A stretch of DNA of 37,055 nucleotides from positions 1 to 37,055 of the forward strand of contig CALPWQ020000014.1 in assembly GCA_943327315.2 (NCBI GenBank), written 5' to 3'. Positions 1 through 37,055 of the stretch are shown here, piece after piece (positions within the stretch are counted from its first letter, which is position 1; the number at the start of each line of letters is the position of its first letter). Made by a program: the position numbers and the translations under genes. Source of the stretch: Chitinophaga pinensis. Lineage in GTDB: Bacteria; Bacteroidota; Bacteroidia; Flavobacteriales_D; Crocinitomicaceae. The notes under the pieces were generated by a model. That model saw only the letters and a list, made by a program, of their open reading frames with translations. It did no database searches and was not told the DNA's origin.

Positions 1-130
1 CTGAAATAAACCGAATAATGCCTTCGTTTAGTCCTTTCGGAGCTTTGTCTGACTCAATATTCGTAACGAAACCAAATTTATACTCTTGGTTTTCTAGGTC
101 CTTGGCCAATTCATTTTCGGTGTATCCCAT
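1..130 (-). CDS. sufB: Fe-S cluster assembly protein SufB (N-terminal 43 codons, partial)
   Basis: Only the beginning of the gene lies in the window. The minus strand from the ATG at 130 reads MGYTENELAKDLENQEYKFG and continues in frame to base 1 with no stop. The stretch matches the N-terminus of SufB, the scaffold subunit of the SufBCD complex that assembles iron-sulfur clusters in the cytoplasm. The IscA/SufA-type carrier lies immediately upstream on the same strand with a 30-base gap, which is the usual arrangement in suf operons. The rest (sufC, sufD, sufS) would lie beyond base 1. The SufB call rests on a short stretch plus context. Confidence 0.85.
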   Translation of the reverse strand, partial: MGYTENELAKDLENQEYKFGFVTNIESDKAPKGLNEGIIRFIS

Positions 131-160
131 CAGAATGAAAATTCGGTTTTATCGAAAAAC

Positions 161-484
161 TTAAAGTGAGAATGATTCACCACATCCACAGGTGCGGCCA
201 GCATTCGGGTTGCTAAACACAAAGCCCTTCCCGTTCAAACCGCCTGAAAAATCAAGCGTTGTTCCAACCAAATAGAGAAAACTCTTCTTGTCAACAACGA
301 CTTGCACACCATTGTTTTCAAATGATTTGTCGTTTTCGTTCAGTTGATTGTCAAAGGTCAATTGGTACATCAAGCCCGAGCAACCTCCACCCTCAACGCC
401 AACACGAATGAAGTATCCATCTTTGCCATCATCTTCCATCAAGCGAATGGCTTGTTTTTTGGCGGTATCTGTTACATTAATCAT
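161..484 (-). CDS. HesB/IscA family iron-sulfur carrier (SufA-like)
   Basis: A 107-residue A-type carrier protein. The three cluster-binding cysteines of the family are visible: Cys35 in GGGCSG, and Cys99 and Cys101 in TCGCGESF near the C-terminus. Length is typical (about 105-110). A-type carriers receive Fe-S clusters from the SufBCD scaffold and pass them to apo-enzymes in the cytoplasm. It is the first gene of a minus-strand operon that runs into sufB 30 bases downstream. A Bacteroidota-type promoter can be placed at 509-540. The ATG at 484 is the only sensible start. Whether to call it SufA, IscA or ErpA cannot be settled from sequence, but the sufB neighbour favours a Suf role. Confidence 0.93.
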   Translation of the reverse strand: MINVTDTAKKQAIRLMEDDGKDGYFIRVGVEGGGCSGLMYQLTFDNQLNENDKSFENNGVQVVVDKKSFLYLVGTTLDFSGGLNGKGFVFSNPNAGRTCGCGESFSL

Positions 485-508
485 CTCTTCTGATTCTTTT
501 ATTTAGAT

Positions 509-540
509 TGAATATAAATAAAGTCTAAATCCGCGACAAA
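509..540 (-). promoter_or_regulatory. Candidate promoter of the iscA-sufB operon
   Basis: On the minus strand a TTTG box (540-537) is separated by 20 bases from TATATTCA (516-509). This matches the Bacteroidota vegetative consensus TTTG-N19-21-TAnnTTTG except for the last two bases. It ends 25 bases before the ATG at 484. The assignment is by pattern only. Confidence 0.45.
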
Positions 541-632
541 AATACCACTTTTATCCTTTTGACGCAACATCCTGCAAGTGAAAAAATGCAACTTTTGTCT
601 TGTTGTTTCATGTTTTCCCGCATTCAATGTTT

Positions 633-640
633 TATATTTG
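633..640 (+). promoter_or_regulatory. Candidate -7 box upstream of the surface-protein block
   Basis: TATATTTG is a perfect match to the Bacteroidota -7 box TAnnTTTG and lies 58 bases before the ATG at 698. No convincing TTTG box at the right distance was seen. It would drive the small secreted protein and the giant repeat gene together. Confidence 0.4.
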
Positions 641-697
641 CGCAACTAACTTGACGTATAATGCGTCAGTGTGTGTGCAACCTTATACTTTTTTGAT

Positions 698-1138
698 ATG
701 GGAAAACATCTACTTACGATTTCATTTGTGCTGATTCTTTGCGTGTTAGGCGCATCAGCTCAACCTCAAAACAACACTCAAAACAACACTTGGAACTATA
801 CGACACTGGATTCGAAAGGATTAGAAGAGCGGATTGTGTTGAACATCCACGCAGGAAATCCAAGGTACCAAGATGTGTTTTTGGCCTTGACATTTACTGT
901 TGAGGACTTTGGCAAGTTGAAAAGATCGTTCAATTCTTTGGGTGAGGATTTAAATGCCGCGATTTCAATTACGGAAATTTTTTTTGATGGCAATCATTCA
1001 GTCTTAACGGTTGTGTTTCCAAGAGAAATGTCAGATTCCGATGGCTTCTTAAAAACATGCAAAGACATCATGGCAAAATACGAAGTGTATCTTGTCGGTT
1101 ATGAAGAAGCATATTTACTTTCTACTACTTCAAAATGA
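698..1138 (+). CDS. Small secreted hypothetical protein
   Basis: The family is not recognised. The ATG at 698 gives 146 residues that begin with a clear signal peptide (MGKHLLTISFVLILCVLGASAQ). The open frame extends upstream to a GTG at 671, but that would bury the signal peptide behind nine extra residues. After the signal peptide come an Asn/Gln-rich stretch and a mixed alpha/beta region of about 115 residues with one cysteine and no further hydrophobic span, so the product is probably periplasmic or exported. The last codons overlap the next gene by four bases (ATGA at 1135-1138), so translation is probably coupled. Its place in front of a T9SS cargo gene suggests an accessory role, but nothing in the protein proves it. 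Confidence 0.75.
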   Translation: MGKHLLTISFVLILCVLGASAQPQNNTQNNTWNYTTLDSKGLEERIVLNIHAGNPRYQDVFLALTFTVEDFGKLKRSFNSLGEDLNAAISITEIFFDGNHSVLTVVFPREMSDSDGFLKTCKDIMAKYEVYLVGYEEAYLLSTTSK

Positions 1139-4100
1139 AAGCATTAAACAAAAGAATTGGAGCTGCCATAACAAGTTCTGTTCAATCTATTTTGTTCATC
1201 TCGGCGGCCCTGATATCAGTCAATGTCGCGTATGCGCAACCAGCCAATGACAATCCATGTAATGCGACACCGTTGACGGCAGGGACAGTATGCAATTATA
1301 CTGCAGGGACGAATGTGCTTGCTACAGATACACCCGGAGTTCCTGCTCCGGGATGTGCTGCTTATGTCGGACAAGACGTATGGTTTAGTGTGGTCGTTCC
1401 TGCTGGGGGCACTTTGAATTTTGATTCAAACACTGGTACCATGACGGATGGTGGGATGGCTATATATTCTGGATCTTGTTCGGCGTTGACCTTGTTAGCG
1501 TGTGATGATGACTCGAGTCCAAATGGGTTGATGTCATATATTTCATTGACCGGTCAAACCCCAGGTACAACCTTGTACATCCGTTTTTGGGATTATGCGG
1601 GTGGAACTGGAACGTTCTCGATATGTGCTGTGGCGCCACCGCCGCCACCGCCACCGCTTCCAATACCGTCGTGCGCGGGCAATCCTCCTGCAGGCAACGA
1701 CTGCGCGAGCGCAACAGCCATTTGTGAGTTGAACGGTTACTGTGGTAGCACAGCATCAACCTATACGGCGAATTATTGGCCGCAATTGAACAACGCGTTT
1801 TGTGGATCCATTGAAAACAACTCATTCATCTCTTTTGTGGCGTCATCAACAACTGTATCCTTCAATGTGTGGATCACGAGCTCAACCTTGGGCTATGGAA
1901 TTCAGATGTTCATCTTCTCAGCTACGGGTTGTGCGGGTGCAGTAACAAGTTATACTTGTTGGAATCCGGGCACAGCCACCGGCGGACCATCAACGGTATC
2001 TGCCTCGGGCTTAACCGTTGGAAACACCTATTACATCATGGTGGATGGAAATGCAGGCGACGTATGTAACTACATCATCGGTGCAAATACAGGTGTAAAT
2101 ACTCCGGTCAATCTAACACCTGTTACTTCATCCGTCTGTTCAGGTGGCTCTGTCAACCTTGCAGCTACTGGCGGTAACGGAACCTATACGTGGACACCAG
2201 CTGCAGGACTTTCTGCAACTTCTGGTGCCAATGTAACGGTTACTCCACCAACAACTCCTGGAACATATACGTATACCGTGAACTCTGCTACGGGAAATCC
2301 TTTGTGTCCATCAAGTACAACCGCTTCGGCTTCGATTACAGTTACAGGATCCGCAGCTATTAATGCTGGAGCGGATGTTGCGATTTGTACAGGGCAAAAT
2401 GTGACTTTAGCAGCTACTGGGGGTGCAACGTATACATGGTCACCTGCCATTACGAATGGTGTTCCATTTTCACCGCCGTCAACCACAACATATACCGTGT
2501 CTGGAACGACAGCTGCAGGCTGTGTTGGGACAGATCAAGTTACTGTGACGGTCAATCCAAGTCTATCTGTTTACGCAGGTCCAGATGTAACTGTATGTTC
2601 TGGACAAACGACGACATTAACAGGTTCAGGTATGACCACCTATTCATGGTCGCCTGTGGTCACCAATGGCGTCGCATTTGCGCCTTCCGTCAGCGGAACC
2701 TACACGGTAACTGGTACAAGTGCCGGCGGATGCACGAGCACCGATCAAGTGCTTGTTACGGTCAATAATACACCCACCGTTAATGGAGGTGTCGATGCAG
2801 CGGTATGCGCTGGTCAAACAGTAACACTCACTGCGGCCGGAGGAACTTCTTATTCATGGTCACCAGTGGTGACAAATGGGGTGTCATTTACTCCAGCTGC
2901 CACGGGAACATATACGGTAACGGGAACAGGTGCCAATGGCTGTACAAATACAGATCAGGTTTTAGTCACAGTAAACCCACTTCCAATTGTGAATGGGGGC
3001 GCAGATGTGGTAATATGTACGAGTCAAACGGTAACATTGACTGCTTCTGGTGCTTCAACATATTCTTGGTCTCCTGTTGTTACCAACGGCGTGGCATTTA
3101 CACCGGCTTCCTCAGGAACATATACCGTAACAGGAACCACAGCGAGTGGTTGTGTGAGCACCGATCAAGTGTTAGTCACCGTAAATACAGTGCCTACCAT
3201 CAATGGTGGCGCTGATGTAACGGTATGCTCGGGTCAAACAACAACATTGGCTGCCTCAGGGGCTACAACATACTCTTGGTCACCAGTGGTGACAAATGGC
3301 GTGGCCTTCTCCCCAGCTGCGACAGGTACATACACGGTAATTGGAACAACAGCAAGTGGCTGTACAAATACTGATCAAGTGCTTGTTACAGTAAATCCAT
3401 TGCCAACGGTGAATGGTGGAACGGATGTGACGATCTGTGAAGGTCAAAACGTAACGCTTACGGCCACTGGAGCGACAAGCTTCTCATGGTCTCCTACAGC
3501 AACAAATGGAGTGTCGTTTTCGCCATCAACTTCCTCAACATATACGGTGACAGGCACTTCTGCTTTGGGTTGTCAAAACACGGACATAGTTCAAGTAAAC
3601 GTCAATCCACTACCGAATGTCAATGCTGGTGCGGATCAGTCCGTTTGTGTTGGAACTCAAATAACCCTAACAGCAAACAATGCCGCAACATATTCTTGGT
3701 CACCTACAGTATCCAATGGTGTGGCATTTACACCACCAACCGGAACAACAACGTACACAGTAACCGGCACATCTGCTGCAGGCTGCCAAAATACGGATCA
3801 AGTTGTTGTTGCAGTAAATACAACTCCAGTTGTGAATGCAGGAACGTATCCTCCAGTTTGTAGCAACGTTTCGAACATTGCCTTGACAGGTTCGCCAATT
3901 GGTGGAACATTCGCAGGAACTGGAGTCTCAGGAACAAACTTTGCCACTTCGTCAGGGTCTCAAACACTCACATATAGCTACACAGATGCGAATGGATGTT
4001 TTGGTTCTGCAACGTCAAACATTACAGTGAATGCCTTGCCTACAGTGGCTGCTGGAACGGATGTTACCATTTGCGCAGGACAAACAATTACACTTGCCGC

Positions 4101-6477
4101 TACAGGTGCGACGACCTATTCATGGTCACCTGCTACAAATAACGGCGTAGCATTTAACCCAGCTAACACCGGAACTTATACAGTAACTGGTACGGATGTC
4201 AATGGTTGTGTGAACACAGACCAAGTGCTTGTGACGGTTAATTCTCTACCTACAGTGAATGCAGGTACAGATCAAACAGTGTGTATTGGTGTTCAAGTGA
4301 CTTTAAATGGAACTGGAGCAACAACGTACTCATGGTCACCAGCTGTTACCAATGGTACTCCTTTCGCTCCTCCTGTTGGGACTACAGTTTACACGGTGAC
4401 GGGCACATCGTCATCTGGTTGCGTTAGTACGGATGCAGTTCAAGTCGTATCGTCTTCGTCTCCAACCGTTAGTGCAGGAACCTATTCTCCTATATGTGTC
4501 AATGCGAGTCCTGTATCGCTTGCTGGTTCTCCGGTTGGAGGAACATTTACAGGAACTGGTGTTACGGGAACTACGTTTAATCCAGCTTCTGGAACACAAA
4601 CAATCACCTATGATTATATAGATCCAAACGGATGTTCTGGTTCTGCGACAGCTTCGATCACTGTGAATCCTCTTCCAACAATTGCTGGAGGCGCGGACGC
4701 GACAGTGTGTGCGGGTCAAACAACAACCTTAACTGCGTCAGGTGCTGTGACCTATTCATGGTCACCTGCAGCGACAAATGGTTTGGCATTCGCTCCACCA
4801 GCTACTGCAACATACACCGTCACAGGAACATCTGCTGCAGGATGTACAAGCACAGATCAAGTCGCAGTGACAGTCAATGCGCTTCCAGTAGTGAATGCAG
4901 GTCTGGATCAAGCGGTCTGTATTGGTGCGCAGGTCACATTAACAGCGACAGGTGCGGCGACCTATTCATGGTCACCACTAACCACAAATGGAACTCCTTT
5001 TACACCAACAGTTGGAACAACAGTCTATACAGCAACAGGAACGTCAGCAGCCGGTTGTGTGAGCACCGATGCTGTTCAAGTAACGTCTTATTCATCACCT
5101 CCCGTTAATGCAGGAACTTATACACCAGTGTGTATCGATGCCTCTCCAGTAACTTTGGCTGGAACACCGGCTGGAGGAACATTCACTGGAACAGGAGTAA
5201 CAGGAGCAGTATTCAATCCGGCTTCTGGAACACAAACAGTGACCTACAACTACACGGATCCCAATGGTTGTGCAGGTTCTGGAACGGCTACCATTACGGT
5301 GAATCCACTTCCTGTTGTGGATGCAGGTATATACAATCCGATTTGTGCCGATGCAGCGAACTTACCTCTAATAGGAACACCAGCAGGAGGAACATTCTCA
5401 GGAACAGGTGTTACAGCCAATGCCTTTGATCCTTCAGCAAATACGCAAACAGTAACCTATACCTACACGAATGCCAATGGTTGTGTCAACACAGATGTGG
5501 CGACCATCACGGTAGTTCAGTTGACGCCATCAAACGCAGGGACCTACACTCCAGTATGTATTGATGCCGCAAATGTGGTGTTGAACGGTACGCCGGCGGG
5601 AGGAACTTTCACAGGGACAGGTGTAACTGCAGGATCATTTGACCCAAGTGCTGGGACACAAACGGTGACATACACGTATTCGGACGCCATCGGATGTACA
5701 ACTTCGGCAACAGCAACAATCGTGGTGAATCCATTGCCTATTGTAGGTGCAGGAACTGCTCAAGTGATTTGTGAAGGGACTACAGTTACCCTGAACGGTA
5801 CAGGTGCAGCAACATATACATGGAGTGGCGGTGCCTTGAATGGTCAAGCATTTACTCCTTCCGTTGGCCAAAACATCTTCACGGTTACAGGTACAGATGC
5901 GAACGGTTGTGTGGCAACATCGACAGTAAACATCAATGTACTTCCTTTCCCAATAGCACAGGTCACAAGTGATGTTCAAACTGGAAACCCAGTATTGGAT
6001 GTGAACTTTGCAAATGGTTCACAGTTCGGAACGACATACGATTGGGATTTTGGAAATGGGAATACCTATACATCAAGCCTAACAGATGCTACGACTCAGT
6101 CTTATGCTGACCCGGGAACGTATAGTGTGACCCTTACAGCGTCAAATGGACTTTGTTCGTCGGTTGATTCTTTGGAAATCATTGTATTGCCTTTTGGAGA
6201 CCCTGAAGTCATTGTGCCAAACGTATTCTCACCGAATGATGACAATACGAATGACATCTTCTTCGTAACGCATTTGTACACGAAAGAAATTTACATCGTC
6301 ATCTTAAACCGATGGGGGAATGTTGTATTCGAGACAACTGATCCAGATCCAAAATGGAATGGTACCGCCCCAAGTGGTCAGGAGGTAACGGATGGTGTTT
6401 ACTTCTATAAGTATGTGGCAACAGGCATCAATGGCACAGAAATCAGTGGACATGGTGACATCACAGTGGTGCGATAG
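1135..6477 (+). CDS. Giant modular T9SS type B cargo protein (gliding-motility-associated C-terminal domain)
   Basis: A 1780-residue exported protein. Residues 1-34 are a signal peptide (cleavage near AYA-Q). Two pre-peptidase-like beta domains follow (about 36-165 and 180-320), separated by a run of seven prolines near residue 168. One longer module comes next, then 17 tandem modules of about 71 residues (nucleotides about 2354-5950), each with two cysteines. Twelve carry a YSWSP-x-x-TNG core and five carry a GGTF-x-GTGV core, in the order AAAAAAA-B-AA-B-AA-BBB-A. A PKD domain with YDWDFGNG follows near residue 1620. The last 90 residues (FSPNDDNTND..., LNRWGNVVFE, WNGT, DGVYFYKY) are the gliding-motility-associated sorting domain, which directs secretion through the type IX system. 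The modules look Ig-like, so adhesion or a cell-surface stalk is likely. The partner would be the PorP/SprF protein at 8176. Confidence 0.9.
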   Translation: MKALNKRIGAAITSSVQSILFISAALISVNVAYAQPANDNPCNATPLTAGTVCNYTAGTNVLATDTPGVPAPGCAAYVGQDVWFSVVVPAGGTLNFDSNTGTMTDGGMAIYSGSCSALTLLACDDDSSPNGLMSYISLTGQTPGTTLYIRFWDYAGGTGTFSICAVAPPPPPPPLPIPSCAGNPPAGNDCASATAICELNGYCGSTASTYTANYWPQLNNAFCGSIENNSFISFVASSTTVSFNVWITSSTLGYGIQMFIFSATGCAGAVTSYTCWNPGTATGGPSTVSASGLTVGNTYYIMVDGNAGDVCNYIIGANTGVNTPVNLTPVTSSVCSGGSVNLAATGGNGTYTWTPAAGLSATSGANVTVTPPTTPGTYTYTVNSATGNPLCPSSTTASASITVTGSAAINAGADVAICTGQNVTLAATGGATYTWSPAITNGVPFSPPSTTTYTVSGTTAAGCVGTDQVTVTVNPSLSVYAGPDVTVCSGQTTTLTGSGMTTYSWSPVVTNGVAFAPSVSGTYTVTGTSAGGCTSTDQVLVTVNNTPTVNGGVDAAVCAGQTVTLTAAGGTSYSWSPVVTNGVSFTPAATGTYTVTGTGANGCTNTDQVLVTVNPLPIVNGGADVVICTSQTVTLTASGASTYSWSPVVTNGVAFTPASSGTYTVTGTTASGCVSTDQVLVTVNTVPTINGGADVTVCSGQTTTLAASGATTYSWSPVVTNGVAFSPAATGTYTVIGTTASGCTNTDQVLVTVNPLPTVNGGTDVTICEGQNVTLTATGATSFSWSPTATNGVSFSPSTSSTYTVTGTSALGCQNTDIVQVNVNPLPNVNAGADQSVCVGTQITLTANNAATYSWSPTVSNGVAFTPPTGTTTYTVTGTSAAGCQNTDQVVVAVNTTPVVNAGTYPPVCSNVSNIALTGSPIGGTFAGTGVSGTNFATSSGSQTLTYSYTDANGCFGSATSNITVNALPTVAAGTDVTICAGQTITLAATGATTYSWSPATNNGVAFNPANTGTYTVTGTDVNGCVNTDQVLVTVNSLPTVNAGTDQTVCIGVQVTLNGTGATTYSWSPAVTNGTPFAPPVGTTVYTVTGTSSSGCVSTDAVQVVSSSSPTVSAGTYSPICVNASPVSLAGSPVGGTFTGTGVTGTTFNPASGTQTITYDYIDPNGCSGSATASITVNPLPTIAGGADATVCAGQTTTLTASGAVTYSWSPAATNGLAFAPPATATYTVTGTSAAGCTSTDQVAVTVNALPVVNAGLDQAVCIGAQVTLTATGAATYSWSPLTTNGTPFTPTVGTTVYTATGTSAAGCVSTDAVQVTSYSSPPVNAGTYTPVCIDASPVTLAGTPAGGTFTGTGVTGAVFNPASGTQTVTYNYTDPNGCAGSGTATITVNPLPVVDAGIYNPICADAANLPLIGTPAGGTFSGTGVTANAFDPSANTQTVTYTYTNANGCVNTDVATITVVQLTPSNAGTYTPVCIDAANVVLNGTPAGGTFTGTGVTAGSFDPSAGTQTVTYTYSDAIGCTTSATATIVVNPLPIVGAGTAQVICEGTTVTLNGTGAATYTWSGGALNGQAFTPSVGQNIFTVTGTDANGCVATSTVNINVLPFPIAQVTSDVQTGNPVLDVNFANGSQFGTTYDWDFGNGNTYTSSLTDATTQSYADPGTYSVTLTASNGLCSSVDSLEIIVLPFGDPEVIVPNVFSPNDDNTNDIFFVTHLYTKEIYIVILNRWGNVVFETTDPDPKWNGTAPSGQEVTDGVYFYKYVATGINGTEISGHGDITVVR
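2354..5950 (+). repeat. In-frame tandem coding repeat, 17 units of about 213 bp
   Basis: This is the DNA underlying the module array of the giant cargo protein. Unit length is about 71 codons. The most alike neighbours at the protein level are units 2 to 5, with shared segments such as VVTNGV and STDQVLVTVN. The array is a likely site of recombination and length change between strains, and short-read assemblies could collapse it. Confidence 0.85.
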
Positions 6478-6522
6478 ACAGTTTCTTAAGGGAGTAGAAG
6501 GTTCATTTAATGGAAGGGTGAG

Positions 6523-7461
6523 TTGAGAATTTTTAATGATCTGAATGCAATAGCTGAAATTTCAAATCCTGTTGTGACGATTGGAACCTTTGACGGTGTG
6601 CACATCGGACATCAAAAAATTCTGCAAACCTTACTAGATGAGGCAAAACGCATTGATGGTGAATCTGTTCTGCTGACTTTTTATCCACATCCGCGCATGA
6701 TTCTATATCCTGAAAGTCATGGCATGAAACTTTTGCAAACGCAGGCAGAGAAAATGGAGAAGTTGTCAGAATATGGACTTCAGAATTTAATCATTTATCC
6801 CTTTTCTTTTGATTTTTCTCGCTTAACGGCCTTGGAATTTGTGCGGGATATTCTCGTCAACAAGCTGCATGTGCGGAAGATTGTCATTGGTTACGACCAT
6901 CAATTTGGGAAAAACAGGGAGGGAAATATTCAATACCTAAAGGATATCGCTGACACCTACGAATTTGAAGTGATTGAAATTCCAGCTCAAGATATCGATG
7001 AGGTAAATATCAGTTCGACAAAAATTCGTGAGGCACTGCTCAAAGGTGATGTGCAACGTGCGGCCGTTTTTCTGGGGCAGCCTTATGTGATTTCAGGTAA
7101 AGTGGTTAGAGGTCGCGCTTTGGGCAGAACAATTGGTTTTCCGACGGCAAACATCGAGGTCAATAGCGACCTAAAATTGGTCCCTGGAATTGGTGTTTAC
7201 GCCGTGGAAGTGCATGTGGAGGGCAATGCCTATCGCGGCATGTTAAACATTGGTAAACGACCAACGATTGTTTCGACGGATGATGTACATTTGGAGGTAC
7301 ACATCTTGGATTTTCAAGAGGATATATATGATAAAATGATCACCATTCGATTCATGGAACGGGTGCGTGATGAGCAAAAATTTGAATCGGTTGAGGCCTT
7401 AAAGGAACAGTTGCAAAAAGATGAAAAATTCGTTCGTACTTCTGCTGAGTTTAGCGCTTAG
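6523..7461 (+). CDS. ribF: Bifunctional riboflavin kinase / FAD synthetase
   Basis: RibF makes FMN from riboflavin and then FAD, in the cytoplasm. The N-terminal adenylyltransferase domain shows TIGTFDGVHIGHQKIL (residues about 20-35) and ISSTKIREAL (about 165-175). The C-terminal kinase domain shows GRALGRTIGFPTANI and GMLNIGKRPT. The 312-residue length is normal for the family. The start is a TTG at 6523, preceded by a purine-rich stretch (GGAAGGGTGAG). The only nearby ATG (6510) runs into a stop after three codons, and the TTG gives the expected N-terminus. The gene follows the cargo gene by 45 bases, and its last 41 bases overlap the next gene in another frame. It is a housekeeping gene embedded in a surface-protein block. 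Confidence 0.95.
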   Translation: MRIFNDLNAIAEISNPVVTIGTFDGVHIGHQKILQTLLDEAKRIDGESVLLTFYPHPRMILYPESHGMKLLQTQAEKMEKLSEYGLQNLIIYPFSFDFSRLTALEFVRDILVNKLHVRKIVIGYDHQFGKNREGNIQYLKDIADTYEFEVIEIPAQDIDEVNISSTKIREALLKGDVQRAAVFLGQPYVISGKVVRGRALGRTIGFPTANIEVNSDLKLVPGIGVYAVEVHVEGNAYRGMLNIGKRPTIVSTDDVHLEVHILDFQEDIYDKMITIRFMERVRDEQKFESVEALKEQLQKDEKFVRTSAEFSA

Positions 7462-7999
7462 TTCAGTTGCTTTTGCGCAGCTTGACACCCTCCGTGTGTA
7501 CACATTAAAGGAGCTAGAAAGTGCCAATCCTGATTCCGTTTTTTCCATTTCTTTGGCCCGTGAAAAACTGACCGAAGTACCAGCGATAATTGCCCGATTT
7601 ACGTACGTGAAAGTGCTTGATCTTGGAAAGAACAAATTAACGGAGCTCCCAAGTTTCATTGGAGATTTGAAGTTTATTGAAATCCTGGACTTATCTAAAA
7701 ATGAAATGTCCATTTTTCCCAATGAAATCTGTCGCTTGTCCAATCTAACGACCCTCATTATCAATAGGAATAGTTTTGATGAAATTCCAGAGTGTTTTGG
7801 CTTTTGCACGAAGGTGGAAATGATTGATTTATGGGAGGTGCCAATCGCACATTTCCCTCAGTCGATGGACCAATTAAAATCCCTTAAAATGATTGAAATT
7901 CAAGGAGTAAAATATGGCCCATCCTTTCAGGAAGCCCTAAGAAAAAGACTGCCTTGGGTGGATATTCATTTCGACTCACCCTGCGACTGTATGGAGTAA
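7421..7999 (+). CDS. Secreted leucine-rich-repeat protein
   Basis: A 192-residue protein with a signal peptide (MKNSFVLLLSLALSSVAFAQ) and about five leucine-rich repeats of 23 residues between residues 45 and 165, for example VLDLGKNKLTELPSFIGDL and ILDLSKNEMSIFPNEI. The tail FDSPCDCME carries two cysteines and no sorting domain. LRR domains of this plant-like type usually bind proteins, and no enzyme domain is present. The ATG at 7421 lies inside ribF, so the signal peptide is encoded in the same DNA as the last 13 codons of RibF in a different frame. The overlap suggests coupled expression. The binding partner is unknown. Confidence 0.85.
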   Translation: MKNSFVLLLSLALSSVAFAQLDTLRVYTLKELESANPDSVFSISLAREKLTEVPAIIARFTYVKVLDLGKNKLTELPSFIGDLKFIEILDLSKNEMSIFPNEICRLSNLTTLIINRNSFDEIPECFGFCTKVEMIDLWEVPIAHFPQSMDQLKSLKMIEIQGVKYGPSFQEALRKRLPWVDIHFDSPCDCME

Positions 8000-8065
8000 G
8001 GGATTAAATTTCTGTGAATCAAATGTGATATTTGTCAAAGTCCATTTTAACTCATTTTTTTATTT

Positions 8066-8073
8066 TATATTTG
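8066..8073 (+). promoter_or_regulatory. Candidate -7 box for the porP/sprF-like gene
   Basis: TATATTTG matches TAnnTTTG exactly. It lies 102 bases before the ATG at 8176, so the transcript would have a long leader. No TTTG box at the right spacing was found. Confidence 0.35.
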
Positions 8074-8175
8074 AATCGCTACTGCGCTTGGCTTTTCGTT
8101 AGAACCACACAATCAGGTTCATTATGGTTTATACGAGTGTTGAGCAAATGGTTTAACTAACACAATTCTTTTTTC

Positions 8176-9162
8176 ATGAAAAAAAGTGTTTTTTTCTCTT
8201 TGTTTCTTTTGTCGCTTACTGCGTATGCTCAGCAAATCCCGCAGTACAGTCAATACCTTAGAAATCAGTTCATGGTGAATCCAGGAGCAGCTGGAGTATA
8301 TGATTTTACGGATATAACAATGAGTGGCCGCTGGCAATGGGCAGGTTTTGGTGATGAGCCAAGAACGGCTTATTTATCTGTGTCCTCACCATTAAATTTA
8401 CCGGATAAACCTAAATACAATCCCGCATTGCGAACAAGTCAAGGGCCAGTTAAAAACCCTGAAGTGAAAACGGGGAAACTGAAACATGCCCTTGGTGGCC
8501 AGTTTATCGCAGATCAATACGGTGCATTTCGACGCATGCAAGTGGCTGGAACCTATGCACTTCATTTACCTCTATCTTCAAAAGTGAATTTGTCTTTTGG
8601 AACACGTTTGGGACTTTCGAATCATTCATTCTTGAAGGACAAGGCGCAAGTGCTCAATCAAGTTGACCCAACACTTGGCTACACCGACCAAACCTATAAC
8701 AACTTCGTATTGAATCAATCCAATCGATTTATTATGGATTTAGGTGTTGGTTTTTACCTTTATTCAAACAGATTTTTCGTTGGTGTGTCAGCCGACCACC
8801 TAACAAAGGATTTGGTAAATTTCGGCGCTGGAACGGCCAATTTTAATACACAAATGCACTTCAACGCAACAGCAGGTGTGAAAATCCCGGTGAGTGACAA
8901 TGTAACCCTCACTCCAGCTATTCTCATGAAAAAAATGACACCTGCACCTTTGACCATCGAAGGGTCTTTGCAAGTGGAATACAAAGAATGGTTGTGGCTC
9001 GGGGTTTCTTACCGCAATAAAGACGCCATCATCGGTATGGTAGGTTTGAATATTTCTGAACGATTCAAGCTTGGATACTCCTACGATTATTCCCTTTCTC
9101 GTTTCAATAACTTCACTTCGGGAGGACACGAACTTGTGCTTGGCTTAATGCTCGGACGTTAA
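8176..9162 (+). CDS. PorP/SprF family type IX secretion outer-membrane protein
   Basis: A 328-residue outer-membrane protein. The signal peptide (MKKSVFFSLFLLSLTAYAQQ) is followed by the hallmark start of the family, PQYSQYLRNQFMVNPGAAG. The rest has alternating beta strands and a terminal HELVLGLMLGR. PorP/SprF proteins help type IX-secreted proteins with type B C-terminal domains reach or attach to the surface. In Bacteroidota they usually sit next to a gene with that domain. Here the probable cargo is the giant protein ending at 6477, with ribF and the LRR gene between. Length is typical (about 300-340). It is followed by the PD40 protein after about 25 bases. Confidence 0.92.
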   Translation: MKKSVFFSLFLLSLTAYAQQIPQYSQYLRNQFMVNPGAAGVYDFTDITMSGRWQWAGFGDEPRTAYLSVSSPLNLPDKPKYNPALRTSQGPVKNPEVKTGKLKHALGGQFIADQYGAFRRMQVAGTYALHLPLSSKVNLSFGTRLGLSNHSFLKDKAQVLNQVDPTLGYTDQTYNNFVLNQSNRFIMDLGVGFYLYSNRFFVGVSADHLTKDLVNFGAGTANFNTQMHFNATAGVKIPVSDNVTLTPAILMKKMTPAPLTIEGSLQVEYKEWLWLGVSYRNKDAIIGMVGLNISERFKLGYSYDYSLSRFNNFTSGGHELVLGLMLGR

Positions 9163-9187
9163 TTTTGTGTTCAATTTAAGACTTATT

Positions 9188-10684
9188 ATGATGAAAAAAG
9201 AAATCCTCTTTGTGATTTTTATCTGTGGCTTTTGTGCGAATGCAATGGCTCAGTTTTGGCAAATCTCTGAACCGAAAAAACTTCCTGGAACAGTGAATAC
9301 AGCTCCCTTTGAAGAAATCATGCCTGTCTTCTCTAAAGACAGTTCGCTGCTCTATTTTGTTCGTGCATTTGACCCTGCTTCGGTAGCTGGTGAATCGGAT
9401 CAAGACATTTGGTTCAGTAAACGTGCAGCTGATGGAAGTTATAGTGCCTGCCAACCTTTATCTGAATTGAATAATAAATTCAATAATGGAATTGTTGGTG
9501 TAAGCGCTTCTGGAAAATCTCTGTATGTATTGAATTCCTATGAAGGAAAAAAAGATTTAGTAAAGGGCTTGTCAACGTCGGTTTCAAAGGACAACAAATG
9601 GCAAACGCCTACAGAAATTGGCATTCCAACTTTAGACATTGAGGGGGAATTTTACACCTTTTATGTAGCTGAATCTGAAGATGTACTGATTCTTTCCTAC
9701 AAGGGGCCGAATTCTTTAGGAGAGGAGGACTTGTACGTGAGTACAAAACAAAATGGGCAATGGCTTGCGCCTCAGCACATGGGAAATGTTATCAATACCG
9801 CTGGATTTGAAACGACTCCCTTCTTGTCAAAAGGCAAGGATACCTTGTTCTTCTCGAGCAATGGTTTGGGGGGCTTGGGCGATGCAGACATTTTCTATTC
9901 GGTGAAGAAGGGAAATTCTTTCACAACTTGGTCAACACCTGTCAGTCTGGGCGACAAAGTGAATTCACCGAAGTTTGATGCTTATTTCTCCTATTCTGGA
10001 AATACCATGTACTGGTCAAGTAATCGCGATGGCGAACGAAGCGACATTTACATGGCGTCAATTTTAACACCGCCAGCATTGAGTCTGAGATGTAAAGGAA
10101 CTGATGCAACAACATTCGGTGGATCCGATGGCTCATTGTCTTCTACAGTCACCGGTGGAGTCGCTCCCTTTAGTTATGTGTGGTCAAACGGTGCCTCGGT
10201 TCAAAACCCAACAGGTGTTATGAAAGGATCGTATGTCATCAATGTGACAGATGCCATAGGACAAAAAGTATCGTGTATTGCCAATGTGGGTGAACCGATT
10301 CCAATGCAAGACCTAAGCTTCAAGCATGTATACGATTACAATTATGCGAACCTTACATGTGCTGTAAATGAATCTCTTGCTGCCTTTGTGAAACAAGTGG
10401 AGGCTCAAGTGAAAAATGGCCGATCAGGGGTTAAAATCAATATCACATCTTCGGCCTCTAACGTACCAACGAAGGCCTTTGATGGATCGAACCAAAAGCT
10501 GGCTGAAGCACGTGCCGAACGCATGAAAAAAGAATTGGAGAACTATTTCGCAGCGGCAGGATTGTCAGGGAAAGTAATTGTGATCATTGAGTTTTCAAAA
10601 GTACAAGGTCCGAAATACAGAAGTGATTACGAAGACCAAGGAAAGTACCGTGAATTCCAGTTTGTAGAGTTAAAGACGCAATAG
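9188..10684 (+). CDS. PD40 / SprB-repeat / OmpA-like envelope protein
   Basis: A 498-residue exported protein when begun at the ATG pair at 9188/9191. The frame is open to a GTG at 9167, but that would push the signal peptide (MMKKEILFVIFICGFCANAMAQ) inward. Residues about 45-290 hold PD40/WD40-like beta-propeller blades (LYFVRAF, DIWFSK, LFFSSNGLGGLGDADIFYS, MYWSSNRDGERSDIYMAS). One SprB-type repeat follows (GGSDGSLSSTVTGGVAPFSY with VWSNG). The C-terminal 120 residues resemble a divergent OmpA-like domain (KLAEARAERMKKELENYF). This architecture recalls PorE-like proteins, which link the type IX machinery to peptidoglycan. It lies just after the porP/sprF-like gene and is probably cotranscribed. 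Confidence 0.8.
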   Translation: MMKKEILFVIFICGFCANAMAQFWQISEPKKLPGTVNTAPFEEIMPVFSKDSSLLYFVRAFDPASVAGESDQDIWFSKRAADGSYSACQPLSELNNKFNNGIVGVSASGKSLYVLNSYEGKKDLVKGLSTSVSKDNKWQTPTEIGIPTLDIEGEFYTFYVAESEDVLILSYKGPNSLGEEDLYVSTKQNGQWLAPQHMGNVINTAGFETTPFLSKGKDTLFFSSNGLGGLGDADIFYSVKKGNSFTTWSTPVSLGDKVNSPKFDAYFSYSGNTMYWSSNRDGERSDIYMASILTPPALSLRCKGTDATTFGGSDGSLSSTVTGGVAPFSYVWSNGASVQNPTGVMKGSYVINVTDAIGQKVSCIANVGEPIPMQDLSFKHVYDYNYANLTCAVNESLAAFVKQVEAQVKNGRSGVKINITSSASNVPTKAFDGSNQKLAEARAERMKKELENYFAAAGLSGKVIVIIEFSKVQGPKYRSDYEDQGKYREFQFVELKTQ

Positions 10685-10686
10685 GC

Positions 10687-12423
10687 TTAATTGAACTTTA
10701 TGGCTTTCGATGGGCGGATCCGTGTAATCACGATGCTCGGAATAATCAGCGCAGCTAAACAAACCACAAAGGTCACGGCATTGAGTGCAATCCATGCGGC
10801 TAAGTTGAGTTCGATAGGAACGGAATCTAAATAGTACACCTCGGGATTTAAACGAATAATTCCAAAATACTCTTGCAATCCACAAAGGCTTAACCCTACA
10901 ACATTTCCCAGAACCATTCCACGTAAAATCAATCGTCCCGATTGGAAAAGGAAAATCTTGCGAATGCTCCAGTCTGTGGCTCCCATAGATTTCAATAAGC
11001 CAATAAAACTTGTGCGAACAAGGATCAATACAAGTAGGGCAGACCCCATGTTGATGATGCCGATCAAGATCATCAAGGTAAGAATAATCAATACATTTAA
11101 ATCCAAAAATCCAAGCCACATGAAAATGTCAGCTTGCTCATCGGTAATGCTCGTCACCCGCAACATGTGACCACTGGAAGTTGGGATGAGGGAGAATTGT
11201 CGTTTCAGTTTTTCATAGATTTCAGGCAAGGCGCTCCAATCGTTCACGGTGAGCTCATAGGCCCCGATGTAGTTTGAGGAACTTCCAGGACCATCTTTTG
11301 GTTTGAAAGCCAGTGTACGGTGAAATCCTTCGATGCTAAATCCTTCCGCTGTCAGTATCTTGTCGATTGTTCCGTCTGTAGTTGTTTGAAATCCGCACTC
11401 AGAGTCGATGTGATTGACAGCTCCATGGTGCGCTTGAACATCAATGAATAGATATGCCGTATCCGCTTTGCTCGTTGTTTCGTTGCGTCCATCAATGTTG
11501 CTCCAGTAGTCTGATACGATCAAACGGATCACAGTATCACGCGTTGGACACAAGGGAAACCCTGAATAGTTTTCAAAGCCCTTCCCCCAATCGTAACGGT
11601 AATTGCCATTGCCTCCGCTGCTTTCTGCACGAACAATCAATTGGCCATTGTAAAGAGTGTCTTCCACCGTGATGGCTGCTTTGACGCCCCAGTCATTGAG
11701 GTTTTGCACAAGTCGAAGATCGCCTAAGGCCATTTTTTTATCGAATTCATCCAATCCCGTTTCATAAATCCCCACAAGTTTGAAGTTGCGTCGGATGGGT
11801 TGGTTTTTCACGAAAAATGCCTTCACATCATCGTTGAGTTTTACACCTAAGGCCTTTGCGACTTGCTGCGACAAAAGAATTTCATTCGTCGCTTCTGGAG
11901 TGGTGAAATCAGGTATACGACCGGAGATTAAATTTTCTTTAAAAAAATGAAGGTCGTAGGTAGAATCAACTCCTTTGAGAAGGCCTGCCATAATTTCTTG
12001 TTGCACAAAAACGGAGTCTTTGCCGTTCTTCGTTCGGATCGTGCGCTCTACCTTTCCGGATTGGAACAATACAGGTTTGTAAGCAACAGCATTCACAGTG
12101 GCAATACCTGCGAAATTTTGTAAAGAATTGTGCAAGAGTGTATCGCGCAAGAGGGGTTCAGCTTCGTAGACACTTTGTTCGCCAGTATTCATGACGAGGA
12201 TATGCGAACCAAAACCCGTAACTTTATCGCGAACTTCGTGCTGGAACCCCGTAACCACGGCGATCGTAATTAAATTAACAACAACTGCAAGTGCAATACT
12301 TAACATGGAAATGCGAACGATGGGTCTGGAAACTTTCTTACCTTCGACCTCGCTTTTCAGGATTCTTTGTGATATGAAATACTCAAACGGCAAACGGCTT
12401 GTTTTGAATGCACGAAAGTACAT
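10687..12423 (-). CDS. LolE/FtsX-type ABC transporter permease with an extra periplasmic insertion
   Basis: A 578-residue inner-membrane permease of the lipoprotein-release (LolC/LolE) type. One membrane helix lies near residues 37-60 and three lie near 440-470, 490-518 and 541-566. The long periplasmic domain sits between the first and second helices, as in MacB/FtsX-like permeases. The conserved IGIINMGSALLVLILVRT and LLKSMGATDWSIRKIFLFQ segments precede the C-terminal helices. The usual length is about 400-420. Much of the excess lies at residues about 250-335, which read like a PKD/SprB-type Ig module (SSGGNGNYRYDWGKGF, then DTVIRLIVSDYWSN). No ATPase partner is in the window. Its stop lies two bases from that of the convergent PD40 gene. 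Confidence 0.88.
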   Translation of the reverse strand: MYFRAFKTSRLPFEYFISQRILKSEVEGKKVSRPIVRISMLSIALAVVVNLITIAVVTGFQHEVRDKVTGFGSHILVMNTGEQSVYEAEPLLRDTLLHNSLQNFAGIATVNAVAYKPVLFQSGKVERTIRTKNGKDSVFVQQEIMAGLLKGVDSTYDLHFFKENLISGRIPDFTTPEATNEILLSQQVAKALGVKLNDDVKAFFVKNQPIRRNFKLVGIYETGLDEFDKKMALGDLRLVQNLNDWGVKAAITVEDTLYNGQLIVRAESSGGNGNYRYDWGKGFENYSGFPLCPTRDTVIRLIVSDYWSNIDGRNETTSKADTAYLFIDVQAHHGAVNHIDSECGFQTTTDGTIDKILTAEGFSIEGFHRTLAFKPKDGPGSSSNYIGAYELTVNDWSALPEIYEKLKRQFSLIPTSSGHMLRVTSITDEQADIFMWLGFLDLNVLIILTLMILIGIINMGSALLVLILVRTSFIGLLKSMGATDWSIRKIFLFQSGRLILRGMVLGNVVGLSLCGLQEYFGIIRLNPEVYYLDSVPIELNLAAWIALNAVTFVVCLAALIIPSIVITRIRPSKAIKFN

Positions 12424-13681
12424 AAAGCATTTGTGCTTAAAAAGTATTTTAATTCTTTTGGTTACCTCTTGTGGTCTTCACAAACCCAAACGCGCTACAA
12501 TTGCAGAAACCCAAGTCATTGAGCAGTGTGAACCTGGTGACACGGAGTGCATTCGCGTTGAAGAGCAGCAAGTGCACAATCCCTTGCGCGCGCCTGTTCT
12601 CGGCATCGACCGACTTCACCTCTTCATGGATTCCCTACAAAACAAAAGCATTGCGGTGGTAAGCAATCAAACGTCAATGGTGGGTGATGTTCATCTTGTG
12701 GATACCCTACTTTCCCTCGGATTGAATGTAAAAAAGGTCTTTGCACCAGAGCATGGGTTTCGCGGTCAAGCGGATGCAGGCGAACGAGTTCATAGCTCGG
12801 TGGATGAAAAAACAGGCATCCCTTTAATCAGTTTATACGGCCAAAATAAAAAACCACTGCCATCTGAAATGGCCAACATCGACATCGTTATTTATGACAT
12901 TCAAGATGTTGGCGTGCGTTTCTATACCTACATCTCTACCTTACATTATGTGATGGAGGCCTGTGCGGAGAATGGGAAACAGCTTGTGGTGCTTGATCGT
13001 CCAAATCCAAATGGTCACTATGTGGATGGACCTATTCGCGAGCCAGAACAAAAATCCTTTGTAGGCATGCATCCTGTTCCCATTGTGTATGGAATGACCA
13101 TTGGAGAATATGCCATGATGATCAATGGAGAACATTGGTTGCATGATAGCCTTTCCTGCAAATTGTGGGTGATTCCATGTCGAAATTACACCCACAAAAC
13201 AAAGTATGTGTTGCCTGTTCCGCCATCACCCAATTTAAAATCGGAATTGGCCATTGCTTTATACCCGAGTTTATGCTTGTTTGAAGCCACAACCGTAAGT
13301 GTAGGCAGGGGCACAGACCAACCGTTTGAAATCTTTGGCCATCCGAAATTTACGGATACAAGTTTTCAATTTACACCTGTTTCAATGCCAGGGGCAAAGA
13401 ATCCTCTTTATGAAAACAAAGAATGCAATGGTTTCGACCTTCAAAATAGCTTGTCAAAGCGACGCTATGAAATCAATTTGAGTTACGTCATTCAGGCTAA
13501 AGAAATCTTGGATTCATTGACATTTATTGATCAGCCCGCATTTTTCAATCGCTTAGCGGGAACACCGAAACTGAAGGAGCAAATTATGGCAGGGTGGTCA
13601 GCGAAGGAAATCCGTGCGACATGGCAGCCAGGGCTAGAATCGTTCAAGGCGATTCGAAAAAAATACTTACTTTATCTGTAA
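12374..13681 (+). CDS. DUF1343 / NamZ-like exo-beta-N-acetylmuramidase, lipoprotein
   Basis: A DUF1343 protein, the family of exo-beta-N-acetylmuramidase NamZ (GH171), which removes MurNAc from peptidoglycan fragments for recycling. Family segments seen are FAPEHGFRGQADAGERV, YDIQDVGVRFYTYISTLHYVMEA, VLDRPNPNGHYVDGPI and VGRGTDQPFEIFGHP. The N-terminus has a lipoprotein signal (LKSILILLVTSCG), so the enzyme is probably membrane-anchored outside the cytoplasm. The start is uncertain. The ATG at 12374 gives 435 residues but overlaps the divergent permease by 50 bases. The in-frame TTG at 12431 gives a neater signal peptide (MCLKSILILLVTSCG) with no overlap. The stop abuts that of the convergent purE. 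Confidence 0.88.
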   Translation: MKYSNGKRLVLNARKYIKHLCLKSILILLVTSCGLHKPKRATIAETQVIEQCEPGDTECIRVEEQQVHNPLRAPVLGIDRLHLFMDSLQNKSIAVVSNQTSMVGDVHLVDTLLSLGLNVKKVFAPEHGFRGQADAGERVHSSVDEKTGIPLISLYGQNKKPLPSEMANIDIVIYDIQDVGVRFYTYISTLHYVMEACAENGKQLVVLDRPNPNGHYVDGPIREPEQKSFVGMHPVPIVYGMTIGEYAMMINGEHWLHDSLSCKLWVIPCRNYTHKTKYVLPVPPSPNLKSELAIALYPSLCLFEATTVSVGRGTDQPFEIFGHPKFTDTSFQFTPVSMPGAKNPLYENKECNGFDLQNSLSKRRYEINLSYVIQAKEILDSLTFIDQPAFFNRLAGTPKLKEQIMAGWSAKEIRATWQPGLESFKAIRKKYLLYL

Positions 13682-14164
13682 TTATTTTAGCTTCTCAGCA
13701 CTTTCAATCACCTTCGATTTCATTTCTTCCATGTAGGCAATTAGTTTTTCTTGAACCGCAGGATTCGACGATCCGATAATTTTTGCGGCAAGTATTCCAG
13801 CATTTTTTGCCCCATTCAAGGCAACTGTCGCAACTGGAATACCATTGGGCATCTGTAGGATCGATAAAATGCTGTCCCACCCATCGATTGAATTGGAGGA
13901 TTTTACTGGAACACCAATCACTGGGAGTGGTGTTAAGGATGCTGTCATTCCGGGAAGATGTGCTGCGCCACCTGCTCCTGCGATAATCACTTTTAATCCG
14001 CGTCCATGCGCACTTTTTGCGTATTCAAACATGCGCTCAGGTGTGCGATGTGCCGAAACGATATCAATTTCATAGTGAATACCAAAGCTGTCTAAGATGT
14101 CTGCTGCATCTTGCATCACCGGCAAATCCGATGCACTTCCCATGATAATTCCAACTTCGATCAT
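13682..14164 (-). CDS. purE: 5-(carboxyamino)imidazole ribonucleotide mutase (PurE class I)
   Basis: PurE converts N5-CAIR to CAIR in purine synthesis, in the cytoplasm. The 160-residue protein has the class I motifs [30 protein letters not shown] (the catalytic His lies in SAHRTP) and [25 protein letters not shown]. Length is typical. No purK is in the window. It is read after the hppD terminator at 14204-14235, so it probably has its own promoter in the 14165-14203 stretch or depends on readthrough. Its stop codon touches that of the convergent NamZ-like gene. Confidence 0.97.
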
Positions 14165-14203
14165 ACACTATTTTTTTACAAAAATAAGAAACCCTTTCGA
14201 GCA

Positions 14204-14235
14204 TAAAAAAAGCGCAACAAAATTCTGCTGCGCTT
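14204..14235 (-). terminator. Rho-independent terminator of the hmgA-hppD operon
   Basis: On the minus strand, AAGCGCAGCA (14235-14226) and TGTTGCGCTT (14219-14210) form a 10-bp stem with one G-U pair and a six-base loop. It is followed directly by seven T. It begins 19 bases after the hppD stop and ends before the purE start. Confidence 0.85.
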
Positions 14236-14254
14236 ATCTGTTATTTGTGCGATA

Positions 14255-15415
14255 TTATAATGTTCCTCGCTTTTCTTGTTCACGCTCAATGGATTCAAAC
14301 AAGGCCTTAAAGTTACCTGCACCAAATCCGCGTGCTCCCATGCGCTGGATGATTTCAAAAAACAAGGTCGGACGGTCTTCTATGGGCTTGGTGAAAATCT
14401 GCAACAAGTATCCTTCTTCATCGGCATCCACCAAGATGCCTAATTTTTGAATTTCCGGAATGGGTTCTTTCATCATTTCCATGTGCTCACCCAATCGTTC
14501 TGGAATCTCATCGTAGTAGGCTTGAGGTGGAGCGGAAAGGAACTCAACACCACGCGCTTTCAATTGGGCTACTGTTTCAATGATGTTGTCAGTAGCGACG
14601 GCGATGTGCTGTGCACCTGGGCCCTCATAAAAGTCGATGTACTCTTCAATTTGTGAACGCTTGTTTCCTTTAGCAGGCTCGTTGATGGGGAATTTGATGC
14701 GCCCATTTCCGTTGCTCATCACCTTGGACATCAAAGCAGAGTATTCGGTATGAATGGTTTTGTCGTCGAATGAAAGGAAATTCACAAATCCCATCACATC
14801 TTCGTACCATTTCACCCAAGTGTCCATTTCGCCCCAGCCTACGTTTCCAACCATGTGGTCGATGAATTTAAGTCCAACGGGCGTTGGATTGTAATCAGAT
14901 TCCCAAGATTGGTAACCTGGAAGGAATGTTCCTGTATAATTTTTACGCTCAACAAACATGTGAACGGTTTCACCATACGTATAGATTCCAGAACGTACCA
15001 CTTCGCCATGCGCATCTTTTTCTACCGTTGGTTCCATGTATGATTTTGCACCACGGCTTGTTGTTTCTTCCCACGCTTTTCTGGCATCATCTACCCAAAG
15101 CGCAATGACTTTAACGCCGTCACCGTGTTTTTTTACATGCTCACCAATGGCTGAATCACTGATTAATGCCGTAGTCAACACGAGCCGAATTTTACCTTGC
15201 TTCAATACATAGGAAGCGCGGTCTTTTACACCGGTTTCTAATCCTGCATAGGCCAAGGATTGAAAGCCAAAGGCTGTTTTATAAAAGTGAGCAGCCTGCT
15301 TTGCATTTCCCACATAAAATTCAACATAATCGGTTCCCAACAAAGGAAGGAAATCCTGCGCGTCCTCGAAGATTTTCTCCAAACCGTATTCTACGTTTTT
15401 AACTATTTTGCTCAT
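14255..15415 (-). CDS. hppD: 4-hydroxyphenylpyruvate dioxygenase
   Basis: This enzyme converts 4-hydroxyphenylpyruvate to homogentisate with Fe(II) and O2, the second step of tyrosine breakdown. The 386-residue protein contains the two vicinal-oxygen-chelate domains. The iron ligands can be placed at the His in LKFIDHMVGNV, the His in GAQHIAVATDNI and the Glu in FFEIIQRMGARGFG. The C-terminal GFGAGNFKALFESIE is a family hallmark. It is downstream of hmgA on the same strand with a 43-base gap, and the terminator at 14204-14235 closes the operon. No fumarylacetoacetase is in the window, so the last pathway step must be encoded elsewhere. Confidence 0.97.
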   Translation of the reverse strand: MSKIVKNVEYGLEKIFEDAQDFLPLLGTDYVEFYVGNAKQAAHFYKTAFGFQSLAYAGLETGVKDRASYVLKQGKIRLVLTTALISDSAIGEHVKKHGDGVKVIALWVDDARKAWEETTSRGAKSYMEPTVEKDAHGEVVRSGIYTYGETVHMFVERKNYTGTFLPGYQSWESDYNPTPVGLKFIDHMVGNVGWGEMDTWVKWYEDVMGFVNFLSFDDKTIHTEYSALMSKVMSNGNGRIKFPINEPAKGNKRSQIEEYIDFYEGPGAQHIAVATDNIIETVAQLKARGVEFLSAPPQAYYDEIPERLGEHMEMMKEPIPEIQKLGILVDADEEGYLLQIFTKPIEDRPTLFFEIIQRMGARGFGAGNFKALFESIEREQEKRGTL

Positions 15416-15458
15416 AGCGAGTATTGTCTAATTTTTTGTGTTGCTAAAGTAATTATTT

Positions 15459-16619
15459 CTAAGCTCCTATCCAGCTTTTGTGGTAATCAGGATCTTGCAG
15501 GTCTAGGGCTCTCTTGGTCAGTTTTAATGGTTTGAATGTGTCAACCATAACGGCCAATTCTTGTGTCTCCTTTTTGCCGATACTTCTTTCGTAGGCACCC
15601 GGGTGCGGTCCATGTGGAATTCCAGCAGGGTGTACGGTAATCTGACCTTTGGCGATGTTGTTGCGGCTCATGAAGTCACCATCCACATAGTAAATCACTT
15701 CGTCTGAATCAATATTGCTGTGATTGTAAGGTGCTGGAATGGAGTCTGGATGATAGTCGTAAAGTCTTGGAACGAATGAGCACATGACAAATCCACTGGT
15801 CTCAAATGTTTGATGCACGGGAGGAGGTTGGTGCACACGCCCTGTAATTGGCTCGAATTCGTGAATAGAGAAGGCATATGGATAATTGTAGCCGTCCCAA
15901 CCCACCACATTAAATGGATGGTTGGCATAGACATAATCGTATAGCACATCTTGTTTCTTGATGCGCACGAGGAATTCACCTGTCGCATCAATGGGTTCTA
16001 AGGCATGTGGTGGACGAATGTCGCGCTCACAGTATGGAGCATGTTCCAACAATTGACCAAACCAGTTGCGGTAACGCTTTGGCGTGTACACTGGACTAAA
16101 TGATTGAACGACAAACAAACGATTGTCCGTGTCGTTGAAATGCATCTGGTAAATCATTCCGCGCGGAATCACCAAGTAATCCCCGTAACTAAAGTCAATA
16201 TTTCCAAGTTGTGTCTTTAGTGTTCCTTCCCCTTTGTGAACGAAAATAATTTCATCAGCATCCGCATTTTTGTAAAAATAGTCGGTCATGGAATGACGAG
16301 GAGATGCCAACTCAATGTAGCAATCTGAATTGACAAGAACGGGAACGCGACTGTCAAGAAAATCGTCTTGTGCAGGTACATTGAATCCGATCAATGAACG
16401 CATGGTCATGTTTTTTTCCAAGCCAATCTCTGGGGCAACATTGCTTGTCCCTTTGATTTCGCGCACAATGGTGGGTGGTTGAATGTGATACAGCAAGCTC
16501 GACATCCCATCGAATCCGATGGTCCCAAACAGCTGCTCGTGGTACAATGATCCGTCGGGTTGACGAAACACAGTATGACGTTTGGGAGGGATGCTTCCTA
16601 ATTTGTGGTAAAAAGGCAT
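15459..16619 (-). CDS. hmgA: Homogentisate 1,2-dioxygenase
   Basis: HmgA opens the ring of homogentisate to maleylacetoacetate. The 386-residue protein has the cupin fold segments GEGTLKTQLGNIDFSYGDYL, VIPRGMIYQMHF and the C-terminal HPAGIPHGPHPGAYERSIG, which supplies iron-binding histidines. The N-terminal MPFYHKLGSIPPKRHTVFR is characteristic of the bacterial short form, shorter than the animal enzyme (about 445). It is the first gene of the hmgA-hppD operon and is divergent from tdh. The 240-base intergenic region carries a good promoter (16732-16760) and a small hairpin at 16656-16670 (CGGCA / TGCCG) that would lie in its leader. Confidence 0.96.
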   Translation of the reverse strand: MPFYHKLGSIPPKRHTVFRQPDGSLYHEQLFGTIGFDGMSSLLYHIQPPTIVREIKGTSNVAPEIGLEKNMTMRSLIGFNVPAQDDFLDSRVPVLVNSDCYIELASPRHSMTDYFYKNADADEIIFVHKGEGTLKTQLGNIDFSYGDYLVIPRGMIYQMHFNDTDNRLFVVQSFSPVYTPKRYRNWFGQLLEHAPYCERDIRPPHALEPIDATGEFLVRIKKQDVLYDYVYANHPFNVVGWDGYNYPYAFSIHEFEPITGRVHQPPPVHQTFETSGFVMCSFVPRLYDYHPDSIPAPYNHSNIDSDEVIYYVDGDFMSRNNIAKGQITVHPAGIPHGPHPGAYERSIGKKETQELAVMVDTFKPLKLTKRALDLQDPDYHKSWIGA

Positions 16620-16731
16620 ACAGTTTAGTTATAAGTTTTATTCAGTCCTAAATATCGGCATTTTCTGCCGCGTTTGATTTCCTGAAATTTTTATTCTAGC
16701 GCATTTTTGCAGTGCAGGAATTTCAGTTGAA

Positions 16732-16760
16732 CAAAAATAGCAATTCAGCAAAAGTGCAAA
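16732..16760 (-). promoter_or_regulatory. Candidate promoter of hmgA-hppD
   Basis: Minus-strand TTTG (16760-16757), a 17-base spacer and TATTTTTG (16739-16732) match the Bacteroidota consensus with a slightly short spacer. The leader would be a little over 100 bases and contains the CGGCA/TGCCG hairpin at 16656-16670. An 8-bp inverted repeat (CTGAAATT at 16682-16689, AATTTCAG at 16719-16726) lies just downstream of the -7 box. Confidence 0.5.
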
Positions 16761-16785
16761 AAATGACCAGCGTCATAATTTTCAC

Positions 16786-16823
16786 GAATTGAGAATATTT
16801 TACAAATTGATATTTCTCAATTC
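16786..16823. promoter_or_regulatory. 10-18-10 inverted repeat in the hmgA/tdh intergenic region (operator candidate)
   Basis: GAATTGAGAA (16786-16795) and TTCTCAATTC (16814-16823) are perfect reverse complements separated by 18 bases. The right arm ends 10 bases before the tdh -7 box TACCTTTG (16834-16841). The position just upstream of a promoter suits a dimeric regulator. The AT-rich character makes a chance match possible. Confidence 0.4.
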
Positions 16824-16833
16824 TTTCAAATGA

Positions 16834-16841
16834 TACCTTTG
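16834..16841 (+). promoter_or_regulatory. Candidate -7 box of tdh
   Basis: TACCTTTG matches TAnnTTTG perfectly and ends 18 bases before the tdh ATG at 16860. A weak TTG lies 24 bases further up (16807-16809). The short leader fits a real start. Confidence 0.55.
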
Positions 16842-16859
16842 TCATCTAGAGCATAGCCT

Positions 16860-17810
16860 ATGTCAAAAATACTTATTATCGGTGCATGTGGACAAATCGG
16901 AACTGAACTTGTCCTTGAATTGAGGAAACGCAATGGCTCAGCCAAAGTAATTGCTGCAGATGTGAGGGAGAATTGCCCCACAGTGCTGTCAGGTGGTCCT
17001 TATGTAAAAATGGATATTCTTGACCGTCAGGCAGTACGGGAGTATATTATTGACAATGAGGTTGATGAAGTTTACCTTCTTGCAGCACTCTTGTCTGCTA
17101 CAGCGGAGAAGAATCCAGATTTTGCATGGCGTCTGAACATGGAGGGATTGTTTACGATTCTCGATTTAGCCAAGGAAAAACACCTTAAAAAAATCTTTTG
17201 GCCAAGCTCCATTGCTGTGTTTGGCCCAACTACACCCCGCCATAACACCCCGCAGTATACCATCATGGAGCCATCAACAGTGTATGGAATATCAAAGCAG
17301 GCAGGTGAGCGATGGTGCGAATATTATTTCAATAAATTTGGTGTGGATGTGCGAAGCATCCGTTATCCTGGACTTATTTCGTACACGAGTCTACCTGGTG
17401 GCGGAACCACCGATTATGCGGTTGATATTTTTTATCAAGCGAAAATGAACAAGGATTATACTTGCTTTTTACGGGATGACTCTGCCTTGCCAATGATGTA
17501 CATGGCTGATGCCATCCGCGCTACGATTGAATTGATGGATGCCCCAGCAGAAAAGGTGCGTGTGCGTTCGGCTTACAACCTATCCGGATGCAGCTTTACT
17601 CCGGCTGAACTCACTGATGCCATTCGAGTTCATCGACCTGACTTCAAGGTAAGCTATGTGCCTGATTTTCGCCAACAAATTGCAGACAGCTGGCCAGCAT
17701 CGATCGACGATAGTGCTGCGCGAAACGATTGGGGTTGGAAGGAACATTTTGGCACCGCTGAAATGGTAGACATCATGTTGGAAAATGTTGATCCTTCAAA
17801 ATTGAATTGA
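16860..17810 (+). CDS. tdh: L-threonine 3-dehydrogenase, SDR (epimerase-like) type
   Basis: A 316-residue extended short-chain dehydrogenase. The NAD-binding motif is GACGQIGTEL (residues 8-17). The catalytic pair is in YGISKQAGE (Tyr and Lys). Segments PSSIAVFGP, RYPGLISYTSLPGGGTTDYAV and DALP-like MMYMADAIRATIELM fit the SDR-type threonine dehydrogenases described in Flavobacteria rather than the zinc-dependent type. The enzyme oxidises threonine to 2-amino-3-ketobutyrate in the cytoplasm. The ketobutyrate ligase (kbl) is not beside it. It is divergent from the tyrosine-catabolism genes, so the two may share a regulatory region. A generic UDP-sugar epimerase is the alternative but fits the motifs less well. 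Confidence 0.88.
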   Translation: MSKILIIGACGQIGTELVLELRKRNGSAKVIAADVRENCPTVLSGGPYVKMDILDRQAVREYIIDNEVDEVYLLAALLSATAEKNPDFAWRLNMEGLFTILDLAKEKHLKKIFWPSSIAVFGPTTPRHNTPQYTIMEPSTVYGISKQAGERWCEYYFNKFGVDVRSIRYPGLISYTSLPGGGTTDYAVDIFYQAKMNKDYTCFLRDDSALPMMYMADAIRATIELMDAPAEKVRVRSAYNLSGCSFTPAELTDAIRVHRPDFKVSYVPDFRQQIADSWPASIDDSAARNDWGWKEHFGTAEMVDIMLENVDPSKLN

Positions 17811-17813
17811 GTG

Positions 17814-17844
17814 TTTGAAATTCAAAAAAAGTAAACTACCTTTC
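17814..17844 (+). promoter_or_regulatory. Candidate promoter of the YwqK-repeat gene
   Basis: TTTG (17814-17817), a 19-base spacer and TACCTTTC (17837-17844) match the Bacteroidota consensus with one mismatch, 32 bases before the ATG at 17877. Confidence 0.5.
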
Positions 17845-17876
17845 AGTCACTTATGATGAGCTAATTTTTCTAGAAG

Positions 17877-18740
17877 ATGCCTACACGTCGTTTTTCAGTT
17901 TCATTCTTCTTCCCCCTATTGATGGCGCTTTTGTGCTTGTCCTTTGCGGGTGACGGTGTGAATCAAAAAGATGCCCAAGGCAGAAAGCAAGGAAAATGGA
18001 TCTACTTTGGAAAGGATCGTCCTCAAGAAGGGTATCCATCAGAGGGAAAAATTGAAGAAGGCACTTACCTCAATGACCGTAAGGAGGGTTTTTGGATACG
18101 CTACCACAACGATGGGAAAACGCCAAAATTGAAAGGTGAATACCACAACAACCGCCCTGAAGGAAGCTATGTAAAGTACTATCCAAATGGAAAAGTCAAA
18201 GAGCGTGGAACGTTTACATTGAATGAATACCAAGATTCACTGAAGCGCTATCACGAAAACGGAAAATTGGAGTATGAAGCGAATTTTTCTTCTGAAGGTC
18301 GAGAAACGGGCACTGTGAACTATTATTATCCAAATGGACAAATTGAATTTCAATACCAAGCGAGCAATGGGATCCCAGAAGGGAAAGCCATGAGGTATTA
18401 CGAAAACGGAGATATCAAGGAAGTGATCTATTACGGTTCGGATGGCTCCATCAAAAAAAGTGAGCCACGTGAGATGCTTAACCCTGCTGTGAAGGTAACG
18501 GATCCAGGAGCTTCTGTGATTCCTGCACCGAGAATTCCAACGCCAAACACGAAGGGCGCGAAGTTCCTGCCCAACGGGTACAATAAAGTGTACAATGCCA
18601 ACGATGAAATCTGGCAAGATGGGGACTTTAAAAATAGCTTGCTTTGGGACGGAAAGGTCTATGAATACGATCGCGATGGTATCCTGCTTAAGGTCAAGGT
18701 GTTTAAGAATGGTGTGTACCATTCGGATGGTCAACTTTGA
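17877..18740 (+). CDS. Secreted YwqK/MORN-repeat protein
   Basis: A 287-residue protein with a signal peptide (about residues 1-24, ending near LCLSFAGDG). YwqK/MORN-like repeats of about 22 residues fill residues about 30-205, for example GKWIYFGKDRP, YHNDGKTPKLKGEYHNNRPE, YYPNGKVKERGTF, YYYPNGQIEFQYQAS and YYENGDIKEVIYY. A proline-rich linker and a last repeat-like unit (KVYEYDRDGILLKVKVFKNG) end the protein. Databases often label such proteins a YwqK-family antitoxin, but no toxin gene is adjacent and the protein is exported, so an envelope or surface role is more likely. Its function is unknown. It may be transcribed alone, because deoC has its own -7 box. Confidence 0.85.
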   Translation: MPTRRFSVSFFFPLLMALLCLSFAGDGVNQKDAQGRKQGKWIYFGKDRPQEGYPSEGKIEEGTYLNDRKEGFWIRYHNDGKTPKLKGEYHNNRPEGSYVKYYPNGKVKERGTFTLNEYQDSLKRYHENGKLEYEANFSSEGRETGTVNYYYPNGQIEFQYQASNGIPEGKAMRYYENGDIKEVIYYGSDGSIKKSEPREMLNPAVKVTDPGASVIPAPRIPTPNTKGAKFLPNGYNKVYNANDEIWQDGDFKNSLLWDGKVYEYDRDGILLKVKVFKNGVYHSDGQL

Positions 18741-18766
18741 GTGGATAACCTTTTCGACGGAATGCG

Positions 18767-18774
18767 TATCTTTG
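18767..18774 (+). promoter_or_regulatory. Candidate -7 box of the deoC-ALDH operon
   Basis: TATCTTTG is a perfect TAnnTTTG and ends 24 bases before the deoC ATG at 18799. No TTTG box at the standard distance was found. Confidence 0.5.
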
Positions 18775-18798
18775 ACTGAATTCAGATTTTTCAATTGA

Positions 18799-19719
18799 AT
18801 GAGTAAACCTAAACTTCCCCCAACATTTCTTTCCTTACCCGCATCTCCATCCGTTGATAAGGTAGGAGTAGAGGAACGTTGCGCGCGATTTCAAACGCGA
18901 AGCATTAAAAATGCATCCAAAATGCAAGGCCTCAAGATGGTCTTGAACATGATTGATTTAACCACTCTTGAAGGAAAAGACACACCGGGAAAAGTGAAAC
19001 AGATGTGCTACAAAGCACAGCATTTGCATGACTCATACCCGGGATTACCTACAGTTGCAGCGGTTTGTGTTTACCCATCAATGGTTGGGGTTGCACGCAA
19101 AGAATTGAGAAGCAATACAGTTAAAATAGCATCTGTTTCCACTGCATTTCCAAGTGGTCAAGCACCCATGTCGGTAAAATTGGAAGATACCCGATTCGCT
19201 GTATCAGAAGGAGCAGATGAAATTGATATGGTGATCTCCCGTGGGAAGTTTCTCGCGGGTGAATATAATTTTGTGTTTGATGAAATTGCCGCGATCAAGG
19301 AGGCATGTGGTAAAGCTCGCTTGAAGGTGATTTTGGAGACAGGTGAACTATCTACCTTAGACAATGTGCGTCGAGCAAGCGATATCGCCATTCATGCTGG
19401 AGCAGATTTCATAAAAACGTCAACGGGTAAAATTCAACCTGCAGCGACCATGCAAGTCACCTATACGATGTTGATGGCCATTCGCGACCATTACGACCGT
19501 ACAGGTATTATGATTGGCATGAAGCCCGCCGGAGGAATTTCAACGTCGAAGTTGGCATTGCATAACCTTGTAATGGTAAAAGAAGTACTGGGCGATCAAT
19601 GGTTAAGCAACGAATGGTTTCGCTTTGGTGCGAGCAGCTTAGCAAATGATGTGCTGATGCAAATAATGAAGACGGAGACAGGCGTTTATCAGTCTCCAGA
19701 TTATTTCTCAATGGACTAA
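18799..19719 (+). CDS. deoC: Deoxyribose-phosphate aldolase
   Basis: DeoC splits 2-deoxyribose 5-phosphate into glyceraldehyde 3-phosphate and acetaldehyde. The 306-residue protein contains MIDLTTLEGKDTPGKV, VCVYPSMVGVARKEL, EIDMVISRGKFLAGE, ADFIKTSTGKIQPAATM (Schiff-base Lys in FIKTSTGK) and GMKPAGGISTS (second Lys). It is longer than the E. coli enzyme (about 259) because of an N-terminal extension of about 50 residues, a form found in many bacteria and in animals. The stop is one base from the next start (ALDH at 19721), so the two are surely cotranscribed. An aldehyde dehydrogenase next door fits removal of the acetaldehyde formed. Confidence 0.95.
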   Translation: MSKPKLPPTFLSLPASPSVDKVGVEERCARFQTRSIKNASKMQGLKMVLNMIDLTTLEGKDTPGKVKQMCYKAQHLHDSYPGLPTVAAVCVYPSMVGVARKELRSNTVKIASVSTAFPSGQAPMSVKLEDTRFAVSEGADEIDMVISRGKFLAGEYNFVFDEIAAIKEACGKARLKVILETGELSTLDNVRRASDIAIHAGADFIKTSTGKIQPAATMQVTYTMLMAIRDHYDRTGIMIGMKPAGGISTSKLALHNLVMVKEVLGDQWLSNEWFRFGASSLANDVLMQIMKTETGVYQSPDYFSMD

Positions 19720-19720
19720 A

Positions 19721-21190
19721 ATGGCAAAAAAAACAACGAAAAAATCCAATGAAACAGGGTGGGATTACGCCCCTTCATTGGAAAGCATAGGGCATATTGA
19801 TTTGAAAGAGTCGTATGATTTATTTATTGATGGAAAATGGGTAAAACCATCTTCGGGGAAATACTTCGAAACCATCAATCCTGCTAATGAAAAGGTCCTG
19901 GCAAAGGTGGCTCATGCCAATGAGGAGGATGTCGATCGCGCAGTTAAAGCAGCACGAAAAGCATATGATACGGTTTGGTCTAAAATGCCTGCTTCGGAAA
20001 GAGCAAAATATATTTTCCGAATTGCCCGATTGATGCAGGAACGCGCACGAGAACTGTCGGTGATTGAAACCTTGGATGCTGGAAAATCAATCCGAGAATC
20101 ACGTGACATCGATGTTCCCTTGGCATGTAACCACTTCTTTTATTACGCAGGATGGGCCGATAAGCTCGAATATGCATTTCCAAATCGAGATTTTGAACCT
20201 CTAGGTGTTGCTGGACAAATTATTCCGTGGAACTTTCCCTTGTTGATGGCGGCATGGAAAATTGCACCGGCATTAGCTGCGGGGAACACGGTCGTACTCA
20301 AACCTGCAGAAACCACGCCGCTTACTGCTTTGAAATTGGCGGAGATTATAGAGCTTTCTGGATTGCCACCTGGGGTGGTGAATATTGTGACAGGGTTTGG
20401 AGATACAGGAGCAGCCATTGTGGAACACCCTGAAGTGAATAAGGTGGCGTTTACGGGCTCAACTGCGGTAGGAAAACACATTCAACGTGCTGTGGCTGGA
20501 ACGGATAAAAAGGTGACTCTTGAGCTTGGAGGAAAATCGTCAAACATCATTTTTGAAGATGCGCCAATTGATCAAGCGGTAGAAGGAATCATCAATGGCA
20601 TTTTCTTTAATCAAGGCCATGTGTGCTGCGCAGGCTCGCGTCTTTTCGTGCAAGAATCTGTGGCAGAACTGGTTGTTCGCAAGTTGAAGCAGCGCATGGA
20701 TTCATTGTATGTCGGTGACCCATTGGATAAGAACACGGATATTGGTGCCATCAACTCGAAAGAACAATTGGAGGTCATCAATAAATACATAAAGATTGGC
20801 ATTGAAGAGGGCGCTGAAATGTATCAACCCAACTGCGAACTCCCAGATAAAGGATATTTCTGCAGACCTACACTGTTCTCCAATGTGGCACAATCCAATG
20901 TGATTGCGCAAGAGGAGATTTTTGGACCCGTCCTGACCATACAGACCTTCAGAACGGTGGATGAGGTCATTCAGAAAGCCAACAATTCGCCCTATGGATT
21001 GGCAGCTGGTGTATGGACCGATAAAGGCTCACGCATTTTTAACTTGACGTCGAAATTGCGCGCGGGAGTTGTTTGGGCAAATACCTACAACAAGTTCGAT
21101 CCAGCATCTCCATTCGGAGGATATAAAGAAAGTGGTTTTGGTCGTGAAGGTGGACTTCACGGTCTTCGTGCGTATGTAAAATTGAAATAA
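19721..21190 (+). CDS. NAD(P)-dependent aldehyde dehydrogenase (catalytic, ALDH16-like first half)
   Basis: A full 489-residue aldehyde dehydrogenase. The catalytic machinery is intact: the Asn of IIPWNFPLLMAAWKIAPAL, FTGSTAVGKHIQ in the cofactor site, Glu in VTLELGGKSSNIIFEDA and the nucleophile in NQGHVCCAGSRLFVQES. The C-terminus has QEEIFGPVLTIQTF and SPFGGYKESGFGREGG. It oxidises an aldehyde to a carboxylate in the cytoplasm. With deoC directly upstream (one-base gap), acetaldehyde is a plausible substrate. A truncated, catalytically dead ALDH follows after one base. The pair looks like the two halves of an ALDH16-type enzyme encoded as separate genes. Confidence 0.93.
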   Translation: MAKKTTKKSNETGWDYAPSLESIGHIDLKESYDLFIDGKWVKPSSGKYFETINPANEKVLAKVAHANEEDVDRAVKAARKAYDTVWSKMPASERAKYIFRIARLMQERARELSVIETLDAGKSIRESRDIDVPLACNHFFYYAGWADKLEYAFPNRDFEPLGVAGQIIPWNFPLLMAAWKIAPALAAGNTVVLKPAETTPLTALKLAEIIELSGLPPGVVNIVTGFGDTGAAIVEHPEVNKVAFTGSTAVGKHIQRAVAGTDKKVTLELGGKSSNIIFEDAPIDQAVEGIINGIFFNQGHVCCAGSRLFVQESVAELVVRKLKQRMDSLYVGDPLDKNTDIGAINSKEQLEVINKYIKIGIEEGAEMYQPNCELPDKGYFCRPTLFSNVAQSNVIAQEEIFGPVLTIQTFRTVDEVIQKANNSPYGLAAGVWTDKGSRIFNLTSKLRAGVVWANTYNKFDPASPFGGYKESGFGREGGLHGLRAYVKLK

Positions 21191-21191
21191 G

Positions 21192-22076
21192 ATGACTCGC
21201 TTGCAAGTACTTAAGACATATAAGATTTTTATTGGTGGACAATTTCCAAGAACGGAATCTGGACGCTATTATTCGCTCAAAGGAAAAGACGGTTTTGACA
21301 TTGCCAATGTGTGTTTGTCATCTCGGAAAGATGCTCGAAATGCAGTTGTTGCTGCACGAAAAGCGTTTGGTTCATGGTCGGAACGGAGCGCATTCAATCG
21401 CGGACAAATTGTCTATCGCATCGCTGAAATGCTCGAAGGTCGTCGTTCTCAATTCATCGAAGAACTTCAACTCATGGGACTTAACGCAGCCAATGCAGCG
21501 AAGGAAGTGGATGCTACGGTAGATCGCATCGTATTTTATGCGGGGTGGTGCGACAAGTACCAGCAAATCGTGAGTTCAGTCAATCCAGTGGCTTCATCGC
21601 ATTTCAATTTTTCCGTTGCCGAGCCAACGGGTGTGGTTGGGATTGTTGCACCGGAAGAAAGTCCCTTGCTTGGATTGGTCTCTTTGCTCATTCCTGCCAT
21701 CGCAGGTGGGAATACAGTTGTTCTCCTTGCTTCGGAGAAGTACCCACTTTCAGCGGTAACCTTGGCGGAAGTGATTCACTCGTCCGATGTGCCAGGGGGT
21801 GTTGTTAATGTGCTTACAGGTACGGCGGGTGAGCTAATGCCACCTTTGGCTTCTCACCTCGACGTCAATGCCATGACAAGTGCAGGCTTAAGTAAGGACA
21901 TGGCCAGTGCGATGCACGTGCAAGCTGCAGATAACGTCAAAAGAGTGTTCAATTATCCTGCAATGGATTGGAGCAAAGCTTCCTCACAAGGACTTTCTAT
22001 GATTGAGGATTTACAAGAAATTAAAACGACATGGCACCCGATTGAAAACATCGGTGGTGCAACGAGCTCGTATTAA
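21192..22076 (+). CDS. Truncated pseudo-aldehyde dehydrogenase (ALDH16 second-domain-like)
   Basis: A 294-residue ALDH-like protein corresponding mainly to the N-terminal (cofactor-binding) part of the fold: KTYKIFIGGQFPRTESGRYY, AVVAARKAFGSWSERSAFNRGQI, FYAGWCDKYQQI, GVVGIVAPEESPLLGLVSLL, IAGGNTVVLLASEKYPLSAVTLAEVI and VPGGVVNVLTGTAGELMPPLASH. The catalytic Asn motif PWN is replaced by PEE. The LELGGK Glu and the catalytic Cys segment are absent, so it should be inactive alone. It has a normal stop and a non-degenerate reading frame, and starts one base after the active ALDH, which argues for a functional partner rather than a decaying pseudogene. Its TAA shares two bases with the stop of the convergent gene at 22073. 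Confidence 0.85.
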   Translation: MTRLQVLKTYKIFIGGQFPRTESGRYYSLKGKDGFDIANVCLSSRKDARNAVVAARKAFGSWSERSAFNRGQIVYRIAEMLEGRRSQFIEELQLMGLNAANAAKEVDATVDRIVFYAGWCDKYQQIVSSVNPVASSHFNFSVAEPTGVVGIVAPEESPLLGLVSLLIPAIAGGNTVVLLASEKYPLSAVTLAEVIHSSDVPGGVVNVLTGTAGELMPPLASHLDVNAMTSAGLSKDMASAMHVQAADNVKRVFNYPAMDWSKASSQGLSMIEDLQEIKTTWHPIENIGGATSSY

Positions 22077-22459
22077 TTGAAACATACATTTATTGGAATA
22101 TGGAACTTGCTACGAACGGCTTTTCCTTTGTTGGTAGCGGGAATCCATTTTTCAATGAAGCGATCAGTTAAGCGGATTGAATCAAACGTGTGCCCGCAAT
22201 TGTCAATGCATTTTAAATGTGTGATGCTACCATCTATTTCAACGATAAAAAAGATGCGCATTCGTCCTAAACAAGTTAGATCCTGATCTTCTATGTAGCC
22301 CAAGTCACCAAAAATTCCGAACAAGGAGCAACAAAAATCGTTTAGGCCTTGCTTCGGTGCTGCTTCAGTTTCCGGGAAATCATGCACAGTAGTGTCTTGC
22401 TGTGCGAAAGTGCCTGCAGAAAGCAAGAGTAGGATAGATATGAAAAGGAAAGTTTTCAT
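22073..22459 (-). CDS. Secreted TonB C-terminal-domain-only protein
   Basis: A 128-residue protein with a signal peptide (MKTFLFISILLLLSAGTFAQ) and a divergent TonB_C-type domain at about residues 65-128 (RMRIFFIVEIDGSITHLK, DRFIEKWIPATNKGKAVRSKFHIPINVCFN). These segments line up with the end of the TonB protein directly upstream. It lacks the inner-membrane anchor and proline-rich span of a true TonB, and has an internal cysteine pair (DFCCS). It cannot transduce energy in the usual way and may bind periplasmic or outer-membrane partners. The ATG at 22459 is the start, since the codon before it is TTG. The gene sits just behind a terminator hairpin (22461-22487), so its expression probably depends on readthrough. 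Confidence 0.8.
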   Translation of the reverse strand: MKTFLFISILLLLSAGTFAQQDTTVHDFPETEAAPKQGLNDFCCSLFGIFGDLGYIEDQDLTCLGRMRIFFIVEIDGSITHLKCIDNCGHTFDSIRLTDRFIEKWIPATNKGKAVRSKFHIPINVCFN

Positions 22460-22460
22460 C

Positions 22461-22487
22461 AAAAAAAATCCCTACCGAAGTAGGGAT
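22461..22487 (-). terminator. Rho-independent terminator after tonB
   Basis: On the minus strand ATCCCTAC (22487-22480), a CTTCGG-like tetraloop (TTCG, 22479-22476) and GTAGGGAT (22475-22468) form a perfect 8-bp stem, followed by a run of T to 22461. The run ends two bases before the ATG (22459) of the downstream TonB_C protein. Confidence 0.9.
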
Positions 22488-22493
22488 CGTATT

Positions 22494-23162
22494 TTAGTTC
22501 AATGTAAAGTTGATTGGAAGTCGACAACGTGTTCGAGACTTTTTCCCTTTTGCTTCACCTGGCGCCCAGGCTGGCATGTTACGTAAAAGTCGTTTCGCTT
22601 CTTTGTCAAGGTCTGTGCTCACGCCACGTTCAATGGCGATATTCGAAATAGAACCATCCGTTTCAACAACAAATGAGAGGTATACACGTCCTTGTTCATT
22701 CAAGTCGATGGAAGTTTCAGGGTATTGTACATTTTCAGCAATCCACTTTTGCATCGATGCTGGTCCTCCGGGGAACGCTGCTTCAACATCAGGGAATTCG
22801 ATGATCTCTTCTTCAACAGCGATAATTGTTTCCTCACCAATTGGAATATCCACAACAGCTACCTCGACTTGAGCAACTGGCTCTGTTTCGGTATTCTCTT
22901 CCTCAACGATATCTTCAGCCACAGGAATTGGTGCCTCAACTTGTGGTGTTTGTGCTGGTGGTGGAGTATCTTCCTTCTTTGCTTCTTCTTCCGTATTGAT
23001 CACTGCTGCCTGGGTTTCGCCTTTCAGATTGTCTGTGTTCTCTACTGCTGAAGTGTATGAAAAAGACGCCAAAACAAGGCTTCCTGTAAAAAGAAGTCCA
23101 ACCATCACGATCGGCATGCGCATTTTGTCAATGTTCGCTTCTTCACTTTTCTTAAGTTCCAT
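22494..23162 (-). CDS. Energy transducer TonB
   Basis: A 222-residue TonB-family protein. Residues about 17-37 form a membrane anchor (MPIVMVGLLFTGSLVLASF). Residues about 45-110 are rich in Glu, Pro and Val (TPPPAQTPQVEAPIPVAED), the periplasm-spanning region. Residues about 125-222 are the TonB_C domain (FPGGPASMQKWIAENVQYPE, GRVYLSFVVETDGSISNIAIERG, AKRLLRNMPAWAPGEAKGK). It should couple the proton motive force to TonB-dependent transport. ExbB/ExbD are not in the window. The FPGG-x-x-x-MQKWIAENVQYP start of the domain is the common Bacteroidota form. A strong terminator follows directly. Confidence 0.93.
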   Translation of the reverse strand: MELKKSEEANIDKMRMPIVMVGLLFTGSLVLASFSYTSAVENTDNLKGETQAAVINTEEEAKKEDTPPPAQTPQVEAPIPVAEDIVEEENTETEPVAQVEVAVVDIPIGEETIIAVEEEIIEFPDVEAAFPGGPASMQKWIAENVQYPETSIDLNEQGRVYLSFVVETDGSISNIAIERGVSTDLDKEAKRLLRNMPAWAPGEAKGKKSRTRCRLPINFTLN

Positions 23163-23276
23163 AGTCGAATTTTGTTTAAGTGTAAATATACAATTTTTTC
23201 ATTTTGATGCACCTGAAAAATTTCAAGCCGCCGCAGAATTGCAAACTTCGGGCCAAAATGAAAATGAAAAAATTTT

Positions 23277-23654
23277 TTATCCGATGAGCGCTTCGTAAGC
23301 TGCTGCATCGAGCAAATCATTCAATTCGGATGCATTAGAAATTTTCACGCGAATCATCCATCCGTCTCCATAAGGATCCGAGTTTACCAATTCAGGGTCA
23401 CCATCCAACTTCTCGTTCAGTTCGATGATTTCCCCAGAAATAGGCATGAACAAGTCGGAAACAGTTTTTACTGCTTCAACAGAACCAAAAACTTCTTCTT
23501 GGTCCAATGTTTCACCTTCTGTCGTAACATCAACAAATACGATATCACCCAATTCGCTCTGTGCGAAATCGGTAATTCCAATCGTAGCGACATCTCCTTC
23601 AACAGCAACCCATTCGTGGTCTTTTGTGTACTTCAAATTCTGTGGTATGTTCAT
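23277..23654 (-). CDS. gcvH: Glycine cleavage system H protein
   Basis: A 125-residue lipoyl-carrier protein of the glycine cleavage system. The start [39 protein letters not shown] is diagnostic. The lipoylation lysine lies in [13 protein letters not shown]. The C-terminus ends [31 protein letters not shown]. It moves the aminomethyl group between the P and T proteins. gcvP and gcvT are not in this window. It is upstream of tonB on the same strand with a 114-base gap, and has its own -7 box (23672-23679). Confidence 0.97.
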
Positions 23655-23671
23655 TCTTCAAATATTTGTGA

Positions 23672-23679
23672 CAAATGTA
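23672..23679 (-). promoter_or_regulatory. Candidate -7 box of gcvH
   Basis: Minus-strand TACATTTG is a perfect TAnnTTTG, 17 bases before the gcvH ATG at 23654. The TTTG box is not obvious. Confidence 0.5.
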
Positions 23680-23763
23680 TACTATTTCTCTGTATGCAGA
23701 AATCGCTTCTTGAAATTTGTTCTTCACAATTCTTGGAATCTTTTTGACTAATTTTACTCCATT

Positions 23764-24849
23764 ATGGTAAATCAAGACCAATTAAAGGATATAACTCAAC
23801 GTATTGATGCGATCGAAGGGTATTTGAAGATTCCTGAAAAGCGCATGCAGCTGGGTGAAGAAGAGTTGAAAACGCAAGATCCTTCCTTTTGGGATGACCC
23901 TAAGGTAGCGGAAGCTCAAATGAAGAACATTCGTGGATTAAAAGTGTGGGTGGCGGCTTATGACAAATTGAAAGGTGGACTTGACGACCTTGAAGTCTTG
24001 ATTGAGTTTGCCAAAGAAGGTGCAGCGGAAGTATCGGAGGTGGATCAGCAACATGCAGATTTATTGAAGAATGTTGAAGAGTTGGAATTGAAAAACATGC
24101 TCTCAGGCGAAGAAGATGTACTGAGTGCAGTCTTGCAAATTACAGCTGGTGCAGGGGGAACAGAAAGTTGCGATTGGGCATCTCACCTCATGCGCATGTA
24201 CATGATGTGGGGCCAAAAAAATGGCTACAAAATAAAGGAACTCAACTACCAAGATGGAGATGTCGCCGGAATCAAAACAGTAACGCTGGAATTTGAAGGT
24301 GATTTCGCCTTTGGTTATTTGAAAGGCGAGAATGGGGTACACCGCTTGGTGCGCATCTCTCCGTTCGATTCCAATGCCAAGCGTCACACATCGTTTGCTT
24401 CGGTTTATGTTTACCCATTGGTAGACGACAACATCGAAATCAACGTCAATCCAGCTGATATCACGTGGGATACTTTCCGTTCGGGCGGTGCTGGTGGACA
24501 AAATGTCAATAAAGTAGAAACGGCTGTTCGTTTGAGACACGCACCTTCAGGGATCATCATCGAAAATTCGGAATCTCGTTCTCAGCTGGCGAATAAAGAA
24601 AAAGCCTTGCAATTGCTTCGTTCGCAGTTGTACGAACTTGAATTGCGGGCTCGCTTGGAAAAACGAAGTGAAATCGAAGCAGGCAAAAAGAAAATTGAAT
24701 GGGGATCTCAGATCAGAAATTATGTCATGCATCCCTATAAATTGGTAAAAGATGTTCGAACAGGAGTGGAATCGGTCAATGTCGATGGCGTAATGAATGG
24801 CGAGATTGACGAATTTCTGAAGGCCTTCTTGATGATGTACGGAAATTAA
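23764..24849 (+). CDS. prfB: Peptide chain release factor 2 (no programmed frameshift)
   Basis: RF2 ends translation at UGA and UAA codons. The 361-residue protein has the stop-recognition tripeptide SPF at about residues 199-201 ([16 protein letters not shown]) and the hydrolysis motif GGQ at 244-246 ([17 protein letters not shown]). The whole protein lies in one frame from the ATG at 23764. In many bacteria prfB has an in-frame UGA near codon 26 that is passed by a +1 frameshift. Here the matching spot (GAA GGG TAT TTG AAG, 23815-23829) has no stop, so this autoregulation is absent. It is divergent from gcvH across 109 bases and is followed by the ArsC-like gene after six bases. Confidence 0.97.
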
Positions 24850-24855
24850 TCACCC

Positions 24856-25200
24856 ATGAGCATTACTGTATACCATAACCCACGCTGCTCAAAAAGCCGC
24901 TGTGCCTTGGAGTTCTTGTCTGAGCGAACTGCTGATTTTACTGTCATTGAATACTTGAAAGACACTTTTACGAAAGAAAGTTTGGAGACGCTGATTCGTC
25001 AACTGAACATCCCCGCAATGGACCTCATCCGAAAAAATGAACAAGAGTACAAGGAACATTTTCGAGGAGAACGTTTGTCGAATAAAGAAGCAATTGATGC
25101 AATGTTGAAATTTCCGAAACTTATTGAACGACCTATCGTAGTAAAGGACGGAAAAGCCATTGTTGCAAGACCAACCGAACGTATCGAGGAATTGTTTTAA
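24856..25200 (+). CDS. ArsC/Spx-fold reductase, arsenate reductase (glutaredoxin type) family
   Basis: A 114-residue ArsC-family protein. The thioredoxin-like start TVYHNPRCSKSRCALEFL carries the single active cysteine at residue 11. Conserved downstream segments are EYLKDTFTKESLETLIRQL, LIRKNEQEYKE and LIERPIVVKDGKAIVARP. Typical members use glutathione/glutaredoxin to reduce arsenate, but many small chromosomal homologues (YffB-like) have no proven arsenic role. No ars operon is nearby, so the arsenate function is uncertain. It lies six bases behind prfB and is probably cotranscribed. Confidence 0.85.
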   Translation: MSITVYHNPRCSKSRCALEFLSERTADFTVIEYLKDTFTKESLETLIRQLNIPAMDLIRKNEQEYKEHFRGERLSNKEAIDAMLKFPKLIERPIVVKDGKAIVARPTERIEELF

Positions 25201-25215
25201 TTGCATTTAAGGATT

Positions 25216-25245
25216 TTTGAATCCCACAATTATTATAGAATTTTG
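25216..25245 (+). promoter_or_regulatory. Candidate promoter of the decarboxylase gene
   Basis: TTTG (25216-25219), an 18-base spacer and GAATTTTG (25238-25245), one mismatch from TAnnTTTG, end 16 bases before the ATG at 25262. Confidence 0.4.
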
Positions 25246-25261
25246 CAGCCCTTAGCACCAA

Positions 25262-26653
25262 ATGAGAACGAAGTATTTTGACCTAATTGACCAGACATTT
25301 GATTTTCCGCAGAATGAATTCCATCTGCGTGAAGATCATTTATTCTTCCATGGGATCGATTTGATGCGATTGATTGAAGACTATGGCACGCCCTTAAAAT
25401 TTAATTATCTACCGCAGATTTCAAACAACATTCAACGGGCTAAAGGCTGGTTTCGCGAAGCCATTAGCAACTTGGGTTATTCGGGGAACTACTACTATTC
25501 CTATTGCACAAAGAGCAATCACTTCTCTTTCGTACTGGACGAAGTGTTAAAGAATGATGTGCACATTGAAACATCTTCAGCGTTCGACATTGACATCGTG
25601 CGAAATCTCTACAATTCGGGTAAACTTCCGGATGGTAAATATGTAATCTGCAATGGATTTAAGCCAAAGCAATACTTAGAAAACATTGCCACGTTGATCA
25701 ATGAGGGGAATTTACGTGTTGTACCTGTGGTGGACAACACCAACGAGCTGCTGGAGTTGCTCTCCATGACGGACAAAGAAATCAGCATCGGAATTCGCAT
25801 TGCATCAGAGGAAGAGCCTAAATTCGAATTTTATACCTCCCGACTTGGGATTCGTTACCGTGAAATTGTTCCCTTTTACAAAGCAATTGTCAAGGATAAC
25901 CCTCGCGTGAAGATTAAAATGCTGCACTTCTTCATCAACACGGGTATCAACGATACGGCCTACTATTGGAACGAGTTGACAAAATGTTTACGCATCTACA
26001 GTGACTTAAAGAAAATTTGTCCTGAACTCGATTCATTGAACATCGGTGGAGGATTTCCAATTAAAAAATCATTGGCTTTTGATTTCGATTACGCTTATAT
26101 GGTTCGTGAAATCTTGACACAAGTGCAGCGTGTTTGCACAGACAACGAGATTCCAGAACCAAATATTTTTACAGAATTTGGGTCTTTTACAGTAGGGGAA
26201 AGTGGTGGTGCAATTTTTAGTGTGCTTCATCAAAAGCAGCAGAACGACCGAGAAAAATGGAACATGATCGATTCGTCATTCATGACCAATTTGCCAGACA
26301 CCTGGGCCATCAATCAACGCTTTATCATGTTGCCTGTCAATCGGTGGAATGACGATTATGAAAGGGTGTTGCTTGGAGGCTTGACCTGCGACAGCGACGA
26401 TTACTACAATTCAGAGCAGCATTCAAACGCCATTTACTTGCCGAAATTTGACCGCAACAAGCCTTTGTATCTTGGGTTTTTTAACACGGGTGCGTATCAG
26501 GAAACAATTGGTGGATTTGGTGGATTGAAGCACTGCTTGATTCCTGAGCCAAAACACATCTTGATCCAAAGAGACGAAAATGGAAAGTTACAAACCAAAC
26601 TTTTTAGTGAAGAACAAACCGCAGCCGATTATTTGAAAATTTTGGGCTATTGA
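25262..26653 (+). CDS. PLP-dependent arginine decarboxylase-like enzyme (fold type III)
   Basis: A 463-residue alanine-racemase-fold decarboxylase. The PLP-Lys segment is YYYSYCTKSNHFSFVL. The phosphate-binding glycine stretch is LNIGGGFPIKKSLAF. The active-site Cys-Asp motif is GGLTCDSDDYY, and the C-terminal barrel has FNTGAYQETIGGFGG. The closest fit is the short arginine decarboxylase (SpeA-like) of Bacteroidota, which starts polyamine synthesis by making agmatine. Diaminopimelate or carboxynorspermidine decarboxylase are alternatives, but the N-terminal LMRLIEDYGTPLKFNYLP and the overall length favour SpeA. No agmatinase gene is in the window. An 8-bp AT-rich inverted repeat (26662-26680) follows the stop. 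Confidence 0.8.
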   Translation: MRTKYFDLIDQTFDFPQNEFHLREDHLFFHGIDLMRLIEDYGTPLKFNYLPQISNNIQRAKGWFREAISNLGYSGNYYYSYCTKSNHFSFVLDEVLKNDVHIETSSAFDIDIVRNLYNSGKLPDGKYVICNGFKPKQYLENIATLINEGNLRVVPVVDNTNELLELLSMTDKEISIGIRIASEEEPKFEFYTSRLGIRYREIVPFYKAIVKDNPRVKIKMLHFFINTGINDTAYYWNELTKCLRIYSDLKKICPELDSLNIGGGFPIKKSLAFDFDYAYMVREILTQVQRVCTDNEIPEPNIFTEFGSFTVGESGGAIFSVLHQKQQNDREKWNMIDSSFMTNLPDTWAINQRFIMLPVNRWNDDYERVLLGGLTCDSDDYYNSEQHSNAIYLPKFDRNKPLYLGFFNTGAYQETIGGFGGLKHCLIPEPKHILIQRDENGKLQTKLFSEEQTAADYLKILGY

Positions 26654-26714
26654 TTATAATGAGTTATTTATCAAATAACTAGTCGAGTTCCAAGGTAATA
26701 TTGAACTAAATGAC

Positions 26715-26722
26715 TATTTTTG
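26715..26722 (+). promoter_or_regulatory. Candidate -7 box of the 26762 gene
   Basis: TATTTTTG is a perfect TAnnTTTG, 39 bases before the ATG at 26762. It overlaps the upstream TTG at 26720, which supports 26762 as the real start. Confidence 0.45.
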
Positions 26723-26761
26723 TGCTCCGAACGAGCATTCTTGTTCGATATCAGACCAAAG

Positions 26762-27133
26762 ATGAAACTTGATAAAATTTTCCTAAAGAGTAATTCACGA
26801 TTCTCACAAGAGCTAACTGCATGGGCGGCAGAGCGAAATCTTCTTGTGGATGAATTCTCCGAGAAGGGCGAAGATGCCTTAGATGGAATTGATGGTTTGG
26901 TAATCTTTAGTGAAAATCAAACTGAGGACAAGGACCTTCTTGACATGAGAGAGAAATTTGATGGTCAACAGAAACCAGTTCACAAAATTGACATCAATGG
27001 AACCTTGATGGTGGGGGTGTCAAACCTCGACCTCTGGATTGAACGAAACCGTTGTAAAAAAGTCCTTTTTGTTGGTAGCGATTCTCTTGTGAGTAACACA
27101 AACTTAGAAAGATACCTGCTTAGTTTGAAGTAA
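26762..27133 (+). CDS. Hypothetical cytoplasmic protein
   Basis: The family is not recognised. The ATG at 26762 gives 123 residues (the frame is open to a TTG at 26720, but a good -7 box covers that point). There is no signal peptide or membrane span. The sequence alternates strands and helices (DGLVIFSEN, KKVLFVGSDSLVSN) and is acidic in the middle (EKGEDALDGIDG, QTEDKDLLDMREKFDG). This resembles a small Rossmann-like or receiver-like fold, but no phosphorylation motif is complete. Ten bases after its stop the heptamer repeat array begins (27143). It stands alone between the decarboxylase and the repeat-filled gap. Confidence 0.75.
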   Translation: MKLDKIFLKSNSRFSQELTAWAAERNLLVDEFSEKGEDALDGIDGLVIFSENQTEDKDLLDMREKFDGQQKPVHKIDINGTLMVGVSNLDLWIERNRCKKVLFVGSDSLVSNTNLERYLLSLK

Positions 27134-27142
27134 GCTTTCCTT

Positions 27143-27191
27143 AGTTACTAATTACTAGTTACTAATTACTAATTACGAGTTTCTAGTTACG
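27143..27191 (+). repeat. Heptamer tandem repeat array A
   Basis: Seven units of seven bases with the form A(A/G)TTAC(T/G), degenerate in the sixth unit, reading in the same direction as the gene that ends 10 bases upstream. ACTAA and ACTAG junctions place stop codons in several frames. It is the first part of composite repeat copy 1. Confidence 0.85.
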
Positions 27192-27364
27192 GATTTGGGA
27201 GCTCCGTCGCAGCGGACACGTGAGGTTCTCGAAGCCACGAATTGCGAATATGGTGATTAAACAACCAGCCTTCGAAGAATGATCAAGTCTTGTCATCTTA
27301 AAATCTTAATATCTTGAAGTCCATTTGTCTTATAGTGCAGCGGGTCTTTTGTCCTTTTGTCTTG
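27143..27364 (+). repeat. Composite intergenic repeat, copy 1
   Basis: After the heptamer array come a GC-richer stretch (GGTTCTCGAAGCCAC at about 27214-27228), a CTTCGAAG segment near 27270, and a block at 27296-27325 that is identical over 30 bases to the reverse complement of 36491-36520. A pyrimidine-rich tail follows (TCTTTTGTCCTTTTGTCTTGG). The tail may supply the -33 box (TTG, 27362-27364) for the downstream DUF6089 gene, with TAACTTTC at 27386-27393 as its -7 box. Together with copy 2 it forms a dispersed family. No ORF of interest is inside. Confidence 0.8.
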
Positions 27365-27405
27365 GACTAAATGAAATTTTCTCTGTAACTTTCCGTTTCG
27401 ACAAA

Positions 27406-28233
27406 ATGATCATGCTTCGAAGAATTGTATTCATCCTATTGATTTTGCCATTGTCAGTGCTTGGGCAGCAGCAGAACTTCCGTTCCAAATCAGAGCTGGG
27501 GGTGATGTTGGGTGGGTCATTTTATTCGGGTGACCTCAATCAGTTTCGTTTGTTTTACAACACACACGCTGCAGGTGGTTTGGTTTATCGCTACAACATC
27601 CATTCACGCTTAAGTTTCCGTGCAAATGTCCTGTATGGAACAGTGTCGGCTTCAGATGCAGATGCCAAACTTTCACTGTTGGTCAACCGCAATTTGAGCT
27701 TTCAATCCAACATTTATGAAGTTGCTGCTGGGGTGGAATTTAGTTATTTCCCCTTTAAGTTAGGTAGTGATAAATACAAAGGCACGGCCTACTTATTGGC
27801 CGAAATCGGTCTCTTCCACATGAATCCTAAAGCAATGTACAACGGTGATTGGGTGGAACTTCAGCCACTGGGCACCGAAGGACAAGGGTCGTCGCTTTCC
27901 TCGAAACGAAATTACGGACTTACCCAGTTGTCGATACCATTAGGTTTGGGATGTAAGTTGTCCTTGGGAAAGCGAGCATCTTTGAGTTTAGAATATGGCA
28001 TTCGCAAGACATTTACGGATTACATCGATGATGTTAAAGCCAATACTTTCGTGGATCGAGGTGCGCTTGAACAAGAAAATGGTAGTGTTGCCGCTGCACT
28101 GGCCAACCGAAATATCAATGGCGATGACTACGGGAAACGCGGTAACTCAGTGACTAAAGACTGGTATACATTCTTTGGTGCGATGTTAACCTTCAGAATC
28201 GGGAAACCCAACCTGTGTCCGATGAATATGTAA
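27406..28233 (+). CDS. DUF6089-like outer-membrane beta-barrel protein
   Basis: A 275-residue outer-membrane protein. The ATG at 27406 (or 27412) begins a signal peptide (MIMLRRIVFILLILPLSVLGQ). The frame is open further up to 27325, but that part is the end of the dispersed repeat. The mature start SELGVMLGGSFYSGDLN and the following strands (GGLVYRYNIHSRLSFRANVLYG, AAGVEFSYFPFKLG, LSIPLGLGCKLSLGKRASLSLEYGIRKTFTDYIDDV) match the DUF6089 family of small beta-barrels common in Bacteroidota. Its role is unknown. It is followed nine bases later by heptamer array B. Confidence 0.85.
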   Translation: MIMLRRIVFILLILPLSVLGQQQNFRSKSELGVMLGGSFYSGDLNQFRLFYNTHAAGGLVYRYNIHSRLSFRANVLYGTVSASDADAKLSLLVNRNLSFQSNIYEVAAGVEFSYFPFKLGSDKYKGTAYLLAEIGLFHMNPKAMYNGDWVELQPLGTEGQGSSLSSKRNYGLTQLSIPLGLGCKLSLGKRASLSLEYGIRKTFTDYIDDVKANTFVDRGALEQENGSVAAALANRNINGDDYGKRGNSVTKDWYTFFGAMLTFRIGKPNLCPMNM

Positions 28234-28241
28234 CTTTTATT

Positions 28242-28304
28242 AGTTACGAGTTACGAGTTACGAGTTACGAATTACGAATTACGAGTTACGAATTACGAAT
28301 TACT
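28242..28304 (+). repeat. Heptamer tandem repeat array B
   Basis: Nine units A(A/G)TTAC(G/T) in unbroken tandem, starting nine bases after the DUF6089 stop and reading in the same direction as that gene. The opposite-strand array at 28341-28403 faces it, so the two arms can pair. Confidence 0.9.
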
Positions 28305-28340
28305 TTCATTAATAACTACAGTCATTTGCAACTACAAATA

Positions 28341-28403
28341 GTAACTAGTAACTAGTCATTAGTAACTACAAATAATAACTAGCCATTGGTAATTCGTAAT
28401 TAT
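28341..28403 (-). repeat. Heptamer repeat array B-prime, opposite orientation
   Basis: On the minus strand, units of the type AGTTACT / AATTACG, more degenerate than array B, start directly after the stop of the peptidyl-prolyl isomerase gene (28404). The orientation again follows the upstream gene. With array B it forms a long imperfect inverted repeat between two convergent genes. Confidence 0.75.
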
Positions 28404-29498
28404 TTAGTGTCCGTGTCCTTCGTGGGTATTGTCTAAGTTCACGATTTCGATATCGAATACCAAGTCAGCATACGGAGGAATAGCACCTGGACGCCCCATT
28501 TTACCGTAAGCTTGGAAGTAAGGGATGATCAATTTTGCCTTGCCACCTTTGCCAAGCATCGCTATACCTTCTTCAAATCCTGGGATCATCTTTTGATCGA
28601 GGTAAGTGAAATCCATAGGTGTTCCACGGTCATACGATGCGTCGAATTGCTTGCCATCAGCGCGGAATGTACCACGGTAATGAACGGACAAATGTGTTCC
28701 TTTCACTGGCTTATCGCCGATGCCTGGATTTTCAATGATGTACACCAATCCTGATGGAGACAACTGCGCATTTGGATAGGTCTTTTTTACTTCAAGGAAC
28801 ATGTAGTTTTTGTACTCTTCCTCACTCATGGCAGCAATCTTTTTGAGCTCTTCAGCACGTGCGAGTTCACCCGCCATCAACTTGTTGTAGTTGGCCATGA
28901 ATGTTTGAGATGCATCCCATTTTTTTGCATCTTTCCCTACGCGGATAATTTTAACTGTAGTCATTACATCATCTTGTGTAATAGCGTTTACCACATCTTG
29001 ACCTTGAATGACATGACCAAATACAGTGTGTTTACCATCCAACCAAGGAGTTTCTTTGTGGGTGATAAAGAATTGACTGCCATTTGTTGCAGGGCCAGAA
29101 TTGGCCATAGATAATATTCCAGGACCAGAATGTTTTAGGTCTGGATGAATTTCATCAGGGAAACGGTGTTTTGGACCTCCAGAACCTACTCCGTCTGGAT
29201 CACCACCCTGAATCATGAAGTCCGCTATGACACGGTGAAACTTCAAACCATTGTAAAAGGGTGTAGTGTACTTTAGCGTATCGAATATCGTCAATTTACC
29301 TTCGGCCAAACCTACGAAACTTGCTACGGTCATTGGCGTTTTTTGGTATTCCAATACACACAGAATAACGCCTTTTGTGGTGTTGAATTCCGCATAAATT
29401 CCAGGTTCCATTTTTGGTTTCTTTTCTTTCCCAGCGATTGTTGTTCCTGTCATTAGGACAGCTGCCAAAAGTAAAAGTGTGATGCGCATGTTTTTCAT
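28404..29498 (-). CDS. Peptidyl-prolyl isomerase, cyclophilin-FKBP fusion
   Basis: A 364-residue exported enzyme. After a signal peptide (about residues 1-22) comes a cyclophilin domain (about 33-190) with [44 protein letters not shown] and [15 protein letters not shown] helical linker (about 200-245) leads to an FKBP domain (about 255-355) with [56 protein letters not shown] and [10 protein letters not shown]. Both domains catalyse cis-trans isomerisation at proline, so this is probably a periplasmic folding helper. A His-rich end (HEGHGH) closes it. It is the last gene of the CBS-nadK-ppi operon, 19 bases after nadK. Confidence 0.93.
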
Positions 29499-29517
29499 GT
29501 TCTATTTTATTTGTCTG

Positions 29518-30396
29518 TTAATTGCGTTTATCTATTCCCCACAACATCTTGTTTCGAATGGTGTCGAGGAAGTTATTGTCTTCAAATTTAACTACATTGA
29601 TCATAAATTCCGCTTTTGTGATCAATACTTCTTCACCTTGACGAATATTTTTTGAGTTTCCATCCAAACTGATGAGGTATCTGCGCTCACGACCTTCGAT
29701 GCTCAATTTAATCGGCATGTGGTCAGGAACAACAACTGGACGTACATTTAAGTTGTGTGGTGCAATGGGAGTTAAAATATGTACTTGACATCCAGGAGTG
29801 ATGATTGGTCCGCCACAACTTAAATTATAGGCCGTAGAACCTGTCGGAGTTGAAACAATTAACCCATCTGCCCAATAGGAATTGAGGTATTTATTGTCCA
29901 AGGAGGCATGAACGGTAATCATGGATGCGGTATCGCGTTTTTGAATGGTTACCTCATTCAAAGCAAAGTTGTCTTCTCCAAAAAGATTTTCTTCTGTCTG
30001 GACGCGAAGCAATGAACGCTTTTGGAATTCAAATTTCTTCTCACGAAATTGTTCCAAAGCGACTTTAATCTGTTCTTTAGATATGTTGGCTAAGAATCCA
30101 AGGCGTCCAGTATTTATACCGATAATGGGCACCCCTGAATTGCGAATAAATCCAACGGTTTTTATAAATGTTCCATCGCCACCAAGGCTTATGGTTAAGT
30201 CAATGCCACTTTTGAAATCGGCATGGCTCGTAAACTCATCTATTTTTTCGGAAATCGCACCCTTTGCAACAAGCTGCTCTTTGAGTTCTTTTTCAAGCAC
30301 TGGTGTCCAACCAAAGGCATTGAGCGCTTCAAATAGTTCGTTGAAATAAACGATGCTTTGCTTGTTGACTTTCCTTCCGTAAATCGCGACGTTCAT
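29518..30396 (-). CDS. nadK: NAD kinase
   Basis: NadK phosphorylates NAD to NADP in the cytoplasm. The 292-residue protein has the GGDGT motif in LTISLGGDGTFIKTV, the NE motif in FALNEVTIQKRD, and DGLIVSTPTGSTAYNLSCGGPI. The end of the domain has RYLISLDGN. Length is standard. The start codon lies one base after the stop of the CBS gene, and the isomerase follows 19 bases later. Confidence 0.97.
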   Translation of the reverse strand: MNVAIYGRKVNKQSIVYFNELFEALNAFGWTPVLEKELKEQLVAKGAISEKIDEFTSHADFKSGIDLTISLGGDGTFIKTVGFIRNSGVPIIGINTGRLGFLANISKEQIKVALEQFREKKFEFQKRSLLRVQTEENLFGEDNFALNEVTIQKRDTASMITVHASLDNKYLNSYWADGLIVSTPTGSTAYNLSCGGPIITPGCQVHILTPIAPHNLNVRPVVVPDHMPIKLSIEGRERRYLISLDGNSKNIRQGEEVLITKAEFMINVVKFEDNNFLDTIRNKMLWGIDKRN

Positions 30397-30397
30397 A

Positions 30398-31060
30398 TCA
30401 GAATTTTAGAAATTTCATCAAGGACTCATAACGCGTTTGTATGTCGTCATCTGCCTCGCTGCGTTGAAACGATGCCTTGATGACATAGTCGTAACGCTCG
30501 AATGTTCGGATGATGCTTCCTAGTTCAACTTGATTGATTTTCAGAGTTACTTCAAGCTTCGTGGAATCTGGACTGCTCATGATGTAGGAGCTCAAGATAC
30601 GCGCATTGTTGCTTTCAACGATTTGAGCAATTTGCGCCATGGAGTAGTCCAAGGTGTTGACTTCAAGTACAAGGATTCCTCCGATCTCCTTGATGCTTCC
30701 AGTATTTGCAATTAGGGACATCAAATGGTACACGCTAGTGCAACCCAAGTAGGTCTCATTTTCATCCAAAATAGGCATGATGCTGATGCGAAGATCCGAC
30801 ATTTTAGCAAGTACCTCGTAGATATGAGCTTGCGCTAAAACATAAGGCCTTGGCAGATGATCGAACAGCACATCGAGCGTTTGATCGAGATCCATTTTAT
30901 CCAATACATCCGATTCAGACAGGACGCCTACAAAATTTCCATTCTTAAGCACGGGTAGGTGAGAAACCTTAAATTCATCCATCCATCGAAGGGCTTTTTC
31001 GCCTGTATCCGTATGGGTTAGCGGAGGAATTTCTTCCGTAATCAGTTCTATTGCTCTCAT
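30398..31060 (-). CDS. CBS-domain protein
   Basis: A 220-residue protein with two CBS motifs (about residues 1-60 and 65-125: VSHLPVLKNGNFVGVLSESDVLDK and ISIMPILDENETYLGCTSVYHLM). A third part of about 80 residues has an ACT-like pattern (GGILVLEVNTLDYSMAQIAQIVE, KLEVTLKINQVELGSIIRTFERYDY). CBS pairs bind adenosine nucleotides and regulate a partner, and its place one base before nadK suggests a link with nucleotide or NAD status. The frame is open to a TTG at 31114, but the ATG at 31060 is the better start, and the 69 bases between it and pdxJ then hold a divergent promoter region. Confidence 0.85.
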   Translation of the reverse strand: MRAIELITEEIPPLTHTDTGEKALRWMDEFKVSHLPVLKNGNFVGVLSESDVLDKMDLDQTLDVLFDHLPRPYVLAQAHIYEVLAKMSDLRISIMPILDENETYLGCTSVYHLMSLIANTGSIKEIGGILVLEVNTLDYSMAQIAQIVESNNARILSSYIMSSPDSTKLEVTLKINQVELGSIIRTFERYDYVIKASFQRSEADDDIQTRYESLMKFLKF

Positions 31061-31097
31061 TCGTGTAGCCAAAGTAGTAATTAAGTTCTGAACTTCG

Positions 31098-31105
31098 TAT
31101 TTTTG
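31098..31105 (+). promoter_or_regulatory. Candidate -7 box of pdxJ
   Basis: TATTTTTG is a perfect TAnnTTTG, 24 bases before the pdxJ ATG at 31130. It would lie inside the CBS gene if that gene began at 31114, which argues for its start at 31060. Confidence 0.5.
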
Positions 31106-31129
31106 CCCTGCCAAAAAATGTTAGGAATT

Positions 31130-31846
31130 ATGACCAAATTGAGCGTAAACATCAACAAAATCGCAACGATTCGTAACGCGCGCGGCGGGAATACTCCCAA
31201 TGTAGTTCAAGTAGCTATCGACTGTGAACGCTTTGGTGCGAATGGCATTACGGTGCATCCTCGACCCGATGAACGCCACATCACCACGCAAGATGTCTAC
31301 GATTTGAAAGAAGTGGTAACGACCGAATTCAACATTGAGGGCTATCCCGATGAACGATACATGCGCCTCATTGAGGATACGCTCCCTGCACAAGCGACGC
31401 TCGTTCCCGATCCGCCGCATGTGCTCACGTCCAATGCGGGTTGGGATACAGTGAAACACCACGATCTATTGGCTGAATTGGTGAAAGAATTTCGGGGTTT
31501 AGGTGTGCGAAGTTCCATCTTTGTGGATACCAATCCCATTCATATTGAATATGCAGCGAAATGTGGTGTGGATCGGATTGAGTTGTACACTGGACCTTTT
31601 GCGGAAGAGTTTTCGTTAGATCGAGTAAAGGCTATCGAATCGTATATTTTTGCTGCTGAATTGGCACGTTCACTTGGTTTAGAAATCAACGCCGGACATG
31701 ATCTGAGCTTGGAGAATTTAAAGTTTTTTAAGCAATCCATTCCTTGGTTGGCAGAGGTGTCCATCGGTCATGCCTTGATTTCAGACGCCTTGTATTTAGG
31801 GCTAGAAAACACCATTCAGCGCTACAAGTTGCTCTTGGAAGATTGA
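31130..31846 (+). CDS. pdxJ: Pyridoxine 5-phosphate synthase
   Basis: PdxJ joins 1-deoxyxylulose 5-phosphate and 3-amino-2-oxopropyl phosphate to pyridoxine 5-phosphate. The 238-residue length is exactly typical. Motifs are [64 protein letters not shown] and [21 protein letters not shown]. The ATG at 31130 is chosen because the protein then starts [12 protein letters not shown] as in homologues. An ATG at 31118 would add four residues. It is divergent from the CBS-nadK operon. Its last 25 bases overlap the end of the convergent mscS-like gene. Confidence 0.96.
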
Positions 31847-32943
31847 TTCTCCTTCATGTGGATTGTGCGCTGCGGGTAAGGCACGCGGATCCCATATTCT
31901 CGGAAAAGGCGATCAATTTCAAATCGGATTTCAGACTTGTAATTGTTGATTTCCCAACTTTGATCTGCCCAAAACACCAATTCCATTTCCAAGCCATTTT
32001 CCCCAAAATGAGAAAGGCGCACCTCAATAGGTTGTGTTTTCCGAACCTTTGGATGAGCCAGGGCGGCTTGTTTGAGTAAGCGCGTCACTAACTCCGCATC
32101 GCAACCGTATTCAATCGTTAAGTTGATTTTGAATCGTGACAATTCAGACCCATGGCTCCAGTTTTCTACATATTCTTGAGTCAGTTTTGTGTTTGGGATA
32201 ATCAGCACATTTCCGTCACGGGTTTCGATTTGCGTCGTTCGAATGTTAATCTTCAAAATTTTGGCGACAAATCCTTCCGTTTTTCCACCACCAGACACCT
32301 CTACAATATCACCCACTCGTACATTTCCTTCAACCAAGAGTACTATACCAGCAAACATGTCCTTGAATACATCTTGAAGTCCGAGTCCAAGTCCAACGAA
32401 GATTCCGAGTGATCCTGTGATCAACAACGAAAGGTCAAGCTCTAGCGCTTGTAAACTTGTAAGGAATGCGAAGATGTAAATAATGTATTTTGCAATCTGC
32501 ACATACACAAATTCGGTGGCGGGGTTGAAATCGGGTTTTCTTCGTAATCGCTTGCTGATGTATAATTTGACAACATTCAGGATGATTCTCGCGAAAAAGA
32601 AAATCGTGATAATCGAAAGTATATGGTAGAAACTGAGTGTAAACTTCTTCGACTCTATGAGTTTGAAGTTCAGGAAGTCACCAAAAGTGACGTCCTCATT
32701 ATTGAAGTTAAAGGTCAGCACAGAGATGTACACAGCAACAATGTAAACACTCTGGCTTAGAAGTCTCAGCCACGTGACATTTCTTCCTTCGACGCGGATG
32801 TTGGCATTTTGCAAATAGCGTTTCAAGGTTCGATGAATAACTCTCCTCAGGATCATCGCCACAAAAAATATGATCGCGAGGAAAATGATATTCCAAAAGC
32901 AAACATCGTATGGGCCTAGATTGAAAATTGTTTTACTTAACAT
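31822..32943 (-). CDS. MscS-family mechanosensitive ion channel
   Basis: A 373-residue membrane protein. Hydrophobic spans lie near residues 16-35, 67-86, 102-124 and 140-160. The MscS pore and beta domain follow: [44 protein letters not shown], then [37 protein letters not shown]. The final alpha/beta domain ends [26 protein letters not shown]. Such channels release solutes under osmotic stress. It is the last gene of a four-gene operon, one base after dnaG. The C-terminal codons overlap those of pdxJ on the other strand. Confidence 0.94.
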
Positions 32944-32944
32944 C

Positions 32945-34915
32945 TTATCTCAAAATTATACGTCCAAGTTTTTCAGAAAATGCCAATTTAATTTTTTCTA
33001 ACAGGATTTGCTCAGCAATTAAGTCCTGCATGTCGTTGAACTCAAGTTCTACTTCAGCAGAAAGTTTGACACGAATATCATCGATTCGTTGTTCAATTTT
33101 TGCAGCTTTAAAGCTGTATATGGTATTCATCACCGCCTCATTTAGCTTGTCCGACTCTGAACGTGTGTGAATGTTGTACTTGTTGATCCAATGTGCGCTG
33201 AGTTCATGGTCCGACGATTCGATGTCTGTGACATAACGCACGATATCTTGGTCTTCCAAGTGCTTGAAATAGCTCGTTTTTAACAATGTATTTTCGGTCA
33301 ATCCTTCGCGAAAAAGTCGATAAATGGTTTCGAAAAGTGGTGTAGTGAATGTCAATCCATCTTTGTCTAGTTCATGGCAAATCAATTCAATAACACTCGT
33401 CTCGCGCATTGACTTTTCTCCTTGTTCATTCATGTGCTCGGTTTGTACGAGTCGTGTTCCAAACTTGACGAGGAGGCGAACCAAGCCATGTTCGTCGCGG
33501 TATAGATCATTTCTATCCTTATTTGGACGCAGTTCTAAGAGCTGCTCCGCTTCTTTGGGTGCTGTTACCTCACGAAGCTCGGGTTGCCCCAATTGCTGGG
33601 AAACAACATTCTTTCGAAGCTTCATCAATTCACCCGCAACAACTTGTTCACTGATGCCAAAGCGTGTTGAAATCTGCTGCATGTACACCGTTCTGGTAAT
33701 TTGATCAGGAATCAATGCCACAGAATGCGCGATGTCTTTAATCAGCTCGGCCAGTTTTATCGGATCTTTTTCTCCCTCTTTTAAGAGGATGTCTGATTTG
33801 AAGGAAATAAAATCTTGCGTATGCTCCTTGATGTACGTTTCTAGTTCTTCTGAACTTGCCTTTTTCGAATAAGAATCGGGATCTTCACCGTCAGGAAAAA
33901 GTACAACCTTAACATTCAAGCCTTCTTCGAGAATTAAGTCAATCCCGCGGAATGAGGCCTTGATCCCCGCGGCATCGCCATCGTACAATATCGTAACATT
34001 GTTGGTGTAGCGACGAATGAGTTTGATTTGGTCTTTCGTCAGGGATGTGCCAGAGGAGGAAACAACATTCTGAATCCCCGCTTGGTACATGCTGATGACA
34101 TCCGTATATCCCTCACACAAAAAACAGTTGTCGTACTTGATGATATCTCCCTTGGAAAAGTACAAACCGTACAAGATTTCACTCTTGTTGTAGATTGGGC
34201 TCTCAGGGGAGTTAAAGTATTTGGCAATTTTCTTATCGGTGAATAATGTTCTTCCGCCAAAGCCGAGTACCCGACCTGAAACACTGTGGATCGGAAACAT
34301 AACTCTGCCTCTGAAAAAGTCAAAGCGTCGATCGTCCTTGGATTTTACGAGTCCCACCTTTTCCAGGTATTCTAACTTGTATCCTTTCGCTATGGATGCT
34401 TTTGTGAAATCATCACCACTGTTTAAGCAATAACCGAGTTGAAATTTTTCAATGATGTCTTTTCGGAACCCGCGCTCCTCGAAGTAGGATAGGGCGATGG
34501 CATTTCCTTCTTCCGACGTGTGTAAGCGCTCTTTGAAGTGGTCCTTGGCAAATTCATTGATGATAAAAAGACTTTCCCGTTCAGTTGTCGCTGCAATTTG
34601 TTCTGCCGATTCTGGAGCGTCTTCAGGAATTTGAATGCCATACTTATCGGCAAGCCAGCGTATGGCTTCAGGAAAGGAAAAATGTTCCTTCTCCATGATG
34701 AAAGTCACAACCGTGCCGCCTTTTCCAGTGGAGAAACATTTGAAAATTTGCTTCGCCGGGGATACCACGAAAGATGGGGTTTTCTCATCTGTAAAAGGAC
34801 TTAATCCCTTCATGCTCGATCCTGCACGCTTCAGATTCACAAACTCACCGATCACTTCTTCGATCCGCGCCGTTTGCATTACTTCATCGACAATATGTGG
34901 TGGAATTTTAGACAT
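32945..34915 (-). CDS. dnaG: DNA primase DnaG with a degenerate zinc-finger
   Basis: DnaG makes RNA primers at the replication fork. The 656-residue protein has the N-terminal CHC2-type fold, the RNA polymerase domain (VGLVKSKDDRRFDFFRGRVMFPIHSVSGRVLGFGGR) and the TOPRIM core with FLCEGYTDVISMYQAG and NVTILYDGDAAGIKASFRG. A C-terminal helicase-interacting region ends the protein. The zinc ligands are largely lost: the CHCC positions read Ser39, Thr42, Cys60 and Thr63 (GLSPFTDEKTPSF, KCFSTGKGG). The rest of the fold is well kept, and similar substitutions are recalled from other Bacteroidota. It is the third gene of the polyprenyl synthase operon, three bases after the lipoprotein gene. Confidence 0.96.
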   Translation of the reverse strand: MSKIPPHIVDEVMQTARIEEVIGEFVNLKRAGSSMKGLSPFTDEKTPSFVVSPAKQIFKCFSTGKGGTVVTFIMEKEHFSFPEAIRWLADKYGIQIPEDAPESAEQIAATTERESLFIINEFAKDHFKERLHTSEEGNAIALSYFEERGFRKDIIEKFQLGYCLNSGDDFTKASIAKGYKLEYLEKVGLVKSKDDRRFDFFRGRVMFPIHSVSGRVLGFGGRTLFTDKKIAKYFNSPESPIYNKSEILYGLYFSKGDIIKYDNCFLCEGYTDVISMYQAGIQNVVSSSGTSLTKDQIKLIRRYTNNVTILYDGDAAGIKASFRGIDLILEEGLNVKVVLFPDGEDPDSYSKKASSEELETYIKEHTQDFISFKSDILLKEGEKDPIKLAELIKDIAHSVALIPDQITRTVYMQQISTRFGISEQVVAGELMKLRKNVVSQQLGQPELREVTAPKEAEQLLELRPNKDRNDLYRDEHGLVRLLVKFGTRLVQTEHMNEQGEKSMRETSVIELICHELDKDGLTFTTPLFETIYRLFREGLTENTLLKTSYFKHLEDQDIVRYVTDIESSDHELSAHWINKYNIHTRSESDKLNEAVMNTIYSFKAAKIEQRIDDIRVKLSAEVELEFNDMQDLIAEQILLEKIKLAFSEKLGRIILR

Positions 34916-34918
34916 TGA

Positions 34919-35335
34919 TTATTCTACAGGATACCCAAAATCTTTTTCATCAGTTACATTTCCTTTTTCATCATAGGTTGTCCAAATACCTACAGTGATG
35001 TCATTTTTATATTCTCCTCGGTAGTGAATGCCCCCAGTTGGGTATTTTACAATGGTAAATCCTTCACGAATTCCATTTTCGTACATCGTCGTGGATAGCT
35101 CTAAGCCATTCTCCGAGTAAAAAACCCAACGTCCGGATCGCTTTTTTGCTTTGGTCATTCCACCTTTAAACTTGATGTGTTTTTTTCCTGGATACCATTC
35201 AGTATAAATCCCATCCTTCACTTCAACCAAGACTTCCTTTTTTTGAGGCTCGGTTGTTTCATCGGTTTCTTCGCTGTTTCCACAAGCCGTTAACACAAAA
35301 AAGAAAAGGATACTAAGGGTGATTAATCTATACAT
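34919..35335 (-). CDS. YwqK/MORN-repeat lipoprotein
   Basis: A 138-residue protein with a lipoprotein signal (MYRLITLSILFFFVLTACG, lipid-bearing Cys18). An acidic linker (EETDETTEPQ) is followed by about four MORN/YwqK-like units (GIYTEWYPGKKHIKFKG, GRWVFYSENGLELSTTMYENG, GFTIVKYPTGGIHYRGEYKN, GIWTTYDEKGN). It is anchored in the envelope. It resembles the larger secreted repeat protein at 17877 but is only distantly related in detail. The function is unknown. It is expressed with polyprenyl synthase and dnaG (gaps of eight and three bases). Confidence 0.85.
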   Translation of the reverse strand: MYRLITLSILFFFVLTACGNSEETDETTEPQKKEVLVEVKDGIYTEWYPGKKHIKFKGGMTKAKKRSGRWVFYSENGLELSTTMYENGIREGFTIVKYPTGGIHYRGEYKNDITVGIWTTYDEKGNVTDEKDFGYPVE

Positions 35336-35343
35336 TTTTCGTC

Positions 35344-36315
35344 TTATTTTTCACGTGTGGTGGTATATTCTACAAGTCCAATCAACGAATTTTTCGCTTC
35401 GGAATCAGGTATGTCAGTCAGCAAATCGAGCGCTTGAGCTTTCAATTCCAACATTTTGGTATGCGCATACTCAATTCCCCCATATTGGATGACCAATTCA
35501 ACGGCACGTCGCACTTGCTTTGTTTTTTCGTTTTTATTTTTCACAATGTTAATCAACTCTTTACGTACCTCTTTTGGCGCTGTGTTGAGCGTGTAAATCA
35601 ATGGCAATGTCATTTTGCGTTCGCGAATATCGAGCCCGGTAGGTTTTCCAATCTTTCCTGATGTTCCGTAATCGAAGATGTCGTCTTTGATTTGAAAGGT
35701 CAAGCCCACCAACTCTCCAAAGTTGCGCATGCGCTCACTCATGTCCTCTCGGTCGACTGAAATTGCACCCGCCTCACAACACGTAGCAATCAAGGAAGCA
35801 GTTTTTTGACGAATCACTTCAAAATAGATTTCTTCCGTAATGTCCAGTCGTCGTGCTTTTTCAATTTGCAAGAGCTCACCCTCGCTCATCTCCCGCACTG
35901 CGCGGGCAACCACCTCGAGCAATCGCACATTTTTCTTTTCAATCGACAAAAGCAATACGCGCGAGAGCATGTAATCTCCCACAAGGACCGCAATTTTATT
36001 TTTCCACAAGGCATTCACCGAGAAAAATCCTCGCCGTTCATTGGCATCATCGACCACATCGTCATGCACCAAAGTCGCGGTGTGCAGCAATTCTACCAAG
36101 GATGCAGCATCGTAAGAACGATCGTTCATCTCTCCAAGCATCTTTGCTGTAAGAAAAATAAACATCGGGCGCATTTGCTTGCCCTTGCGTCGAATGATGT
36201 AGTGGGTAATCTTGTCTAGGAGAGGTACTTTGGACTTCATGCTTTGACGAAAACGCACTTCAAATTCAGCCATTTCTGACTGTATAGGGTGCATTATTTC
36301 ATCGACAGTTTGCAT
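35344..36315 (-). CDS. Polyprenyl diphosphate synthase (long-chain, trans type)
   Basis: A 323-residue trans-prenyltransferase. The two aspartate-rich motifs are LVHDDVVDDANERRG (residues about 87-101) and TFQIKDDIFDYGT (about 209-221). RKGKQMRPMFIFLTAKML and RQKTASLIATCCEAGA are further family segments. The product is probably the side chain of menaquinone (heptaprenyl or octaprenyl), made from isopentenyl and farnesyl units, but the chain length cannot be read safely. It heads a four-gene operon with the MORN lipoprotein, dnaG and mscS. A perfect -7 box ends five bases before the ATG, so the mRNA may have almost no leader. Confidence 0.93.
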   Translation of the reverse strand: MQTVDEIMHPIQSEMAEFEVRFRQSMKSKVPLLDKITHYIIRRKGKQMRPMFIFLTAKMLGEMNDRSYDAASLVELLHTATLVHDDVVDDANERRGFFSVNALWKNKIAVLVGDYMLSRVLLLSIEKKNVRLLEVVARAVREMSEGELLQIEKARRLDITEEIYFEVIRQKTASLIATCCEAGAISVDREDMSERMRNFGELVGLTFQIKDDIFDYGTSGKIGKPTGLDIRERKMTLPLIYTLNTAPKEVRKELINIVKNKNEKTKQVRRAVELVIQYGGIEYAHTKMLELKAQALDLLTDIPDSEAKNSLIGLVEYTTTREK

Positions 36316-36320
36316 GGAAA

Positions 36321-36328
36321 CAAATATA
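36321..36328 (-). promoter_or_regulatory. Candidate -7 box of the polyprenyl synthase operon
   Basis: Minus-strand TATATTTG is a perfect TAnnTTTG that ends five bases before the ATG at 36315. A promoter used here would give a leaderless or nearly leaderless transcript. Confidence 0.5.
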
Positions 36329-36329
36329 C

Positions 36330-36646
36330 TGAAAAGACAAGAGACCTGAAGATTTCAAGATATTAAGATTTCAAGATATTAAGACAAGAGCTTGGGCTGA
36401 GGTCCTCGAAGCCACAAAGGACCTTAAGACGTCAAGATATTAAGATTTCAAGACAAGGGACACTTCTACGCTCGATGAGCTTCGAAGGGCAATGGACTTC
36501 AAGATATTAAGATTTTAAGACGAGAAGACTTAATCAATCTTCGAAGTGTTCAGTTTTAAACTCGTAACTAGTAACTCGTAATTAGTAATTAGTAACTCGT
36601 AATTAGTAACTCGTCATTCGTAACTCGTCATTCGTAACTCGTCACT
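36330..36646 (-). repeat. Composite intergenic repeat, copy 2
   Basis: This fills the gap of about 325 bases between rlmN and the polyprenyl synthase. Read on the minus strand from the rlmN stop, it has heptamer array C, a CTTCGAAG segment, a block identical over 30 bases to 27296-27325 (36520-36491), and further copies of the 14-mer TCTTAATATCTTGA. The four 14-mer copies lie at 36499-36512, 36432-36445, 36371-36384 and 36355-36368. A GGCTTCGAGGACCTC segment (near 36400) and a tail of CTTGTC motifs complete it. Order and orientation relative to the upstream gene match copy 1. No gene is seen in it. Confidence 0.85.
36563..36646 (-). repeat. Heptamer tandem repeat array C
   Basis: Twelve units of seven bases. 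On the minus strand they read A(A/G)TTAC(G/T) with AATGACG variants, and the first unit overlaps the rlmN stop codon (36644-36642). The orientation is that of the upstream gene, as with the other arrays. Confidence 0.9.
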
Positions 36647-37055
36647 TCAAAATCCCCGCTCGCTCAACAATCGCCTTGTTCTTGTTGGCCAATTGCCCAC
36701 ATGCTGCATCAATGTCTTTTCCTCGGCTTCGACGAACATTGACTACAAGATTTTTGGATTCTAGAAAGGCAGCAAAGGCATCAACGTTTTCTTTACTGGC
36801 TTGTTGAAATCCGCCATCATCAATGGGGTTGTACTCGATGATATTTATTTTACATGGCACGCAGCGCGCAAAAACGGCAAGTTCCTGGGCGTCTTCAATG
36901 CGGTCGTTGAAATCTTTAAAAATAATGTACTCAAAGGTGACGCGAGAACCTGTTTTTTCATGGAAATACTGCAATGCCTCCGACAATTCTTCTAGGTTAT
37001 TGCTGTCGTTGATTTCCATGATTTTGCTTCGCTTCGCATCGTTGGCAGCATGCAG
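36642..37055 (-). CDS. rlmN: 23S rRNA (adenine-C2)-methyltransferase RlmN (C-terminal part, partial)
   Basis: The gene enters from beyond the right edge. In frame with base 37055 the protein reads LHAANDAKRSKIMEINDSNN and runs to a TGA at 36642, 137 residues in all. The segment LHAAND, then VTFEYIIFKDFNDRIEDAQELA and INIIEYNPID, and the end VNVRRSRGKDIDAACGQLANK, fit the C-terminal half of the radical-SAM methyltransferase RlmN. It methylates A2503 of 23S rRNA (and tRNA in some species). The methyl-carrying Cys is in DIDAACGQL. The CxxxCxxC cluster motif must lie outside the window. The ATG at 37019 is an internal Met, not the start. Confidence 0.95.
   Translation of the reverse strand: MHAANDAKRSKIMEINDSNNLEELSEALQYFHEKTGSRVTFEYIIFKDFNDRIEDAQELAVFARCVPCKINIIEYNPIDDGGFQQASKENVDAFAAFLESKNLVVNVRRSRGKDIDAACGQLANKNKAIVERAGILK

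What the first reader, a model, noticed from the sequence alone, without database searches (positions are those of the whole stretch)
27143..27364. Two copies of a composite dispersed repeat with conserved internal order
Copy 1 (27143-27364) and copy 2 (36330-36646, minus) share the order heptamer array, CTTCGAAG segment, 30-bp block, pyrimidine-rich tail with TTGTCTT. The block 27296-27325 is identical to the reverse complement of 36491-36520, and similarity extends to the CTTCGAAG on the upstream side. Copy 2 carries extra copies of the 14-mer TCTTAATATCTTGA. This looks like a non-coding mobile or gene-conversion unit (MITE-like or REP-like) specific to this lineage. I know of no named family that matches.
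Basis: partly seen in the sequence, partly recalled or inferred. Interest (0 to 1): 0.65.

Follow-up and report, generated by a model that had tools for sequence, protein, structure and literature searches.

The report
Heptamer repeats anchored at stop codons
The two copies are samples of a genome-wide patchwork of tiny DNA repeats that fills the space just behind genes in one group of Flavobacteriales-like bacteria; the kind is known, but its fixed order, its direction and its fast turnover are striking.

Summary
In detail: the 30-bp block is identical, the heptamer arrays match at 96% and the order is shared. But the copies are not a two-copy unit. Copy 1 hits 69 places in its own genome. 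A grammar recurs in this genome and three close relatives: stop codon, heptamers (RTKACKA)n, REP-like hairpin, TTCGAAGAATGAT segment, pyrimidine-rich 8-/7-mers. Apart from the short, unspecific M3 motif, none of the modules occurs in 362 kb of stretches from seven other same-genus genomes. [quoted passage not shown] Positions are conserved between relatives but content is replaced: 42% identity against 87% in other gaps. I saw no terminal inverted repeats, target duplication or clean empty site, so MITE is not supported. The hairpin is REP-like but lacks the usual tag, and is not near a Y1 transposase gene in 11 other genomes. The same heptamer array occurs sporadically in other phyla. Published heptamer repeats of Xanthomonas and Beggiatoaceae are the closest kind. 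Best reading: an STRR-type mosaic evolving by slippage and exchange; function unproven.

The parts
27142..27190 (+). M1 heptamer array (RTKACKA)n of copy 1; starts 8 nt after the stop codon of the upstream ORF (TAA at 27131-27133), on its coding strand
   Evidence: TRF; sequence
27197..27238 (+). M2 REP-like hairpin, long and decayed form (GGGAGCT..CTCGAAGCCAC); with flanking heptamer-like bases it is the stretch missing at the orthologous site in G010
   Evidence: read; alignment
27270..27289 (+).
27293..27325 (+). M4 octamer stretch (RTCTTRAN) holding the 30-bp block 27296-27325
27322..27364 (+). M3 pyrimidine-rich TTTTGTC-type tail interrupted by a CAGCGG insert
   Evidence: sequence
27370..27400 (+). 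boundary: conserved non-repeat DNA upstream of the DUF6089 gene, recognisable in outgroup genomes; the repeats stop short of it
28242..28303 (+). further M1 array just 3' of the DUF6089 gene (ORF end 28233)
28339..28368 (-). further M1 array 3' of the convergent cyclophilin/FKBP gene, on that gene's coding strand
36559..36646 (-). M1 array of copy 2, overlapping the stop codon of the rlmN-like gene
36528..36546 (-). SEG of copy 2
36491..36520 (-). 30-bp M4 block of copy 2
36463..36488 (-). hairpin insert CCTTCGAAGCTCATCGAGCGTAGAAG (M3ins1-like); the 38-nt stretch folds at z -2.26
36395..36413 (+). M2 hairpin core in the orientation opposite to copy 2
36349..36384 (-). M4 octamer array of copy 2
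   Evidence: TRF
36321..36328 (-). boundary: TATATTTG (-7-box-like; the promoter consensus is recalled). Of 12 outgroup genomes whose rlmN gap could be read, 9 have TATATTTG and 3 TATCTTTG

Best explanation
Each copy is one instance of a modular repeat mosaic that fills the space between a gene's stop codon and the next gene. Next to the stop codon lies a tandem heptamer array (RTKACKA)n, reading along the upstream gene's coding strand. REP-like hairpins are embedded in it. Then follow a TTCGAAGAATGAT segment and pyrimidine-rich octamers and heptamers with further hairpins, ending at the next gene's promoter or at the opposing gene's own array. Shown: copy number, prevailing order, position, orientation of the stop-abutting arrays, restriction of the amplification to a subclade within the genomes searched, conserved position with fast replacement of content, tandem duplication of array-plus-hairpin blocks. 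Inferred mechanism: the 7- and 8-bp units grow and shrink by polymerase slippage. Hairpin-bearing blocks are gained, lost and copied between sites by recombination or template switching at the many near-identical short units. Gap DNA behind stop codons tolerates this, whereas coding and promoter DNA does not. The coding-strand orientation is a further rule, either selected (stop codons, mRNA 3' end) or produced by transcription; the data do not decide which.
For: Dispersed: 69 own-genome hits with copy 1, 54 with the right part of copy 2. Array census: 118 M1 arrays of 3 or more units in 1.18 Mb of stretches from G000, G004, G010 and G015, and 0 in 362 kb from seven other same-genus genomes. 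Position: of 115 arrays outside called genes, 48 start within 20 nt of a sense stop against a null mean of 7.3 (maximum 17 in 2000 simulations); 0 end within 20 nt of an antisense stop; of 97 with both neighbours called, 3 lie in divergent gaps, which hold 42.0 of 214.6 kb of gap length. Order: M4 lies 3' of M1 in the same orientation in 24 of 33 motif pairs, SEG in 10 of 11, M3 in 78 of 140, M2 in 42 of 79 with 26 more 5' in the same orientation. Subclade: G004, G010 and G015 share 96-99% identity with G000 in the polyprenyl synthetase against 77-86% in the other 15; in a search of 18 same-genus genomes these three gave 33, 42 and 35 matches and the other 15 gave 0-4. Turnover: of 33 orthologous gaps, 7 have two or more M1 hits on both sides, 1 on one side, 25 on neither (p 2e-6); the 8 repeat gaps align at a median of 42% identity and 20 of the 25 others (those of at least 40 bp) at 87%, p 0.002, at similar identity of the flanking genes (87% and 85%). 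Convergent gaps have a median of 218 bp in the rich genomes (n 105) and 66 bp in the outgroups (n 28); co-directional 72 and 57.5, divergent 173 and 125. Tandem blocks: L031 and L036, read.
Against: Slippage and exchange were not observed directly. The two clear hairpin indels (copy 1 in G000 against G010, and the L022 site) fit loss as well as gain. In co-directional gaps, sense arrays are only slightly more common than antisense (23 against 18), so the orientation rule is strict only for arrays that abut a stop. Outside this clade the strand is mixed. Slippage alone does not explain why the same heptamer family recurs in unrelated phyla while the reversed control pattern is absent from 395 genomes.
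Confidence: 0.6

Rival explanations
1. Non-autonomous mobile element (MITE or REPIN) moved in trans by the genome's Y1 transposase, an IS200/IS605-type enzyme.
For: One Y1_Tnp gene in the genome has an M2 hairpin and M1 heptamers directly 3' of it; it lies beside the same neighbour gene in G010 and G015. M2 reads as an insert in RTT^ACGA units and, with other flanks, also in M3-type DNA.
Against: NCBIfam calls the protein IS200/IS605 (76.6 bits, cut-off 55) and not REP-associated (31.9 bits, cut-off 80). M1 follows many genes, so the neighbourhood is weak evidence; behind the orthologue G015 has M1 but no M2, and G010 has neither. In 11 other genomes with the M2 core, none of 35 Y1 matches lies within 13 kb of any of the 45 M2 hits, and G030 has 8 M2 hits and no Y1 match. 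No TIR, TSD or clean empty site seen.
Confidence: 0.12
2. Selected 3'-UTR element: arrays supply back-up stop codons, end transcription or stabilise mRNA 3' ends.
For: Coding-strand position right after the stop. Genes with M1 use TAG in 21 of 51 cases against 62 of 350 without M1 (p 1e-4 over the three stop codons) and have a terminator-like hairpin in 1 of 51 against 32 of 350 (p 0.10). Units that make TAR stops are commoner in the 5' half of arrays (40 arrays against 15, p 0.001). In other genomes of the phylum the M2 core can lie in terminator-like settings (L297, L298).
Against: Only 19 of the 48 stop-abutting arrays close all three sense frames and 10 close none. The stop-unit polarity is as strong in arrays that do not abut a stop (20 against 7). 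M1 itself has no RNA fold above shuffles (z +0.34). The terminator difference is not significant.
Confidence: 0.22
3. A single duplication made the two copies.
For: Exact 30-bp identity.
Against: 69 own-genome hits and matches to the same stretches in three close relatives.
Confidence: 0.01
4. Recurrent horizontal transfer of heptamer arrays between phyla, with local amplification.
For: Patchy occurrence in records named Cyanobacteria, Bacteroidota groups, Ignavibacteria, Kapaibacterium, Chloroflexaceae and others; 8 of 395 phylum genomes, own included. The author of PMC4679880 argued this for TAACTGA repeats.
Against: No carrier was found (none was searched for beyond Y1 genes), and units within loci vary in ways that fit local slippage. 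Some foreign records are MAG contigs and could be misbinned.
Confidence: 0.1

Closest known systems
Heptameric GGGAATC-type intergenic repeats of Xanthomonas and GGGGA(T/C)T repeats of Nostoc (PMC4692102; passages and section 13 read)
   Same: 7-bp units, intergenic; [quoted passage not shown] length and sequence vary between close relatives
   Different: Different unit, studied there as G-quadruplex-forming; the parts I read describe no embedded hairpins and no downstream grammar of further modules
TAACTGA heptamer repeats of Beggiatoaceae, Cyanobacteria and some Bacteroidetes (PMC4679880; abstract, passages and section 12 read)
   Same: Heptamer arrays that give stop codons in one direction, patchy across some of the same phyla, other heptamer repeats in the same gaps, relatives with shorter gaps lacking repeats
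   Different: Unit differs (ours read TAAYTMG on the other strand); in the Beggiatoaceae genome most lie just upstream of start codons, here they lie behind stop codons and rarely in divergent gaps
STRR heptamers of heterocystous cyanobacteria (recalled; the term was seen in a listed abstract)
   Same: Short tandem heptamers dispersed between genes
   Different: Unit and taxon; not compared base by base here. (RTTACKA)6 itself does occur in records named Nostoc, Anabaena and Planktothrix
REP / REPIN with RAYT (PMC3733652 abstract and outline; PMC3116915 passages)
   Same: M2 is a 24-60 bp intergenic palindrome, often downstream of genes, in tens of copies
   Different: No GTAG or CGTC tag seen at the foot, no Y1 gene near the M2 core in 11 other genomes, embedded in heptamer arrays
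Cyanobacterial small dispersed repeats, Elhai et al. 2008 (recalled; the paper is not held; seen only as a citation in PMC3116915)
   Same: By recall, tiny hairpin elements nested in other repeats
   Different: Could not be compared

Membership tests
MITE | terminal inverted repeats | tested here: not met
   Left end is heptamer GTTACTA.., right end is pyrimidine TTTTGTC; no complementarity between the ends seen by eye in either copy
MITE | target-site duplication and clean empty site | tested here: not met
   None seen by eye at the rlmN or DUF6089 site, where outgroup gaps are too different for a base-level empty site. Among 33 orthologous gaps, 7 of 8 repeat-bearing ones carry two or more M1 hits in both genomes; the eighth has 1 against 2 hits
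MITE | shared ends with a full-length transposon | tested here: inconclusive
   One Y1 gene only, with M2/M1 on its 3' side but none seen on its 5' side; other transposase families were not searched
REP/RAYT (module M2 only) | intergenic palindrome of 20-40 bp in many copies | tested here: met
   66 exact-core hits in the own genome, control 0; 0 of 41 within called genes; length 24 to about 60 bp with nested inserts
REP/RAYT (module M2 only) | GTAG or CGTC tag at the hairpin foot | tested here: not met
   Common feet read TTTGGTGGCT or TTAGGTGGCT, and TTCGTGGCT on the other strand (by eye)
REP/RAYT (module M2 only) | cognate RAYT flanked by the repeat | tested here: inconclusive
   M2 lies beside G000's own Y1 gene; not at the G010 and G015 orthologues; none of 35 Y1 matches within 13 kb of any of 45 M2 hits in 11 other genomes; in G004 neither the Y1 gene nor its neighbour gene was found, so its absence cannot be judged
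Heptameric intergenic repeats (STRR-like) | tandem 7-bp units, intergenic, many sites | tested here: met
   118 arrays, 3 inside called genes
Heptameric intergenic repeats (STRR-like) | close to stop codons on the coding strand (as in PMC4692102) | tested here: met
   48 of 115 start within 20 nt, 0 in the antisense direction
TAACTGA repeats | unit TAACTGA and location upstream of start codons | tested here: not met
   Unit is RTKACKA; 3 of 97 in divergent gaps; in co-directional sense cases the median distance is 28 nt to the stop and 288 nt to the next start (33 arrays of 2 or more units)
Known RNA families | Rfam gathering-score match | tested here: not met
   0 matches in the window

The most novel reading that the evidence does not exclude
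A transcription- or translation-linked process lays and renews heptamer arrays on the coding strand directly at stop codons (often in register with them, with an excess of TAG stops). The same process, with the same preferred heptamer, has arisen or persists in unrelated phyla, so that one unknown molecular mechanism underlies heptamer repeats in Bacteroidota, Cyanobacteria and others.
Probability: 0.13. Interest if true: 0.78.

Novelty: new variant of a known kind. Interest (0 to 1): 0.47.

Why it matters
Heptamer repeats in bacteria have been described in print, but the papers I read leave their origin and role open. Here one subclade has amplified them recently, with clean close outgroups, a position and direction rule, and content replaced while the sites stay. 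This makes three questions testable in natural strains: how the arrays arise, why they sit at stop codons on the coding strand, and why the same heptamer recurs in distant phyla. It also warns that non-coding gaps in such genomes evolve far faster than the genes beside them, and that several contigs in this assembly end in these repeats.

Tried and rejected
MITE reading: looked for inverted ends, target duplications and empty sites; none found. RAYT reading: the own Y1 gene looked promising, but orthologues, the NCBIfam score and 11 other genomes did not support it; the G004 check was uninformative because the neighbouring gene is missing too. Stop-codon insurance: partial and mixed support. 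Intrinsic terminator replacement: suggestive only. Rfam: nothing. RNA folding: M1, the SEG-M3 tail and three M2 sequences are not clearly better than shuffles (z +0.34, +1.12, and -0.33, -0.46, -1.49); only the M3ins1-type hairpin is (z -2.26, 6 of 200 shuffles at least as good). A general rule of sense orientation across phyla is rejected: in 80 foreign loci, of 81 arrays outside ORFs, 20 lie in sense and 30 in antisense within 40 nt of a stop (p 0.20); 5 count in both, so 45 lie near a stop and 10 near a start. Of the 30 antisense ones, 18 overlap the stop, which is partly forced, since in that direction every unit holds a TAA. A search of the papers for the motif letters returned 11,176 papers, and the 12 listed were unrelated. 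A search for Fluviicola with repeat terms returned none.

Limits: genes were called by my own scripts, so some small genes were missed and a few contexts may be wrong. M3's motif is short, occurs in genes and in outgroups, and is weak evidence alone. Pair counts count motif pairs, so one gap can count more than once; SEG has only 11 occurrences, 2 of them in called genes. Five of the 25 non-repeat gaps were dropped from the identity comparison because they are under 40 bp. The genome search scores only part of its candidates, so match counts are lower bounds. The genome is a 178-contig draft, and completeness of the 18 relatives runs from 64 to 99%.

Full report
Observation. Copy 1 and copy 2 exist as described. 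The 30-bp block is exact, the longer segment with CTTCGAAG is 93% identical over 56 bp and the heptamer arrays 96% over 49 bp, and the 14-mer counts are 1 and 4. The window holds two more heptamer arrays. All four arrays overlap a stop codon or start within 36 nt behind one, and read along that gene's coding strand.

Copy number and lineage. A search of the own genome with copy 1 gives 69 matches, and the right part of copy 2 gives 54. Among 18 same-genus genomes, G004, G010 and G015 gave 33, 42 and 35 matches and the other 15 gave 0-4. These three share 96-99% identity with the window's genome in the polyprenyl synthetase next to copy 2, whereas the others share 77-86%, so within the genomes searched the amplification belongs to one subclade. 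The nearest named record found was a Flavobacteriia MAG (Kiruna3_bin-5384), 95% identical over 3.4 kb; records named Flavobacteriales (81%) and Cryomorphaceae (77%) also carry some of the modules. That divergence is like G015's in some flanking genes (75-88%), so they may belong to the same subclade.

Anatomy. I read 41 stretches of G000 (the window included, 827 kb), 20 of G004/G010/G015 (353 kb) and 20 of seven outgroup genomes of the same genus (362 kb). Modules: M1, heptamers RTKACKA (mostly GTTACGA, ATTACGA, GTTACTA, ATTACTA, ATGACGA, ATGACTA). M2, hairpin GGTGGCTGAGGT..CTCGAAGCCAC with longer nested forms. SEG, TTCGAAGAATGAT. M4, octamers RTCTTRAN. M3, TTTTGTC-like heptamers. Hairpins CTTCGAAGCTC..GAGCGAAGAAG (M3ins1), CAGCGCAGCGG (M3ins2) and AATTGCCGAAGGCATCAAATT (M5). 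M1, M2, M4, M5, both M3 inserts and SEG were absent from the outgroup stretches; the short M3 motif was present there and inside genes.

Position and order. Of 118 arrays, 3 lie in called genes. Of the other 115, 48 start within 20 nt of a sense stop, against 7.3 expected from random placement in the same gaps, and none ends within 20 nt of an antisense stop. Of 97 with both neighbours called, 3 lie between divergent genes. In co-directional gaps the excess of sense over antisense is small (23 against 18). Relative to M1, M4 lies 3' in the same orientation in 24 of 33 motif pairs, SEG in 10 of 11, M3 in 78 of 140.

Turnover. At the rlmN-polyprenyl synthetase gap, the distance from the rlmN stop to the TATATTTG or TATCTTTG box is 40-102 nt in the 12 outgroup genomes where both could be read and 168-319 nt in the four rich genomes. 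In the rich genomes the gap is made of modules, different in each, between a conserved stop region and the conserved box. At copy 1, G010 shares the site and most of the sequence but lacks the stretch with M2. Over 33 orthologous gaps, two or more M1 hits are present on both sides in 7, on one in 1, on neither in 25. The 8 repeat gaps align at 42% median identity and 20 of the 25 others at 87%, with similar identity of flanking genes. Sites are therefore old and content is young. Convergent gaps have a median of 218 bp in the rich genomes and 66 bp in the outgroups; the other gap classes differ less.

Mechanism. Tandem blocks of M2 plus heptamers (L031, L036), indels bounded by heptamer-like bases, and conserved sites with replaced content fit slippage plus exchange between short repeats; this is inference. 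The transposition reading was tested. The genome has one Y1 gene of the IS200/IS605 type with M2 and M1 behind it. But its orthologues in G010 and G015 lack M2 there, and in 11 other genomes with the M2 core none of the 35 Y1 matches lies within 13 kb of any of the 45 M2 hits, one of these genomes having no Y1 match at all. For a function, the evidence is mixed. Genes with M1 favour TAG stops (21 of 51 against 62 of 350) and rarely have a terminator-like hairpin (1 of 51 against 32 of 350, not significant). Stop-making units lean to the 5' half of arrays (40 against 15), but as strongly in arrays away from stops (20 against 7). Array starts fall in register with a TAR stop in 15 of the 48 stop-abutting cases, against about 7 expected for any one of seven registers.

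Wider picture. The exact pattern (RTTACKA)6 occurs in at least 111 stretches of public genomes, among the 80 listed records named Nostoc, Anabaena, Planktothrix, Fluviicola, Saprospiraceae, Ignavibacteria, Kapaibacterium and Chloroflexaceae (many are MAG contigs). In those 80 loci, of 81 arrays outside ORFs 45 lie within 40 nt of a stop and 10 within 40 nt of a start, but the strand is mixed (20 sense, 30 antisense, 5 in both). In 395 genomes of the phylum, 8 (own included) have (RTTACKA)5 and none has the reversed control.

Comparison. The same location rule, within 0-50 bp of the stop on the coding strand and including overlap with the stop, is reported for GGGAATC repeats (PMC4692102, section 13). 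Patchy heptamers in Beggiatoaceae, Cyanobacteria and Bacteroidetes, with other heptamers in the same gaps and repeat-free relatives, are reported for TAACTGA (PMC4679880, abstract, passages and section 12). So the kind is known. What differs, against the parts I read, is the unit, the order of several modules, the nested hairpins and the measured turnover in a tight clade. Verdict: new variant of a known kind; not supported as a MITE; function open.

Noticed in passing
L068, L079 (G005, G007) and L072 (G002): In these outgroup genomes other Y1 transposase genes are flanked by several copies of palindromes of their own (GTCCCGTAGGGAC type; CAACCCTGAAGGGGTTG type), a likely RAYT-REP arrangement unrelated to M2.
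   Followed up: partly
27370-27400 and L104-L121: A conserved non-coding stretch (AATTTTCTCYGTAAYTTGGCGTT-like) is recognisable upstream of the DUF6089 gene in all 17 same-genus loci whose upstream stretch was printed, repeat-rich or not (weakest in G009): a possible promoter or 5'-UTR element.
   Followed up: no
L297, L298: In two other genomes of the phylum the M2 core lies inside a longer palindrome or between A and T runs, close to the stop of an opposing gene, as in a bidirectional terminator.
   Followed up: no
sampled G000/G004/G010/G015 stretches: Genes with an adjacent heptamer array use TAG stops 21 of 51 times, other genes 62 of 350.
   Followed up: partly
L032, L022, L035, L223: Mini-hairpins AATT-GCC GAA GGC-ATCAAATT vary on both sides of the stem (CCC/GGG, GCC/GGC, TGC/GCA), as if renewed with pairing kept; read by eye.
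   Followed up: no
2857-3448: A 210-bp tandem repeat (2.8 copies) lies inside the 1780-aa CHU_C/type IX-secreted protein gene 1135-6477.
   Followed up: no
several G000 contig ends (L023, L034, L036, L038, L133): Several contigs end inside or close to these repeats, so copy numbers from draft genomes are likely too low.
   Followed up: no
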